From an uncultured Roseovarius sp. (GTDB taxonomy: Bacteria; Pseudomonadota; Alphaproteobacteria; Rhodobacterales; Rhodobacteraceae), in NCBI GenBank assembly GCA_951812895.1, contig OX638333.1, positions 4,320,001-4,384,000 on the forward strand: a stretch of 64,000 bases of DNA, read 5' to 3'. Numbering within the stretch: the stretch's first letter is position 1; each line of letters begins with the position of its first letter. Shown piece by piece: positions 1-64,000 of the stretch. The position numbers and the translations under genes are program-made. A model generated the notes under the pieces. The model was not told where the DNA came from. It worked only from the letters and a program-made list of their open reading frames with translations, and did not search any database.

Positions 1-93
1 GGCGCGGAGGCGAAGTTTGACGGCAAAACTGCGTTGGTGTTCATTCGCTTTGCCCAGATGGCGATTTCGGTGTTTGAATTGAGGCCGACATGA
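1..93 (+). CDS. C-terminal end of an unknown protein (partial)
   Basis: The first reading frame is open from the window edge to a TGA at 91-93, and this stop overlaps the start of the next gene as ATGA. Only about 30 residues are visible, ending FELRPT, with no motif I recognise. The overlap implies translational coupling to the YcaO gene, so this gene probably belongs to the same pathway. Its identity lies outside the window. Confidence 0.6.
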   Translation, partial: GAEAKFDGKTALVFIRFAQMAISVFELRPT

Positions 94-1301
94 AGCACAC
101 GACTAAATCCTACTACAGCGGCACACACCGCACCCGATCGCCGAGCCGGACCGTTGAAGTCGTGCAGCCCCATCTGGCTGCCATGGGCATCACCCGGGTG
201 GCCAATGTGACCGGGCTGGACAGGATCGGCATTCCGGTGGTCAACGCACTTCGACCCAATTCCAGGTCTTTGTCGGTCTCACAGGGAAAGGGACTGACAC
301 TTGAGGCCGCGCGGGCCTCGGCCATTATGGAGGCGATCGAGGGGTTTCACGCAGAAGACATCGATCTGCCACTCGTCGAGAGCAGCTACGACGACCTGCA
401 TGACCGGCACCGTCTGATTGATACGGACGGGCTGGCGTATTTGAGCGGCACGCATTTCGACCGGGCACGCTCAATCCTCTGGGCAGAAGGTCACGATCTG
501 GTCACCGGCGATCCGGTTTTGTTGCCGTCCGAAATTGTGCACACCGATTACACCTTGCCACGACGCCCGCATGCCGGTTGCTTTGTGGCAAGCACCAATG
601 GCCTGGCCTCTGGCAATCACCCACTGGAAGCTATCGTGCACGGTATTTGCGAAGTCATCGAGCGCGACGCTCATACACTTTGGGAGCATTTACCAATGGA
701 CGAAAAGGCCACGACGCGGATTGATCTGGACAGTGTGGGCGACCAAAGCTGCCGCTTTGTGATTGAGACGCTGAAGGAGGCGGGAATGTCAGTCGGTGTT
801 TGGGACATGACCGGCGATGTTGGTGTCGCGACGTTTCACTGTCTTATTACCGACAAGCAAGTCGAACACGGTCATTCCGGGGGCGGAGCGGGCACGCATC
901 CAAGTCGCGACATCGCCCTTTTGCGTGCGCTGACGGAAGCCGTACAGGTCCGCACGAACTACATCACTGGCGCAAGGGATGATCTGCGTGATGACGAGTA
1001 TAAACTGTCCGGCATCGAGCGAAAGACCCGCTATGCCGAAAGCCTGATGGCGATGCGGCACGACCCGCCGGTGCAGTTCGAAGATGTGCCATCGCAGGCG
1101 CTGGACACGCTGGAAGGAGATTTAGATTGGGTGGTGACACGGCTGGCAGCCGCCGGCATAGAAGAGGTTATCACAGTTGATCTAACGAAACCGGCATTCG
1201 ATATCCCCGTTCACCGTGTTGTCATCCCCGGGCTGGAAGGGCCGCACGATCACGATGATTACTGCCCGGGCCATCGGGTGTGCAGGCGTCTGACGCAATG
1301 A
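90..1301 (+). CDS. YcaO-family ATP-dependent cyclodehydratase/thioamide-type enzyme
   Basis: 403 residues covering a full YcaO domain. Visible family signatures are MEAIEGFHAED (about residues 80-90), STNGLASGN (168-176), HGICEVIERDA (184-194) and ALTEAVQVR (280-288), which supply the glutamates of the ATP/Mg site, plus the C-terminal RVVIPGLEGP block near 378-387. YcaO enzymes activate backbone amides with ATP to make azolines, thioamides or amidines in peptides and proteins. There is no PxPxP tail of the kind found in azoline-forming members; the tail ends GHRVCRRLTQ. The next gene is a TfuA-like protein overlapping by ATGA, and YcaO-TfuA pairs are known for peptide or protein thioamidation, so thioamide formation is the favoured chemistry (inference). 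The start at 90 overlaps the preceding stop. The family call is secure; the substrate is inferred from the repeat protein encoded downstream. Confidence 0.93.
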   Translation: MKHTTKSYYSGTHRTRSPSRTVEVVQPHLAAMGITRVANVTGLDRIGIPVVNALRPNSRSLSVSQGKGLTLEAARASAIMEAIEGFHAEDIDLPLVESSYDDLHDRHRLIDTDGLAYLSGTHFDRARSILWAEGHDLVTGDPVLLPSEIVHTDYTLPRRPHAGCFVASTNGLASGNHPLEAIVHGICEVIERDAHTLWEHLPMDEKATTRIDLDSVGDQSCRFVIETLKEAGMSVGVWDMTGDVGVATFHCLITDKQVEHGHSGGGAGTHPSRDIALLRALTEAVQVRTNYITGARDDLRDDEYKLSGIERKTRYAESLMAMRHDPPVQFEDVPSQALDTLEGDLDWVVTRLAAAGIEEVITVDLTKPAFDIPVHRVVIPGLEGPHDHDDYCPGHRVCRRLTQ

Positions 1302-2608
1302 TCGTTTTCGCGGGCCCCACACTTGATGCGTCGGAAATCCATGAGGTGCTGGACGGGGTCGAGTTCAAACCTCCGGCGCGCACGGGCGATATTTACAAGG
1401 CCTGTGACGAGGGACCCAAAGCCATTGGGTTGATCGATGGTTTCTTTGAAGGTGTCCCTGCCGTCTGGCACAAGGAAATCCTGTGGGCGCTTGATCGGGG
1501 TATCGCAGTGTACGGAGCTTCCAGCATGGGGGCTTTGCGGGCGGCCGAACTGCACGCGTTCGGTATGATTGGGGTCGGCAGGATTTTTGAAGCCTTTCGC
1601 GATGGCCAGTTGGAGGACGATGACGAAGTCGCGCTACGCCACGGCCCACAAGCCTTGAACTACATGGCCCTGTCCGAACCGATGGTCAACATCCGCGCCA
1701 CCCTGGACAGCGCCGTCGCGTCGGATGTTTTGGATCAAGGAATTGCATCAAAACTATGCGGGTTGATGAAAGCCATGTTCTTCCCGAATAGATCGTGGGA
1801 CGCCCTGTTTGCACATGCCTCCGACAAGGGTTTCAAAATGGAGGCCCTGCAGAAATTTCGGGATTGGCTGCCCGAAGGCCGGGTCGATCAGAAACGTCTC
1901 GACGCGCTCGAAATGCTGGCGCTTTTGGCGTCGCATGAACCTAAGCCAGCCAATACCAGCCACGCCGAGTTTACCTTTCAACACACTGCGATGTGGGAGG
2001 ATCTGAAACGCAAATGCGACAATGCCGAGCCAGACCTGCCCGTCATGCTAGTCCTCGATCAGGTCCGGCATGACCCAGAGCTGTACCAGATCCTTCGAAG
2101 GCGAGCTGCTGAAGCACTGTTGAACAAGGCAACCCACGAGGTGCCGCACACCGCACTGGATCAGGCCTCTACCCGGTTTCGCAAGGAACACAAGCTTTAC
2201 ACGGGCACTGCATTGGACGCCTGGCTTGCCGAGAATGGTCTCGACCTGGCTGCATGGCAGGACAGTCTAAAAGAGGATCTGGTTTTGTCGTCTGTCATCG
2301 CTGAAAATCCCATGGCCTTCAGAAACGCGCTGCTGCTCGCGATGAAGAAGGACGGCACGCACGACATATACATTCAAGAGGCTCAATCCAAGGCAGCGAC
2401 CTTGCACAGCGCGGGTTTTGACAGGCCTACACCTGTCGATCTGGGGCTGACACCGGCGGCCTTGTTGATGTGGTATTTCGAAGAGTTTCGAGACGAAGCT
2501 GTGCCCAATGATCTGAACGATTTTCTGATCAACAATGATTTTTCAGACCGCGAAGAATTCGAACAAATGATGGCGCGGCAGTTTGTCCTGTGGCAAGAAC
2601 AAGCGTAG
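1298..2608 (+). CDS. TfuA-like protein, YcaO partner, with long C-terminal extension
   Basis: The N-terminal part matches the TfuA core: MIVFAGPTLDASE at the start, then IGLIDGFFEGVPAVWHKEIL and GIAVYGASSMGALRAAEL, and a following GRIFEAFRDG segment. TfuA proteins accompany YcaO enzymes in trifolitoxin and thioamide pathways and are thought to help deliver sulfur. I chose ATG 1298, which overlaps the ycaO stop as ATGA and gives the usual TfuA start; a GTG 18 bases upstream would add six residues. The product is 436 residues. The core occupies roughly the first 170-200, and the rest (from about FKMEALQKFRDWLPEGR onward) is helical, charged and unassigned. This extension may recognise the substrate. 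Gene order and overlap place it in one transcription unit with its neighbours. Confidence 0.88.
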   Translation: MIVFAGPTLDASEIHEVLDGVEFKPPARTGDIYKACDEGPKAIGLIDGFFEGVPAVWHKEILWALDRGIAVYGASSMGALRAAELHAFGMIGVGRIFEAFRDGQLEDDDEVALRHGPQALNYMALSEPMVNIRATLDSAVASDVLDQGIASKLCGLMKAMFFPNRSWDALFAHASDKGFKMEALQKFRDWLPEGRVDQKRLDALEMLALLASHEPKPANTSHAEFTFQHTAMWEDLKRKCDNAEPDLPVMLVLDQVRHDPELYQILRRRAAEALLNKATHEVPHTALDQASTRFRKEHKLYTGTALDAWLAENGLDLAAWQDSLKEDLVLSSVIAENPMAFRNALLLAMKKDGTHDIYIQEAQSKAATLHSAGFDRPTPVDLGLTPAALLMWYFEEFRDEAVPNDLNDFLINNDFSDREEFEQMMARQFVLWQEQA

Positions 2609-3987
2609 GGAAGTTCATAGGGCAGGCGCGTTTGGCATATGTAGAAACCGAACACAGCGGCGGAACGCGATTCCGCTTGTTCCCGCAACTGCCATCACTT
2701 GAGCAGCAGCAGGAGCCGGAAACCGTCTGGGTGTCGTCGCCTGCGGGCACGGTTTTACCCGGCCCGGCCGACCACCGGATGTATGTGATCGACCCGGTGG
2801 GCAAGGAGCGCGCGTACGGCTATTACCCTGGTCCCGGTGGGTCGACCTTTCACTACCGCCCGCCATGGCGCGGTCCGGTCCTGCCAGAGGCGCATCCCGA
2901 TCCAGAGGGGCATTTCGATCATCTGGAAATTGGCACTTATGCGTTTGAACAAGCCCACGCTTTCGGCGCCATACGATTCACGATGGACATCTGGGAGCGT
3001 TATTTCGAGCGCCCCCTGCAATGGCATTTTCGCGATTACTACGACCGGCTGGAGATCCTTTTTCTGCGCGGGCTCGACAATGCTTTCGCAGGGTTCGGAT
3101 CGATCGAGATCGGATCTTATACCTCCAAGAAAACCGGTACGTTTGTCGAGTTTGGTTTGAGTTTTGATATTTTGTCCCACGAATTGGGGCATCTTATCAT
3201 CTACAACGAAATCGGCCTTCCGGGGACGCTGGAAGTGGATGGTGAATATTTCGGCTTCCACGAATCCGCGGCGGACATGGTCGCGCTGATTTCGCTCTTG
3301 CACTTTGACAGCGCCACCGTTGGCCTGATGGAAAACAGCCACGGCAATCTATATTCCTTCAATCGTCTCAACCGTTTTGGCGAAGTGTCCGACAACTGGC
3401 AGCTCCGATCAGCGTCGAATGACAAAACACTCTACGATTTCAAAGATGGGTGGACCTATGAACACAGCCTGTCGCAGGTTATGACCGGGGCACTTTTCGA
3501 CATCTGGGTTGATATCTTTCACGAGAACCTTTTGGATGCAGGCCTTATCTCGCGCGACCTTGAGGAACTGTCCGACCGTTTGGAAGGCAATCCGGAGTAT
3601 GAGGCCGTGATCCAGCCGTTGTTTGATGAGGCCTACGCCAAAAACCGCGGCGGTTTCGCGGACGCACTAATTGCCTCGCGCGACTACATGGGTTTCGCCA
3701 TGGCTGCGCTTTGGGAAAGACTGTCGATCGAAACCCTGGATTTCGCGGATGTCTATGAGACCTTCGTCGAAGTTGACCACGACATGACGCAGGGGCGGTT
3801 CCACCGCATCATTCATGGCAATATGCGCCGTCGGGGCATCGGTGTTATCAAGGCCGGCCCGCGGTTGAAGCCACCCGACAAGAAAAGCCACGCATTCTCA
3901 GATCGCACCGCGACGCCCATGGATGCGTGCGGCTGCAGTCGGCGCTTGCCATATGCCCTGCGCCGGGAAGCAGCCGGGAACTCGTGA
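2590..3987 (+). CDS. Putative gluzincin-like zinc metallopeptidase
   Basis: A 465-residue protein with SHELGHLIIYNEIG at about 196-209, that is the HExxH zinc signature (His197, Glu198, His201), followed 24 residues later by FHESAADMVAL with Glu225 placed as the third zinc ligand of gluzincins such as the M4/M36 thermolysin-like families. A later EHSLSQVMTGALFDIW segment (291-306) resembles the helix after the active site in those families. No signal peptide is seen, so it should act in the cytoplasm. The best open start is GTG 2590, overlapping the tfuA gene by 19 bases; TTG 2632, preceded by AGGGCAGG, is an alternative. Being sandwiched between YcaO/TfuA and the repeat protein, it is a candidate maturation (leader) peptidase. 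Peptidase fold is well supported; exact family and role are inferred. Confidence 0.7.
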   Translation: MARTSVGKFIGQARLAYVETEHSGGTRFRLFPQLPSLEQQQEPETVWVSSPAGTVLPGPADHRMYVIDPVGKERAYGYYPGPGGSTFHYRPPWRGPVLPEAHPDPEGHFDHLEIGTYAFEQAHAFGAIRFTMDIWERYFERPLQWHFRDYYDRLEILFLRGLDNAFAGFGSIEIGSYTSKKTGTFVEFGLSFDILSHELGHLIIYNEIGLPGTLEVDGEYFGFHESAADMVALISLLHFDSATVGLMENSHGNLYSFNRLNRFGEVSDNWQLRSASNDKTLYDFKDGWTYEHSLSQVMTGALFDIWVDIFHENLLDAGLISRDLEELSDRLEGNPEYEAVIQPLFDEAYAKNRGGFADALIASRDYMGFAMAALWERLSIETLDFADVYETFVEVDHDMTQGRFHRIIHGNMRRRGIGVIKAGPRLKPPDKKSHAFSDRTATPMDACGCSRRLPYALRREAAGNS

Positions 3988-4155
3988 TTCTGAGCCAAGC
4001 AGTCGTTCGAAATCAATGGGCCGCATTCAAGAGTAGACGATACGCAGCTCAAGGGTGCCTTGCGAAAAAAATGGCGACAGGCGCAAGCTTTATGTGCGAT
4101 ACATGGCTCTGAGTGGGCGCTGCAAGACCCACCAGTGCTTTGGGAGAACATGAAC

Positions 4156-4767
4156 ATGGGCGACAGACTGGTAAATTTCTCGACAATCCTGCTTTTCGGA
4201 CGAGAGATGGATGATTTGGTTAATATGGAGGCCGATAGCGTCAACAAGCCAGAACTCGACGAAAACAAGAAACCCATCGAAAAGACAAAGCGCCCCGAAC
4301 AGGACGACAAAACCAATTTCGTGGACAGCCAGTTGGCCGCAGGAAATGCCCGTTTCGCCCGTATTTTCGGCTTCAGCTTTGAAGGGCATTACTACGATCT
4401 GGCGCGCCCTCAGATTTTTCTTGTGCATGGCGAAGGTGCGCCCGCGGAAGATGCCAAAGCCGTTCAGGAGCGCGGACGCGGCAGCGTTGATCAGGCGGGC
4501 CTCGCGGTGCGTAACGTGAAATTTGCCGATGACCTGAAGGTTTGGGCTTATGAAAAGTCGGACTTCTCTGTACGCATGGATCCTGAAATCGGTCCTCTGG
4601 AACAAATCCTGCTCGAGTCTGAACTTGGCGGGGACGGCGGCTATAGCGGCGGCAAGGCTTATAGTGGCGGCAAGGCCTACAGCGGTGGCAAGGCCTATAG
4701 CGGCGGTAAAGCTTATAGCGGTGGTAAAGCCTATAGCGGCGGCAAAGCTTTCGGCGGCAGCGACTGA
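4156..4767 (+). CDS. Candidate RiPP precursor with six C-terminal YSGGKA repeats
   Basis: A 203-residue protein without recognisable family. Residues 1-160 are charged, with no signal peptide or membrane segment. Residues 163-198 are six perfect YSGGKA hexapeptides preceded by GGDGG and followed by FGGSD and the stop. ATG 4156 is preferred because GGGAGA lies 8 bases upstream; ATG 4150 has only 3 bases and longer starts have no ribosome site. It follows the peptidase gene after 168 bases. A long leader-like body plus a repetitive Gly/Ser/Lys/Tyr tail beside YcaO and TfuA is what a multi-core modified peptide substrate would look like. There is no Cys in the tail, so thiazoles are excluded; oxazolines on Ser or thioamides on Gly would be possible. 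It could instead be a structural protein whose tail is modified. Function is inferred from context. Confidence 0.75.
   Translation: MGDRLVNFSTILLFGREMDDLVNMEADSVNKPELDENKKPIEKTKRPEQDDKTNFVDSQLAAGNARFARIFGFSFEGHYYDLARPQIFLVHGEGAPAEDAKAVQERGRGSVDQAGLAVRNVKFADDLKVWAYEKSDFSVRMDPEIGPLEQILLESELGGDGGYSGGKAYSGGKAYSGGKAYSGGKAYSGGKAYSGGKAFGGSD
4642..4749 (+). repeat. Six tandem 18 bp units encoding YSGGKA
   Basis: Six in-frame 18 bp units, each coding for YSGGKA without any amino-acid change. The units differ at synonymous positions (TAT/TAC, AGC/AGT, GGC/GGT, AAG/AAA, GCT/GCC), so the peptide is conserved while the DNA has diverged. Confidence 0.97.
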
Positions 4768-4785
4768 ACCGCGTTCAAAAGCTGC

Positions 4786-5271
4786 TCACGTTGCAGAGCT
4801 ATTGATATAGCGTTTGTGAATTTTGGTGCTGTCTTCTGCGACCTGGTGAAACCCCAGACGCTGGTAAAAATTGCGAGCGCGGTTCCCTTTGACCAGTGAC
4901 AGGCTCACGTTCTTGTTCTCTTTGCCGGCCTCAGCAATCGTTTCATTTATAAGATGCGTACCGATCCCTTTGCCCCGGGCCGCCTCCACCAGATGTAACT
5001 GATCCAGACAGAATTCGGTGTCGGTATGGGACACCTGGATCCAGCCTATGTCTTCTCCATCCAACGTGATGATTCTAACCTCATTGGCAATATAGTAACT
5101 GCGGAAGGCGCTTTCGATCTCATCTTGTTTCCAGGCGTCGAGCGCGCTCAGCAAAGGTTTCATTGAGCTCATGTACAGGGTGCGCGCAAAGTCGAAATCT
5201 TCGGCACGTCCGGGCCGCAAGGCAAATGTCGGTGGCGCAACACCCGGATCAGACGATCCTGCTTTGGCCAT
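4786..5271 (-). CDS. GNAT-family N-acetyltransferase
   Basis: 161 residues with a single acetyltransferase (GNAT) domain. The acetyl-CoA-binding motif A is QLHLVEAARGKGIGTHLI (about 93-110, RxxGxG type), and NRARNFYQRLGFHQV near 130-145 is the usual motif B region. The acceptor cannot be told from sequence. The start ATG at 5271 shares its A with the TGA of the cyclase gene, so the two are translated in a coupled way. The gene is convergent with the repeat-protein gene, with 18 bases between the stops and no obvious terminator. Confidence 0.9.
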   Translation of the reverse strand: MAKAGSSDPGVAPPTFALRPGRAEDFDFARTLYMSSMKPLLSALDAWKQDEIESAFRSYYIANEVRIITLDGEDIGWIQVSHTDTEFCLDQLHLVEAARGKGIGTHLINETIAEAGKENKNVSLSLVKGNRARNFYQRLGFHQVAEDSTKIHKRYINSSAT

Positions 5272-7034
5272 CAGCTTAGACCTGCCATTTTCAACCCCTC
5301 AATCAGGCGCTCTCGCGGTTCTGGGTTGCGGTCGGGCGGCACGTTTGCCCAGTGTTTCATCGTGAACTCAGGATGCGTGGCCAGGATTTGTGCCGCATGC
5401 TGTTTCGCTTCATCCATACGCCCCAAAAGCGCGTTGCTGGCCGTCAACATGCGGTATGCTTCTGTCTTGTCGTGCATCTGACCGAGTGTGCGGATCGCGC
5501 GCTCATAATCGGTCATATCAAAGAACGCTTCACCCAGATGCCAAAGGTACCAATCCGGGTAATACGGGTTAAGCCGCATGGCCCTTTCAATCAGTTCCAC
5601 CGCGCGCTCCGGCTCTCCATATACGCTGGCCGAATGGCCCATCTCGGCAAGGATATCTGCGTCATTTGGGTTGTATTTGATTGCCCGTTCATACGCTGCC
5701 AGTGATTCATCATGACGGCGTTTGTAAAGACAGGCATTGCCCAATGCCGCATGCCCGCGCGCATCATCAGGATCCAAGCGCAGTGCGGTTTCCGCCTTGA
5801 GGATTGCATCGTCCAGGGCTTCTTCGGGGCGCTCGGTCCAGTTAAACCGCCACGCATCGTTAGAGGTGCGCGAAATCGAGGTGTATGAGACTGAATAATC
5901 AGGATCGATGGTTGACGCCTGCTCAAACAGACGTCGCGCATGAAGGTTCAATTCCCGCCTGGGCTGCTTGTACACTTCGCGTCCGCGCAGGATCAGCCCG
6001 TAAGCCCGGAGGTCTGAAGGCGCGGACCGCTGCTGGCGCTGGCTTTCTGCCTTGTCGATTTTCACTGAAAGACAGGACGCGATAACCGCTGTGATTTCGT
6101 CCTGAAACGTGAACACGTCGGCGATGGATCCGTTGAACTTCTCGGCCCAGACGGAACGCCCCGTGTCGGCTTCCAGCAGCTGGACCTGCACACGCAACTG
6201 ATCACCGGCCCGCTGAAACCCACCGGTCGTCAGATACCGCACGCCAAGCTTCTCCCCGATCTCTTTCGGCTGAAGCGGGCTGTTCTCAAAGAAACTCGAA
6301 GATTGTTGCGCGATCACATGCAGGTTGTTGAACCGCGTGAGATTCGAGATGATATCCCCCGTCACGCCATTGCAAAGATGCAAATTCTGCGCTTCACCCG
6401 ACATATTTTCCAATGGCAGAACCGCCACTGAATTGTCCGGAATATTCTGAGCCATGGCCGGCCGTTCTACAATTGCCGGGCTTTCCACTTGCAGCGGCTC
6501 TGCTATCCCCTGCGGCTCAATCTCGAAAACTTCGATCGGTTCATCTATATTTTTCAGCTCAGGCGTGCCCAGCGACTTCAGCGTTCCATTCGTGTTGCGT
6601 GCCATCTGCGACACAGCTTTTGACACGCAAATCCCGCCCGGTTTGGCCAGTGTCTGCAGCCGCGCGGCAACATTGATGGCGTGTCCGTGAAGGCCAAAAT
6701 GCCCTTCACGCACTTCGCCCACATTTATGCCGATGCGAAAGGAGATAGGGTCCTCGCCGGTGTGCCAGACCGCATCATTAGCGAATTCTTGTTGCATCGC
6801 GATGGCAAAGTTCACGCAGTTCGACACATTGTCAAAAAGCGCCAGCACACCGTCGCCCGCGATATTCTTGATAGACCCTCCATAATCTGTCGTGAGCTGG
6901 CGGATCAGAGTAATGGCATGCGAAATCCGGATGGACGTCTCCGTCTCATTGCGACTCATCAACCTGGAATAGCTGTAGACATCGGCCACAAGCACCGCAG
7001 TCAGGCTAAAATGTTTGACGTCCGTTGGCTCCAT
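5271..7034 (-). CDS. Class III adenylate/guanylate cyclase with TolB-like and TPR domains
   Basis: Domains in order: a class III nucleotide cyclase catalytic domain (about residues 8-170) with the metal-binding aspartates in AVLVADVYSYSRLM and IAGDGVLALF and the substrate/transition-state motif INVAARLQ; a TolB-like region starting NSVAVLPLENMSG; and C-terminal tetratricopeptide repeats (GHAALGNACLYKRRHDESLA and following). This architecture is common in Rhizobiales and Rhodobacterales. It should make cAMP (or cGMP) in the cytoplasm, with the TolB/TPR part acting as a sensor or protein-binding region. I chose the ATG of MEPTDVKHF at 7034; an upstream TTG at 7124 would add 30 residues of little domain character. 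It is followed by and coupled to the GNAT gene. What it senses is unknown. Confidence 0.88.
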   Translation of the reverse strand: MEPTDVKHFSLTAVLVADVYSYSRLMSRNETETSIRISHAITLIRQLTTDYGGSIKNIAGDGVLALFDNVSNCVNFAIAMQQEFANDAVWHTGEDPISFRIGINVGEVREGHFGLHGHAINVAARLQTLAKPGGICVSKAVSQMARNTNGTLKSLGTPELKNIDEPIEVFEIEPQGIAEPLQVESPAIVERPAMAQNIPDNSVAVLPLENMSGEAQNLHLCNGVTGDIISNLTRFNNLHVIAQQSSSFFENSPLQPKEIGEKLGVRYLTTGGFQRAGDQLRVQVQLLEADTGRSVWAEKFNGSIADVFTFQDEITAVIASCLSVKIDKAESQRQQRSAPSDLRAYGLILRGREVYKQPRRELNLHARRLFEQASTIDPDYSVSYTSISRTSNDAWRFNWTERPEEALDDAILKAETALRLDPDDARGHAALGNACLYKRRHDESLAAYERAIKYNPNDADILAEMGHSASVYGEPERAVELIERAMRLNPYYPDWYLWHLGEAFFDMTDYERAIRTLGQMHDKTEAYRMLTASNALLGRMDEAKQHAAQILATHPEFTMKHWANVPPDRNPEPRERLIEGLKMAGLS

Positions 7035-7832
7035 CCGATGTGTCGTCTCGCAAATGTCTGAGGTAAGCGCCTGATTTAGAGGATCATTGACGAGACTAGA
7101 GGGTTTAAGCTTCAACTGGAACAATAAATTTTTGAATTGGACTTTAGAAACCAGCTCGGTTTAGCACGGGTATCAGCCCAAACATCTCGCGCAGGTGCCG
7201 ATCGCCTTCGAAATGTGAGTTCAAAAGAATAGCGCCCAAAATCTGAGCGCACTAACAAGGGCTCGGACCCTTTTTTAACTACAGTGCTTTTAGTCCCCTG
7301 GCCCGATTGAACACAGGGGGACGTTGTATGGATTTGCATGCGTTGAGACATTGATCAAAGTAACCTGCGGATGTTGTCCAGAGAGCGCTTCAAGATACAT
7401 TTCTTGTTTCTTGGGGCAGCGGGAAGAAGCTTCGAAAATGTCACTGTTCGAATCTGTAAGCACTCAAACGACTTGTTCCCGGCGCCACTTTGAAACTGCC
7501 GTGCCTTTGTGCAGCAACAAGTGATCGTTTAAGCCATTTTCCGTATCTAATCAGCGCTCTTTCCTATTGTTTTTCGCGCGCCAGATCCCTTTACAGCTCC
7601 AGGGCACGAGTTACTGTTATCGACGGCTCTTCAGCACCACCGAGAATTGCGGCCGCATCCCTGATATCAGTTTTGTTTTGCTGAAAAGAGATGGTTTCAA
7701 TCCGCGCCAGCAGTTCTTCATTCGGAAATTCTCCAACTTAGTCCACGCGCAGATGGCGAAAACCCGAGCCGCTGCGAAGTCTCGTGTAGCTTGAAAACGC
7801 TGTTCTGAATCCGATGTGTCACTAGGGTGAAA

Positions 7833-7863
7833 TTATCTGGTGGAGGAGGTGTCCGCCAGATAA
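7833..7863. other. Stem-loop with AGGAGG / CCUCCU loop
   Basis: TTATCTGGTGG at 7833-7843 pairs with CCGCCAGATAA at 7853-7863 (one G-T wobble), leaving a 9-base loop that reads AGGAGGTGT on the plus strand and ACACCTCCT on the minus strand. There is no T-run after it on either strand, so it is not a standard terminator. Confidence 0.55.
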
Positions 7864-7883
7864 AGTTCTATAAACTTATAATT

Positions 7884-7908
7884 TATTGTATTGTATTGTA
7901 TTGTATTG
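7884..7908. repeat. (TATTG)5 pentanucleotide tract
   Basis: Five perfect consecutive TATTG units. The tract is intergenic, about 275 bases from the Hint-like gene end and 850 from the cyclase start. Confidence 0.95.
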
Positions 7909-8179
7909 ATATTTTTAGATTTTATATTTCTGTTTGTATAGCAATTTCCACTCCTCTGTCATAATGCAACTAATGCATTTCGAGACAATCCTGAGACTTA
8001 GATTTGTGGCGAAACGCGTTCATCGCTTTATTGTTCCGTCGAATTTCGATTTTCCCCTGACTCGGGCTAACATCGAAACGATTTAGCAAAAAGAAAACCA
8101 TTTGACTGCTGACATATTTTGGCAACGGATACGGATATCTGTTTTCAGCGTTCGTCGGATATTTTCATAAGGAAACTTT

Positions 8180-8617
8180 TTACAACGTATGAGCTTCAAA
8201 AAAGAGACCAGAGCAATAAACCATGATTTCGCATTCGAAGAAAAACGCGACATATTCGATCGGGCCGATTAGCTCGCATTTGTTTGCCATCCGGTTCTTT
8301 ACCAGCCAGTTAGCGGAAACAAGTTGCAGTTTGATCCGGTGAGGCTTGTCCGGGTGTGAAAGCGGAGCCAAAACTTTCTGGCAAGGCGTGACAAAGACAT
8401 TCTCCTCTGGCCAACCCTTTCCGAAAGCATTTGTATGAATTTGAATGGGCGGCATGATCCAGAGTTGGCTCGGCTCAACTTTCTTTTGATAAACTTCTTT
8501 TAGTTCCTGATATCGCCCGGCAAGCCTGTCGAATACGACATCACCGGAAGCAAGGTTTTTTGCAGGTCTCATGGCGCCATCTTCATGCACCTGAATCATT
8601 GTGTGCCCAAGCATCAT
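8180..8617 (-). CDS. Hint-domain-like protein lacking the catalytic cysteine
   Basis: 145 residues that align by eye to the Hint module at the end of the preceding gene's product: LASGDVVFDRL matches LSAGDKVLTLDDG, NVFVTPCQKVL matches LIVSPQHRIL, and FFFECEIMVYCSGLFFE matches the FLCDSHQVVFSEG region. The protein begins with MMLGHTMIQVHEDG where the upstream Hint has CFAAGTLITTDKG, so the nucleophilic Cys is missing, and the block-B His of SPQH is replaced by CQ. An autoprocessing reaction is therefore unlikely. ATG 8617 overlaps the upstream stop as ATGA, so it is co-translated with the RTX/Hint protein and probably acts with it, for example as a binding partner. A decayed duplicate of the Hint domain is the alternative. 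Confidence 0.65.
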   Translation of the reverse strand: MMLGHTMIQVHEDGAMRPAKNLASGDVVFDRLAGRYQELKEVYQKKVEPSQLWIMPPIQIHTNAFGKGWPEENVFVTPCQKVLAPLSHPDKPHRIKLQLVSANWLVKNRMANKCELIGPIEYVAFFFECEIMVYCSGLFFEAHTL

Positions 8618-11325
8618 GCGCTTTTAAGCGCTTCCTGACACCAGTGCCGCTTTTGGATACCTTGATTATGAAACGATTTAGTCAGCAATGGCTTGTTGTT
8701 TGCAAAGTGCCTTTGCGCAAGTCTACGTCCGGGGCGACCTTTGACGATCTCGCGTGCGGATTTTGGTGCCCTCGACAGCTGAGTATTGGGAAACAATGAC
8801 AGAATTTCCTTGCGGGATGCGCGCGAAACAGCTTTGAGCGCTTCTTCACCAGTGAAAAGCGTTTCAGTTGGCGCCCCTTCCGAGAAGACAACCTGATGGC
8901 TGTCGCACAGGAAATGCCAATACTCGATGCCGCTTTCGGGCTCGATTACGTCAATGCCTGAAAGCTGCGTAAGGTGCTTGGCCGCGACCAACACCTCGTG
9001 GGTGCCAAACATACGCAACGCTATTTTCGACTGTACTAAGATTCGATGTTGGGGAGATACAATCAGATCCCGCTTTGGGAAGTGCTCTGCCAATGCGCCT
9101 GCCGAGACGCGAATTGGTCGAAACTCCGGTTTGACCTTCAAGTGCTGCGATGAGAGCTTTTGCGATCCAATCCAACGAATATTTTGAAGTCCGTCGTCAA
9201 GTGTCAGAACTTTGTCACCAGCGCTGAGTTGTTCAACCGGAACTTCACCTTTGTCGGTGGTAATCAAAGTGCCCGCTGCAAAACAAACGATATTTTCAAT
9301 CTCAAAGAACGTAACAGGTGTGCCGTCAGCCATGGTGAAACTGCCGGACAGACCACCAGCAAGGTCATCTGTATTGGAAAAAGTGATATCCGCGACCGAG
9401 ACATCCGGCGTTAGTTGCAGTGTGTCGCCATTAGTTTCCGCCCCTTCACCACCAACGATGGTTACTGCGGCATTGCCGGTGCCGGTTGTGTCCAAATCCT
9501 GCAGTGTGAAATAGTCGTCGCCGTCACCACCGCTAACCGTATCGCCCTGATCGACGGTGATATGGTCATCACCGTCGCGACCAAATACAAAGTCGGCGCC
9601 GGTACCGCCATCAATCGTATCATTCCCGCCATCTGTGAATATCCGATCCGCGCCTGCGCCACCCAGAACGGAATCATCTCCCTCCCCGCTCAGAATGGAA
9701 TCGTCGCCATCGCCACCGTCGATAGAATCGTTGTCATCCCCGCCAGTGATGGTGTCGTTATCGTTCCCGCCAATGAGCGTATCGTCCCCACCGCCACCAA
9801 GGATCAGGTCGTCGCCATCCCCACCGTCGATACTGTCATTGCCCTGCACAAGATCGGTAGCCGTGATGACCACATTATCCACCCGACCGTCGGTAGAGAA
9901 GGTGTTCGTGGTTGCGGTGTTCGTTATGACTAGTGTCGAATTGTTGGTGACCGGTGTGAAGGTAAAGCTGACAGCATTGGTGCTATCGTTGAGAACGGTG
10001 TGCGTTTCCGATGCAATCACGGTCCCGGTGTCATCAAGGATTTCTATACGGAAAGTATGATCGGCAACGCCTCCGTTTTCCTCAATCAGATCGAGAGACA
10101 GGGTATGTTCGACCCCTACCTGCGCGATAAAAGTGCGCTCGACAGAGTCACCTGCCGGTCGATCATTGGTGTTGAAACTCAGGCTGCCGAGCACATTTAC
10201 CGCGGGGAAAAACCCGTCAAAGTTCCCGTCCACCAACGTCCAGCCTGCTGTTCCAAGCGAGAAATCACCGTTGAAGATTTCGTTGCCGTTATCCAGATTA
10301 TCTCCGGCGAGGCTATCGTTCCCCGCGCCACCCGTTATCGTGTCATCTCCGCTGCCACCGGTGAGGTAGTCAGCGCCAATGCCACCATCCAAGGTGTCGT
10401 TGCCTGCGCGCCCGGCGAGGGTGTCATTGCCATCTTCACCGCTCAGGGAATTGTCTCCCGATGAGCCGCTGACAACGTCGCTACCATATGATCCGACAGC
10501 GTGCTCAAAATTTACAACTGTTTCAACATCACCATTCACCCCGCCTGCGGCGTTGAGAGTTCCGGTCCCTGCCTCCAGATCCAGCTCAACAAATTCAGCG
10601 GTTGTGCCGAACGCATCCTGATAGCTGACGGTGTCGTCACCATCACCGCCATCCAGATGATCGGTGCCGAATCCACCCGAAACCAGATCGTTATCAGCAC
10701 CGCCATCTATTGTGTCGCTACCACCGGCACCGGTGATCGTGTCATCACCACCATTGCCCAAGATTATGTCATCCAGATTTGTGATGACGTCTCCCCCTCC
10801 ATCCGCCGGAAGATTGGAATCGTCATAACCAAGGCCCATAACCTCGCCGGTCTCTTCACCATCAACTTCTGCGGCCAAGGTTGCAGTTGAGGATGCGGTG
10901 GCGCTCACGCCAAATAAATTGACTAGGTTCGGTGCAGTGATTTGGACCTCGCGCACACGAAGATCATCTGGAACGCCGAAATACACGTCACCGTTCTCTA
11001 GTTGCGCCAGGCCGTAGGAACCGCTTACGGTCGAACCATCAGCAAGCGTCAGCGTCATAAAATATGTTGATTCGGCATCCAGAGTCGACGAGCGGAAAAC
11101 ACCTCCGGCTGTGAACGACAACGTTTCTGCGGCAAAGCCGGCATCGTCCGACCAAATAGATCCGTCGTTGTTGGCATCATTCCTGAAGAGCGTAATCTCT
11201 TCCAACTGGGTGTGGTCGTAGGTCCCAAGGACTACGTTCGGGTTTTCGTTGCTAAAATTTGCTTCGTTGGTGTCAAGCTTGGCAAAATTGCCCAGATAGA
11301 ACACTGTCGTTACGTGCACTACCAT
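8614..11325 (-). CDS. RTX calcium-binding repeat protein with C-terminal Hint domain
   Basis: 903 acidic residues. Order: N-terminal domain of unknown type (1-175); RTX nonapeptide repeats of GGxGxDxLx type (about 184-345); a beta-sandwich-like insertion (about 346-490) with HTFRIEILDDTG and a final GRVDNVVI, resembling carbohydrate-binding or DUF642-like folds; a second RTX block (493-610); and a Hint domain (681-825) with CFAAGTLITT (Cys681), VSPQHRIL (His760) and CDSHQVVF. RTX blocks fold on calcium outside the cell, and such proteins are usually type I secreted; no Sec signal is visible. The Hint domain would self-cleave at Cys681. ATG 11325 has GAGGGG eight bases upstream. No type I exporter genes are in the window. 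Likely a large secreted surface protein or toxin-like protein; activity unknown. Confidence 0.9.
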   Translation of the reverse strand: MVVHVTTVFYLGNFAKLDTNEANFSNENPNVVLGTYDHTQLEEITLFRNDANNDGSIWSDDAGFAAETLSFTAGGVFRSSTLDAESTYFMTLTLADGSTVSGSYGLAQLENGDVYFGVPDDLRVREVQITAPNLVNLFGVSATASSTATLAAEVDGEETGEVMGLGYDDSNLPADGGGDVITNLDDIILGNGGDDTITGAGGSDTIDGGADNDLVSGGFGTDHLDGGDGDDTVSYQDAFGTTAEFVELDLEAGTGTLNAAGGVNGDVETVVNFEHAVGSYGSDVVSGSSGDNSLSGEDGNDTLAGRAGNDTLDGGIGADYLTGGSGDDTITGGAGNDSLAGDNLDNGNEIFNGDFSLGTAGWTLVDGNFDGFFPAVNVLGSLSFNTNDRPAGDSVERTFIAQVGVEHTLSLDLIEENGGVADHTFRIEILDDTGTVIASETHTVLNDSTNAVSFTFTPVTNNSTLVITNTATTNTFSTDGRVDNVVITATDLVQGNDSIDGGDGDDLILGGGGDDTLIGGNDNDTITGGDDNDSIDGGDGDDSILSGEGDDSVLGGAGADRIFTDGGNDTIDGGTGADFVFGRDGDDHITVDQGDTVSGGDGDDYFTLQDLDTTGTGNAAVTIVGGEGAETNGDTLQLTPDVSVADITFSNTDDLAGGLSGSFTMADGTPVTFFEIENIVCFAAGTLITTDKGEVPVEQLSAGDKVLTLDDGLQNIRWIGSQKLSSQHLKVKPEFRPIRVSAGALAEHFPKRDLIVSPQHRILVQSKIALRMFGTHEVLVAAKHLTQLSGIDVIEPESGIEYWHFLCDSHQVVFSEGAPTETLFTGEEALKAVSRASRKEILSLFPNTQLSRAPKSAREIVKGRPGRRLAQRHFANNKPLLTKSFHNQGIQKRHWCQEALKSA

Positions 11326-11959
11326 TGGATCAACCCCTCAACTTGCCACCCTTGGGGACCAGTCTCAAATTTGGATGTAGCCGTGGGCATTGTGAGTTCT
11401 CCGGTTATTCGGAGAGCAAAAGGTCCGGCAATCCGCTCATTCCGAGCCTACGGAGCACGCCAGCCCACCTTGCGCATTCCGGGCTCTGATGATCTAGGGC
11501 GCTAATATTCGTTCACCCGCCTAAATCAGATCGAATTCATTACCGATTTCATCTGCTCACCTCTGTGGTTTCGTTTTCGGAAAACCTAGTAAATCGGGAC
11601 AACAGGAAGGGATTGATTTTTGCGTCATGCGCTATTCCCACGGGCCATTGGGTAGCTTTGTGGCAAGCATGTGTTCTAGCACTCAGACTTTACGACCCAG
11701 ATGCATTGATCGTGTGTCATTTTTTTGAGCTAAAATGAAAGTCTGCACGATTTCGCCAATTTCTTTCATTTGAATTCCGAATCGAATTTCGCTTACGAAT
11801 CGAATTTTTGACGGCCTGCTGGTGCGCACGACAGCTATGATCCTGAGGTTCAAAAATTCCAGGGTTCCCCTTTACATTTGGTCAACTACTATTCCGGAGT
11901 TGTCATGCATATTGAGATTGCCGCGAATTTCCTCAATCTGCATCCTGCGAATTGGGGGG
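11326..11959. other. Divergent intergenic region upstream of RTX and LysR genes
   Basis: About 630 bases with no supported gene. The right half is AT-rich and carries the repeat elements listed at 11733-11807; the left end should hold the promoter of the RTX gene on the minus strand. Confidence 0.5.
11733..11807. promoter_or_regulatory. Inverted and direct repeats upstream of the LysR pair
   Basis: AAATGAAAG (11733-11741) and CTTTCATTT (11763-11771) form a perfect 9 bp inverted repeat with a 21 bp spacer. CGAATCGAATTT occurs twice in direct orientation (11778-11789 and 11796-11807), 18 bp apart. Such arrays ahead of LysR genes often serve autoregulation; that role is inferred. Confidence 0.4.
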
Positions 11960-12946
11960 ATGATGGAACTAAAACGGCGCCTAGAAAATCTGTCGATGCC
12001 TCAGCTCCGGTTGATCGTGGAAGCAAGCAAAACCCGTTCGTTGTCTCAAAGTGCCGAAAATCGGGGAATTACCTTGTCTGCCGCGTCCCGTTCTTTGAAA
12101 GACGCAGAGCAAAAGCTGGGATTTTCTCTGTACGACAGAACGCCAACCGGATTGTCGCCGACTAAAAAGGGCACCATCGTTGCGAACAATATATCAGCCG
12201 CGCTGGACCTTTTGTTTCTTGGAGAAGGCGCAGGCACATTTGATGTGGCAAACTCTGATAGTTTCAGCTTTGCATTCGGCGGCAGCAATTTTGCAGGCAC
12301 CAGTTTATGCGCACCAATACTCGCTCAGTTGTCCAGTATATGGCCTGAAGTCAGGGTTCGGTTTCAGACCGGCACGACACCGGAAATTCTGGACATGCTG
12401 ATTGAGGGGTCGATTGATATAGCTTGTACCGAGGAAATTCATAATTACGGTCGTGATTTCAATCACGTAAATATCTATATCGACGAATTGTGTGTCGTAT
12501 GTAGTAAATCCGTCCAACTGCCCCCAAGAATACCCAATAATAAATTTCTGTTAAATCAAAAATGGGTAATCCCGTCGCGGGCTGAGAAGTCGGCCCGGCA
12601 GGCAATCGACAATTTTTTCAAAGCACGATTGGGAGCTTACCCACAGCATGTAATTGAGGGTGACGACCCAATTGCTATGTATGGTCTGGCCGGGTTCCGA
12701 GGTTACTTTTCAATCGCGCCCGCCAAATTTTGCGTCGCGTTTCAGGAACGTCTTGCTCTCAATGTTCTGCCGATCTTTCTGCCGAACTCGGGACGCAACG
12801 TTTCGATGACCCATCTTGTTACAAATGAAAAAGCGGAAGGGCTCAAACAGATTTCCAAGACAGCCGCTGGAATTGTTTTACGTTTGGTACAAAACGAAAA
12901 AGTTGATGCTGATATCAGGAAACTCAAAAGTGGAGAGTTTCTTTGA
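11960..12946 (+). CDS. LysR-family transcriptional regulator
   Basis: 328 residues. The N-terminal winged helix reads MPQLRLIVEASKTRSLSQSA...ITLSAASRSLKDAEQKLGFSL, the LysR helix-turn-helix pattern, followed by the LPTXXG-like TGLSPTKKG and a periplasmic-binding-fold effector domain (LCAPILAQLSSIWPEVRVRF onward). I chose ATG 11960, right after GGGGGG; the open frame extends upstream to GTG 11822 without domain content. It ends in a TTGA overlap with the next LysR gene. The molybdenum hydroxylase genes downstream are convergent, so a regulatory link is only positional. Base composition is lower in GC than core genes in this window. Confidence 0.85.
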   Translation: MMELKRRLENLSMPQLRLIVEASKTRSLSQSAENRGITLSAASRSLKDAEQKLGFSLYDRTPTGLSPTKKGTIVANNISAALDLLFLGEGAGTFDVANSDSFSFAFGGSNFAGTSLCAPILAQLSSIWPEVRVRFQTGTTPEILDMLIEGSIDIACTEEIHNYGRDFNHVNIYIDELCVVCSKSVQLPPRIPNNKFLLNQKWVIPSRAEKSARQAIDNFFKARLGAYPQHVIEGDDPIAMYGLAGFRGYFSIAPAKFCVAFQERLALNVLPIFLPNSGRNVSMTHLVTNEKAEGLKQISKTAAGIVLRLVQNEKVDADIRKLKSGEFL

Positions 12947-13878
12947 ATCGTTTCGACTCTGGAAAGCTAGAACTTTTGGCGCTTAAGGATTTGAGGGTCA
13001 TTAGGGCTGCTGCACAAGTGGGATCCACATCAGGTGCCGCCACGATGATGAGTATTTCTCAAAGCGCAGTTTCAAAGACAATTTCGCGTGTTGAAAGCAC
13101 TCTCAACGTCAAATTGTTTATACGTTCTCAATTGGGGATCGTCCCTACACCAGATGGCGTTATGTTGCTCGACTACATTAACAGCATTTTTGAAGGGTTT
13201 GATCTGGCCGCCAACCGTATCGAACGCATCCGAAATCCTGGTGCAATGAACATAAACATAGGGATGCATGTGGGCCCTTCCGGGTACTTCCATTCCCAAA
13301 TTCTCAGTAAACTTGGCGAAACCGGCGCTTTGCAGGCTGGGTGCAAGTATGGTTCTTATTCTGAAACAGTAAGCCAGTTGTCGGATGGATCGATTGACAT
13401 ATTTCTTGGAGACATCTCGGAATTGTCTACAAGTGACTTTGTGTTGTTTCCGTTTTTCAAAGACCAGTACTGTGTCGTTCTGAGCTCAAGCATCCCACCG
13501 ATCGGGACTTCTCTTCCTGAATCGATCCTGAAGCGCACTTGGGTTATTCCGGATTTAAGTGACGGGTTACAGCAAAGCCTTTCAGTTTTACTCATCGAAA
13601 ATGGCTATAACACTCCGCTCAAGCGCATTGTCACTTCAAGTGATAGCCTCATCTATCTGTTATGTGCGACAATGGGAATGCCAACTCTTTGGCCAAGAAA
13701 ACTTTCCCAACTCGCCGAAAATTTACCAATCTATGCAACCGAAGTTTTCGTTCCAGACTCAAACATTTTGTACGGAGCCGCTGTTCGAAAGCGTCATGAA
13801 TATTCGGCAAGAATTTTCGACATTTTATCGGAAATTCAGAGTTTCGATGAGGTTCAATCCCTGCAGAACTCTGACTAA
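12943..13878 (+). CDS. LysR-family transcriptional regulator, second of a coupled pair
   Basis: 311 residues with the LysR winged helix LLALKDLRVIRAAAQVGSTS...SISQSAVSKTISRVESTLNV at about 10-50, then an effector-binding domain with SDGSIDIFLGDISEL. The TTG start at 12943 overlaps the TGA of the preceding LysR gene, which implies co-translation. Two tandem overlapping LysR genes that are only distantly alike are unusual and suggest hetero-oligomers or sequential control. The stop lies 58 bases from the convergent pseudogene. Confidence 0.82.
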   Translation: MNRFDSGKLELLALKDLRVIRAAAQVGSTSGAATMMSISQSAVSKTISRVESTLNVKLFIRSQLGIVPTPDGVMLLDYINSIFEGFDLAANRIERIRNPGAMNINIGMHVGPSGYFHSQILSKLGETGALQAGCKYGSYSETVSQLSDGSIDIFLGDISELSTSDFVLFPFFKDQYCVVLSSSIPPIGTSLPESILKRTWVIPDLSDGLQQSLSVLLIENGYNTPLKRIVTSSDSLIYLLCATMGMPTLWPRKLSQLAENLPIYATEVFVPDSNILYGAAVRKRHEYSARIFDILSEIQSFDEVQSLQNSD

Positions 13879-13936
13879 ACAGTCCTTTTGCAATCTTGCC
13901 AACCAGTGCGAATATGTACATTTTCATTCTAGCACT

Positions 13937-16176
13937 TCACACAAATTCGATGAACTTGTTGAATGGCATTTCTCGGAGTCTCTTGCCGGTCGCGGCGAAA
14001 ATTGCGTTTCCAAGCGCTGGCCCGGCAGGCGGAACTGGTGGTTCACCGACCCCGCGAACCTTCGATCCGTTTTCCAATCCTCTTACTATGATTTCGGGAC
14101 ATTGATACATGCGCATCGCATCGTGTGCTTGATAGTTTGTTTGTTCGGCCATGCCGTTTCGATAGGTGATTTCGCAATTAATGGCGTGACCTAGACCATA
14201 AATTACACCACCCTGTACCAGGTTTTCAAAGTTCACAGGGTCGATCAGCCTGCCAACATCACATGCAACGAATACGCGATCAATCTTGATGCCGTTTTTG
14301 GTGTTTGAAACTTCAATTACTTCCGCAGTTGGCACACCGAAACTCTCGACAAATGCAACACCGCGACCGCGGTCAGGTCCTAATTCACTGCCCCAGCCGG
14401 ACATCTCAGCAACGGCTTCGAGTACCTTGCGAGACGGGTCGTGATCGATCAAACGCAAACGCTCTTCCATTGGGTCGGCGCCTGCTGCGTGACAAAGCTC
14501 ATCAATGAACGTGTCGAAGATGAAACCCGCACCTGGCGCCCCAACAGACCTCCATGACGACACCGGTGCCAGCTCAGGTGCGCGAAACGCGCACATACGA
14601 AAGTTGTCTATTTTATATGGATTGTTCCATGCGCCGGCGGCAATCTGAGCGTCCGGTCCAGGAATATTGAAACCTGCCCTGCCCATCTGCGATTTGATGA
14701 CTGAAGGAGCGGCTATGTGCACGTTAATGGATTTTATTTGACCATTTTCAACCGTCCCGTTGCATCTGCCCATAGCGATATGTCTAGGATAGTCATGGGC
14801 GAAATCTTCCTCTCGGGAGTAAGTCAGCTTGACCGGCGTTCCACGCATATTATTGGCAATTTCCGCGGCGTGTTTCAAATGCTTGAACTCAAGCCGATGA
14901 CCAAAACTGCCACCCATAAATTGGTTATGATAGATCACCTGATCCGGCGAATGGCCGGTAACTTCTGCGACAATCTGGGTGAGCAAAATGGGGAGCTGAT
15001 GACCTGTCCAGACCTCAACTTGTCTATCGGTAACGCAAACAACTGCATTCAAGGGCTCCAGTGGTGCGTGGGCGACGTAAGGTGAGCGATACTCTGCCGA
15101 GACGGTCTCTGCCTCAGCCATTGAGTCTTCGACATCCCCGTCATCACGCCACATTTTGTCAAGGCGATCTTCATTGAAACTATTCGCCAGTGTATTCCAA
15201 TGATCTGCTTGCTCGTGTGGGTAAGGCGCTGCGCCCCAGTCAATTTCAAGCGCATTCGCTGCCTCTATCGCATGCCAGGTGTTGTCTGCGATTACAGCGA
15301 CGCCGCCTGATATCTCAAGCACTTCGCTCACGCCTCGCATATTCTTTGGCGTGGCCGCATCAAATCCTTTGATAACGCCACCTTTGCGTGGGTTCGAACG
15401 GATTGCGGCATAAACCATGCCTTTTATACGTACATCGATACCATAGGGTAAAGTGCCAGTAGACTTTCCTACGACATCTAGTCTCTGCATCGGCTTGCCT
15501 ATCATGCGCCATTGGCTGGGCGCGCGCAGGGCAACATTTTGAACCGGTTCGACATTCGCCGCCAACCTCGCAAGTTCAGTGTATTTTATCTCAGTTCCGT
15601 CGGGGAGCTGAACCGCCGCACTGGCTGTTTTCAGTGCCTCAACAGGAACCCCAGATTTTACGGAGGCCGCTAGTTTCAAGGTCTCGCGTGCCGCTGCTCC
15701 CGCCTCACGAAGTTTAAGGAAGCTGTCGGGCATCGAAGTGGAGCCGCCAGTTCCCTGCATCGCCAAAATTTGGTAAACCCCCGCAAAAGGCTCCTCATGG
15801 ATTCAGCAACCAAACTTTCATCCGTTGACTTGAAGGGCACACCTTCGTCAGCAAAAGCATGGTTCCAATATGCTGGTGAAGGATGACCGAAGCTCGTTTC
15901 AAACTGACCGAATTCAATATCGAGCTCTTCGGCGATAAGAGCAGCTTGCGCAGACAATACTCCTTGTCCCATATCGCCATGGGGTGTGATGAGCGTGATC
16001 TTCTCGCTGTCGATCAGGACCCATGGATTAAATGTCACCGCACCGTCAGAGAGTACATCCATTAATGGATTCGCCAATGTGCGATGCATCATGTATGTGC
16101 CGAATGCGACGCCTCCGACCATGGTTGCTGATCCAACCAAAAATGATCGACGACCTATTGTTTTGAGGCGACCCAA
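13937..16176 (-). pseudogene. Molybdopterin-binding large subunit of IorB-type aldehyde/xanthine dehydrogenase family, frameshifted
   Basis: Two overlapping frames together make one protein of about 740 residues. The first part (from ATG 16176) has a Tat leader, IGRRSFLVGSATMVGG, and the SGAVTFNPWVLID-type start of IorB-like subunits, up to SLLRGFTK. The second part (ending 13937) resumes at AMQGTGGSTSMPDSF and holds the molybdopterin-binding regions, e.g. AHAPLEPLNAVVC, HNQFMGGSFGHRLE and GSKVRGVGEPPVPPAGPALGNA. The break is at AAAATTT 15765-15771; restoring one base in this run rejoins the frames. Intact members oxidise N-heterocycles or aldehydes in the periplasm with the [2Fe-2S] subunit encoded just upstream. 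The shift is either a real inactivating mutation or a homopolymer sequencing error; the rest of the reading frame is undamaged, which fits a recent mutation or an error. Confidence 0.85.
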
Positions 16177-16179
16177 TGT

Positions 16180-16641
16180 TCAGGCCTCCTTTAGTTTTTG
16201 TGCCGCTGCGTTTATCGCAGCTCTGATACGCGGATAGGTTCCGCAGCGACATAGATTCCCGCTCATTGCGATATCTATGTCTTCATCGGTGGGATTAGTG
16301 TTCTGGTCGAGGAGAGATGAGGCCTGCATAATTTGGCCCGACTGACAATAACCACATTGTGCAACTTGATGCTCAATCCATGCCTCTTGTACCGCGTGAA
16401 GCAGCTCTGGTGTACCTAAGCCTTCAATTGTTGTGACGTTGGCCCCGTTGGCCATTGTGACAGGGACTTGGCAGCTTCGCACCGCGATGCCATCCATGTG
16501 AACAGTGCAAGCTCCACATTGGGCGATACCACAACCGAACTTCGTCCCTGTGAGCCCCAACTCGTCTCGCAAGACCCAAAGCAAAGGCATGTCTTCTTCG
16601 ACATCCACTTCATAGTTTTTGCTGTTTACAGTAAGCTTCAT
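16180..16641 (-). CDS. [2Fe-2S]-binding small subunit (IorA-like) of molybdenum hydroxylase
   Basis: 153 residues, the usual length. Plant-type ferredoxin cysteines appear in [20 protein letters not shown] with the fourth Cys in VRSCQVP, and the second cluster in QCGYCQSGQ and [14 protein letters not shown]. The protein passes electrons from the molybdopterin subunit. I chose the ATG of [12 protein letters not shown] at 16641 because AGGAAAG sits just upstream; the frame is open for 34 more codons. The large-subunit gene begins three bases after the stop, so they form an operon. No signal peptide is needed, since it is co-exported with the Tat-bearing partner in this family. Intact, unlike its partner. 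Confidence 0.92.
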
Positions 16642-16898
16642 AGCCACTTTCCTGTTGTGAGCGGTGTCCTTGGTCGCTCCGGATTTCTCATTCACCTTCA
16701 TTCCAAACTGGCTTTGGCTGACTGAATAGACTCCGTCCCTCAAACCTCCAATTATGCCCGACGAGCACCGAGCTCAGAAAATTCAGAGCATCACACTGGA
16801 TAAGAATATTCTAAGGTAAAAATCTCTAACGTTGCAGTCACATTTTGCGGCGGCGGCGAACTAAACTCACCCACTGCTTCAAGTGCAAACAATACACT

Positions 16899-17954
16899 TC
16901 AAAATTTTAAGCTGACTTTCGTGCCCACGGCGATGGCATCACTACCGCTAAACGATGAAACTGTTGAGTTTGCACCCCCAATGTCAAAATAACGAATTCC
17001 AGTTGTGATCTCCCAATCTTCGGTCTCGTAAGTCAGGGTCAGGCCATAACTCACATAACCATCGCTGCCGACAAGATTACTCACGATGTCTCCGTGGTCT
17101 TTCTCATAGCCAAAAATTGCAACGCCGCTCCAACTGGGTGAAAATCGGTGCCCAATCCCCAGCTCGTAAGTCCAAATATCACTGGTGCCGCTTACGATTG
17201 GGTTGGGGAAAAACTCGGGAGGGGCCAGACTGGATTCAGTCCATTCCCGCCACCTTGCCGATCCGAAGATTAGTGTATCTTTTGCGACACCTGTTTGACC
17301 GTAAACAGTGACGGCTTGTGGAGTAGCCACCTCGAATCTAGTCCCTGTGTTATCCCTGAATTTGTGTTTGATTTCTGATTCATAGGTTATCGCAGCACGC
17401 AAGGCGCGCTCTGGGATTTCATATGCGCCACCGGCCAGGTATCCCAATCGATAATCCTTATCTACATTCAATGTGTAGGGATTGGGGAAAGTACCGCCAA
17501 ATGAAACAACCCTTATGCTGCCTCCGACCCCTTGAAGCCGGAGACCTCCATAAAGGCTGAAACTATCGGTCGCCTGATATTTTGCCATGCCGGTAACGGC
17601 AATGGAGGAAATCTCGGCGCTGGAACCCGAAAAAAATGCGCCGGGTATTCGATAGCTAACTGATGCCCCCAAAGGTTCATCTATCACAATTGCAAAAGTC
17701 AGAATTTCGTTCAGCTCATGCTTGTAGCCGATCGCATAGGATTCATAGCTGTTTTGAATATTGCCGGTTCTACCACCCAAAGCCAAAGGCGACCCTGATA
17801 CGGAAGGATGAATCGTTGAAGCGGAAATTTCGAGGCGGTTTTTCCCTTCCGCGAACAGAATGGGCGAAGGATCACCTCTGCGTTCAATACTTCCTGCCTG
17901 CGCAATTTCTGTTAAAATCCCAATTGCAATCCAAAACGCGCACAGCAGTTTCAT
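16899..17954 (-). CDS. FadL/OmpP1-family outer-membrane transport protein
   Basis: 351 residues with a cleavable signal (MKLLCAFWIAIGILTEIAQAG) and alternating beta-strands ending in an aromatic terminal strand, IAVGTKVSLKF. Phrases such as YAIGYKHELNEILTFAIVID and WTYELGIGHRFSPSW are typical of FadL-like hydrophobic-compound channels, although it is shorter than E. coli FadL (about 420). It probably admits hydrophobic substrates, possibly that of the adjacent molybdenum hydroxylase. It lies on the same strand upstream of the [2Fe-2S] gene, with 257 bases between. Confidence 0.8.
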   Translation of the reverse strand: MKLLCAFWIAIGILTEIAQAGSIERRGDPSPILFAEGKNRLEISASTIHPSVSGSPLALGGRTGNIQNSYESYAIGYKHELNEILTFAIVIDEPLGASVSYRIPGAFFSGSSAEISSIAVTGMAKYQATDSFSLYGGLRLQGVGGSIRVVSFGGTFPNPYTLNVDKDYRLGYLAGGAYEIPERALRAAITYESEIKHKFRDNTGTRFEVATPQAVTVYGQTGVAKDTLIFGSARWREWTESSLAPPEFFPNPIVSGTSDIWTYELGIGHRFSPSWSGVAIFGYEKDHGDIVSNLVGSDGYVSYGLTLTYETEDWEITTGIRYFDIGGANSTVSSFSGSDAIAVGTKVSLKF

Positions 17955-18461
17955 TTAGACCTCGGAAAAAGATGAATCCTGAATTTCCAAAACTATAGCG
18001 GTTCAATCAAATCTCTCACATAGTTGATGTAAAAATTTCTAAGAATTTCGCCACTTTTCAATAATTTGTCTACGCTTTGATGAACTTGCAGACAGCTCTA
18101 GTGTTCTTGGTCCAAATGAATTGGGACAGATCAATCGATGGCGCAGCATTTTTGGTCGTGAGTGACCGCAATGCGAGACAATCCCGACCTTAGATTTTAC
18201 GCCCTCGCTGACGCAGCATCGCTTCGCACTTGCGGCACATGTGTTGTTGCAACGCAGCGTACGTCGTCAATCCGGTCATTCATAGGCGTTGTTATTGCTG
18301 GAACCAAAACCGTGCTTTCGCCGCAGGTTGATCAGTCAATCAAGACGCGGACGAAGCGGATTACCGCAGCGATTAGTACAAGCGTCCGCTTTGCCAAATT
18401 GACCGTAATTCTCGATGTACTACATAGGGAATTTGTTAGCAGTTTGTTTTGTGCCGGATTT
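17955..18461. other. Intergenic region upstream of the FadL-type gene
   Basis: About 500 bases without a supported gene. The left part, AT-rich, contains AAAATTTCTAAGAATTTCG (from 18032), similar to the TTTCTAA boxes near the Lrp gene, and would hold the porin promoter. The frame at 18162-18518 has no ribosome site or domain. Confidence 0.5.
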
Positions 18462-19688
18462 TTATGCCGCTACGATCCTGCAGGCCGAATCGAGAAGCAC
18501 TTGGGCACCCGCAATTAGTGATGCATCTTCTGTATATTCCAGTGGGTTGTGACTTATGCCGTTGCGGCTGGGAACAAAAATCATCGCGGTCGGGCAGATA
18601 CGCGACATCATTTGTGCGTCATGACCAGCTCCGGAGGTCATTCGTTGGCAGGACAATTGCCGTGCAGCGGCACCCTCTTCAATCATTTCCACGATGGTTT
18701 CGTCAAAGGCTACAGGTTCAAAGCGAGCGAGTAGTTCGGTTTGAACGGTCACACCGTCGCTGACTTCCAGCATTTCGAGGAAGTCAGTCAAAGCGGCCTG
18801 ACGGTGTTCCCATGTGGACAAACTGGGATCACGTAAATCCACAGTGAATTCTGCAAAATCTGGGATGACGTTGATTGCATTTGGACCGAACTTTATTGTT
18901 CCCACTGTCGCCACGCTATCGGAATCTGCAACCAGATCGCGCAGGAAAGTAATTACCTTGGCCGCCGCGAGACCAGCGTCGATGCGCAGATGTGTGGGCG
19001 TGGTCCCTGCGTGGTTTGCCACGCCCTTGATAGTGATTTTTTGCCAGAAAATACCCTGAAGGTTTGCCACAGCACCCATCAGTTTACCTTCGGCCTCCAA
19101 CAACGGGCCTTGCTCTACATGCGCTTCGATAAAGGCCGAAGGAACGATGGCACCGGGCTCTAAATCACCGGCGTATCCGATCCGATCCAGCTCCTCTTCC
19201 AAAACGGTTCCGTCGATCCCTTGAGTTGCCAATGCTTCGTCCACATCCATCCCGCCGGCGTAGACCAAAGATCCCATCATGTCGGGCGCGAAACGCACGC
19301 CTTCTTCGTTGGTGAAGGCCGCCACAATTACCGGGCGATCCGGTTTTACTCCCGCGGACTTCATTGCCTCAATCACCGAGAGAGCCGACAAAACCCCATA
19401 GCAGCCATCATAAATGCCCGCATTGATAACGCTGTCGATGTGGCTTCCCATCATCAGCGGAGCGACTTCGCTCTCGACATTCCATATACCGAAGATGTTA
19501 CCGATCCTGTCCACGCGAACTTCAAGTCCAGCTTCCTTGAGCCATGCAACAAATTGATCCCGACCAAGCTTGTCTGAATCCGATGCGGCAAGACGGGTTA
19601 ATACGCCCATACTATCCCTGCCAATATCGCCCAGAGTGTTGAGGCGAGATAGGAGAGTTGTTTCGTCTACGGTGATGCTGTTAGCCAT
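18462..19688 (-). CDS. M20-family Zn-dependent amidohydrolase (N-carbamoyl-amino acid/allantoate type)
   Basis: 408 residues, the usual length for the hydantoinase/carbamoylase branch of M20. Metal-binding and catalytic motifs are GSHIDSVINAGIYDGCYGV, TNEEGVRFAPDMMGS, EAHVEQGPLLEAEG and the terminal TSGAGHDAQMMSRICPTAM with NGISHNP. It should hydrolyse N-carbamoyl amino acids, ureidoglycine or allantoate in the cytoplasm; the substrate cannot be fixed from sequence. ATG 19688 (MANSITVDE) has AGGG at normal spacing; the open frame extends 17 codons further. It is divergent from the Lrp/AsnC gene, which probably controls it. Confidence 0.9.
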   Translation of the reverse strand: MANSITVDETTLLSRLNTLGDIGRDSMGVLTRLAASDSDKLGRDQFVAWLKEAGLEVRVDRIGNIFGIWNVESEVAPLMMGSHIDSVINAGIYDGCYGVLSALSVIEAMKSAGVKPDRPVIVAAFTNEEGVRFAPDMMGSLVYAGGMDVDEALATQGIDGTVLEEELDRIGYAGDLEPGAIVPSAFIEAHVEQGPLLEAEGKLMGAVANLQGIFWQKITIKGVANHAGTTPTHLRIDAGLAAAKVITFLRDLVADSDSVATVGTIKFGPNAINVIPDFAEFTVDLRDPSLSTWEHRQAALTDFLEMLEVSDGVTVQTELLARFEPVAFDETIVEMIEEGAAARQLSCQRMTSGAGHDAQMMSRICPTAMIFVPSRNGISHNPLEYTEDASLIAGAQVLLDSACRIVAA

Positions 19689-19742
19689 ACTAAGCGCCCT
19701 TGTGTGCAGTACAATGCAAATTTGGCGTAGAGATATCACGCT

Positions 19743-19786
19743 TTTCTAAAATCTAAATTTCTAATTAGTTGCCATAAGTTTCTAAA
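19743..19786. promoter_or_regulatory. Three TTTCTAA boxes between amidohydrolase and lrp-like genes
   Basis: TTTCTAAA at 19743-19750, TTTCTAAT at 19758-19765 and TTTCTAAA at 19779-19786 lie in the divergent promoter region. Repeated AT-rich boxes fit binding of the Lrp-type octamer encoded next door. The role is inferred. Confidence 0.4.
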
Positions 19787-19831
19787 AATGTCACAATTTA
19801 TGCGATTATAAGAAACTAATGGAAAGACGCC

Positions 19832-20314
19832 TTGAAAGACTCTCTAGATGAAATGGATCGAAAGATATTGAATATATTGCAACGGCAGGGAGACATTTCC
19901 AATCGCGCTCTTGCGGATGCGGTTGGGTTGTCGCCACCTCCTTGCCTGAAACGCGTTCGGCGCTTGCAGGAACTAGGCGTGTTAGAAAAGACCGTTGCCC
20001 TGTTGAATCCTAAGTTGGTCGGACAAGGTTTGATCGCCTTTGTCGACGTGGAGTTGGAAAAACAACGCGATGATTTGCTGCGACTTTTCGAGCAGCGCGT
20101 TTCGGAACGGCGTGAAGTCATGCAATGCTATATGGTCTCTGGCGATAGCGACTACCTTTTGGTGGTCAACGTACCTGATATGGAGGCCTACGAACTTTTT
20201 GTTCGCGATGTTTTCGCGCGAGAACCTAACATACTAAGATACAAAACACGTTTTGGTATGAGCCGTGTAAAATACTGCACAGAGTTTCAAATTGAGAACA
20301 TCCGGCAACGTTGA
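19832..20314 (+). CDS. Lrp/AsnC-family transcriptional regulator
   Basis: 160 residues. The AsnC-type helix-turn-helix is LDEMDRKILNILQRQGDISNRALADAVGLSPPPCLKRVRRLQ in outline (about 5-46), followed by the RAM ligand-binding domain (LIAFVDVELEK to VREPNILRYKTRF). The start is TTG 19832 with GGAAAG upstream. It is divergent from the M20 hydrolase gene and only 91 bases from the insertion sequence, which has separated it from whatever lay downstream. Likely senses an amino acid and controls the hydrolase. Confidence 0.92.
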   Translation: MKDSLDEMDRKILNILQRQGDISNRALADAVGLSPPPCLKRVRRLQELGVLEKTVALLNPKLVGQGLIAFVDVELEKQRDDLLRLFEQRVSERREVMQCYMVSGDSDYLLVVNVPDMEAYELFVRDVFAREPNILRYKTRFGMSRVKYCTEFQIENIRQR

Positions 20315-20405
20315 GTTCACGAAACCGAGTTTACTGCTCACAAATTCAAGTGAACCGGTGCCATAGCTGTCATTCGCCGCAATATCAAATACAGTGAGTA
20401 ATGGG

Positions 20406-20419
20406 ATGTACCGGCTGCT
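20406..20419. repeat. Left subterminal inverted repeat of the IS
   Basis: ATGTACCGGCTGCT, perfectly complementary to 21749-21762, 49 bases before the transposase start. Confidence 0.9.
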
Positions 20420-20468
20420 TCACCCAGCAGGTTAGGCTTGGCCTATTTCTGCAACATGGAGAAGTAGC

Positions 20469-21527
20469 ATGGCGAAGAACGATTTTAATGAGTTGATGTC
20501 GGTTGGCATCGACATTGGCAAAGATGTCTTTCACTTGGTTGGTTTTGATTATGATGGCCAGCTCGTGCTGCGCAAGAAGATCAAACGGCTGGCACTGTTG
20601 GCAACGTTTGAGAATTTGCCGCGCTGCATTGTTGGTATGGAGGCCTGCTTGAGCGCGCATTTTGTCAGCCGGACGCTGCGCGAAATGGGTTTCGAGCCTC
20701 GTATTATTCCTGCGATTTACGTGAAGCCTTTCAACAAGGGTCAAAAGAACGACTACAATGATGCCGAAGCCATCGCAGAGGCTGCGTTGCGTCCCAATCT
20801 GAAAACAGTCTCAGAGAAAACCCAGGACCAGCTTGACCTTCAAGCACTACATCGCGTCCGGTCTCGCCTTGTGTCGCGGCGGACGGCAGCCATGAACCAA
20901 ATCCGTGCCTTTTTGATCGAACAAGGCATCACCGTCCGGCGCAGTGTCGCCGCCCTGCGCAATTCCCTTGATGCTATTCTGGACAACCGCAGTGGCGAGA
21001 TGTCCCTGCGCATGCGGAAGCTGATTTTGGGTCTTCAACAGGATTGGATCTGGCTGGATAAACGGATCGAGATGACGACATCAGAAATCAAAAAGGTCAG
21101 TGAAACTGAGCCGGGTTGCCAGCGCCTCATGACCATCCCAGGCATCGGCCCCCTGATCTCGACAGCAATGGTCGCCGCCATCGGCAAAGGCGAGGCCTAT
21201 GACCGAGGGCGTGACTTTGCGGCCTGGCTTGGATTGGTGCCACGGCAACACAGCACTGGGGGACGCACCATATTAGGCAGCATCACAAAACGCGGAAGTA
21301 GATATCTGCGCATGCTCTTTGTGCAGGCAGCACAGGTCATCATGATGCGGCCAAAGAACTGGCACAAGTTCAGCTTTGGCGTTTGGCTGGAGGCGGCCTC
21401 AACGCGCATGCAGCACAACAAGCTTGGTGTCGCACTGGCCAACAAACTGGCCCGGATCGCATGGAGCGTTCTAAGCTCCGGCAAGGATTTTGATTGGAAG
21501 GAAAGAGAGACAGCGTCAGCGATCTAA
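20469..21527 (+). CDS. IS110-family transposase
   Basis: 352 residues, intact. The N-terminal RuvC-like DEDD domain shows VGIDIGKDVF, VGMEAC and DYNDAEAIAEAAL. The C-terminal transposase_20 domain shows PGIGPLISTAMVAAIG, AAWLGLVPRQHSTGG and KRGSRYLRMLFVQAA, including the catalytic serine region. ATG 20469 follows GGAGAAGTAGC. These enzymes work with a non-coding guide RNA encoded in the same element and insert site-specifically. The 221 bases after the stop are unusually long for plain flank and fit that RNA. Confidence 0.96.
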   Translation: MAKNDFNELMSVGIDIGKDVFHLVGFDYDGQLVLRKKIKRLALLATFENLPRCIVGMEACLSAHFVSRTLREMGFEPRIIPAIYVKPFNKGQKNDYNDAEAIAEAALRPNLKTVSEKTQDQLDLQALHRVRSRLVSRRTAAMNQIRAFLIEQGITVRRSVAALRNSLDAILDNRSGEMSLRMRKLILGLQQDWIWLDKRIEMTTSEIKKVSETEPGCQRLMTIPGIGPLISTAMVAAIGKGEAYDRGRDFAAWLGLVPRQHSTGGRTILGSITKRGSRYLRMLFVQAAQVIMMRPKNWHKFSFGVWLEAASTRMQHNKLGVALANKLARIAWSVLSSGKDFDWKERETASAI

Positions 21528-21748
21528 GCAGACCGCTGACACAACGATGTTCGTAAACCTCAAATGCATGGAACGGGAATAAGACGCACCCAAAGTCTGA
21601 GAGCCCAAATGGTCATCAATGATCTGGTAAGTAATGAGACAGCGGCGCGTGCGCACTCCCAACAGGGCCACGGCAATCAACAAGCCGATACAAAGGCCGG
21701 ATACATATCAGCGACTTCCTGAAGACGTGCAATTTATCACTTGCGAAC
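21528..21748 (+). ncRNA. Probable guide (seek/bridge) RNA region of the IS
   Basis: A 221 bp non-coding stretch between the transposase stop and the right inverted repeat. In IS1111-type elements the structured guide RNA is encoded after the transposase gene, while in classical IS110 it precedes it; here the left flank is only 49 bases, so the RNA should be on the right. I did not derive a secondary structure. Confidence 0.4.
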
Positions 21749-21762
21749 AGCAGCCGGTACAT
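21749..21762. repeat. Right subterminal inverted repeat of the IS
   Basis: AGCAGCCGGTACAT, the exact reverse complement of 20406-20419. Confidence 0.9.
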
Positions 21763-22165
21763 ACATTGGGCTCGAAACAGCCATCGGAGGCGGTGCAGAA
21801 TCGACTGGTAGGTTTAAGATTGAGATCACCAAGGACGGCCCATTCCTGACATTGAGCACCCAGCCAAGATGCTGCGTTTGCAGTCCGCTTTCTAGACATT
21901 CGCCGCGACCGCAAAAACTTGGGTTGGCCGAACTCACAGTCCGCGGGACAGATCCGTCATAGGCGTTCGAAGTGCAAATGTCTGGTTTCCGGTCACGTGA
22001 CAGCAATCGAAAATTTCACTACCTGCGGAAACGGTTGTGTTTTGGCAAACGACGTATTGTATCCGAGGACCGATTTCAGCCTACGAAATTTTCTTTCGCA
22101 TCTCAAAAGACAACTGAATAATAGATCAAAATGAAACAGCAGAACGGTGCTTAAGTGTTTTGTGG
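21763..22165. other. Intergenic sequence right of the IS
   Basis: About 400 bases without a supported gene. The minus strand has a phrase translating as QTQHLGWVLNVRNG within a frame lacking a ribosome site; it resembles the degenerate interspersed intergenic sequences common in Rhodobacterales genomes. This impression is from memory and unverified. Confidence 0.35.
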
Positions 22166-23719
22166 CTATTCTGGTAGCTTGGCGTCACCGAGCAACTGCG
22201 AGAGCTTTTCAGGTATGGCTTTGCCCCTATATGGCTGCCGCTGCAAATAGCCGTTGACTGAAAAGTCAGCCGAAATCTTCGCAATGCGAACACCCCGAGA
22301 AATAGCCGCCTTGGTCTCTCCTTGCTCCATGTCTATCGCACACAGGAGTACCATCGCCTCAAGGTCTTCGTCGTTTTTGTTGAGCGCCTCTCGTGCAGGT
22401 CGAACCGCCCCAGACAAATTTCCTTGCGCCCTCATTACCGCCGCCAACACCAGACTAAAGAACGGCGGATGGAATGGAGAATATCGGATCGCCGACTTAA
22501 TGTGCTCCAGCGCGGCATCTTGTTCTCCACAAAAATGCAAGACGTTCGCATAGAATCCATTTGCATTTGCACAGCTCGGACGATTTTGCACAGCGGAAGC
22601 TCCTGCTTGAAGTGCTGCGTCGAATTTTCGGTCGAGCAAATAGAGATGGCTCAATACCGTAAAGGCCTGACCGTCGCTGTCTTCAAATGCCGCTGCTTTT
22701 TCAGCCCATTTCCGCGCGAGCGCATGAGATTTCTCAGGTGATGACGACCACCCTCGCTGTAAGTCAAACCAGTGCGCTAGTGATATCCATGTTGCACCTA
22801 GCGATAAGTCAGGATGATGACGTGTAACATTCTCGAAGTCGTGCCGTGCAACGCCCAAACTAGCCTTTGTCATTTTGAAGAAGTTGTCGATACCACGATA
22901 GAAGACCTCAAGCGACTTAAGATCAGGAAGCACTTTGTGCCAAATACGAGCTGCCTCACCCGCGACGAGTTGAACGCTCATGGCGGTCAAAATTTCGCGC
23001 GTGATGTCATCAAGAAAGAGAAACGTGTCTTCAACTTTACGGTCAAGCTGGTCTGACCAGACAACACTGTGATTTCTTGTTTCGATCAGCTGGGCGGAAA
23101 ATCGCACCGTATCGCCGGACCGGCGCACCTGACCGTTAAGCATGTATTGGGCATTTAGCGCCGCAGCCGCGTCTTGCGGTGCCAGCTTTGCGGCGGCGCT
23201 AGACGATCCAATCGCGATAACGCCCAAGCCCGAAATGCGGATCAATGCATTTTGGATGTCGATCCGCAAACCCTGAGCAAGACTTTGAGACATCTGCCCT
23301 TCGTTCAAGCATTCAAACGGCATTACAGCGACCGTCGGTTTATCGGCAGTTTCCATGTTTTTGGTGGTGGCCAAAGGCGAACTGTTGCTGAAGGGCGGAT
23401 AAAAACTAGGTTCCGGAAGGAATCGAAATCCGCGGCGTGGGATCGTTTTCAGCACTCGTTGGGATTTTCCGTCATCGCCAAGGATTGTCCGGACCGCATT
23501 AATACGCGTCGAAATCGCAGCGTCCGACACAATACGTCCGCCCCATACCCCCTCGAGAATCTCTTCCCGGGAGACAAGGCCGCCTGCGTTCTCTGCAAAG
23601 AACTTTATCAGATCAAATACCTGAGGCTCTAAATTCAATACGGTTCCATTGCGTGACAGTTGCAGTGACTCCAAACACAATTCGAAGTCCAGGAAACGTA
23701 TCAGCTTTATGTGTGACAT
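22166..23719 (-). CDS. CadC-like winged-helix regulator with TolB-like and TPR domains
   Basis: 517 residues. Residues about 8-100 form an OmpR/PhoB-type winged helix: LNLEPQVFDLIKFFAENAGG, SREEILEGVWGGRIVSDAAI and KTIPRRGFRFLPE. No receiver domain precedes it and no transmembrane helix follows, unlike E. coli CadC. Then comes a TolB-like segment (TVAVMPFECLNEGQM, INAQYMLNGQVRRSGDTVRF) and C-terminal TPR-like repeats. The same TolB plus TPR module occurs in the cyclase at 5271-7034. It should be a one-component DNA-binding regulator. ATG 23719 begins 159 bases from a small divergent gene, a possible target. Confidence 0.87.
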   Translation of the reverse strand: MSHIKLIRFLDFELCLESLQLSRNGTVLNLEPQVFDLIKFFAENAGGLVSREEILEGVWGGRIVSDAAISTRINAVRTILGDDGKSQRVLKTIPRRGFRFLPEPSFYPPFSNSSPLATTKNMETADKPTVAVMPFECLNEGQMSQSLAQGLRIDIQNALIRISGLGVIAIGSSSAAAKLAPQDAAAALNAQYMLNGQVRRSGDTVRFSAQLIETRNHSVVWSDQLDRKVEDTFLFLDDITREILTAMSVQLVAGEAARIWHKVLPDLKSLEVFYRGIDNFFKMTKASLGVARHDFENVTRHHPDLSLGATWISLAHWFDLQRGWSSSPEKSHALARKWAEKAAAFEDSDGQAFTVLSHLYLLDRKFDAALQAGASAVQNRPSCANANGFYANVLHFCGEQDAALEHIKSAIRYSPFHPPFFSLVLAAVMRAQGNLSGAVRPAREALNKNDEDLEAMVLLCAIDMEQGETKAAISRGVRIAKISADFSVNGYLQRQPYRGKAIPEKLSQLLGDAKLPE

Positions 23720-23878
23720 ATCTCAAGATAGCCGAACACCGCCCTGAACGGCTACTGCGAAAATCAAAATGAAGAACTTCTAAAGATGTTCTAAAGACCT
23801 GCTTTAAGCGGCTTTCTCCTGACGCTGGTATCCAAAGATTACGGCAACCGGCACCAGCCGAACGCAAGGAGAAATAAA

Positions 23879-24046
23879 ATGACCATCAAACAACAAAGTG
23901 AGTTCGTGAGCGCGAATGGTTCAGTCAATACCACTAAGGCGATACGCGCCGGGCACGAAGCGAGAAGCGAAGCGCTCCGAGAGATGTATGCGACGCTGCG
24001 CAGCATGGTCGAACGGATGTTTCGGATCAATTCTACCCAAGCTTGA
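23879..24046 (+). CDS. Small protein of 55 residues, unknown function
   Basis: ATG 23879 is preceded by AAGGAG with 7 bases spacing, the best-formed ribosome site in this region, and the frame runs to TGA 24044-24046. The product starts MTIKQQSEFVSANGSV and is rich in charged residues with HEARSEALREMYATLRSM forming an amphipathic helix near residues 26-43; no Cys, signal or membrane segment. It is divergent from the CadC-like regulator. I do not recognise a family. Coding is supported by the ribosome site and composition only. Confidence 0.6.
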   Translation: MTIKQQSEFVSANGSVNTTKAIRAGHEARSEALREMYATLRSMVERMFRINSTQA

Positions 24047-24208
24047 ATGACTTTCCTCGCCGCCGCAAAGCAACGCAGTTCGATTGGAGGGAAAACTGGA
24101 GCGCGGCCCAAAATGACTTGAACCCGACATTCATGCAACGTGCAGCATTCGACAGAATGGGCACAATGCCGACATTCTGGATTCGATTATCTATACGCAA
24201 AAATTCAC

Positions 24209-25270
24209 CTAGCGCGCTGGTTTAGGCGGGCGAGGTGGATGTTGCCTTGCCGGGCCGGAGGGGGCGGAACCGGGAGGAGGAGACGGAGGTAGTCCGGAGG
24301 TTGCGGATACCCCTGCACGGCCCAAGACTTTCGGTGTCAGTTCAAAGCCTGTCTGTTCGATCCGGTGTAACACCCGGCGGGCCAGGTTGGGGTTCTGGAT
24401 GTCAAAGGTTTTGCGCCGCAGGAACCAGTAGAGGAATTTCTCGAACGGAAACTCCCGCTCACCAACTTCGGCGAACGCCGCTTTGGCCTCTGCCTCATTC
24501 CGGACGGTTATTGCACAGAGGTGAAAGTCGCTGGTACCAAACAAAATCGCCGGGGTGCGGTGCAGTAGCCCCTCGAAGGACGCACCAGAGCAGATCGACA
24601 CCGAACAATGCGCACCTTTCAGCAGGTCATGCACATTGGCCGAAACCATTGAAACTCTGTCTTCGCGCCGTGCCAGCATCAGGGCGTGTTCGGATGCAAT
24701 CGTGTCGGGGCGTTTGGGGTGTGTTTTGATCAGCACCTCGCGATCGCCACGATAGCGCATAACCAGATCGAGCATTTCGGTCTCCATCATATGCATACTG
24801 CGCATCACAGGTTCACTGATGCCCTGCAGCAATACGATGATCTTGCCTTGCCCGATCGAACCGGAGAGTTCCGGTTGCGGGTATTTGGAAATACCGCGCG
24901 TCGCAAAACGGCGTTGCAGAAGCTCAAAAAACTGGGAGGCATTTTCGGGGTCAATCCGGCTGAGATCCGGCTTGGCCCGGCTGAGCGAGCTGTCGCAAAG
25001 AACGCCACGCTGGTCGAGATACCAATAGCGCCAGAGATAGGCGACGCCACAGTTCAGCACATTGTGCCTGCGCAAAAATCCGTGATGCACAAGATGAAAA
25101 GAATGGGGCGAATAGACATCCAGAGACGTTGTTGATGGCCTCTCAACAACTTTGATATTCAGGCCCATCGTCTCAAACTCAGGGATAATCTTTGCATAAA
25201 GGCCAAACCCCTTGGGCCCATAGCGATTGAGCTGCGACGCAGGCAGATGAATGACCACATTCCGTTTCAT
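24209..25270 (-). CDS. Capsule-polysaccharide-synthesis-like protein
   Basis: 353 residues from the ATG of MKRNVVIHLPASQL at 25270 (the frame is open 15 codons further). The second half reads KIIVLLQGISEPVMR, REVLIKTHPKRPD, VHDLLKGAHCSVSICSGASFEGLLHRTPAILFG, which resembles the C-terminal nucleotide-sugar domain of capsule synthesis (KpsC/KpsS-like) glycosyltransferases. The last 30 residues are a Pro-rich tail (LPPSPPPGSAPSGP). It lies 73 bases downstream of an LpxL-like acyltransferase gene on the same strand, so a role in surface glycan or lipid A-linked sugar is likely. The family call is by resemblance and not certain. Confidence 0.6.
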   Translation of the reverse strand: MKRNVVIHLPASQLNRYGPKGFGLYAKIIPEFETMGLNIKVVERPSTTSLDVYSPHSFHLVHHGFLRRHNVLNCGVAYLWRYWYLDQRGVLCDSSLSRAKPDLSRIDPENASQFFELLQRRFATRGISKYPQPELSGSIGQGKIIVLLQGISEPVMRSMHMMETEMLDLVMRYRGDREVLIKTHPKRPDTIASEHALMLARREDRVSMVSANVHDLLKGAHCSVSICSGASFEGLLHRTPAILFGTSDFHLCAITVRNEAEAKAAFAEVGEREFPFEKFLYWFLRRKTFDIQNPNLARRVLHRIEQTGFELTPKVLGRAGVSATSGLPPSPPPGSAPSGPARQHPPRPPKPAR

Positions 25271-25343
25271 ATCAGGCCACCCCCCGGGGCCCGGAACACG
25301 CGCGCCAGACAGCACATGGCGCGTAAATGTGGATCAGGCCGGG

Positions 25344-26156
25344 CTACCATCGGCGGATCGTCCACGACCATTGAGCAGGGTCATGCGCAATGATCTCACT
25401 GATCACATCGTTGAAACTCTGCATCATTTCCTCCGGTTCGCCAAATTCAAGTGGTTCTTCGATCCAGACCCGAAACGCGCCGGAGCTGCCCTGACGCAAC
25501 ACGAAACAGGGGATCAGGGGCACCTCTTGCTGGATCGCAATTCTGGCGGGGGTCAGGGCCGTAGCCGCAGAACGACCCAGAAATTGCAGCTTTGGACCGG
25601 ACTTGTCACGATGATCGGCAAGCATGACCGCAACATTGCCTTCGAGCAAAAATTCAAGGAAAAACTTGAGGTTACCCTGAAATTTGCGCTGTGTTCGGTG
25701 GCCGATTTTGAACCCCGGCTGGTTCAGCTTTGCCAACACGCGTTCAAATCGCTTGTCCAGAAAACCACTGCCCCGCTGACGGTAGAAAAAACCGGCATCC
25801 ACACCGTATTGGGCCAGAACATACATGCCCGCGACGTAGTTTCCGATATGCCCGCTGATCAGAATAACCGGCTCACCCCGTGCGACCAGATCAAAGAATC
25901 GCTCACATCCGGGCCCTTCGGCACGCAGGTCATCGAGGGTTGGTAAAAACCGGTCGAGGTTCAGCAATTCGCCGTAATACCGGCCGAGATTGCCAATGAT
26001 CTGTTGTTCCAGTTGCCGACGTTCTGCCTGCGGCGCGTCGGCATAAACACGTTTGAGGTTACAGCGGACAATACGACGTTGCCCCGACAGGTGCGAAAAC
26101 ACCCGCAGGTACCACCATTTTGTCCAGTTGACCCGAAGGCGATAGATCGCCGACAT
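25344..26156 (-). CDS. LpxL/HtrB-family lysophospholipid/lipid A acyltransferase
   Basis: 270 residues from ATG 26156 (MSAIYRLRVNW); TTG 26177 would add seven. Family blocks: VILISGHIGNYVAGMYVLA, NVAVMLADHRDKSGPKLQFLGRSAAT with the following TPARIAIQQEVPLIPCFVLR, and the terminal HDPAQWSWTIRRW. These enzymes add a secondary acyl chain to lipid A at the inner membrane. In the usual HX4(D/E) catalytic motif the acidic residue follows His by five positions; here it is Val (HIGNYV), so activity or chemistry may be altered. Probably an operon with the capsule-like gene downstream. Confidence 0.82.
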   Translation of the reverse strand: MSAIYRLRVNWTKWWYLRVFSHLSGQRRIVRCNLKRVYADAPQAERRQLEQQIIGNLGRYYGELLNLDRFLPTLDDLRAEGPGCERFFDLVARGEPVILISGHIGNYVAGMYVLAQYGVDAGFFYRQRGSGFLDKRFERVLAKLNQPGFKIGHRTQRKFQGNLKFFLEFLLEGNVAVMLADHRDKSGPKLQFLGRSAATALTPARIAIQQEVPLIPCFVLRQGSSGAFRVWIEEPLEFGEPEEMMQSFNDVISEIIAHDPAQWSWTIRRW

Positions 26157-26281
26157 ACGCACATATTCCCAAATCAACGGTCCGCATGTTTGCGAACCCC
26201 GTTGGGGTTACCCAGCAAAGGGTTCTAATTGTCGTCGAAACAACGTTATTACTGTGACGCCATGGGATATATTGGACGGAC

Positions 26282-26848
26282 ATGACCCGAATTTTATTGT
26301 TTAACAAACCCTTCGGCGTCCTGTCGCAATTCACTGACAAGGGCACCGCTGGATCATCGCGCCCGACATTGTCGAATTATATCGACGTACCAAAGGTTTA
26401 CCCCGCGGGACGGTTGGATCGGGATAGTGAGGGGTTGCTGGTTCTGACCGATAACGGGCAACTGCAGGCACGGATTTCCAACCCGAAATTCAAGCTTGAA
26501 AAAACCTATCTGGTGCAGGTCGAGGGGGACGTGGCCGACGGGGTTTTGCAAGCCCTCCGACGGGGCGTGACGCTCAAAGACGGGCCAACCCGGCCTGCCC
26601 GGGTGCACCGCATTGATCCGCCTGACCTTTGGGAGCGCGATCCACCGGTGCGGTTTCGCAAGTCGGTGCCTGATTGCTGGTTGGAGATCACAATCTCAGA
26701 GGGCCGAAACCGACAAGTGCGACGGATGACGGCGCATGTAAGCCACCCTACGTTGCGTTTAATCCGCTGGCGGGTTGGCGACTGGTCGCTGGAGGGGATA
26801 TCACCCGGTATGTGGAAGCAGAGCAGTATTTCACCGGGTATGATGTGA
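26282..26848 (+). CDS. rRNA pseudouridine synthase, RluE type
   Basis: 188 residues, without an N-terminal S4 domain. Signature of the RsuA/RluB/E/F family: [20 protein letters not shown] (catalytic Asp in GRLDRDS), KTYLVQVEG, and [24 protein letters not shown]. The short form without S4 matches RluE, which makes pseudouridine 2457 in 23S rRNA. The ATG at 26282 is divergent from the acyltransferase gene. Confidence 0.88.
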
Positions 26849-26987
26849 CCCGGGCAGGCTGATTATCAATGGGTTGGGGCAAACGAATTGTCTTGGCTCT
26901 TTGGCAAAAATAGAGGCTCTCGTTATCAGCAATAACGGTGCTGTCGGACATTGTTGCTGTTGGCCAAGTGGTGACCAACGGCAGAAC

Positions 26988-27767
26988 TTAAAGTAGACGG
27001 GTCGCCATGCCGCCGTCTACTGCCAGCGGGGATCCTGTTACGAAGCTTGACCGGTCGGACAGCAAGAACAGGGCTGCTTGCGCTATCTCCTTCGGTTCAG
27101 CCATGCGTTTCATAGGATGCAAACCTGCAATGAATTCGTGCGTTGCCAGATCATCACCCGCCATATCAGTTTTGGTGCCACCCGGTAAAATCGTGTTGAT
27201 GCGAATACCTTGTGCCGCGTGATCGGATGCCAAGGACTGTACCAATCCGATCAACCCTGCCTTGGATGCTGCATAGGCTCCCATGCCGGGCATACCACCA
27301 TTGCTGAACCCGACAAACGTACTGGTAAACACCATCGATCCGCCGCCCCGTTTCTCCATCGCCGGGAGCTGAGCTTTGGCCGCAAAGAATGCGCTGGAGA
27401 GGTTGGTTGCAAGGACAGATTGCCAATTCTCCGTTTCCATCTCAGGAATTGGCCCCATGTCGCCCATGATGCCTGCGTTGTTGAAGGCTCCATCAAGTCC
27501 GCCAAAACGCTGTTCAGCCAAGTCAACAAGTGCCATGGCATAAACCTCATCCTGCACGTCCCCGGCGAGGCAAACTGCCTTTCTGTCGCTTTGTGTGATT
27601 TGCCCAACCAGAGTGTTCAATTTGGTTTCGCGTCGAGCACCAAGCACAACATTGGCTCCTTCTGCTGCAAACAATAGTGCTGCTGCGGCACCAATTCCAC
27701 TGCTCGCCCCGGTGATGATTACTGTTTTATCTTTGAGTTCCACAGTCGTGCCTTTCCATAATTGCAT
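26988..27767 (-). CDS. Short-chain dehydrogenase/reductase (SDR)
   Basis: A classical SDR of about 259 residues. Coenzyme motif TGASSGIGAAAALLF, NNAGIMGD, and the catalytic YAASKAGLI with Ser in TSTFVGFSNGG. ARRETKL after the second strand suggests NADP(H) preference. ATG 27767 has AGGTGG five bases upstream; GTG 27776 is an alternative. It ends CGG/ACC-like with the SDR closing ITGSPLAVDGGMATRLL pattern. Substrate unknown; flanks give no pathway. Confidence 0.92.
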   Translation of the reverse strand: MQLWKGTTVELKDKTVIITGASSGIGAAAALLFAAEGANVVLGARRETKLNTLVGQITQSDRKAVCLAGDVQDEVYAMALVDLAEQRFGGLDGAFNNAGIMGDMGPIPEMETENWQSVLATNLSSAFFAAKAQLPAMEKRGGGSMVFTSTFVGFSNGGMPGMGAYAASKAGLIGLVQSLASDHAAQGIRINTILPGGTKTDMAGDDLATHEFIAGLHPMKRMAEPKEIAQAALFLLSDRSSFVTGSPLAVDGGMATRLL

Positions 27768-27983
27768 GCCAACCACCTAGAGAATGCAAAGAGGATTTAG
27801 CGACCCGGTTCTTGCGCCTATTGAGTACGTACACCCAATACAGCAAGAATCGGGTCAGATGAATGGGCCAGACGGAAGCCGCCGTTCATACGTCATGCAG
27901 TATCGGTCAGAAAAGACTCAAAGCCGCCATCCGGTGATTTCGATCAGTCTATTGGGCACCGCCCCCGAGGCCTTGTCCCTGAG

Positions 27984-29516
27984 CTATTGCGCCGAGGCGC
28001 GCAGTATCGCAGAAACCGGTGCCAGCGCGATACGGTTTGACCGATCCTGCAACCCCCAGATCAACAAAGCGCTGATGGTTTCGGCCCGCAGACGCCCGAC
28101 CATGATCACACCCTGCTCTCCCCGGCTGGCTTTGAACGCCGCCTGATCAAGAAACCGCCGTACGGCTGAGGCATTCTGTCCTTTCGCATCGAAATCCCGG
28201 AACACTGGAAGTGCCGGAACACCTTCGCGGGCGATCAGCTTTTGCACGGTGTTAAGCCCATCCGGAAACAGAACCAGACCATGACCACTTTCGCTTAGAA
28301 TCGGGATCAGTTGCTCACTGGCTTCGCGATTGGACTGCAGCCCGGTGCCTGTACCTTCCATCACAGCAACAGCTTCAGGCACAGTGGTCAGATGTGTCTG
28401 CATGGCGACTTCGGTGTCCGTCGCCGTGGCCTCTGGCGACAGATCGGTCAGGGCCAGAACCTCAAACCCCGCGGCGCGATAACGTGCGGCGGCATCTGTG
28501 GCACCCGACCATGCGGTATCAACTGCAAAGCTCACCGGATAAGGGAAATCAGCAAGTGCTTCAAACCCAACCGGGCTGGACCCGTCATCGATCAGAACAA
28601 TCGCCATGAGTGGTTTTTGTTCCGGGTTTTCAAACTCTGCGGCAAACTGTTCCAGCGCTGGCATGGCGTCTGTTGCCGCCGGATCGGCCTCCGGAGTTGG
28701 CTCAGACGTTTCAGCCTCTTCCCCAATCGTGGTCAATCGCCCAACGGTCACATCTTCGGCCAGGTTTCCTATAACACCAGAGGTTTCAGACTCCACTTCG
28801 GGCTGTTGTGGTGCCGTGACATTACTAAAGACTTCTGGTGCAACGGCTGCAATCTCGGAGTCCGGGGTCTCTGGCTGAACAGGCGCATCCGTAGCATCCT
28901 CAGCCGTTGGCGCCTCTGGCTGTTCCGGTGCGTCGGTTGAAATCTCTGTGACCGCTTCCGATGGCACCTGTTCTTCTACCGGTTCAGCGGTTTCTTCTGG
29001 CACGACCTCCTCTGCAGGTGCGTCTTCGATCACCTCTTCGACTGGTTCAGGCTCGATCGGTTGGGCCGGCTCGGTCGAGACTGACAGATCCTGCTCTGTT
29101 TCCGGTGCTTCCGGGGCCAGTCCTTGAGGTGCAGGCAAAACGGGCTCATCTGTACCGTCGGCCAATATTCCCGCCTCTTCTTCCGATGCATCAGGCGCAA
29201 CAAATACCGATTCCGTGCTTTCGGTCGACGGTTGTCCGATGGGCTGCGTATCCGCATCCACAAGCGATTCAAGATCATCCGGCTGGGGCGCTTCGATTAA
29301 GGGCGCAGAATCTGGTGTCGCCGCACTTTCCAGCTGTGGCAACGTCGCTTCGGTATCATCACGCGAGTGGTCAAAAGCGGACCCTGCGGGCACTTCAAGC
29401 TCCACCGCCTCCGGCGCCTGTGCACCGGGCAGCGGCATCAGGACGGAAGCCGTCCCCAGAACAAGCCCGGACAGCGCGGTTCCGGCCAGAATTCCACCCA
29501 AAGTTCCTCTTAGCAC
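27984..29516 (-). CDS. Divergent polysaccharide deacetylase family protein (YibQ-like)
   Basis: 510 residues. An N-terminal membrane anchor or signal (LGGILAGTALSGLVLGTASV) is followed by about 240 residues of acidic Pro/Glu/Ala-rich linker, then a C-terminal deacetylase-like domain beginning PLMAIVLIDDGSSPVGFEAL and including YPVSFAVDTAWSGA, EVAMQTHLTT and GHGLVLFPDGLNT. This family sits in the periplasm and is thought to act on cell-wall or surface polysaccharide. GTG 29516 is preceded by GAGGG at seven bases. It is divergent from trpG. Confidence 0.88.
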   Translation of the reverse strand: MLRGTLGGILAGTALSGLVLGTASVLMPLPGAQAPEAVELEVPAGSAFDHSRDDTEATLPQLESAATPDSAPLIEAPQPDDLESLVDADTQPIGQPSTESTESVFVAPDASEEEAGILADGTDEPVLPAPQGLAPEAPETEQDLSVSTEPAQPIEPEPVEEVIEDAPAEEVVPEETAEPVEEQVPSEAVTEISTDAPEQPEAPTAEDATDAPVQPETPDSEIAAVAPEVFSNVTAPQQPEVESETSGVIGNLAEDVTVGRLTTIGEEAETSEPTPEADPAATDAMPALEQFAAEFENPEQKPLMAIVLIDDGSSPVGFEALADFPYPVSFAVDTAWSGATDAAARYRAAGFEVLALTDLSPEATATDTEVAMQTHLTTVPEAVAVMEGTGTGLQSNREASEQLIPILSESGHGLVLFPDGLNTVQKLIAREGVPALPVFRDFDAKGQNASAVRRFLDQAAFKASRGEQGVIMVGRLRAETISALLIWGLQDRSNRIALAPVSAILRASAQ

Positions 29517-29639
29517 GATTTTGCCCTCGTATTTGCTATCTTGCCTGCTTGCGCCCCTTGACGGTACCGTCCAAGCCTGAACAAGTATACCGCGACTGAG
29601 ACCCGGGCCTCCAGCCCTCTTTCAACGGGGACAGGCAAA

Positions 29640-30221
29640 ATGCTGCTCTTGATCGATAACTACGACAGTTTCACCTACAATCTCGTCCATTATGTGGGCG
29701 AATTGGGCGCAGAGGTAGTGGTAAAACGCAACGATGCGCTGAATGTGCAGGAAGCAATGGCGCTTAATCCCGCCGGTATATTGCTTTCGCCGGGGCCATG
29801 TGACCCGGATCAGGCGGGAATTTGCCTGGCCCTGACCGAAGCCGCGGCCGAGACGCGTACGCCGCTTTTGGGCGTTTGCCTGGGCCATCAAGCCATCGGG
29901 CAGGTGTTTGGCGGCAAAGTGGTGCGCCATTCCGAGATTGTGCACGGCAAGATGGGGATCGTGAACCACACCGGCAAGGGCATGTTTGCCGGCCTGCCTT
30001 CTCCGTTCGAGGCAACCCGCTATCATTCGCTTGTGGTCGAGCGGGAAAGCTGTCCGGATGTACTCGAAATCACCGCAGAGCTGGAGGATGGTACGATCAT
30101 GGGGCTGCAGCATCGCGAGTTGCCCCTTCACGGTGTGCAATTTCACCCCGAATCAATTGCATCACAGCACGGGCACGCCCTGCTTAAGAATTTTCTTGAT
30201 ACAATGAAGGTGGCCGCATGA
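29640..30221 (+). CDS. trpG: Anthranilate synthase component II (glutamine amidotransferase)
   Basis: 193 residues. Class I amidotransferase: [17 protein letters not shown] start, [11 protein letters not shown], nucleophile in [12 protein letters not shown], and the His-Glu pair in [14 protein letters not shown]. It supplies ammonia to TrpE for anthranilate synthesis. It overlaps trpD by ATGA. trpE is not in this window; the upstream neighbour is the divergent deacetylase, so in this strain trpE must lie elsewhere. Confidence 0.96.
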
Positions 30222-31240
30222 GTGATACGCTCAAACCCCTGATCGGAACCGCCGCCGACCGTCCGCTGACCCGGGAAGAGGCCGAGACCGCCTTTGCCTG
30301 CCTGTTTGAGGGCGAGGCAACACCATCCCAGATCGGCGGTTTTCTGATGGCGCTGCGGACCCGTGGCGAAACCGTGGACGAATATGCCGCTGCTGCTGCC
30401 GTGATGCGGGCCAAGTGTAACAAGGTGCGCGCACCGGAAGGGGCGATGGATATCGTCGGCACAGGGGGCGATGGCAAACACACACTCAACATTTCGACTG
30501 CTACGGCCTTTGTCGTGGCGGGTACGGGCGTTCCGGTGGCCAAGCACGGCAACAAAAACCTAAGTTCCAAATCCGGCACGGCAGATGTTCAGGCACAGAT
30601 GGGTGTCAACGTCATGGTCGGTCCGGAAGTGGTTGAAAAGGCGCTGGAAACAGCCGGTATCGGCTTTATGATGGCACCCATGCATCACCCTGCAACGGCC
30701 CATGTAGGACCGGTGCGGGTTGAGCTGGGCACCAGAACGATCTTTAATATCCTTGGCCCGTTGACCAATCCGGCGGGCGTCAAACGGCAGCTGACCGGCG
30801 CGTTTTCGCGGGACATGATCCGCCCGATGGCAGAGACATTGGGTGCGCTTGGATCGGAACGCGCCTGGCTGGTGCATGGTTCGGATGGCACGGACGAGAT
30901 GACGATCACCGGCGTCACCTGGGTGGCTGCGCTAGAAGAGGATGGCAGTATCCGCGAAACCGAACTGCATCCAGAGGATTTCGGACTGCCGGTGCATCCG
31001 TTTGAGGCGATCATTGGAGGCACACCGGAAGAGAATGCCGACGCGTTTCGCGCGTTATTGTCCGGCGAAAAAGGGGCCTATCGCGATGCGGTTCTGCTTA
31101 ACGCAGCCGCGGCACTCATGGTCGCAGGCAAAACCGATGATCTGAAAGCCGGTGTCGACATGGCGGCAGAAAGCATAGACAGCGGTGCCGCGCTGCGGAA
31201 AATTGAGGCATTGGCCAAAGTGACATCGGAGGCCGCATGA
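30218..31240 (+). CDS. trpD: Anthranilate phosphoribosyltransferase
   Basis: 340 residues, normal length. PRPP-binding motif [14 protein letters not shown], then [16 protein letters not shown] and [20 protein letters not shown]. It converts anthranilate and PRPP to phosphoribosyl-anthranilate in the cytoplasm. Overlaps trpG and trpC by four bases each. Confidence 0.97.
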
Positions 31241-32055
31241 GCACACCAACCATTCTGGAAAAAATCAAAGCCTACAAGCTTGAAGAAGTCGCAGCGGCCA
31301 AGGCGGCAATGCCTTTGACCGAACTTGAAGCCGCGGCACAGGCAGCACCCACCGTTCGCGGGTTCGCAGATGCATTGCAGCATGCGGCCCGGCAGGGCTA
31401 TGGCCTGATCGCTGAGATCAAGAAAGCCAGCCCATCCAAAGGTTTGATTCGCGAAGACTTTGATCCGCCTGCACTTGCCAAAGCCTATGAAGAGGGCGGC
31501 GCTACATGCCTGTCGGTTTTGACCGATACACCCAGTTTTCAGGGCGCGCCGGAATTTCTGGTTGCCGCGCGAGAGGCGACTTCGCTGCCAGTTCTGCGCA
31601 AGGATTTCATGTATGACACCTATCAGGTTGCCGAAGCCCGGGCCTGGGGAGCCGATTGCATTCTGATCATCATGGCCTCTGTCAGCGATGCACAAGCGGC
31701 AGAGCTGGAAGAAGCAGCCACGAATTGGGGCATGGATGCACTGATCGAAGTGCACAATGCAGAGGAGCTGGAGCGCGCAGTCAAACTCAAATCCACGATG
31801 ATCGGGATCAACAACCGCGACCTGAACACGTTTGAGACCACTCTGGATACCACGCGCACCCTGTCCAAACATGTGCCCGGAGAGCGGATCATGGTGTGTG
31901 AAAGCGGGCTCAACACGCCAGAGGATCTGGCCGATATGGCGCGGTATGGCGCGCGAACATTCCTGATCGGGGAATCCCTGATGCGGCAGGCTGATGTCGC
32001 CACGGCCACCAAAACGCTCCTTGCTTCGCCCTTGATGGCGCGGGGGAGACATTAG
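31237..32055 (+). CDS. trpC: Indole-3-glycerol-phosphate synthase
   Basis: 272 residues, a TIM barrel. Catalytic segments are [15 protein letters not shown] (general acid/base Lys), [12 protein letters not shown] and [13 protein letters not shown], with [12 protein letters not shown] near the end. Forms indole-3-glycerol phosphate. ATG 31237 overlaps the trpD stop; moaC begins two bases after the stop. Confidence 0.97.
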
Positions 32056-32057
32056 CC

Positions 32058-32534
32058 ATGGCCGGGCTCTCGCATTTCGACGGCAAGGGCGATGCCCATA
32101 TGGTCGATGTGTCGGACAAGCCTGTAACTGACCGTGTTGCGGTGGCAGAGTGTCACGTCAAGATGGCGCAGGAAACCTTTGATATCATTGCAGAAGGTCG
32201 CGCGAAGAAGGGCGATGTCCTGTCTGTTGCCCGGCTCGCCGGGATCATGGGCGCGAAAAAGACGCCGGAGCTGATTCCATTATGCCATCCGCTGCCAATC
32301 ACCAAAGTCGCCGTTGAGCTGACCCTCGATCCAAACCTGCCGGGCATCCGCATCCAGGGCACGGTCAAAACCACCGGCCAGACCGGGGTCGAAATGGAGG
32401 CATTGACCGCGGTGAGCGTCGCGGCGCTGACCGTTTATGACATGGCCAAGGCGGTGGATAAGGCAATGGAGATCGGCGGCATCCGTGTCATGCTGAAAGA
32501 TGGTGGAAAATCAGGGCGGTACGAGGCGGAATGA
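32058..32534 (+). CDS. moaC: Cyclic pyranopterin monophosphate synthase
   Basis: 158 residues. Starts [20 protein letters not shown] and carries [17 protein letters not shown] and [21 protein letters not shown], the MoaC signature. It makes cyclic pyranopterin monophosphate for the molybdenum cofactor, required by enzymes such as the molybdenum hydroxylase at 13937-16641. Linked to trpC upstream and overlapping moeA by ATGA. Confidence 0.97.
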
Positions 32535-33703
32535 TACCCGTTGAAAAGGCTCTGGAGAACCTGTTTGCACTGGTAGAACCGCTGGGTTCAGAGCATGTTT
32601 CGCTGGCAGAGGCCGATGGCCGGGTTCTGACCATGGACGCTGTTGCAAGGCGCGATCAGCCCCCTTTTGACGCCTCGGCCATGGATGGCTATGCAGTTCA
32701 GACGACAGACGCCCGCCCCGGCAAGCGATTGCGTGTCGTTGGTGAGGCCGCAGCTGGGCACAGTTTCGCCGGTTCCGTCGCCACTGGAGAGGCTGCGCGC
32801 ATCTTTACCGGTGCGCCCGTGCCTACAGGGGCAGACCGGGTTGTCATTCAAGAGGATGTGACCCGCGACGGGGATTGGATCACGATCAGCGAAACACTTG
32901 GCGATGGCTCAAATATCCGTTCCCGCGGCTCAGACTTCTCAGACGGAGAGACAATCGCGGCCCCTCGGGTTCTGGCACCCGCTGACATTGCATTACTGGC
33001 GGCCATGAACGTGCCCGAAATCACCGTCGCCCGCAAACCCAGCGTGGTTCTGATATCTACCGGGGATGAGCTGGTCATGCCCGGAGAGACGCCCGGACCG
33101 GACCAGATCATCGCCTCTAACACCTTTGGTCTGAAGGCACTGCTGACCCGCGCCGGTGCGGCGCCCCGGATCCTGCCCATCGCGCGGGACAATCGCGCCT
33201 CGCTCACCATGGCATTTGATCTGGCACGTGGTGCGGATCTGATCGTGACCATTGGCGGCGCGTCAGTGGGGGATCATGATCTTGTGGGCGATGTGGCCGC
33301 AGAGCTGGGGATGGAACGTGCGTTCTACAAGGTCGCAATGCGCCCCGGAAAACCTCTGATGGCGGGGCGGATGCAGGGGGCTGCTATGATCGGCCTGCCG
33401 GGCAATCCTGTCTCTGCCATGGTATGCGGACATGTCTTTGTGGTGCCGATGATCCGCGCGATGCTGGGGCTGGGCAACACCCCGGCCCCACGCAGTACGG
33501 CCTGCCTGACATGTGATCTGCCCCAGAACGGACCGCGAGAACATTATATGCGCGCAGTGGTTTCGAACGGACAGATTACCCCGGAAAACCGTCAGGACAG
33601 CGCGCTGCTGTCGGTTCTGGCCGGGGCGAATGCCCTGATGATCCGACCCGTGGATGAAGCAGCGCGGGAGAAGGAGGATGTTGTGGAATATCTGCCGGTG
33701 TAG
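32531..33703 (+). CDS. moeA: Molybdopterin molybdenumtransferase
   Basis: 390 residues. MoeA motifs: [58 protein letters not shown] and [15 protein letters not shown]. Inserts molybdate into molybdopterin. Translationally coupled to moaC; last gene of the trp-moa-moe unit. Confidence 0.97.
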
Positions 33704-33847
33704 CCAAAGTTCTGTCGCAGCTATAGGCTATTCCATCCCAAAGCCGCGCATCGCCTGACCGCGGGATGGCGACCCAACGCTGATATGACAGCACTTTATG
33801 CCGGCCAAGTACATCAAAGATCTGTTCGAAGTACCCAGCCTAACCAA

Positions 33848-33896
33848 ATCGCCAGCCCTTGGGGCGGTCTGGCGATGCGCGGCGGGCTTCGCCCGC
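33848..33896 (+). terminator. Tandem hairpins after moeA, likely terminator
   Basis: ATCGCCAG (33848-33855) pairs with CTGGCGAT (33869-33876), followed at once by GCGGGC-TTC-GCCCGC (33882-33896). Only TGTTT follows, so the U-run is poor and factor-dependent termination is possible. Confidence 0.45.
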
Positions 33897-34054
33897 TGTT
33901 TCGCGCGGGGGGATTGCTCTTTTATTTGAAACGCTTCGACTCTGAATGTTGCGCGGACTAATTCCTGAAACCAAAATACATGACCCTGTAATGCGAATTA
34001 CAATTAACCCTAGCAGTTAACACCACCCCCAAAATTAACTTATCCACAGCATTC

Positions 34055-34083
34055 TTGACACAAAACGGGAACATGCGTAGAAC
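34055..34083 (+). promoter_or_regulatory. lexA promoter with SOS box
   Basis: TTGACA at 34055-34060 and TAGAAC at 34078-34083 (17 bp spacing) form the promoter. GAAC-N7-GAAC at 34069-34083, the alphaproteobacterial LexA box (reverse of GTTC-N7-GTTC), covers the -10 element, so LexA represses its own gene. Confidence 0.85.
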
Positions 34084-34118
34084 AAATGTAAACGTATGGC
34101 ACCCTGAGGAGGTCCGAT

Positions 34119-34820
34119 ATGCTGACCAAGAAGCAGCTTGATCTACTGGAATTCATTCACGCCCGTGTTCAGCGGGACGGCGTACCGCCCAGTTTCGACG
34201 AGATGAAAGACGCGCTTGACCTGCGGTCGAAATCGGGAATTCACCGGCTGATTACGGCGCTTGAGGAACGTGGTTTTATCCGGCGTCTGGCGCACCGGGC
34301 CCGGGCGCTTGAGATCATCAAGCTTCCTGAAACCCTTGGCGGCGATGCCTCTCACGGTTTCACCCCGCGCGTGATTGAGGGCGACCGCCCAGATGCGCCT
34401 CAACCGGCCAATGCCATGCCTCTTACCAGTGCCTCGGCCATTGATCTGCCGGTGATGGGCCGGATCGCTGCCGGTGTCCCGATCGAGGCGATTGCCCATG
34501 CCTCTCACAATGTCACCGTTCCCGGCGATATGCTCAGCGGGCCGGGCGAACATTACGCGCTGGAGGTCAAGGGCGACTCGATGATCGACGCAGGCATCAA
34601 CGATGGCGATGTGGTGGTGATCCGCGAGACTTCGGTGGCCGATAATGGCGATATCGTTGTGGCCTTGGTCGAAGATCAGGAAGCGACGCTTAAAAAATTC
34701 TTCCGCAAAGGCAATGCCATCGCGCTGGAGGCGGCCAACCCGGCCTATGAAACCCGCGTTTTACCTGAAGACAAGGTCAAGGTTCAGGGGCGTCTTGTCG
34801 GGCTGATCCGCACCTACTGA
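34119..34820 (+). CDS. lexA: SOS repressor LexA
   Basis: 233 residues. N-terminal winged helix ([38 protein letters not shown]) and C-terminal S24 peptidase with cleavage site GRIAAGVP (Ala-Gly), catalytic Ser in [10 protein letters not shown] and Lys in ATLKKFF. RecA-stimulated self-cleavage derepresses DNA-damage genes. Strong ribosome site GAGGAGG before ATG 34119. Its 3' end overlaps the convergent comEC gene by seven bases. Confidence 0.97.
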
Positions 34821-36814
34821 GCATTCCACAACCGCGTGCCGGTGATCTGGCGCGCGGTGACCATCATTGGCCCGTGTTCAGTGTGATATAGCGCGATGGC
34901 GCCGGTTTTCCGCAGGCGTTTGGGGTCAAATACCGTGCATGGCAGATTCTCCGGCGCATCGACGTTAAAAATCATCCACTGATCTGCGGAACACCCTGTC
35001 ACTGCACCCGCCGCGCGTTTGCCAGCGATATGCTGTACAGGCCAATCGGGTTGCACCGCAACATTCCAGCGCTCAAAGGCAAGGGCCTGAGTGGCCGCAT
35101 CCCCGTCATTCTCCAACCAGTTCAAGGCGACAAAGCCTGAGCCACGCCCCCGGCTAAGAGCGCGGCCCTTTTCCGTCATCACCCCGACCAGCCCGCCGGT
35201 ATCAGAGATCAGGACATCGGGCCGCTCTGAATGTGCCCATAGCCCCATCGCAACAACCGACGGGCCCACGCCTAGCAACCGCAGGCGTCCCTGCCACAGG
35301 ATCAAAAAAAGCGCGCCAAGTGCCAGTAACGGCAGCACAGCGCTTGCAGGCGTAACAACAACGCCCCGTGCGCCGTCCAGCGCCGACACCCAATGTGCGA
35401 CACCAAGAATCCAGTCCAGCCCGAGACCCATTGCCCACAGCGCCCAACCCTCAAGACCCAATGGCATCAGGCACGTCGCGAGCACCGCCGCCGGCATCAC
35501 CAAAATCCCCATCAACGGCACGCTGAGCAGGTTGGCGATCAACCCGTAATGCGAGACTTGATTAAAATGTGCCGCAGCCACAGGCGCCGTGGCCAACCCC
35601 GCCACCAAAGAAGAGATCACCACCGCACTGACCGGGCGTATCCATTTCGGACCCAGTGACCATTCGCGTTCCCTGAGCCAGCCAAAGACCGCGACCAGCG
35701 CGGTTGTCGCCGCGAATGACATCTGAAACCCCGGCCCCAACAGCGCCTCGGGCCGTAAAACCAGCACGATCACAGCCGCCACCGCAACAGCCCGCAGCGA
35801 CAAAACCCGCCGGTCTGCCATCACCGCGCCAAGCGCCACTGCCACCATCACAAAGGCGCGTTCAGTGGCCACATTCCCACCCGACAGCGCCAGATACCCG
35901 CCCGCCGCGGCCAGAGCGATCACTGCAGACAGTTTTTTTGCCGGAATCCGCAGGCCCAACCTTGGGACAGCAGCAAACCCCAACCGGGCCGTAGCAAAGA
36001 CAAAGCCGGCCAACAGCCCCATGTGAAGCCCGGAAATTGCCAGCAGATGCGCGAGGTTTGAATGGCGCAGGGCTGTCAGCGTTTCCTGTCCCATGCCGGA
36101 CCGGTCCCCGGTCATCACCGCCGCCGCAAAGGCGCCGGTCTCTCCCGGCAGTGCCTGCTGAACATGCCCCGACATCTGCATACGTGCCCGGAACAGAGGT
36201 AATTCATGATCCGGCGGCGCCAGCGCCAGCGCCGGTGTGCGGGTGTACCCAACCGCCCCAAGCTGCTGAAACCAGGCATGACGCTGAAAATCGAACCCGC
36301 CGGGCTCGACCGGACCGGATGGCGGCGCCAGATGCCCTGTCAGGATCACCGGCTGCCCCGGTTCTGGCTGCAAATCCCGCTGATCCCCGTGCAGGGCAAT
36401 CCGCACACGCGCAGGCGTGCGGGTGTGGGAGACATCGCGCAACACCACCCTATCAAGTGTCAAACGAACTGCGTCCGAGGCCGAGCGGTCAATACCAACA
36501 ATCCGCCCCTCCACCGGGCCATAATACCGCCAGCCCAGCACCGGCGCATCAACCAGATGCGCCCGCATGCCGGCAAGGCAGAACCCGGAGAGTACGAGCA
36601 AGATGGCCCAGAACACCGGTTGCAACAGAATACCCGTGCGCCACAGTGCCACCATGCTCAGCAATGCCAGACCAATAAGAAACAGGTAAAACATGCCCGT
36701 AGGTTCTGCCCTGCTGGAAAAGTATCCTCCTATCCCAACCGCCAACAGGACCGGCACCCACGGAAACAAATGCCCCCGCTGTACCAACCATACGGCAACC
36801 ACACTTTGCCACAT
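34814..36814 (-). CDS. comEC: ComEC/Rec2-family competence membrane protein
   Basis: 666 residues from ATG 36814 ([11 protein letters not shown]); the frame extends 16 codons to a TTG. Several N-terminal membrane helices and a DUF4131-type domain are followed by the competence core with [18 protein letters not shown] and many helices ([20 protein letters not shown] and others). The soluble C-terminal end lacks an HxHxDH metal site, so the metallo-beta-lactamase-like domain is missing or degenerate. Forms the inner-membrane channel for single-strand DNA uptake. Divergent from gltX. Confidence 0.92.
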
Positions 36815-36913
36815 GCCCAAGCCTTGTCTCCCCACCGGCGGGCCGATAGACAGGCACCGCAATCAGGCAATCACGCTATCTCTTTTCCGGTTACCGAAAG
36901 GTTAATCTGCCCC

Positions 36914-38329
36914 ATGTCGCACAAGGTCGTCACCCGTTTTGCCCCCTCGCCCACGGGCTATCTGCATATCGGCGGTGCCCGCACCGCACTGTTCAACTGG
37001 CTCTATGCCCGTGGCCGGGGCGGTACTTTCCTGCTCAGGATTGAAGACACCGACAGGGCACGTTCGACCCCCGAAGCGACCCAGGCAATTCTGGATGGCA
37101 TGGCATGGATGGGGCTTGACCATGATGGCGAGGCGGTCAGCCAGTTCGACCGCGCGCACCGGCACAGTGAAGTCGCTCTTGAAATGCTGGCTGCCGGCAA
37201 AGCCTATAAATGCTTTGCCAGTCAGGAAGAAATCCAGGCCTTTCGCGATGCGGCCCGTGCCGAAGGCCGCTCAACCCTGTACCAAAGCCCATGGCGCGAC
37301 GCCGATCCGGCCAACCACCCGGATGCCCCCTATGTGATCCGCATCAAGGCTCCGCGCGACGGCGCAACCGTAATCCGCGATCAAGTGCAGGGGGATGTCA
37401 CCATTCGAAATGACCAACTGGACGACATGGTTCTGTTACGTAGTGATGGCACACCGGTCTACATGCTGGCTGTTGCTGTTGACGATTTTGATATGGGCGT
37501 GACCCACGTGATCCGAGGGGATGACCACCTCAACAACGCCGCGCGGCAAATGATGATTTACGAAGCGATGGGCTGGCCCCTGCCGGTCTATGCCCATATC
37601 CCGCTGATCCACGGGCCAGATGGCAAGAAACTGTCAAAACGGCACGGCGCCCTGGGTGTCGAGGAATACCGCGATATGGGTTACCCGGCTGCTGGTATGC
37701 GCAATTATCTGGCGCGTCTGGGGTGGAGCCATGGGGATGATGAGTTTTTCAACGATGCACAGGCCCAGGGCTGGTTTGATCTGTCCGGTATCGGCAAATC
37801 ACCCGCCCGGTTTGACTTTAAAAAGCTGGATAATCTGTGTGGTCAGCACATCGCCGCTTCCGAAGATGCTGCGCTGCTGCATGAACTGCAGGCGTTTTTG
37901 GCCGCGACGGGGGGCGAAACGATCCCTGACGAGAAATTGAGTTTGCTTGAGAAGGGTATGTATTGCCTCAAAGAGCGCGCCAAAAAACTACCTGAACTCA
38001 TTGATAAAGCACATTTTATTCTTACAAACCGCCCCGTAGAAGTGGACGAGAAGGCTGCCGCCCATCTCGATACGGTATCCCGTGGTATGCTGAAAGAATT
38101 GACGCCGCAGCTGCAAAATGCTACGTGGTCCAGAGAGCCGTTGGAGGCCCTGCTTCAGCAGGCCGCCGAAGCTCAGGGGATGAAATTCGGCAAACTCGCC
38201 AGCCCGCTCAGAGCCGCACTTGCAGGACGCAGCGCGACGCCCAGTGTTTTTGACATGATGCTGGTGCTTGGACGGGAAGAAACCATCGCCCGGCTGAACG
38301 ACGCCGCCCAGGAACAGGCATTAACCTGA
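36914..38329 (+). CDS. gltX: Glutamyl-tRNA synthetase
   Basis: 471 residues. Class I signatures: HIGH-type [20 protein letters not shown] and KMSKS-type [17 protein letters not shown]. Charges tRNA(Glu) with glutamate. The start is ATG 36914 ([13 protein letters not shown]); the frame runs open a further 236 codons upstream only as an antisense shadow of comEC. gltA follows after 69 bases. Confidence 0.97.
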
Positions 38330-38398
38330 TCGAAGGGGGTTTCAGAGTACGAAAACACCAGACGCACAAAGCGCGGTGAAAATTTGGGAGGACGCCCT

Positions 38399-39694
38399 AT
38401 GGCAGAAGCGAAGAAAACCGCGAAATTGGAAATTGCCGGCAAAAACTACGAATTGCCAGTCTTTTCGCCAACGGCCGGTCCCGATGTCATAGATATCCGC
38501 AAGCTTTACGGCCAGGCGGGCGTGTTCACCTATGATCCCGGTTTCACCTCGACCGCCAGCTGCGACAGCACGATCACGTTCATTGATGGCGGCAAAGGTG
38601 AATTGCTTCATCGTGGCTATCCGATCGATCAGCTGGCTGAGAAGTCGCATTTTCTGGAGGTCTGCTATCTCCTGCTTTACGGAGAGCTGCCTTCGGCGAA
38701 CCAGCTGGAAGATTTCGAAGATCGTGTAACCAATCACACCATGCTGCACGAACAAATGCATTTTCTGTTCCGCGGGTTCCGTCGTGATGCACATCCGATG
38801 GCGATCATGGTTGGCGTCGTCGGCGCGCTCAGTGCGTTCTACCATGACAGCCTTGACATCAATGATCCCTGGCAGCGCGAGGTTGCCTCGGTTCGGATGA
38901 TCGCAAAAATGCCGACAATCGCGGCCATGGCCTATAAATACACAATCGGACAGCCCTTCGTTTATCCCCGCAACGACATCGATTATGCGTCAAACTTCAT
39001 GCGCATGTGCTTTGCCGTTCCGTCCGAGGATTACGAGGTGAACCCGATCCTCAGCCGGGCGATGGACCGGATCTTTACCCTGCATGCGGACCACGAACAA
39101 AACGCATCGACTTCTACTGTACGTCTGGCATCCTCCTCGGGGGCGAACCCGTTTGCCTGTATCGCGGCGGGTATTGCCTGTCTCTGGGGCCCTGCCCACG
39201 GGGGGGCCAATCAGGCCTGCCTTGAAATGCTGAATGAAATCGGCACACCTGAGCGTATCCCAGAATTCATCGCCCGCGCCAAGGACAAGAATGATTCCTT
39301 CCGCCTGATGGGTTTTGGCCACCGGGTTTATAAAAACTTTGACCCGCGCGCCAAGGTGATGAAGCAATCCGCCGACGAGGTGCTGGAACTGCTGGGCATC
39401 GAAGACAACCCAACACTTCAGGTTGCCAAAGAGCTTGAAAAACAGGCGTTGGCCGACCCGTATTTTGCCGATAAAAAGCTGTTCCCGAATGTGGATTTCT
39501 ATTCCGGTATCATTCTGGAGGCGATGGGCTTTCCCACCTCGATGTTCACCCCGATCTTTGCCGTATCGCGGACGGTGGGCTGGATTTCCCAGTGGAAAGA
39601 AATGATCGCCGATCCACAGCTCAAAATCGGCCGCCCTCGCCAGCTTTATCAGGGTGAGACGATGCGCGACTACGTGGATATCGAAAGCCGGTAA
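38399..39694 (+). CDS. gltA: Citrate synthase (type II)
   Basis: 431 residues. Catalytic segments: [52 protein letters not shown], and [16 protein letters not shown]. Condenses acetyl-CoA and oxaloacetate at the entry of the TCA cycle. ATG 38399 has GGGAGGA at six bases; the in-frame start 15 bases upstream is weaker. A strong terminator follows. Confidence 0.97.
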
Positions 39695-39716
39695 ATTGTC
39701 GAAATTCCGGGTAAGA

Positions 39717-39744
39717 AGCCGTCCAGATCTGGACGGCTTTTTTT
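39717..39744 (+). terminator. Rho-independent terminator of gltA
   Basis: AGCCGTCCAGA and TCTGGACGGCT form a perfect 11 bp self-complementary stem (39717-39738) followed by a run of seven T. Confidence 0.92.
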
Positions 39745-39853
39745 GTTCGGGGAATTTGTGAATGGTGGGATGAAGCCCAAACTCCCAAATGCTGTGCTGC
39801 GTTCTAACGGCAGCATTAGGCGCAACAACTTGGCAAACAGGGTTCAGTTCAAA

Positions 39854-40345
39854 TCAACGGCTGCTTTTCTTGATGGCATCTTCAATAAATTTCACGAATT
39901 TTGGATCGTAGATTTTCCTGCCGTAGGGGCTCTTCTTCCAACAGTTCAACATCGGGGGCGCTGAATAGAACGCAGCCACCAGGCGCTCCAGATCTTTCAA
40001 GTCTTCCGGAACCGTGATGGATTGATACTGCCCCCAATGGAGCCTCATCCAAACTTGGCAAATCGTGTCGACCTGCAACGTGGCATCGACGCTTAGGTCC
40101 AGTTCTGAACCGAGCTCCTCGTAAATCGATTTTAGGTTGGATGATTTGATCCAGTTCTCGCGCAGCTCTCGATTGTTCACCATCGCAAGATCAATCTCCC
40201 GAACGCCTTCACCTCTGGCAGTTCGAGAGGTGTCTGCCGCAGCAAGTCGGGCGAACCTGATCTGAAATGCGATGTAGATCAGAGAAATGACCAGTGCAAA
40301 CGCGCTAACGATCTGTGAAATTTCTGCTATTGCACCCCACGGCAT
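39854..40345 (-). CDS. Hypothetical membrane-anchored protein
   Basis: 163 residues with one N-terminal transmembrane helix (ISQIVSAFALVISLIYIAFQI, about 9-29) and a helical soluble domain containing VWMRLHWGQYQSI and GRKIYDPKFVKFIEDA. Proteins of this layout occur widely in marine bacteria without known function. It stands alone, convergent with gltA. Confidence 0.75.
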   Translation of the reverse strand: MPWGAIAEISQIVSAFALVISLIYIAFQIRFARLAAADTSRTARGEGVREIDLAMVNNRELRENWIKSSNLKSIYEELGSELDLSVDATLQVDTICQVWMRLHWGQYQSITVPEDLKDLERLVAAFYSAPPMLNCWKKSPYGRKIYDPKFVKFIEDAIKKSSR

Positions 40346-40406
40346 GATAGTTTCTCCTTGTGGCAGCTGAGGTTATCGGTTGGTGTTGTACGTTCCGTTC
40401 TGATTT

Positions 40407-41624
40407 TCAACGCGACGCAGATGGACGCGAAAATCTTTCAAGCCAGAGAAGGCAACGTTGCGCATCGCGTTCATCATACACGTCTATCGCAGTCCGCGGG
40501 TCCATGGTGAATGTGTGTTCAGTGTTCTCGCCCAATGCCGTTAGGCGCATTGAGTACCACGCAGTGACACCTCCCCGAGGAGGAGCATCGAACATCGGAA
40601 ACTCTGGATCGCCCCCTGCATCGCTTAACCACGTTTTCGCAAGCGATGGGTTCAGCACCATTGCACGGGCAAGGCTGATTGCGTCAGCTGCGCCGTCCTG
40701 CAAAGCTTTGACAGCCTGATCTCGGGTTTCAAATCCGCCGGTCAGCATGATCGGGACTGAAGTGACCTGTTTTGCTTGCTTGGCAAAGTCGGTGAAGTAA
40801 GGCCCGGAGGAAGACGTGCCATCAGAACTCGATGCCGCGCCGGGGAAATAGGTGCCACCACTGACATCGATCAGGTCCACGGATGTTTTATCGAGCAAAC
40901 GAACGACTTCCAAAGCGTCGTCCGTCGAGAGACCACCTTCGAGCTTGTCGGTCGAGTTGATCTTGATGCCAATTGGATAAGCTGACCCGACAGCTTGCCG
41001 AACGGCATCAATTACTTCGCTAATGACACGAAAACGCCCGTCAACTGTGCCACCATAGGCATCTGTCCGGTGGTTAAAGAGCGGTGAAAGAAACTGGCTG
41101 AATAGAAATCCGTGGCCGGCATGTATCAGAACACCGCCGAAACCAGCTTGCTGAGCGAGGGCCGCTGCTTGCGCATAGGATTGCGGAAGATCATGGATTT
41201 CCTCCAATGACATGCCGTCGCATTTCAGACCGTCAACATCCAGTGGGGAAGGCCCTTTAGGCGCGCTGATCGGTCCATGCGCCAACGCTCCGGCATGGCC
41301 AAGCTGCGGCCAGATATGCGCTCCGTTCACTGATCCACGTTTTGCCAGTTTCTTCATTGCGGACAAATCTGCGTCGGGCACAAAAACGAGGTTGCCGGGC
41401 TTCTCGGGATAGTGAGGGCTTGTCTGTGCTTCACCGATCAAAGACATAGCGGCACCGCCTTCTGCCCAACGTTCATACAATCGCATTTGAGCTTCGGTGG
41501 GGTTTCCCATGCCATCGCCAAGGCTATCAGACATCGCAGACTTAATCAGCCGGTTCTTTAGCCGGACGCCACATGGCAGCTCTAATGGCTGCGCCAGCGG
41601 GTTGGATGCATTGTGGTTTTCCAT
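40407..41624 (-). CDS. NADH:flavin oxidoreductase (Old Yellow Enzyme family)
   Basis: 405 residues, FMN TIM barrel. Visible: LPCGVRLKNRLIKSAMSD, HIWPQLGHAGALAHG, FGGVLIHAGHGFLFSQFLSP with NHRTDAYGG, and PIMLTGGFETRDQA with DAISLARAMVLNP. Reduces activated C=C bonds with NAD(P)H; substrate unknown. ATG 41624 has GGAGGAAC. A 14 bp palindrome just upstream matches one before the ArsR gene, so redox or ligand control by that regulator is likely. Confidence 0.92.
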   Translation of the reverse strand: MENHNASNPLAQPLELPCGVRLKNRLIKSAMSDSLGDGMGNPTEAQMRLYERWAEGGAAMSLIGEAQTSPHYPEKPGNLVFVPDADLSAMKKLAKRGSVNGAHIWPQLGHAGALAHGPISAPKGPSPLDVDGLKCDGMSLEEIHDLPQSYAQAAALAQQAGFGGVLIHAGHGFLFSQFLSPLFNHRTDAYGGTVDGRFRVISEVIDAVRQAVGSAYPIGIKINSTDKLEGGLSTDDALEVVRLLDKTSVDLIDVSGGTYFPGAASSSDGTSSSGPYFTDFAKQAKQVTSVPIMLTGGFETRDQAVKALQDGAADAISLARAMVLNPSLAKTWLSDAGGDPEFPMFDAPPRGGVTAWYSMRLTALGENTEHTFTMDPRTAIDVYDERDAQRCLLWLERFSRPSASR

Positions 41625-41640
41625 TCTGTTCCTCCATCGG

Positions 41641-41654
41641 AATATTTCGATATT
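41641..41654. promoter_or_regulatory. Operator upstream of the OYE gene
   Basis: AATATTTCGATATT, an imperfect palindrome 16 bases before the OYE start. It matches 42019-42032 in 13 of 14 bases. Confidence 0.65.
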
Positions 41655-41702
41655 TCAGTTTAGTTGAGCATAGCTCGGTGCAGATGCTCTTGTTCCTGTG
41701 TG

Positions 41703-42011
41703 TTATGGCTTCAGAAGTTCGTCTCGGACTGCGGCAAGGAACGCTTGAATATTCTCTTCGTCACGTCGGTAGAATGTCCATTGCCCATGGCGTTCTGCGA
41801 TCACGAAACCTGCCTGTTTCAACAGGCCCATGTAGTTTGAGATGGTGGACTGTGAAAGTTTCGCTTTTTCCTGAATGTATGCGACGCACACGCCTTCCAG
41901 GTCTTCGTGCCCCGGCAGGGCGGGTGGAAAGTTTGAGCGGTCTTTAAGCCATTCCAGAATCCGGCGGCGAATCGGATTGTTCAAAGCTGATATTGATTTT
42001 TCAACGTCCAT
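41703..42011 (-). CDS. ArsR-family transcriptional regulator
   Basis: 102 residues, one winged helix: ALNNPIRRRILEWLKDRSN, VAYIQEKAKLSQSTISNYMGLLKQAGFVIAERHGQWTFYR. No CxC metal-binding pair is present, so it is not an arsenic-type sensor. It lies just upstream of the OYE gene on the same strand, and both have the same operator, so it should repress itself and the OYE. Confidence 0.92.
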   Translation of the reverse strand: MDVEKSISALNNPIRRRILEWLKDRSNFPPALPGHEDLEGVCVAYIQEKAKLSQSTISNYMGLLKQAGFVIAERHGQWTFYRRDEENIQAFLAAVRDELLKP

Positions 42012-42018
42012 AAATCTA

Positions 42019-42032
42019 AATATCTCGATATT
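42019..42032. promoter_or_regulatory. Operator upstream of the ArsR gene
   Basis: AATATCTCGATATT, an imperfect palindrome eight bases before the regulator's start, nearly identical to 41641-41654. Confidence 0.65.
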
Positions 42033-42112
42033 GAACTTTGTGTCAAGCCTGTCCGCTTTACGGAACCGCTCCCTTTGCCAGTTAAGCGTCCAACCCTCTG
42101 GTCAGAGGTTTT

Positions 42113-42892
42113 TCAGCGCCCTTCATACTCCGCCGGTCGCTTTTCAAGAAACGCCACAACGCCCTCTTTGAAATCCCGTGTCTTGCCGCAATCTCCCTGT
42201 AGCCGCGCCTCCAGCTCCAGCTGCGCGTCAAATCCGTTTTCCCAGCTTTGCCGGATCGCCTGTTTGGCATTGGCATAGCTCGCTGTTGGCCCCTTGGCCA
42301 AATGCGTCGCCCGCGCCTTCCACTGGCCCACAAATTCATCATCGGCCACCGCCTCCCAGATCATTCCCCAGTCATCCGCCTGTCTGGCGCTGATCGGCTC
42401 GGCGAACAGAGCCGCGCCCATTGCCTTGGCTGCGCCCATCTGCCGGGGCAGCCAGAACGTACCACCTGCATCCGGGATCAGGCCAATGCGGGCAAAGGCC
42501 TGCAGAAAATAGGCGCTCTCGGTGGCGATCACCACATCAGCCGCCAGCGCCAGATTGGCCCCTGCCCCGGCCGCAGGCCCATTGACTGCCGCAATCGTCG
42601 GCACCATGCAATCCGATACCGCCCGCAGCATCGGAACATATTCATCCCGCAACACCCGTTCCAGATCGAGAGAGGCCGCATTGCCCCCGTCGCTCAGGTC
42701 CTGACCAGAGCAAAACGCCTTGCCATTGCCGGTCAGCACCAGAACCCGCGCATTGCGCCCTGCAAACCCGGCCGCATCGGTAATCTCGGCCCGCATCTGG
42801 GTGTTAAGCGCATTCATCCGGTCCGGCCGGTTGAGGCGGAGAGTTGCGATGTCATCTGCAATCTCCAGGGTGATGGCCTGATAATCTTTCAC
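42113..42892 (-). CDS. Enoyl-CoA hydratase/isomerase family protein, PaaG-like
   Basis: 259 residues of the crotonase family: oxyanion-hole segments AFCSGQDLSDGG and NGPAAGAGANLALAADV, then LIPDAGGTFWLPRQMG. The latter and the ending FLEKRPAEYEGR resemble 2-(1,2-epoxy-1,2-dihydrophenyl)acetyl-CoA isomerase (PaaG), but no other phenylacetate genes are here. GTG 42892 (then KDYQAITLE) has GAGGG at seven bases and is preferred; ATG 42934 would add 14 residues. Confidence 0.85.
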   Translation of the reverse strand: MKDYQAITLEIADDIATLRLNRPDRMNALNTQMRAEITDAAGFAGRNARVLVLTGNGKAFCSGQDLSDGGNAASLDLERVLRDEYVPMLRAVSDCMVPTIAAVNGPAAGAGANLALAADVVIATESAYFLQAFARIGLIPDAGGTFWLPRQMGAAKAMGAALFAEPISARQADDWGMIWEAVADDEFVGQWKARATHLAKGPTASYANAKQAIRQSWENGFDAQLELEARLQGDCGKTRDFKEGVVAFLEKRPAEYEGR

Positions 42893-42971
42893 TGGAACGC
42901 CCTCTTTGTCATTCGCGTCTGTTGACGCAGTCAAACCGTATATAGGCGTGGTTTCACAGCGAAACCATAGC

Positions 42972-43460
42972 TCACTCTTTCAGGATTTCATCCAGACGGC
43001 TTTGCTCTTCTTCGGTAAGCGCGGCACTCGCCGTGGCCGGCGCCCGGCTTCTGCGCCGTACAAACAGGCCACCGATGATCAAACCGCCCAGAAACATCAA
43101 TGGCCCCGCCAGCCACAGCACAAGGTTCGTGCCCCCTGTCAGCGGTTTTAGTAGCACATATTCGCCATATCGGTCGACCACATAATCAATCACCTGGCTA
43201 TCGGCATCCCCGGCCAACAGCCGCTCGCGAACCAGCAAACGCAAATCACGCGCCAGATCGGCATTGGAATCGTCAATGCTTTCATTCCGGCACACCAGAC
43301 AGCGCAGACCGGCCGAGATATGCCGGGCCCGCTCTTCCAAAACCGGATCATCCAAAATCTCATCCGGCTCGACCGCAAATGCAGGCATGGCCAGCAGAAC
43401 AAGCGCCAAAGCCAAAGGGCCCAACCGTGCCAACAGGCCAAATCCGCGCCAACGCCTCAT
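42972..43460 (-). CDS. ccmH: Cytochrome c-type biogenesis protein CcmH
   Basis: 162 residues. Signal peptide, then the redox motif LRCLVCRNESIDDSNA (CxxC-like LRCxxC), and a C-terminal membrane helix followed by a basic RRRSR segment. It reduces apocytochrome cysteines with CcmF for heme attachment in the periplasm. ATG 43460 overlaps the ccmF stop by four bases. Confidence 0.95.
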   Translation of the reverse strand: MRRWRGFGLLARLGPLALALVLLAMPAFAVEPDEILDDPVLEERARHISAGLRCLVCRNESIDDSNADLARDLRLLVRERLLAGDADSQVIDYVVDRYGEYVLLKPLTGGTNLVLWLAGPLMFLGGLIIGGLFVRRRSRAPATASAALTEEEQSRLDEILKE

Positions 43461-45424
43461 TCCGCGGGCACCTTAGCGCCACCTGACCGCCGCGCACCTG
43501 CGGCCACCCGGTATCGCCGGTCGCTCAGCGACAGCGCGCCGCCCAATGCCATCAGGATCGCACCGCCCCAGATCCAGTTGGCCAAGGGCTTATAGTAACT
43601 GCGCACAGCCCAGCCACCGCCCTGCTGTGGATCACCGATGACCACATAGATGTCGCGTAGAAATCCGTTATCAATCGCCGCTTCGGTAGTGGGCATCCCG
43701 GCCACAGGGTAAATCCGTTTCTCCGGCAACAGCGTGCTGATCTGCCTGCCCTCCTGTGACAGGTTAAACACCCCGACGGTCGCAAGGTAATTCGGCCCTT
43801 CGACCTCTTTCACCTCTCGCAATGTCACGGTGTAACCCGCCAGCTCGGCACTCAGGCCGGGTTTCAGAATGCGAATATCTTCGGCTTCCCAGGCCAGCAT
43901 ACCGGCAACACCTGCAATGGTAATACCCAACCCCGAATGCGCCACCGCCTTGCCCCAGTCGGCGCGGGACACCCGCCACAACCGGGCAAACCGGTTCCGG
44001 CCGCGCCCGGTGCGATTCCACAGGTCAACAGCGGACCCAATCACCAGCCAAACCGCCAGGAACATCCCCGCCGGGCCCAACAGGCCACCGCCACTCTGCA
44101 GCGCATAGATTATGACCCCTACGATCAGGGAAACTACAAATGGCAGACGCAGCTGCCGCAGGGCACGCCCAATCTTTGCCCGCTTCCACGCCAGCATCGC
44201 CCCCACCGGCAGGATCAGCGCCAGCCCAACCATGAACGGGGTGAAGGCCAGGTCAAAAAACGGCGCCCCAACGCTTAGCTTGCGCTCAAAAAACAACTCC
44301 GCAATCAACGGCCAGATCGTGCCGGTAAAGACAACAAACGCCGCCACTGCCAGCAGAACATTATTTGCCACCAGCGCGGATTCGCGGCTGATCAGGGCAA
44401 AAACCCCCTTTGACTGAAGCGCGGGCGCACGCGCCGCAAACAGGGTAAGCCCGCCCAGCATGAACACCGCCAGAATCATCAGCAAAAACACACCCCGCTC
44501 CGGATCGGCGGCAAAGGCATGGACAGAAGTAATGACACCGGACCGGGTGATAAAGGCGCCCACCATGGAAAATCCAAATGCCATAATGGCCAGCAGGATG
44601 GTCCAGGCTTTCAGGCTCTCGCGCTTTTCAACCACAATCGCCGAATGCAACAGCGCCGCAGCAATCAGCCAGGGCATAAAACTTGCATTCTCAACCGGAT
44701 CCCAGAACCAGAACCCGCCCCAGCCCAGCTCGTAATAGGCCCACCAACTGCCCAGCCCGATACCAATGGTCAGGAAAATCCACGCCGCCAATGTGTAGGG
44801 CCGCACCCACCTGCCCCATGCCGCATCAACCCGGCCCTCGATCAGGGCCGCGACGGCAAAGGAAAAGGTCATCGATAGCCCGACATAGCCGAGGTATAAA
44901 AACGGTGGATGAAAGGCGAGGCCCGGATCCTGCAGCAATGGATTCAGATCCTGCCCGTCAAACGGTGCTGTCGCCACGCGCAAAAACGGGTTGGATGTGA
45001 ACAGGATAAAGGCAAAAAATGCCACCCCGATCATCGCTTGCACCGCCAACACCCGCGCCCGTAGCGTGGGTGGCAACCCACCTCCAAACCACGCGGCAAA
45101 GGCGCCAAACAGGGTCACAATCAACACCCATAACAGCATTGATCCTTCGTGATTGCCCCAGACACCGGTGACCTTGTACAGCATCGGTTTCAGCGAATGG
45201 GAATTCAGCACCACCAAACGCACGGTGAAGTCCGAATTGACAAAGGCCCACGTCAGCGCGGCAAATGCCCCCGCGGTCAACAGGAACTGCACCACCGCCG
45301 CAGGCTCGGCCACGGCCATCCAGCCGCTCCAACGCTTATGGGCACCGACAAGCGGGACAATGGCCTGAAAACAGGCCACGAAAAACGCAAGGATCAGGGC
45401 AAAATGGCCAAGCTCTGTGATCAT
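43457..45424 (-). CDS. ccmF: Cytochrome c heme lyase subunit CcmF
   Basis: 655 residues with many transmembrane helices. The heme-handling WWD motif is WGGFWFWDPVENASFMPWL, with histidines in GVWGNHEGSML and the first helices. Attaches heme delivered by CcmE to apocytochrome c. Operon with ccmH downstream; a holin-like gene lies 75 bases upstream. Confidence 0.96.
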   Translation of the reverse strand: MITELGHFALILAFFVACFQAIVPLVGAHKRWSGWMAVAEPAAVVQFLLTAGAFAALTWAFVNSDFTVRLVVLNSHSLKPMLYKVTGVWGNHEGSMLLWVLIVTLFGAFAAWFGGGLPPTLRARVLAVQAMIGVAFFAFILFTSNPFLRVATAPFDGQDLNPLLQDPGLAFHPPFLYLGYVGLSMTFSFAVAALIEGRVDAAWGRWVRPYTLAAWIFLTIGIGLGSWWAYYELGWGGFWFWDPVENASFMPWLIAAALLHSAIVVEKRESLKAWTILLAIMAFGFSMVGAFITRSGVITSVHAFAADPERGVFLLMILAVFMLGGLTLFAARAPALQSKGVFALISRESALVANNVLLAVAAFVVFTGTIWPLIAELFFERKLSVGAPFFDLAFTPFMVGLALILPVGAMLAWKRAKIGRALRQLRLPFVVSLIVGVIIYALQSGGGLLGPAGMFLAVWLVIGSAVDLWNRTGRGRNRFARLWRVSRADWGKAVAHSGLGITIAGVAGMLAWEAEDIRILKPGLSAELAGYTVTLREVKEVEGPNYLATVGVFNLSQEGRQISTLLPEKRIYPVAGMPTTEAAIDNGFLRDIYVVIGDPQQGGGWAVRSYYKPLANWIWGGAILMALGGALSLSDRRYRVAAGARRSGGAKVPAE

Positions 45425-45499
45425 GCCCTTGTTATAGGCCCGTGGGCGGGCTGGGCCAACGGGATTCGGCCCGATTTGGCGTTCACATTGTCGCGGGTC

Positions 45500-46075
45500 T
45501 TATGCGCGCTGACGCCGCCAGTCTTCCAATGCGGCGTTGGCCTCGGGCTCAATGCTGTGTAACGCGGCCTGCGCGTCGGTGCCTGTCGTCCCTGCGCCGG
45601 GGCGTGTCTCGCCAATCTTATCCAGCGCGCGAATATTCTCGATCACCTGCGGCACCCGGCTCATGGTTTCGGCCAGATGGGTCTGAAACTCCTGCCCCTT
45701 GGCCTGATGCCTTGCACCGAAATAAAAGCTGACAATCGCCCCCAGCAGCCACCAAAGCGGCTCTGGCACCACCGCAATCCCCTGCATACGTGCGGCAAAC
45801 CAGACCGGATCAACCAATGCCGTCACAAACAGGCCAATCGTACCCAGCGCCATCGCCGGGCGCGGCACGCGGTTCAGCCCGTCAATAAACCGGTCGTACC
45901 AACCCTTGCGCACCCGCGTGAATTCTGCGGCCAACTGCGCCAAAGCGGCTCCTTGCAGGTCGGCTGATCGGGCATCCGCCGCTTCTGCATTGACCCGGAA
46001 CACTTCGGCGGTTTCGACAACAGCATTGCGACCGCCGCCAAAAATCAGCGTGAGAAATTTGCCTATCAGGCCCAT
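45500..46075 (-). CDS. Holin family protein (3 TM type)
   Basis: 191 residues. Membrane segments near the N-terminus (LIGKFLTLIFGG), MALGTIGLFVTALVDPVWFAA and LWWLLGAIVSFYFGA, with helical cytoplasmic ends. It overlaps the muramidase gene by ten bases, a holin/endolysin arrangement. In Rhodobacterales this pair sits conserved inside the ccm locus and is not part of a visible prophage. Role in lysis or transport of cell-wall enzymes is inferred. Confidence 0.8.
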   Translation of the reverse strand: MGLIGKFLTLIFGGGRNAVVETAEVFRVNAEAADARSADLQGAALAQLAAEFTRVRKGWYDRFIDGLNRVPRPAMALGTIGLFVTALVDPVWFAARMQGIAVVPEPLWWLLGAIVSFYFGARHQAKGQEFQTHLAETMSRVPQVIENIRALDKIGETRPGAGTTGTDAQAALHSIEPEANAALEDWRRQRA

Positions 46076-46677
46076 TTTTCAACCCTTTCAGAAAATTCCA
46101 AGTCCGACATACGGTATCGCGGGGAAATGAATTCCTCGGCCCGTTTGATCCAACCGCCTTTGCCCCCTGCCCGTGTGCGGGCGTATTTGCGCGAGGCTGG
46201 TCGCCGGTCGGCCAAGCGGAAGTAGTAATTGCGCCGCGCAATCCCGTAGGCATCGGCGATAAATTCAAGCGCTGCAATACAGGCGGCTTTGCAAGCTTCA
46301 ATCGTTTGCGGGCCTATCACACCATCCACGCTCACATCCTGCCGCATCTGGCGCAGCAGCCTTTGCAAAACTTTCACGGCATTGGCACCGGCATTGACAT
46401 ACATATCGAAAACACTGGCCTGCAAAACCTGTGGCAGCTGGTCAATCCGCGGGCGTTTGAAATAATGCTCTATGAAAATCCACTCGGCCTCGGCACGGGT
46501 CAGCCGCCGAACATCCTCCACCGTGACCTGCCCGTCACCGGTTTTATCCAGCCCCAGCCTGCGCATCGTGTGAATGGTCACACCGTATTTGGTAGCACCG
46601 CCCGGGTCATCGCGATCATTCACAAAGCCGCCTTCGCGGGCGACTATCTCTTTCGCTATCGTGGCCACATCCTGCAT
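46066..46677 (-). CDS. Holin-associated N-acetylmuramidase (GH108)
   Basis: 203 residues from ATG 46677. GH108 signature: IVAREGGFVNDRDDPGGATKYGVT with the catalytic Glu in EGG, and a C-terminal peptidoglycan-binding part with VSVDGVIGPQTIEA. It cleaves the glycan strands of peptidoglycan. No signal peptide, so export would depend on the overlapping holin gene's product. Confidence 0.9.
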   Translation of the reverse strand: MQDVATIAKEIVAREGGFVNDRDDPGGATKYGVTIHTMRRLGLDKTGDGQVTVEDVRRLTRAEAEWIFIEHYFKRPRIDQLPQVLQASVFDMYVNAGANAVKVLQRLLRQMRQDVSVDGVIGPQTIEACKAACIAALEFIADAYGIARRNYYFRLADRRPASRKYARTRAGGKGGWIKRAEEFISPRYRMSDLEFSERVEKWA

Positions 46678-46741
46678 CCGGTACACCCTTTTGCCGTTCT
46701 TCAACGGTCCCAAGGCTGCAGCGGAATGGTTAACGATGTCC

Positions 46742-47188
46742 TTAACTACCGTCCGGCTCCTGGTAAACGCCCTGCTCTTTCAGCGCATCCACCACTTCTT
46801 TCGGCATGTATTCTTCGTCATGTTTGGCCAGAATTTCTGTGGCCACGAACAGGCCGTCGACATAGGTGCCAGTACCGATCATGCCCTGATTTTCCTCAAA
46901 CAGGTCAGGCAGCACACCTCTGTAAGTCACAGGCACCACTGCGCCGCCATCAGTGACGTTGAATCGAATAACCTCACCCTCACCGCGGACAAGACTGCCG
47001 TCCTCCACCAGCCCACCAATGCGAAACACCTCGCTGGGTTGGGGTGGCTCTGCTATCACCTGACTGGGTGAGCGGAAAAAGTTAATGCCGTCTTTCAGGG
47101 CATAGCCGATCAAAGCGGTCGCCGCGACAAGCGCCACCGCAGCAAGGGCAACAATCTGAATGCGCCGTTGCTTTTTTAGACCTTTCAT
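46742..47188 (-). CDS. ccmE: Cytochrome c maturation heme chaperone CcmE
   Basis: 148 residues. One N-terminal membrane anchor (IQIVALAAVALVAATALIGY) and an OB-fold domain with the heme-binding His in LAKHDEEYMP. Carries heme from CcmC to CcmF in the periplasm. 18 bases after argC. Confidence 0.96.
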   Translation of the reverse strand: MKGLKKQRRIQIVALAAVALVAATALIGYALKDGINFFRSPSQVIAEPPQPSEVFRIGGLVEDGSLVRGEGEVIRFNVTDGGAVVPVTYRGVLPDLFEENQGMIGTGTYVDGLFVATEILAKHDEEYMPKEVVDALKEQGVYQEPDGS

Positions 47189-47206
47189 CGCCCTGTCCTC
47201 TGACCC

Positions 47207-48235
47207 TTACGGAAAAATTGGGGCCAGCATCAGCCCCGCGGTTTCATCCTCACCTAACATCAGATTGGCATTCTGCAAGGCCTGACCGCTTGACCCTTTC
47301 GTGAGGTTATCAAGGGCGGCAATGACAATGGCCCGGCCTTCAATCCGGTCACCACTCACACCGATATGACAGAAATTGCTGCCCCGGATATGCCGCGTGC
47401 TGGGCTGTTCTCCGAATGGCAGCACCTCAACAAATGGCTCCGCAGCATAGGCTGCCGACAATGACGCATGCACCGCGTCCGGACTGCCTTTGACATAAAC
47501 GGTCGCCACAATGCCCCGGTTCGCAGGAAGCAAATGCGGTGTGAACTGTACTTTGACCTCACGCCCGGCGATTTTGCTGAATTCCTGATCAAACTCGGCC
47601 AGATGCCGGTGCGTGCCGCCCACGGCATAGGCATGGGCACCCTCTGACAATTCGGCATGCAGCAGATTTTCTTTCAGACTGCGACCTGCGCCGCTGACCC
47701 CGGTTTTAAGGTCAATGATGATGTCATCGAGATCAATCACCCCATCCTCGATCAACGGGCGCAGTGCATATTGGCCGGTTGCGGCATTACAGCCGGTTCC
47801 GGCCACCAGCCGTGCAGACCTGATCTCATCCCGGTAAAACTCGGTCAGCCCATAAACCGCCTCTGCCTGACAGTCGAGCGCGTCATGCTGCCCGCCATAC
47901 CAGCGGGCATATTCCTCTGTATCGCGCAGCCGGAAATCCGCACTCAGATCAACGATTTTGAGCGAATTGGGCAATTCACGGATCACCGCCTGGCTGGTGG
48001 CGTGCGGCAACGCGCAAAAGCACAGATCGATGCCAGAGAAATCAATCTCATCGATCTTCACCAGATCGGGCAGGCTCAGATGCCGCAGATGCGGGAAAAC
48101 TTGTGCTATGCTCAATCCCGCCTTGGAATTGGCGGCAAGGGCTGCAATTTCCATGGTCGGATGGGTGGCAATCAGCCGGACAAGTTCGGCACCGGTATAG
48201 CCGGATGCGCCCAGAATAGCGATTTTATGGGTCAT
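47207..48235 (-). CDS. argC: N-acetyl-gamma-glutamyl-phosphate reductase
   Basis: 342 residues. NADP-binding [16 protein letters not shown], active-site Cys in [15 protein letters not shown], and the [11 protein letters not shown] segment. Third step of arginine synthesis. The first gene of a unit running through ccmE to ccmH. Confidence 0.96.
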
Positions 48236-48329
48236 ATCAGACCTCGTCTTTCATGTTTGATCGTCGTCTATGGGAAAATGCGAATTGCCGCAATGCGACC
48301 GGTTCGCTTGTTTGCCTGTTTGTATAGGG

Positions 48330-49142
48330 TCAAACCGCTTCAAACGTGATCGATCGTCGAAGAAACTGTGTAGCCCGGTCCGAAACCCGCCCCGGATCGC
48401 CGGTTGTCAGATAAACGGATTGCTCCCCGCTGCCCTGCATATTCGGGCGCCGTTCCAGATAATCTGCCAGGCTATCGGCCACCAGCGCAGGCTGTGAAAA
48501 CAGCTTCACATCCGGCCCCAACGCAGCCTGAAACACATCCTGAACCAGCGGATAATGCGTGCACCCCAGAACCGCCGCCTGCGGTTCCGGCATCTTGCGT
48601 TTAAGCGCATCAACGTGGCTGCGCACCAACGCCTCGGCGAGGATCATATCGCCCTCTTCAATGGCATCGACAACACCGCCACAGGACTGCGCCTCGACAT
48701 CCACGCCAATGGCGCGATAGGCCAATTCCCTCTGAAACGCCCGGCTACTTACCGTGGCGGGCGTGGCAAACAGTGCCACATGCTTCACCGCTACTTCACG
48801 CGGCGGAGAATTGTCACCCCACTGCCGCTCGGTCAGCGCTTCGATCAGCGGTACAAATACCCCCAGCACCCGCTTACCCTCAGGCACTCCGGCCTCCTGC
48901 ATCCGCCGCAAAGCAGCGGCAGAGGCTGTGTTGCAGGCCAGAATGACAAGATCACAGCCCCGGTCCCACAGGGTTTGCACATGACCACGGGTCAGTTCAT
49001 AAATATTCTCCGGATCGCGCACACCGTATGGCGCATGGGCATTGTCCCCCAGATAGACAAAACTGGCCTCCGGCAGACGCTTTTCCACCGCATCCAACAC
49101 CGTCAGACCACCCAAGCCGCTGTCAAATATGCCTACTGCCAT
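48330..49142 (-). CDS. murI: Glutamate racemase
   Basis: 270 residues. Catalytic residues in [26 protein letters not shown] and [13 protein letters not shown] (two cysteines). Supplies D-glutamate for peptidoglycan. ATG 49142 is divergent from the methyltransferase gene. Confidence 0.96.
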
Positions 49143-49343
49143 GTCCCGGAACCTTGCGCTTTATTCAATCCCTCTCCGGCTGTACCGGATGTCACCAAGG
49201 GTCTTACGACCTGATGTAAAAAATTACCATGCGTGATTTCGCGACATCCGGAGCAACGACAAATCCGCAAGCTCCAGGCTACGACCTCCTACAAATTTCC
49301 GAATTATTGGCTAAACTTGCCCAAAAACCGAAGGAGAAGACAA

Positions 49344-50147
49344 TTGGCCGACCCCTATTCTGATCTCGGCTCTCAGGACCAGGCACTGCAGGAGAGGATC
49401 GCCGACGCCATGGAAGCCCGGTGCCTGGAACCGGCGCAAATCGCGATCCGACAGGCCTACCTGCAGGACCTCAACCTACCCCCGAACGCCGCAGCGCTAG
49501 AACTCGGCTCCGGCACGGGCCACGTTACCAGAGACCTGATCACCTTTGCAGGCGCCGCAACAGCCAACGGGATAGAACCCTCGCCTGTAATGGTTACCCG
49601 TGCCAAAACGCACTTTGCTGCCGATCCACGTCTCAGTTTTGAAACCGGAGATGCCAAGAATACCGGGTTGGAAGACGCCTCATTTGACCTCATCCTGCTG
49701 CACACATTGTTGTGCCATGTCCCGGGCCCCGAAGATGTTCTTCACGAAGCTTTCCGCGTTCTGAAACCCGGCGGTGTTCTAGCAATCTGCGATGGGGATT
49801 ACAGCACCGCCACCACCCGGATTGCCGACTACGACCCGCTTGATCAACTGGTCCGCTTCATGATCAATCAGAACGTCACCAACCTTTGGATCATGCGCCA
49901 GATCTCTGCCATGCTGGTTGATGCGGGGTTCAGCCTCGGATCACGAAAAGGGCACGGATATGTCGCCGAAGGTGAAGCGACCTACCTCCTGACAGTGATC
50001 GACCGCGGCGCTGACCGGATGGTCGAAGAGGGATTGCTGTTCCCTGAAACCGCCGAAGCATTAAAAGCCGAAGCCCAGGCGCGTGTCGCCGCCAAATCCT
50101 TTTTTGGTTTCATGTCCTATGTGAGCCAGATCGCTATCAAACCCTAG
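49344..50147 (+). CDS. Class I SAM-dependent methyltransferase
   Basis: 267 residues. Motif I is ALELGSGTGHVTRDLI, with HVPGPEDVLHEAFRVLKPGGVLAICDGD as motifs around the post-II/III strands. The TTG at 49344 is chosen because AAGGAG lies seven bases upstream and the domain starts here; the frame is open a further 37 codons. Acceptor unknown. Confidence 0.9.
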   Translation: MADPYSDLGSQDQALQERIADAMEARCLEPAQIAIRQAYLQDLNLPPNAAALELGSGTGHVTRDLITFAGAATANGIEPSPVMVTRAKTHFAADPRLSFETGDAKNTGLEDASFDLILLHTLLCHVPGPEDVLHEAFRVLKPGGVLAICDGDYSTATTRIADYDPLDQLVRFMINQNVTNLWIMRQISAMLVDAGFSLGSRKGHGYVAEGEATYLLTVIDRGADRMVEEGLLFPETAEALKAEAQARVAAKSFFGFMSYVSQIAIKP

Positions 50148-50204
50148 GTCGTCAGGTCCGGAAAGCCACCGGACGTCGCTATATTTTGCTACGTGCCAAG
50201 GTTG

Positions 50205-50846
50205 TCAGATGAATCGCCCTGCAGACCACGACTGCAGGCGGGCCTGCATGCGCTGCGCATGGCCACCGCGCCAATGAAGACTGTCACAGTTTGCGCAACG
50301 GGTCAGCGGCAATGCAACTTCAACCGGCGCGCTGGTGCGGACCTCGGTGATTGAAGGCCACCAAACCAGCGGGTCAACAATTTCAACCACATGATTGCAA
50401 TTCAGACAACGTGAGAATGGCGCATGCAGCCAATCAATACTTAGGTGCCCACTCAGCGATGCCGCCACGTCCGCCGGGTCTGTCCCGTCAACCAGCACCA
50501 GATGCGTTTGCGCCGTATCAAACCGGCTTAGGCTGTCGTCGCCGGAAACCAGAATACGATCCTCGCGAACCGCACGCTGGATAAGCTTGGCCCGGCTCAT
50601 CTGCGAGGCCGGTACAATGGCGTCATGTCCGGCCGCCCGCAACATTCGCGCAGCGCGTACCAACATATTATCGACCAGCAGACGATGTTTGGTCGTCATC
50701 GCAAAACTGGCCCGGCCTGTCAGCGTCGTCCCTGCGACTGCTGCCACGGTCGCGCCCATCAAAGCCCGACGGCTGATCGTCGATCTTGTTGGCAAACTTG
50801 CGCTGGCATCGTTGAAGTCGGAAATCAAAGGCTCAACAATTCGCAT
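50205..50846 (-). CDS. Mut7-C RNase-domain protein with a Tat-like leader
   Basis: 213 residues. Residues about 49-130 match the Mut7-C nuclease fold (HRLLVDNMLVRAARMLRAAGHD, ILVSGDD) and the C-terminal zinc ribbon shows FSRCLNCNH and TRCANCDSLHWRG. Upstream of this is a Tat-like signal, STISRRALMGATVAAVAGTT followed by a run of small residues up to FAMTTK. ATG 50846 has a strong AGGAGA at seven bases, so the long form is the better gene model. An internal ATG at MTTKHRLL would give an ordinary cytoplasmic form. Export of such a protein would be unusual. Confidence 0.8.
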   Translation of the reverse strand: MRIVEPLISDFNDASASLPTRSTISRRALMGATVAAVAGTTLTGRASFAMTTKHRLLVDNMLVRAARMLRAAGHDAIVPASQMSRAKLIQRAVREDRILVSGDDSLSRFDTAQTHLVLVDGTDPADVAASLSGHLSIDWLHAPFSRCLNCNHVVEIVDPLVWWPSITEVRTSAPVEVALPLTRCANCDSLHWRGGHAQRMQARLQSWSAGRFI

Positions 50847-51498
50847 CGCACAATCTCCTAAATGACAAACTGGTTAAGTAGTCGTCAGTCCACAACCCGC
50901 CATGCGCGATGAGAAAAAACACTCCAGCTCCTAACAGTCCAAACTACTATTGGTGGAATTCGTCTCATTTGCAGGAAATGGCCAGATTGCTACCGGCCTC
51001 TGCGCCGATGACCAAGGTTGGATACCCCTGGCCAATACCGTGATGCCTGAAAGATAAATTCCGTTCATACGCGAATTCTGGTGTGTGGAAAATCAAAGGA
51101 GCCCTGATCTTCAAACGCGAAATCATTGTAATTGAGCAAAAAAACGGTAAGGCAATCATATCCTATAGCTCAGTTGGCAGAGCGCAGGGTTAATATCCCT
51201 GAGGTCGTAGGTTCGAGTCCTGCTAGGCGTTAGGGGGGTATTGATTGATTATCAAACACCCCCCAACATTCACTTTTAATTTGTCCATGAATCACGCCCA
51301 ATTCCAAAGGATGAATCAAGATCATTTTATTCGCTTCAATTGGCCAATAAGGCGGCCAGATCCGCGCCCATTGGCAGCCACGATTCAATATCTCTGTAGT
51401 CGCGGTACGAGACTAATAAAAATACTGGAAGTTGGTAAAATCGCTTTCATAGCTGGATAGCAAAAATGCTGATAAAACACTCTTTCGCAGTCGGAACA
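50847..51498. other. Intergenic region holding a degenerate tRNA-like sequence
   Basis: 650 bases without a coding gene. The tRNA-like element at 51159-51231 is the only structure seen. Confidence 0.6.
51159..51231 (+). pseudogene. Degenerate tRNA-like sequence
   Basis: D-arm GCTC-AGTTGGCA-GAGC, a 5 bp anticodon stem CAGGG/CCCTG with loop TTAATAT, and T-arm GTAGG-TTCGAGT-CCTGC are all intact. The acceptor pairs in only four of seven positions, and the loop would give anticodon AAT, unusual in bacteria. No CCA follows. A decayed tRNA gene or integration-site remnant is the likely reading. Confidence 0.6.
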
Positions 51499-51969
51499 TC
51501 AAGTGGCGTTGAAAGATGGTCGGGCTTCAAGATGCGCGGCTTGATCTGGTGCCGCACCCATCATGGTTCTTCGCCATGCTTCTTGCTCGGCATTGATTAG
51601 GGCCAATTCCCAAATGCAAGCTACAACGGGCCTTGTAATCGTATCCATGGATTCATTTCGCCCATAAAGTTTGCGATAGTTATGTTGACAAAGCACCGAG
51701 CCTTGTACCCACCAATGCGCTGAAATTGATATACCTAAGTCGCCGGGATGTATGATTATAAAGCCCAATCCATTGCTTTCGCCCATCGAGGTTACACGCT
51801 CTAGAACTTGGGCCTCGATGAATTCCTTTGCCATGGATTGCATCTCGGCACTTACATTCTTGGCTTCAGCAACGAGGCCGTAGACTTTGAATTGAAGGGC
51901 TCCAGTGCTCCAAACCCCAAGGTTAGTGTAGTCACGAGGTTGGTATAATTCGATGGGGCCGTCACTCAT
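51499..51969 (-). CDS. Hypothetical protein
   Basis: 156 residues, soluble, no motif recognised. It contains FIIIHPGDLGISISAHWWVQG and WELALINAEQEAWRR near the C-terminus. No signal peptide. Isolated, with no informative neighbours. Codon use looks like a real gene but function is unknown. Confidence 0.65.
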   Translation of the reverse strand: MSDGPIELYQPRDYTNLGVWSTGALQFKVYGLVAEAKNVSAEMQSMAKEFIEAQVLERVTSMGESNGLGFIIIHPGDLGISISAHWWVQGSVLCQHNYRKLYGRNESMDTITRPVVACIWELALINAEQEAWRRTMMGAAPDQAAHLEARPSFNAT

Positions 51970-52285
51970 TCGTTATTCCATAGATCAAGGTATCTTGTGA
52001 CCATATCGGTTGTCTGAGTAAGGTCAATCAGGGCCTCAACCCGTCATTCCGCCTTATCGCCTGATATTGGAGAAGTTTAACCACCCCAAGACTACCTCGG
52101 CAAAAATCGGCATAGTCAACTCTTGGTTTTTGGTAAATCGCATCTACACTTGCCGGGCTGGTGACTTTCGGCTGCTGCATACCAGACCCCTGCAATTCCC
52201 GGATTTTCGAATATCATGTACACAAATCTCTGAAATTCCGCCGATCTTTGTACAATTCACACGTACTAATCGAACAAATTGGACA
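51970..52285. other. Intergenic region without visible features
   Basis: 316 bases before the stop of the indolepyruvate oxidoreductase gene; no gene, repeat or terminator found. Confidence 0.5.
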
Positions 52286-55200
52286 TCATTCTGCTGCTTG
52301 CACGGCTGACATCCCGCCAGAACGGATTGACTCCAACAGCGTCTCTCGCTGCGCGGCCACCCGCGCCGCATTAGCGGTTTTGACCGGGCCAAACCCTCTG
52401 ATCTGCCGCGGCAGGCTTAGCAAGGCCAGTATGGCCTCTTTGGTATTGGGTGTAAGAAGCGGCAGAACTTCTTTGAGGTCCTTCTCATACTGCCGGATCA
52501 ACCCCCGCTCCATCCGCCGCTCTGCGGAATAGCCGAACACATCCAGCAGTGTGCCCCGCAACCACTTCATTTTGCTTAATAATTTCAGCGGTCGTTCCAA
52601 CCATTGCCCGAATGTACGCTTCTTCGGGCGGCCATCAGGACATGTGCGGCTCACCAATGGCGGAGCAAGGTGGTAGGCCATCCGAATTTCGCCGTCAAAG
52701 GCTTCTGATGCCTGTTCACGACTGCGTAAAAGCAACCGCGCCACTTCGTATTCGTCTTTATATGACAACAGCTTATGATAGTTTGCTGCCACAACTTCCC
52801 GCAGCTCCTGATCCTCAATCACGTCAACCCGCTTGCGGTATTTCCTGGCCAATCCGCCCCCTTGATACGAGATCAGATGATCTGCCCGGAAATCGATTTT
52901 TTCCTCCAGTGACTTGGGCTTGTCCACCACATTTGGCGTGATCAGTGATTGCGCTTCTTCCGGATGCAACACCGCCCAGCGGCCAATTTCAAAGGCCCGC
53001 AGGTTCTGCTTTACCGCTGCGCCGTTTAATTCGATGGATGCCACTATCGCGTCATGCCGGATCGGGATTAGCCCATTTTGCCATGCCGCACCAAACACCA
53101 TCATGTTGGAATAGATGGAATCGCCCATAATCATTCGGGCCAGCTCGGTCGCGTCAAACAGGCGGAGGTCGTTCTGCAATCGCGCTTCAAGAGACAACTC
53201 CAAGCGACTGACAGGTAACCTAAATTCAGTATCCCGCGTGAACTCCCCGGTAACTGTTTCATGGCTGTTCACAATCGCCCCGGTGCGCCCACGGCGGGTC
53301 AGCCCCAGTGTCTTTGCCCCGGCGCTGACCACCAGGTCACCCCCGATCAGCGCATCGCATTCTCCTGTCGCAACCCGGATCGCGCTAATGTCTTCGGGCC
53401 GCGCCGCCAGGCGGCAATGGATGTGAACCGCACCTCCCTTTTGTGCGAGGCCGGCCATCTCCATCATCCCTGCACCCATGCCATCCAGCTGCGCCGCCTG
53501 AGCAAGCACGGCACCAATGGTCACAACCCCTGTGCCGCCAACCCCGGTGATCACCACGTTGTGTGTGCCATTGATTGTTGGCAGCATCGGATCGGGCAGA
53601 TCCGGCAAGTCCAGATTGGCGGCCTGTTCTTTACGCAACACCGCACCTTCCAGCGTCACGAAAGACGGGCAAAACCCCTTTAAGCAACTGAAATCCTTGT
53701 TACATGCAGATTGGTCTACCGCCCGCTTGCGCCCCAGCTCTGTCTCGACAGGAACAATTGCGACACAGTTCGACTGGACACCACAGTCGCCGCAACCTTC
53801 ACAAATGTCAGTGTTGATAAACACGCGTTTGTCCGGGTCCGGAAACGTTCCCCGCTTGCGCCGACGGCGTTTTTCGGCAGCACATGTTTGCACATAGACA
53901 ATTACCGACACACCTTCGATCTGTTCATACCGCTTCTGTACCTGCATCAGCTTTGAACGCTGATGGGTTTCGACACCCTGCGGAAAGGCCGAGAGGTCAA
54001 CTTCTTCCTTTTCGTCGTAAACCACAGCGATATGCTGCACACCCATCGCCTTGACTTCATTGACAATTCGCAATGCATCAAGACCGCCTTCGTTCGACTG
54101 ACCACCGGTCATAGCCACCGCATCATTGTACAGAATTTTAAAGGTGATGGTGGTCCCTGCGGCCAACGCCGCCCGGATCGCCTGAATGCCGGAGTGGTTA
54201 TAGGTGCCATCGCCAATGTTCTGGAAAATATGCGTCCGGGTGGAAAACGGTGCTTCGCCAATCCAGTTGGCACCTTCGCCGCCCATATGGGTGAACCCTG
54301 TCGTTTCCCGGTCCATCCACTGAACCATATAGTGACATCCGATCCCTGCATATGCGCGTGCGCCATCAGGGACGCGGGTAGAACTGTTATGCGGGCATCC
54401 GGCACAGAAAAATGGTAGACGGCTGGCGATCTCTTCGGCATTGTCGTTGCGCCGAGCCTCTGCCAGCGCCTCTAACCCAGCCTTAACTGCCTCGGTTCCG
54501 CGCCCCTCTTCGATCAGAATTTCACCCAGTTTTTCCGCGATTATTATCGGGTCGAGTGCACCGCGCGTCGGAAACAACTCATCACGATGCAGCTGTCCCG
54601 CTCCACCCTTGTACCACCCGTAAACCCGGCGCCCTTGCCGGTCATCAAAGATCGCTTCTTTGACCTGAACCTCGATCAGCTTGCGCTTTTCTTCAACGAT
54701 TACAATCAGGTCGAGTCCTTCAGCCCAGTCATGAAATCCTTTCATGTCCAGAGGAAAGGTCTGCCCAACCTTATAGGTTGTCAGGCCGAGACGCTCTGCC
54801 TCATCCGCGTCAATCCCCAGCAGGGACAACGCATGCACCAGATCAAGCCAGTTTTTGCCGGCCGCAACAAAGCCAATTTTTGCGCCAGGCATTCCCCAGA
54901 CCCGTTTATCCATTCTATTGGCGTGACTGAACGCTTCCGCAGCAAAGCGTTTATAGTCGATCATCCGGGATTCCTGATCATGAGGGTTATCGCCCAATCG
55001 GATATTCAGTCCACCTACCGGCATGTCAAAGTCGGGAGTGGTCAGATCAACCCGATCAATGCGACCGTCTACCACGGCGGTTGCCTCAACAGTGTCCTTC
55101 ATGGTCTTAAGGCCCACCCAAACGCCCGCGAACCGGCTCAGCGCGTAGCCGTAAATGCCATAGTCCAGTATTTCCTGTACACCTGCGGGGCTGACTACTG

Positions 55201-55705
55201 GCATATAAGCATCAACCAATGCCCATTCGCTTTGGTGCAGAACGGTGCTGCTTTCACCGGTGTGATCGTCCCCCATCGCCATGAGCACGCCGCCATGCTT
55301 GGATGTGCCCGCCATGTTGGCGTGCCGCATTACATCACCCGAACGATCCACGCCGGGACCCTTGCCATACCAAAGACCGAAGACGCCATCGTAACGCCCT
55401 TCACCCCGTAACTCCGCCTGCTGGCTGCCCCATAAAGCTGTTGCAGCAAGGTCTTCGTTTAACCCTTCGTTGAACGTAACCTGCGCCTCTGCCAGCGCCT
55501 TTTCTGCGCGTTGCATCTGCATATCCACGGCACCAAGTGGGGAACCGCGGTATCCTGTCACATAACCGGCCGTGTTCAGCCCTGCCGCTTTGTCACGTGC
55601 CGCCTGTGCCAGCATCAGCCGGACAAGCGCCTGTGTCCCATTCAACAGCACCGAAGATTTCTCAAGGTTGAACCGATCGTTCAGACTGATCTGATACTTG
55701 CTCAC
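52286..55705 (-). CDS. Indolepyruvate ferredoxin oxidoreductase, fused alpha-beta form
   Basis: 1139 residues. Order: pyruvate-oxidoreductase alpha-like N-terminus (GYVTGYRGSPLGAVDMQM), a TPP-binding region (EGANWIGEAPF, IGDGTYNHSGIQAIR, MTGGQSNEGG), a 4Fe-4S ferredoxin-type segment (ICEGCGDCGVQSNC, SACNKDFSCLKGFCPSF), and a gamma domain (VVITGVGGTGVVTIGAVLAQ) with a C-terminal DUF6537-type region. Oxidises indolepyruvate and other aryl or branched 2-oxoacids to acyl-CoA with ferredoxin. GTG 55705 has GGAGG at six bases. Divergent from a LysR gene, a conserved pair in this order. Confidence 0.95.
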   Translation of the reverse strand: MSKYQISLNDRFNLEKSSVLLNGTQALVRLMLAQAARDKAAGLNTAGYVTGYRGSPLGAVDMQMQRAEKALAEAQVTFNEGLNEDLAATALWGSQQAELRGEGRYDGVFGLWYGKGPGVDRSGDVMRHANMAGTSKHGGVLMAMGDDHTGESSTVLHQSEWALVDAYMPVVSPAGVQEILDYGIYGYALSRFAGVWVGLKTMKDTVEATAVVDGRIDRVDLTTPDFDMPVGGLNIRLGDNPHDQESRMIDYKRFAAEAFSHANRMDKRVWGMPGAKIGFVAAGKNWLDLVHALSLLGIDADEAERLGLTTYKVGQTFPLDMKGFHDWAEGLDLIVIVEEKRKLIEVQVKEAIFDDRQGRRVYGWYKGGAGQLHRDELFPTRGALDPIIIAEKLGEILIEEGRGTEAVKAGLEALAEARRNDNAEEIASRLPFFCAGCPHNSSTRVPDGARAYAGIGCHYMVQWMDRETTGFTHMGGEGANWIGEAPFSTRTHIFQNIGDGTYNHSGIQAIRAALAAGTTITFKILYNDAVAMTGGQSNEGGLDALRIVNEVKAMGVQHIAVVYDEKEEVDLSAFPQGVETHQRSKLMQVQKRYEQIEGVSVIVYVQTCAAEKRRRRKRGTFPDPDKRVFINTDICEGCGDCGVQSNCVAIVPVETELGRKRAVDQSACNKDFSCLKGFCPSFVTLEGAVLRKEQAANLDLPDLPDPMLPTINGTHNVVITGVGGTGVVTIGAVLAQAAQLDGMGAGMMEMAGLAQKGGAVHIHCRLAARPEDISAIRVATGECDALIGGDLVVSAGAKTLGLTRRGRTGAIVNSHETVTGEFTRDTEFRLPVSRLELSLEARLQNDLRLFDATELARMIMGDSIYSNMMVFGAAWQNGLIPIRHDAIVASIELNGAAVKQNLRAFEIGRWAVLHPEEAQSLITPNVVDKPKSLEEKIDFRADHLISYQGGGLARKYRKRVDVIEDQELREVVAANYHKLLSYKDEYEVARLLLRSREQASEAFDGEIRMAYHLAPPLVSRTCPDGRPKKRTFGQWLERPLKLLSKMKWLRGTLLDVFGYSAERRMERGLIRQYEKDLKEVLPLLTPNTKEAILALLSLPRQIRGFGPVKTANAARVAAQRETLLESIRSGGMSAVQAAE

Positions 55706-55761
55706 GACATGCCTCCCTGACAGCCACAACCTGGTCTGATTGTCTTGAATATAGAACCATA

Positions 55762-55784
55762 ATAGGTCAATAATTATGACTTAT
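55762..55784. promoter_or_regulatory. LysR-type operator between the oxidoreductase and LysR genes
   Basis: ATAGGTCA - 7 bases - TGACTTAT is a near-perfect interrupted palindrome (7 of 8 arm positions) in the divergent promoter, fitting binding of the adjacent LysR protein. Confidence 0.6.
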
Positions 55785-55882
55785 AAAGAAATTATTTCAA
55801 ATCTTTTCCCGCAACTCTGTGAAAGTGAAACGATTTTCTGCTATTGCGTCTGCGCGAGCAGAATGAATCGAAAGTTTCAGAA

Positions 55883-56788
55883 ATGGATTGGGACAAGCTT
55901 AGAATATTTCACTCGGTGGCCGATGCGGGCAGCCTGACCCATGCCGGTGATCAACTGCATTTATCGCAATCCGCTGTGTCTCGTCAGATCCGAGCTCTCG
56001 AAGAATCACTGAATGCCACCCTGTTCCACCGACACGCACGCGGTTTGATTCTCACCGAACAGGGTGAGCTTTTGTTCGAAGCCACTCGGTCGATGATGAA
56101 GCGGCTTGATACGGCCACCGCCCGGATTCGTGACAGCGAAGAAGAAGTGTTCGGAGAATTGCGGGTCACCACCACAATCGGATTTGGAACGCTTTGGCTG
56201 GCGCCTCGCCTGCCGCATTTCTTTGAAAAATACCCGGACCTAAACATCGATCTGATGCTGGAGGAAAGGGTTCTCGACTTACCGATGCGCGAGGCTGATG
56301 TCGCCATTCGTATGAAAGAGCCAAGCCAGGCTGATTTGATCCGCAAGCGATTGATGAGCGTACATATGTGTCTCTTTGCAACGCCGGATTATATCGAACA
56401 GCATGGCAATCCTCAATTACAGCAAGAACTCAAACAACACCGGCTGATATGCCAGAACCCTCGCTCAGCCCAAGTTGGGGCTGGTGCTGACCTTGTTGGC
56501 GACTTGATGACAGAGGATATTCCGGCACTTTTGACCGTTAACAACTACTTCGGTGTTCTTCAGGGTGTATTGCATAACCTGGGAATCGGCGTGTTGCCGG
56601 ATTACCTGATTTGGGACTTTCCTGATCTGGTTCGCGTACTACCAGAGGTGCACTCATCTGAAGTTCCGGTTTTTCTGGCTTACCCGGAGGAGTTGCGCCA
56701 CTCCAAGCGCATCTCGGCCTTCCGCGACTTCGTTCAGGAAGAGATCATTGAGTATCGAAAAATACTTAGAGAACATAAGGTTACATAG
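55883..56788 (+). CDS. LysR-family transcriptional regulator
   Basis: 301 residues from ATG 55883 (MDWDKLRIFHSVADAGSLTHA). Complete winged helix (QSAVSRQIRALEESL) and effector-binding domain. The frame is open 13 codons upstream without benefit. It is divergent from the indolepyruvate oxidoreductase and likely controls it. Confidence 0.93.
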   Translation: MDWDKLRIFHSVADAGSLTHAGDQLHLSQSAVSRQIRALEESLNATLFHRHARGLILTEQGELLFEATRSMMKRLDTATARIRDSEEEVFGELRVTTTIGFGTLWLAPRLPHFFEKYPDLNIDLMLEERVLDLPMREADVAIRMKEPSQADLIRKRLMSVHMCLFATPDYIEQHGNPQLQQELKQHRLICQNPRSAQVGAGADLVGDLMTEDIPALLTVNNYFGVLQGVLHNLGIGVLPDYLIWDFPDLVRVLPEVHSSEVPVFLAYPEELRHSKRISAFRDFVQEEIIEYRKILREHKVT

Positions 56789-56879
56789 GAAATCGCCGCC
56801 TGCCGGGTGAGCTATGCATGCAACACATAGCGGCAATGCTCCAAGCGTAACGTTATTTCTCTTGATCGAATCCCCCTCA

Positions 56880-56978
56880 ATCCCTAATTGCTGTTCATGA
56901 CGGTGACAGCCCTAGGCGCGTCACCATCATACCTCCCTGTTGGACTTCGGCCGAGCTTATTGCTCGGCCTTTTTTTTT
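56880..56978 (+). ncRNA. Candidate small RNA with CCUCCC motif
   Basis: Downstream of the LysR gene lie a hairpin (GGTGAC 56902-56907 with GTCACC 56920-56925, inner GCC-CTA-GGC), a single-stranded ATACCTCCCTGTTGG, and a strong terminator. This order, hairpin then anti-Shine-Dalgarno tract then terminator, is typical of alphaproteobacterial regulatory RNAs. The 5' end is not fixed. It could instead be the 3' end of the LysR transcript. Confidence 0.4.
56949..56978 (+). terminator. Rho-independent terminator
   Basis: GGCCGAGC-TTATT-GCTCGGCC, a perfect 8 bp stem with 5-base loop, followed by nine T. Confidence 0.93.
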
Positions 56979-56998
56979 GCTTTTCGCTTTGATATATA

Positions 56999-57472
56999 TT
57001 GAGGGTGAGAGTCATTTTACGCCCTGCCAAAATCTCTGAATGCGAAGAACTCAGCGCGCTTTGCATGCGATCAAAGGCGTATTGGGGATACGACGCCGCT
57101 TTCCTCGAAGCCTGTAGAAAAGAGCTGACAATCACGCCGGATCACATCAATTCTCACCTGATAATCGCCGACGCTGGAGAAGTGCTTGCCGGTGTGGCTC
57201 AGGTTGCTCAACTGGGTCCGGATGCAGACCTCCTGCTGTTTTTTGTCGATCCGCCCTTCATCGGCCAAGGGATCGGCAAGTTATTGTTCGACTGGTCAGT
57301 GCAGGCCTCCAATCAGATTGGCGCCCGCAACTTGATGATAGATGCTGATCCAGGCGCCGAAGGCTTCTACCTTAATATGGGGGCTCGAAGAACAGGCGAA
57401 CGCGCCTCAAGCTCAATTCCGGGGCGCATGCTGCCACTGTTAGAATATGCTCTCAAACGCAAAAAGGTTTGA
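56999..57472 (+). CDS. GNAT-family N-acetyltransferase
   Basis: 157 residues. LRPAKISECEELSALCMRSK start, LLLFFVDPPFIGQGIGKLLF (motif A with QGIGKL) and DADPGAEGFYLNMGARRTGE. The start is TTG 56999 or GTG 57005; neither has a ribosome site, and the terminator T-run ends only 20 bases upstream, so the mRNA may be leaderless. Acceptor unknown. Confidence 0.85.
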   Translation: MRVRVILRPAKISECEELSALCMRSKAYWGYDAAFLEACRKELTITPDHINSHLIIADAGEVLAGVAQVAQLGPDADLLLFFVDPPFIGQGIGKLLFDWSVQASNQIGARNLMIDADPGAEGFYLNMGARRTGERASSSIPGRMLPLLEYALKRKKV

Positions 57473-57510
57473 GCGCCAAAGAACCCACAGGTTGGGCAAA
57501 CTAACCGTTG

Positions 57511-58644
57511 TTAAATGATTGGAATCTCTTTCTCCGCAAGAGGTGAAAGGGCCTGAGCTGCGCCATCGCTGATAACGATGTTCTCTTCATGCACCATCAT
57601 CCGTCCAAGTATCACATCTGTACCGGGCTCAAGCGTAATGACCATCCCGGCCTCCAGCACACTTTGATCTTGCGCCGTTATCGATAGCCCTTCCGTCAAC
57701 TGCATGCCCAAACCATGCCCCAGACGCCCGGTTTCTTCCCCGCTTCCAGCAACATTTGCCATTGCACGCCAAACATCACATGCCCTTGCTCCGGGTCTTG
57801 CGGCGTCAAGCCCCGCTTGGGTCGCCTCGATCAACCGCGCATGGGCGGATGAAGTAGCGGCACTCGCACGGCCGACAGCATAGTTGCGGTCGTAGTCACA
57901 GAAATAGCCATTCCGAACCGCCCCGGTATCGAGCATCAGTACATCGCCGGGTACAAGTGGTGTGTCAGACGCCGGCGAAATGACATCCTCATAACCATCC
58001 TGCCCTGCGCCACCTGCCAGATAAGGCACCCAATCCGCGCCTTCTTCCAGCAGCAGCCGCTGGAAATCCCTGAACACACGGGACAGTGGCGCGCCTTCAT
58101 ACGCGATCTCAGCCACCCGGGAGAATGCACGCCCGGCAATGGAGCAACTTTCGGCAATCTGCGCGATTTCAGCCTTTGACTTAACAGCGCGCAACGCGGC
58201 CACAATTCCGGAATCGCCCATAAATTCAGCACCGCTTTGCGTCTTTACCCGCTCGAAATCGGCCAGCGGCATCCTTAGCAGGGTTTCATACCCCGATGGG
58301 ACCCCCACAGGTCCACCAATCTCCCGCAATGTATCGGCAAGAAGGCTTACACCGTCATCCTCAGGTTCCGGCGCCGCCCAGGTGCGAACATCATCAATCC
58401 AGGTCCGCCGCATCAACGCCGCCCCAATTGATGGGATTACAGCCACAGGCTTGCCTTGCGCAGGCACAACCAAAAACCATGGTCGACTAGGGCTTTCCCA
58501 AAATCTGGTTAAATAACCTGTAAAATAACGAACATCCGACTCTGTTGTCAAAAGCAACGCCCCAAGCCCTGCGTCGTTCATCTGCGTCTGCGCCCGCGCA
58601 ACGCGCGCGCTAAACTCTTCGGTGGAAAAGCCTCCTGGGATCAT
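57511..58644 (-). CDS. M24-family metallopeptidase (Xaa-Pro type)
   Basis: 377 residues. Creatinase-like N-terminal domain and pita-bread catalytic domain with metal ligands in MLDTGAVRNGYFCDYDRNY, LGHGLGMQLTEG and VHEENIVISDG. Likely an Xaa-Pro dipeptidase or related hydrolase. ATG 58644 overlaps the stop of the ammonia-lyase gene by four bases. Confidence 0.9.
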   Translation of the reverse strand: MIPGGFSTEEFSARVARAQTQMNDAGLGALLLTTESDVRYFTGYLTRFWESPSRPWFLVVPAQGKPVAVIPSIGAALMRRTWIDDVRTWAAPEPEDDGVSLLADTLREIGGPVGVPSGYETLLRMPLADFERVKTQSGAEFMGDSGIVAALRAVKSKAEIAQIAESCSIAGRAFSRVAEIAYEGAPLSRVFRDFQRLLLEEGADWVPYLAGGAGQDGYEDVISPASDTPLVPGDVLMLDTGAVRNGYFCDYDRNYAVGRASAATSSAHARLIEATQAGLDAARPGARACDVWRAMANVAGSGEETGRLGHGLGMQLTEGLSITAQDQSVLEAGMVITLEPGTDVILGRMMVHEENIVISDGAAQALSPLAEKEIPII

Positions 58645-59669
58645 GCAGGTCCCTCACTCAAAATGCACAACACACGCGCATCTGCGCCCAGCGACATACC
58701 TTTAAGCGCGGCAATACCTGCCGCTCCGGATTCTGAGCTTTCAAGACCCTTTTCTGCCAACTCCGGCAAAATCGCACTGGCCTCTTCCTCTGAAATGGTA
58801 ACAAACGAATCTGCCTCACGTGCCAGACCCTTGAGAGCAATCAAAGAAGGCTCCTTGCAATCCAAGCGACCCATATTTGAAACGGGACCTTGCGTTTTCA
58901 CCGGCTTGCCCGCCTCAATGCTTGCAGTCAGCGCCGGGGCCCACTCAGGCTCGACCACAATGATTTTGGGTTCCTCTCCCCAGGCGGAACGGAACCAAGC
59001 CGCACAGGCCCCTGCCAAACCGCCAACACCGGCTTGCAGGAAAATATGCGTCGGTGGCTCAGGCATTTGGCGCGTCGCTTCTGCTGCCATCGCCAGATAC
59101 CCCTCCATCAAACGATGCGGCAATTCAAAATACCCCGGCCATGAGCTGTCTGACAGCAGGGTCCAGCCGTTCTCTTCGGCCCCCTTCATTGCCGCTGCCA
59201 TACTGGCCTCGTAATCATCTCCGGCCCATTCGACCTGTGCGCCTTTCTCTTCAAGCCGCGCGGCGAAACTCTCGGGCACCGTGTGGGACAGGTAAATCAC
59301 GGCCTTTGCACCAAAAATCCGCGCACCAGCGGCAACTGACATCCCATGATTGCCGGCACTCGCAGTCGCATAGGTTTGACCCGCCAACGCGGTCGATATA
59401 TACTCTGCTCCGCTGTTGGCAGCAGCATGAGCAATCACATAAGCCGCGCCCAACGCCTTGAAACTGCCCAGCCCCATTCGGCCACGTTCATCCTTGACCC
59501 AAAGCTGCGCACCATAACCATCCACCTTTACAAGCGGTGTTTCTGCAGCTGCCGGGCATTGCTTCAAAAGCGCCTCAGGCGTTGCAGCATCCGCACTTGG
59601 CCAGGGTGCGCCGGACAGCACATCTTCAGAAAGGCCAGTCCCACGCCAGTTGTTTTCAAGAATGTTCAT
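58641..59669 (-). CDS. PLP-dependent diaminopropionate ammonia-lyase-like enzyme
   Basis: 342 residues, fold type II PLP enzyme. PLP lysine in GLGSFKALGAAYV, phosphate loop in TASAGNHGMSVAAG, and LQAGVGGLAGACAAWFRS. Closest in pattern to diaminopropionate ammonia-lyase, which makes pyruvate and ammonia; other dehydratases are possible. ATG 59669 (MNILENNW) has GGAG at seven bases. Coupled to the M24 peptidase, so the two probably act in one catabolic route. Confidence 0.85.
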   Translation of the reverse strand: MNILENNWRGTGLSEDVLSGAPWPSADAATPEALLKQCPAAAETPLVKVDGYGAQLWVKDERGRMGLGSFKALGAAYVIAHAAANSGAEYISTALAGQTYATASAGNHGMSVAAGARIFGAKAVIYLSHTVPESFAARLEEKGAQVEWAGDDYEASMAAAMKGAEENGWTLLSDSSWPGYFELPHRLMEGYLAMAAEATRQMPEPPTHIFLQAGVGGLAGACAAWFRSAWGEEPKIIVVEPEWAPALTASIEAGKPVKTQGPVSNMGRLDCKEPSLIALKGLAREADSFVTISEEEASAILPELAEKGLESSESGAAGIAALKGMSLGADARVLCILSEGPA

Positions 59670-59805
59670 GAATACGCTCCAAATTTCAGCTCCTAACAAC
59701 TGTATTGTGAGCAAATGGTCAAGCGGCGTTTTGTGACCTCTTCCCCCTGCCGCAACTATGCCCTAAAGAGGCGCCAAGCCAAAAATCTGAGGGGAAACCA
59801 CTCGC

Positions 59806-61971
59806 ATGCAGGACCCGGCCATCACGCCCGAGCTGATCGAAGCTCACGGCCTCAAAACAGATGAATACGACCGTATTCTGGAGATTATCGGACGCACGCC
59901 CACATTTACTGAGCTTGGCATTTTTTCTGCCATGTGGAACGAGCATTGTTCGTATAAATCCTCAAAGAAATGGCTACGCACCCTGCCCACCACCGGGCCA
60001 CAGGTGATCTGCGGACCAGGCGAAAACGCCGGTGTGGTTGATATCGGAGATGGTCAGGCGGTTGTATTCAAAATGGAAAGCCACAACCACCCGTCCTATA
60101 TCGAACCCTATCAAGGTGCAGCCACGGGCGTGGGTGGGATCCTTCGCGATGTTTTTACAATGGGCGCGCGGCCCATTGCCTCGATGAACTCGCTTAGCTT
60201 TGGCGAACCTTCGCATCACAAAACCCGCCAGCTGGTGCATGGCGTTGTGGCCGGAGTCGGCGGCTATGGCAATTGCTTCGGCGTCCCTTGTGCAGGCGGC
60301 GAAGTCCGCTTTGACGCGGCCTATAATGGCAATTGTCTGGTCAACGCCTTTGCAGCAGGATTGGCCGACAGCGACAAGATTTTCTATTCCGCAGCCTCGG
60401 GTGTCGGCATGCCAGTTGTCTATCTCGGTGCTAAAACCGGGCGCGACGGTGTCGGCGGCGCCACGATGGCATCGGCGGAGTTTGACGAAAGCATCGAAGA
60501 AAAACGGCCAACAGTTCAGGTTGGTGACCCGTTTACCGAAAAGCGCCTGATGGAGGCTACACTGGAGCTGATGCAAACGGGCGCCGTAATTTCCATTCAG
60601 GATATGGGCGCCGCCGGGCTAACCTGTTCTGCCGTGGAGATGGGCGACAAGGGTGGCCTTGGTGTCAAACTACAGCTTGATGACGTGCCGCAGCGCGAAG
60701 AGAATATGACCGCTTATGAGATGATGCTGTCAGAATCTCAGGAACGGATGCTGATGGTATTGCGCCCTGAAAAAGAAACCGAAGCCCGCGCCGTGTTTAA
60801 AAAATGGGACCTAGATTTTGCCATTGTCGGCGAAACCATTGCCGAAGACCGATTCCTGATCATGCATGGCAATGAGATCAAGGCTGACCTGCCTCTGGCA
60901 ACGTTGTCAGGCTCTGCCCCGGAATATGACCGTCCCTGGAATGAACCCGTGCCCGCTGCGGAACTTGATCCGACCACGGTACCAGACATTGATCCAATCG
61001 AAGGGCTTCGCAGCCTGATCAGTTCTGCAAATTACAGCTCACGCGAATGGGTCTATGAACAATATGACACCATGGTCATGGCCGACAGCGCCCGCACGCC
61101 CGGTCAGGGTGGCGGCTTGATCCGTGTGCACGGCACCGACAAACAGCTCGCTTTCACCTCGGATGTAACACCACGCTATGTCAGGGCCAATCCGGTTGAA
61201 GGTGGCAAACAGGCGGTGGCAGAGGCGTATCGCAATCTCTCCGCGCTTGGCGCAGTTCCCCTCGCCTCGACCGACAACCTCAACTTTGGCAATCCGGAAA
61301 AGCCAGAGATCATGGGACAGTTTGTCGGGGCTATCAAAGGCATCGGCGAAGCGGTCGCAGCGCTTGATATGCCGATCGTGTCCGGCAACGTCTCGCTTTA
61401 TAACGAAACTGATGGCGCCGCGATCCTGCCCACGCCAACCATTGGCGCGGTAGGGTTGATCAGCGATCCGGCCAATGCCATCACCGGCAAGCCGCAAGAC
61501 GGCGACATCGCCCTGCTAATCGGTGAAACCATTGGACATCTGGGTCAGTCGGCGCTGCTGGCAGAACATTTTGGTCGCTGTGAAGGCGACGCGCCGTTGG
61601 TCGATCTGGAAACCGAAAAACGTCATGGTGATTTCATCCGCGCAAACCATACCGCAATCAGCGCCTGTACCGACCTGTCGGATGGTGGATTAGCGCTTGC
61701 TGCATTTGAGCTGGCCGAAGGCGCTGATGTTGGCGTCACATTGGACGAAGCCGGCACTCCTGCGCTATTTGGTGAAGATCAGGCACGTTACCTGCTGGCC
61801 TGCGCGGCGGACGAAGTTGAAGCACTGACAGCTGCGGCAAATGCTGCAGGCGTGCCCGTGTCCACGGTCGGGCGTTTCGGCGGCGATCAGGTCAGCTTTG
61901 GGACCGCATCAGCGCCACTTGCAGAGCTTTCAGAAACATTCCGAACCAGTTTTGCAGGTCTCTTTGACTAA
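59806..61971 (+). CDS. purL: Phosphoribosylformylglycinamidine synthase II
   Basis: 721 residues, small PurL form. [41 protein letters not shown] and [12 protein letters not shown] are the N-terminal ATP and FGAR motifs; [16 protein letters not shown] and [12 protein letters not shown] occur in the second half. Purine synthesis, ATP-dependent amidation with PurQ/PurS (not in window). ATG 59806; bolA and grxD follow after one gene. Confidence 0.97.
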
Positions 61972-62069
61972 ACCGGCACGCCGCTCGCCTTTGATCACGA
62001 TCACATGAGCGGGCATGGCACGCAGCGGGCACCTGTGTAAGCATCGGCGAAACCTCGAAAGGATCGCCG

Positions 62070-62636
62070 ATGACTCGTCTGATTTTGGCCATTGTACTGG
62101 CCCTGTTTCCCCTGACCGCTCTGGCACAGGAAACGACCACGGAACCGCCCGAAAACGCCGCTCCGGATATTTCCGAGCAACAGCAGCCAATGACACTGGA
62201 ACGTTTGGATCAGATCGTTCGTGCCCTTGATCCTGAGGCCGAGTCAGATGGGCGGCTTTGGCGGTTTCAGATTGCCAACGTGCCAATCCTGATTGTCACT
62301 GATATCGCATCCGACCGCATGCGCGCCTTTGCCCCGGTGCGCGAGGCCAAAGATCTCAGCCCAGAGGATATGGCCCGTGTATTGCAGGCCAACTTCGACA
62401 CTGCCCTTGATGCCCGATACGGAATTGCCAAAGACACGCTTTGGTCGATTTTTATCCACCCTCTGTCTCCCCTTGAAAAAGATCAGTTCATTTCAGGGCT
62501 AGGACAAGTCGTCAATCTGGCCGCAAGTTACGGCACACTCTATTCCGGCGGCGGTCTACAATACGGTGATGGTGACAGTGGTGAACTGCAACGCGCGCTG
62601 ATTGATGAGCTGCTAAAAAAGGGTCAGGAAATCTGA
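62070..62636 (+). CDS. Secreted protein of unknown function
   Basis: 188 residues with a signal peptide (LILAIVLALFPLTALAQE). The mature part, with MTLERLDQIVRALDPEAE and VLQANFDTALDARYGIAK, looks like a small alpha/beta domain. ATG has AAGGA six bases upstream. It lies between purL and bolA on the same strand; function unknown. Confidence 0.85.
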   Translation: MTRLILAIVLALFPLTALAQETTTEPPENAAPDISEQQQPMTLERLDQIVRALDPEAESDGRLWRFQIANVPILIVTDIASDRMRAFAPVREAKDLSPEDMARVLQANFDTALDARYGIAKDTLWSIFIHPLSPLEKDQFISGLGQVVNLAASYGTLYSGGGLQYGDGDSGELQRALIDELLKKGQEI

Positions 62637-62710
62637 CAGCGATCGCTGTGCATCTTGCACTTGGCCCATGCGCGTTCTACATCCTTGGATAACGACCAAG
62701 GAGAATGCCC

Positions 62711-62947
62711 GTGCCCATGCAAGCCCAGGAAATCGAAGACCTGATCCGCGAAACCTTTCCGGATGCCAAAATCACCGTGATGGGTGACGACGGCGTGCAT
62801 TTTTCAGCCGAAGTGATCGACGAAAGCTTTCGCGGCATGAACCGCATCCAGCAACAGCGCGCGGTGATGGCAGCGCTGAAAGGCAAAATGGACGGACCGA
62901 ACGGAGAGATTCACGCACTTGGACTGACGACAAAAGCCCCCGCCTGA
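62711..62947 (+). CDS. bolA: BolA-family protein
   Basis: About 78 residues. BolA fold with DDGVHFSAEVIDESFRGMNR and QQQRAVMAALKGK (His in VHFSAEV). BolA proteins work with monothiol glutaredoxins on Fe-S cluster delivery, and grxD follows 36 bases on. AAGGAG at 62698-62703 suits GTG 62711 (seven bases); ATG 62705 is only one base away, so a two-residue longer start is less likely. Confidence 0.93.
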   Translation: MPMQAQEIEDLIRETFPDAKITVMGDDGVHFSAEVIDESFRGMNRIQQQRAVMAALKGKMDGPNGEIHALGLTTKAPA

Positions 62948-62983
62948 CATTGAACGCAGCGCGCCGAGCGCATAGAGGACAAC

Positions 62984-63346
62984 ATGACTGACGTAAAAAC
63001 TCAAATCGATGAAACCGTCAAAGCCAATGACGTGGTGCTTTACATGAAAGGCACCAAATCCATGCCGCAATGCGGGTTCTCTTCCCGTGTGGCTGGTGTG
63101 CTCAACTACATGGGCGTCGAATTTTCCGACGTAAACGTGCTAGCAGATGATGCAGTTCGTCAGGGTATCAAAGATTACTCAGACTGGCCCACCGTTCCCC
63201 AGCTTTATGTAAAGGGTGAATTTGTCGGCGGCTGTGACATCATCACCGAAATGACCTTGTCGGGTGAGCTGGATCAGTTGTTCGAAGATAATGGCGTGAC
63301 ATACGACAAAGAAGCCGCTGACCGCATCCGCGAAGCCAACGGCTGA
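62984..63346 (+). CDS. grxD: Monothiol glutaredoxin Grx4
   Basis: 120 residues. CGFS active site in KGTKSMPQCGFSSRV, then TVPQLYVKGEFVGGCDIITEM. Binds a [2Fe-2S] cluster with glutathione and partners BolA. AGAGGA precedes ATG 62984. Confidence 0.97.
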   Translation: MTDVKTQIDETVKANDVVLYMKGTKSMPQCGFSSRVAGVLNYMGVEFSDVNVLADDAVRQGIKDYSDWPTVPQLYVKGEFVGGCDIITEMTLSGELDQLFEDNGVTYDKEAADRIREANG

Positions 63347-63372
63347 TATCAACACAAATTAACCCGAAAGTT

Positions 63373-63399
63373 GGCCCGGCGCACTCATTGCACCGGGCC
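63373..63399. terminator. Bidirectional hairpin between grxD and the glutamine synthetase
   Basis: GGCCCGG (63373-63379) pairs with CCGGGCC (63393-63399) between convergent genes. No long T-run on either strand, so efficiency is uncertain. Confidence 0.55.
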
Positions 63400-63408
63400 C
63401 TTCCAATG

Positions 63409-64000
63409 TTAAACGTCCAGCGTGTGATCTTTCTCCCACTGGCTGAAATGTGTCACAAACGACGTCCATTCCTGATGCCGCAGCTTCAGATAGGCGGCTG
63501 AGAACTCTTCCCCCATCATCGATTTCAGCTCTTTGTCCTTGTCGTAAAGACGCATGGCATCCAGCATGTTCAGTGGCAGTTTCGGCGCACCGCGCACCTT
63601 GTGACCCTCGGCATACATATCGATGTCATACCGCTTGCCCGGATCGGCCTTGCTTCGCACGCCCGAAAGCCCCGCGGCAATGATCACCGCCTGCAACAGA
63701 TAGGGGTTTACCGCCCCATCCGGCAAACGCAGTTCAAACCGGCCAGGGCCCGGCACCCGCACCATATGCGTGCGGTTGTTGCCGGTCCACGTAACTGTGT
63801 TGGGCGCCCATGTGGCGCCCGACATCGTCCGCGGTGCGTTGATACGTTTGTAGGAGTTCACCGTCGGATTGGTGATCGCCGCCAGCGCGCTGGCGTGCTT
63901 CATGATCCCGCCAAGGAAATTTGCACCCTTGTCCGACAGGCCCAGTTCGGCCGTCTGGCTGCCACCGGTGGCCTCGGTCGCGAACACATTGGTTTTGGCC
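63409..64000 (-). CDS. glnT: Type III glutamine synthetase (C-terminal part, runs off the window)
   Basis: The last 197 residues of a glutamine synthetase of the GlnT/type III branch: LGGIMKHASALAAITNPTVNSYKRINAP, TVTWTGNNRTHMVRVPG, GRFELRLPDGAVNPYLLQAV. The frame is open to 64000, so the start lies beyond. Catalyses ATP-dependent amidation of glutamate; some relatives act on other amines. Confidence 0.9.
   Translation of the reverse strand, partial: AKTNVFATEATGGSQTAELGLSDKGANFLGGIMKHASALAAITNPTVNSYKRINAPRTMSGATWAPNTVTWTGNNRTHMVRVPGPGRFELRLPDGAVNPYLLQAVIIAAGLSGVRSKADPGKRYDIDMYAEGHKVRGAPKLPLNMLDAMRLYDKDKELKSMMGEEFSAAYLKLRHQEWTSFVTHFSQWEKDHTLDV

Follow-up and report, generated by a model that had tools for sequence, protein, structure and literature searches.

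A set of four genes encoding a YcaO enzyme, a TfuA protein, a HELGH peptidase-like protein and a protein ending in YSGGKA repeats is a conserved module, spread across Alphaproteobacteria. We consider it rather probable that it encodes a multi-core RiPP-like pathway in which the 203-residue repeat protein would be the precursor. We describe it from a window of 64,000 nucleotides of the genome of an uncultured Roseovarius sp., the whole stretch of DNA that was analysed.

Organisation of the operon

The YcaO enzyme (403 residues; PF02624, 1.5e-83) is encoded at 90-1301 of the forward strand. It is followed on this strand by TfuA (1298-2608; PF07812, 5e-47), which carries a C-terminal extension of about 200 residues and may start either at the ATG at 1298, overlapping the YcaO stop codon as ATGA, or at a GTG at 1280. 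The third gene (2590-3987, forward strand) encodes a thermolysin-like (gluzincin-type) HELGH peptidase-like protein of 465 residues, counted from a GTG. The fourth (4156-4767, forward strand) encodes the repeat-tailed, precursor-like protein of 203 residues (205 if it starts at the ATG at 4150), which has homologues in 73 loci. Its tail consists of six tandem YSGGKA units, the proposed cores (4642-4749, forward strand), followed by an acidic C-terminal end, FGGSD-stop (4750-4767, forward strand). The HELGH protein and the repeat protein matched no family of Pfam or NCBIfam at E-values up to 0.1, and the profiles of both retrieved nothing meaningful among solved structures, i.e., short stretches of largely designed or repeat proteins.

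The initial annotation had read these four genes as one operon, and the open reading frames and Pfam matches agree with it. Its additional partial gene at 1-93 had to be abandoned: the open frame spans just 49 codons, and its sole match among the open reading frames of at least 40 residues in 83 loci was itself. The four-gene extent also proved too short, because two further genes belong to the conserved neighbourhood. These are a GNAT acetyltransferase (4786-5271, reverse strand; Pfam GNAT, 9.9e-12), a candidate for a facultative N-acetylation step, and a class III cyclase with a TPR C-terminal half (5271-7124, reverse strand; Guanylate_cyc, 1.1e-9, plus TPRs), a candidate sensor or output.

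The module in other genomes

Our main survey comprised 73 genome loci, collected with the precursor alignment. YcaO and TfuA were each found in 52 of them, the peptidase in 67 and the cyclase-TPR gene in 68. Among the 48 loci with all four module genes (YcaO, TfuA, peptidase and precursor), 47 have kept gene order and strand. Another 387 alphaproteobacterial genomes yielded five extra loci, all with adjacent TfuA and peptidase genes and four of them with YcaO; locus L104 has no adjacent YcaO. Four Paracoccus loci lacked the peptidase. The cyclase was absent from L051, L074, L075, L077, L080 and L104, and its match in L102 was weak.

A second clade (L122-L127) encodes YcaO, TfuA and peptidase together with a related protein that has one conserved, non-repeat tail (6/6 loci). 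This protein has in common with the precursor family only the C-terminal half of the conserved domain. No cyclase was found within 16 kb of these six loci, apart from one marginal match (L124, 7e-4).

The 25 largest clusters of flanking open reading frames (L011-L083) were mostly lineage-specific or antisense; among them was a small gene of the Rhizobium clade (16 loci). Genes for ABC-type ATPases occurred in 32 of the 73 flanks, at scattered distances. Neither an exporter at a constant place nor a constant resistance gene stood out among these 25 clusters.

One clade of 17 loci (SH-aLRT of 98), made of 14 named Rhizobium, two 'Rhizobiales bacterium' and the MAG L024, has kept the precursor, the peptidase and a cyclase without linked YcaO and TfuA. 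L021 likewise lacks the linked pair, and a TfuA search of its MAG and of that of L024 came back empty. PF07812 genes are present elsewhere in 16/16 Rhizobium-group genomes. The unlinked Rhizobium YcaO/TfuA pairs that we considered as the missing partners (nine loci in five genomes) are of another type and are not clear partners. The five of these YcaOs that were placed in the tree fell on a separate branch, and eight of the nine loci have a TPR protein of their own. The initial annotation had named the occurrence of the repeat protein without YcaO/TfuA in relatives as something that would refute the pathway; this is what we found in that one clade. The comparison of the operon between relatives supports the initial reading in part: the module recurs, but linked YcaO and TfuA are missing from the 17-locus clade, and four loci (L020, L026, L100 and L101) have tails that are not tandem repeats despite linked YcaO/TfuA.

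The repeat protein and its tail

The repeat protein consists of a conserved domain of about 160 residues and a switchable C-terminal tail of 4- to 7-residue repeats. A period of five is the commonest (39 of 79 homologues), with periods of four, six and seven also present. The last residue is D in 69 of the 79 homologues and E in five. In the DNA, the six YSGGKA copies vary in all six wobble columns and in none of the 12 first- and second-position columns. By chance, six variable columns out of 18 would all fall at wobble positions once in 18,564. Hence, the array results neither from chance nor from recent slippage. Across 50 loci, the variable repeat columns numbered 19, 18 and 238 at the three codon positions, each of 263. 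The repeats are old copies held constant as protein.

The type of tail tracks the YcaO tree across taxonomic orders. For the 12 tail types, 11 changes on this tree suffice, which is the minimum, against at least 27 in 200 shuffles; the three taxonomic orders need six. On the peptidase tree, 18 finer tail types need 17 changes, also the minimum. The rest of the protein was 35-47% identical in five pairs with different tail types and 44-56% identical in five pairs with the same or similar ones. These comparisons support a tail that acts as a variable core would, next to the conserved domain, the putative leader, and they speak for the earlier view of the repeats as candidates for modification. 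A switchable tail that follows the YcaO tree, with copies that differ almost exclusively at wobble positions, is the pattern expected of a multi-core RiPP precursor. We note that linkage by itself would be enough for tail and YcaO to co-segregate.

The YcaO and TfuA enzymes

PF02624 matched once in the whole genome, in this YcaO, and the TfuA is also the only one in the genome. The two genes are adjacent, as in clusters of thioamidated RiPPs. The best solved relative of the YcaO is MJ1094 (6pe3, 1.7e-31), which we take to be of the McrA-thioamidating type. The YcaO is probably backbone-thioamidating, and this nearest structure is in line with the thioamide type originally considered for the pair. 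The TfuA profile matched the structure 6xp8 (3e-60) over profile positions 3-216 only. At least 150 residues lie beyond the TfuA core in 56 of 58 linked TfuA, the exceptions being L029 and L103.

The system resembles methanogen McrA thioamidation in that the closest curated families, TIGR03266 and NF033432 (the YcaO and TfuA of McrA-glycine thioamidation), and the closest solved structures of both proteins come from it. It differs in that neither protein reaches the curated cut-off (246.6 bits against 365 for the YcaO, and 218.2 bits against 235.2 for the TfuA), TfuA is about 200 residues longer, and the putative substrate is unlike any family of Pfam or NCBIfam. NF040716 (YcaO_for_S12) reached 35.2 bits, below its cut-off of 700. 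Ser or Thr is present in most repeat types, but ARGAN repeats have neither and RADMTA repeats have no Gly, which excludes a universal modified residue. Gly and Ser had been proposed as sites of modification; since neither is universal in the repeats, we name no residue.

Peptidase, acetyltransferase and cyclase

In the alignment of 35 peptidase sequences, H197, E198, H201, E225 and D229 are invariant, i.e., an HExxH motif is followed by a downstream Glu, the predicted zinc ligand, as in M4 (thermolysin) peptidases. PF01447 (M4) did not match the window protein and weakly matched 16 of the 35 relatives (best E-value 0.0018). The HELGH protein is a candidate processing protease. Thermolysin-type cutting before a hydrophobic residue, found in most repeat types, is an idea only; the ARGAN and GRSSG repeats lack such a residue.

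A second type of GNAT was found in 25 loci, and either type in 40 of the 73. The Guanylate_cyc domain of the cyclase scored 38.6 bits (cut-off 21.9), which places it in class III. It has metal-site and NxxxR-like motifs, and GHAIN at the position where GD-type motifs are usual. Within the genus, the cyclase co-occurs with the module: a close cyclase-TPR orthologue was found in only six of 60 genomes, all with the module. Cyclase and TfuA were both present in six genomes, TfuA only in one and neither in 53 (Fisher test, 1.4e-7, a value that ignores relatedness).

Proposed pathway and alternatives

In the pathway that we favour, the conserved domain of about 160 residues would fold and serve as leader or scaffold for six cores, the YSGGKA units. 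YcaO and TfuA would convert a backbone amide in the repeats into a thioamide; with one thioamide in every unit, the mass would rise by 15.98 Da per repeat and by 95.86 Da over all six. The thermolysin-like peptidase would then cut the tail into modified peptides about one repeat long (six residues here, four to seven in relatives). In some lineages GNAT may acetylate these peptides, and the cyclase-TPR protein would probably tie the product to cyclic-nucleotide signalling.

It is rather unlikely that the tail is never released. In that case YcaO/TfuA would thioamidate the repeats within the finished protein, much as McrA is modified in situ, and the tail would bind a metal, a polymer or a partner, with the peptidase-like protein trimming or chaperoning it. 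The conserved domain is large for a leader, the D/E end kept in 74 of 79 homologues despite differing repeats suggests that the end of the tail matters in the final product, and the Paracoccus loci do without the peptidase. The near-constant presence of the peptidase in the other loci and its invariant HExxH...E site argue for release, and repeat periods of 4, 5, 6 and 7 are easier to reconcile with excised units than with a single fixed structure.

There is a smaller chance that YcaO and TfuA target another protein or the conserved domain, e.g., its invariant VHGxG loop, in which case the tail would be a low-complexity segment for binding, free of modification. The domain has four invariant Gly (G17, G94, G96 and G148 in 39 sequences), the Rhizobium clade retains the tail without the linked pair, and some tails beside YcaO/TfuA are not repeats. 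Yet, the Rhizobium clade retains the domain as well, and changes of tail type along the YcaO lineage are as few as they can be. In the second clade, the C-terminal tail is conserved and just the C-terminal half of the domain is shared; the stretch of its protein that aligns to VHGxG has not kept those Gly residues.

Formation of azolines or oxazolines by YcaO at Ser/Thr in the repeats, instead of thioamides, would fit the frequency of these residues, but we deem it very improbable: the constant partner is TfuA, no E1-like or ocin-ThiF partner was found among the named neighbour genes, the nearest solved YcaO is MJ1094, and the ARGAN tails lack Ser and Thr. We give equally little credit to a short pentapeptide-repeat beta-helix or adhesin-like segment unrelated to YcaO, which would account for the matches of Pfam Pentapeptide in 10 of 39 family members (best 2.4e-7) and for the prevalence of period five, but neither for the conserved four-gene module nor for the window protein, which has a period of six and no such match. 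Pentapeptide-repeat proteins have a period-5 A(D/N)LxX motif throughout, and we set this identity aside since the relatives also show periods of four, six and seven.

Relation to known systems

The nearest logic to the proposed multi-core pathway is that of the thiovarsolins. The Streptomyces pathway varA/varY/varT has a YcaO, a TfuA and a tandem-repeat precursor, and yields short thioamide-bearing peptides excised from the repeats and N-terminally acetylated (PMC6511847). Our system likewise has YcaO and TfuA beside a precursor with a tandemly repeated core. It differs in the repeat (YSGGKA, unlike the APR of the thiovarsolins; PMC6511847), in the 203-residue precursor with its large domain, and in the dedicated peptidase, the occasional GNAT and the cyclase-TPR gene. 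No VarO heme-oxygenase-like or other var gene was found among the named conserved neighbours. For the thiovarsolin cluster, no specific protease is reported, and an endogenous acetyltransferase is suggested (PMC6511847). The putative novelty here would lie in the precursor, the dedicated peptidase and the cyclase.

The survey of Malit et al. 2021 counted many TfuA clusters of Proteobacteria, Rhizobium included, and YcaO/TfuA pairs like these may well be among them; the main-text parts available make no mention of such a peptidase, cyclase or repeat family (PMC8120280). Precursors were predicted there with RiPPER (PMC8120280), whose default is 20-120 residues, the range also searched in the thiovarsolin study (PMC6511847). 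At that default, from which the setting of Malit et al. may differ, a precursor of 203 residues would be missed. Neither a description of the operon nor the repeat strings were found in the literature searched. The gene set is apparently undescribed, in keeping with the initial annotation, which knew of no family with such a substrate.

In RRNPP-type signalling, short peptides are cut from propeptides and TPR domains act as sensors. The proposed excision of short peptides and the TPR domains are reminiscent of it, but here the TPR half is fused to a class III cyclase, and the hosts are Gram-negative. We tentatively raise a possibility to which we give well below even chances: a Gram-negative peptide signalling in which thioamidated, excised peptides of four to seven residues would be sensed by the TPR half of the co-inherited cyclase. 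If so, a RiPP would feed a cyclic-nucleotide signal, and each lineage would carry a repeat 'word' of its own and enzymes to match.

If the proposed pathway is right, the module adds a family of thioamidated-RiPP precursors that would escape searches restricted to short genes; in it, a conserved domain of about 160 residues carries several copies of the core, and a dedicated peptidase accompanies the precursor. Because the tails have been switched in nature, with periods from four to seven and many sequences, they provide a ready series for the study of YcaO/TfuA recognition, and the frequent cyclase-TPR partner offers a concrete and testable hypothesis for the purpose of the peptides.

The YcaO/TfuA module and its putative repeat-tailed precursor

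The four ORFs described in the initial annotation were borne out at their positions, all on the plus strand: a YcaO enzyme at 90-1301 (PF02624, 1.5e-83), a TfuA with its stop at 2608 (PF07812, 5e-47), a 465-residue HELGH peptidase-like protein at 2590-3987, and a 203-residue precursor-like protein at 4156-4767. The last two had no Pfam or NCBIfam family match at E up to 0.1. The likelier TfuA start is the ATG at 1298, in an ATGA overlap with the YcaO stop. The additional gene proposed at 1-93 proved to be a mere 49-codon open stretch, without relatives among the neighbouring loci. The window is part of one 4.54-Mb contig, and its genome encodes a single YcaO and a single TfuA. The precursor carries six exact YSGGKA units (4642-4749) and ends in FGGSD. 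At the DNA level, the copies differ at every one of the unit's six wobble columns and at none of the other 12.

The solved structure closest to the YcaO is MJ1094 (6pe3, 1.7e-31), the McrA-thioamidating enzyme, and the TfuA profile aligns to 6xp8 across its first 216 positions. Both proteins scored under the curated McrA-family cut-offs. At least 150 residues follow the TfuA core in 56 of 58 linked TfuA (exceptions: L029 and L103), and in the window this extension weakly matches TIGR04500, a putative peptide-maturation family (5.6e-4). The HExxH motif of the peptidase and a downstream Glu are invariant in 35 sequences, and some relatives gave weak M4/M36 matches. In a Kiloniellales MAG, YcaO and TfuA are fused in one ORF (L020:1155-4001) and the precursor tail has no tandem repeat.

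Elsewhere in the window we noted, by eye, a 903-residue protein in which RTX-like GGDGDD repeats accompany a Hint-like stretch (8614-11325, minus), an Rfam match to the singlet-oxygen resistance RNA SorX (56908-56975, plus; 49.4 bits, cut-off 46.6), and an Rfam tRNA match of 52.1 bits (51162-51227, plus) where ARAGORN calls none.

Distribution of the module

A contig scan of genomes with the precursor alignment gave 73 loci, in which linked genes were called by comparing the window proteins with six-frame ORFs (1e-5). YcaO and TfuA were each linked in 52 loci, the peptidase in 67, a class III cyclase with a TPR C-terminal half (cyclase-TPR) in 68, and a GNAT of either of two types in 40. Order and strand were kept in 47 of the 48 loci holding YcaO, TfuA, peptidase and precursor; the exception, L067, has the peptidase first. 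The precursor domain also occurred in 51 records of the plasmid collection (Rhizobium 49, Paracoccus 2) and in six of 387 drawn alphaproteobacterial genomes, the window's included. TfuA and the peptidase adjoin it in all five new loci of this draw, and YcaO in four (L104 has no adjacent YcaO).

A phylum-wide draw searched with the peptidase profile gave hits in 15 of 397 genomes. Eight genomes other than the window's matched strongly (about 1e-105 or better), namely L103, already found, and L121-L127, and in all seven of the latter YcaO, TfuA and peptidase are adjacent. L121, which repeats L051, carries the precursor, and L122-L127 carry a related protein. Six genomes gave weaker matches only; no YcaO/TfuA pair lay beside the two examined (L128, L129), nor beside the peptidase paralogue that the window genome itself carries (L130).

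The related protein of L122-L127 matches the C-terminal half of the conserved precursor domain (hhalign 98.1%), the match to the precursor profile alone being weak in L125-L127 (about 1e-3). Its tail is single and conserved, of the form LPGKRSPxxYA...HRxGRL. In these loci TfuA is encoded by short ORFs, and the 16 kb covered contained a cyclase in none of the six, apart from one marginal match in L124 (7e-4). Given the single tail and the lack of a clear cyclase, the four-gene module appears to predate both the repeats and the cyclase link. These loci make up a second clade of the module, probably a single-core relative.

Repeat tails and enzyme phylogenies

We tabulated the tails of 79 loci (the window, the 73 and the five from the independent draw). 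Self-match was at least 0.8 in 56, with period 5 in 39, 6 in 14, 7 in two and 4 in one. The 16 Rhizobium-group tails had period 7 and a self-match of 0.71-0.79, those of L068, L079 and L080 fell under 0.8, with short or uneven repeats, and L020, L026, L100 and L101 had no tandem repeats in this table. The C-terminal residue was acidic in 74 of 79 tails (D 69, E 5). In the 50 loci where three or more units run consecutively, 19, 18 and 238 columns, each of 263, varied at codon positions 1, 2 and 3, counts in which protein identity is partly built in because runs were picked via a protein pattern; the informative part is the wobble saturation, which indicates old copies whose protein sequence has stayed constant. 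With the last 45 residues excluded, five precursor pairs with different tail types were 35-47% identical, against 44-56% for five pairs of the same or similar type.

Mapped onto a YcaO tree built from 57 loci, the 12 tail classes (SGAKV, SGARV, SGSKV and SGAMV merged as one) required 11 changes, the minimum possible, against at least 27 in 200 shuffles; taxonomic order required six (three states, unranked loci omitted). The peptidase tree (79 rows) likewise required the minimum, 17 changes for 18 finer classes. Fork support was often weak, with 19 of 64 inner branches open in one YcaO tree. The YSGGKA tails of Rhodobacterales and Hyphomicrobiales share one YcaO branch, and Roseovarius contains systems of the YSGGKA and of the SGAKV type, which sit on their respective YcaO branches. 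Such co-inheritance of tail and YcaO fits enzyme-substrate matching; linkage alone would also produce it.

Loci without a linked YcaO/TfuA pair

The 21 loci lacking YcaO and TfuA comprised 16 of the Rhizobium group (14 named Rhizobium; L025 and L055 are labelled 'Rhizobiales bacterium'), L024, L021, L062, L019 and L071. The contigs of L019 and L071 stop short of where the pair would be visible. TfuA occurs elsewhere in the genomes of L062 and L019, and the MAGs holding L024 and L021 yielded no TfuA. In the peptidase tree the Rhizobium group and L024 formed one clade (98 SH-aLRT), which retains the precursor and the peptidase and, ahead of them, a more distantly related cyclase (in the Rhizobium group, matches of 1e-64 to 1e-70). 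Since L067, its neighbour on the tree, combines the pair with a similar period-7 tail, a single loss of the linked pair would be the simplest account, the tree by itself being directionless. The repeats had been proposed as the substrate of YcaO/TfuA. The clade conserves its tail without the linked pair, an argument against the tail depending strictly on an adjacent YcaO.

Other TfuA genes were present in all 16 Rhizobium-group genomes. Nine unlinked TfuA loci from five of them were of another type; eight encode a TPR protein akin to the cyclase C-terminal half, and one of three such proteins scanned has a BTAD domain. The TPR link recurs outside the repeat-precursor family in these other YcaO/TfuA pairs of Rhizobium-group genomes (L084-L092), with a conserved gene of about 88 residues after TfuA in L085, L087, L089 and L091. 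All 16 Rhizobium-group loci have a small gene of about 110 residues after the precursor (L006:8594-8926 and relatives), which had no Pfam match.

The cyclase-TPR partner

Seven of 60 genomes of the genus encode TfuA, and six of these, but none of the other genomes, have an orthologue of the window cyclase (1e-100), which YcaO, TfuA, peptidase and precursor adjoin in every case (window, L038, L012, L139, L140, L143). The seventh TfuA, in G003, is of another type with a different set of neighbouring proteins. Ignoring relatedness, the co-occurrence gave 1.4e-7 in Fisher's exact test. Eight class III cyclase domains are encoded in the window genome. Beyond the genus the link is looser, with no cyclase match in L051, L074, L075, L077, L080 or L104, a weak one in L102 and no clear one in L122-L127. 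The motif before the catalytic NxxxR is GHAIN in the window cyclase (5271-7124, minus), with GH also in L012, L014, L016, L018, L040, L050 and L068, and GD in L023, L026, L027, L029, L031, L034, L054 and L067. Cyclase substrate specificity may differ among loci.

G003 also has an ORF, some 5 kb away from its different YcaO/TfuA pair, in which a stretch resembling an NHLP-type leader precedes imperfect ARR(V/I)-rich repeats (L141:1-684); it is possibly another multi-core precursor.

Relation to known pathways

No paper among those searched contained YSGGKA, SGAKVSGAKV, GGKAYSGGKA or SRSGGALSRSGG. The survey of proteobacterial TfuA used the same precursor tool as the thiovarsolin study, and its available text mentions neither the peptidase, the cyclase nor the repeat family of the module (PMC8120280). 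From the available text of the thiovarsolin study, that pathway is the closest precedent: short thioamidated, N-acetylated peptides there require no more than a precursor with repeats together with YcaO and TfuA, and the cluster contains no specific protease (PMC6511847). The window module differs in its large conserved precursor domain, its dedicated peptidase and its cyclase-TPR partner, and its 203-residue precursor exceeds the 20-120 residues searched in that study. The module is best explained as a multi-core RiPP-like pathway: YcaO/TfuA would thioamidate the repeats and the peptidase would release them, the thioamide and its position, cleavage, acetylation and signalling being predicted features.
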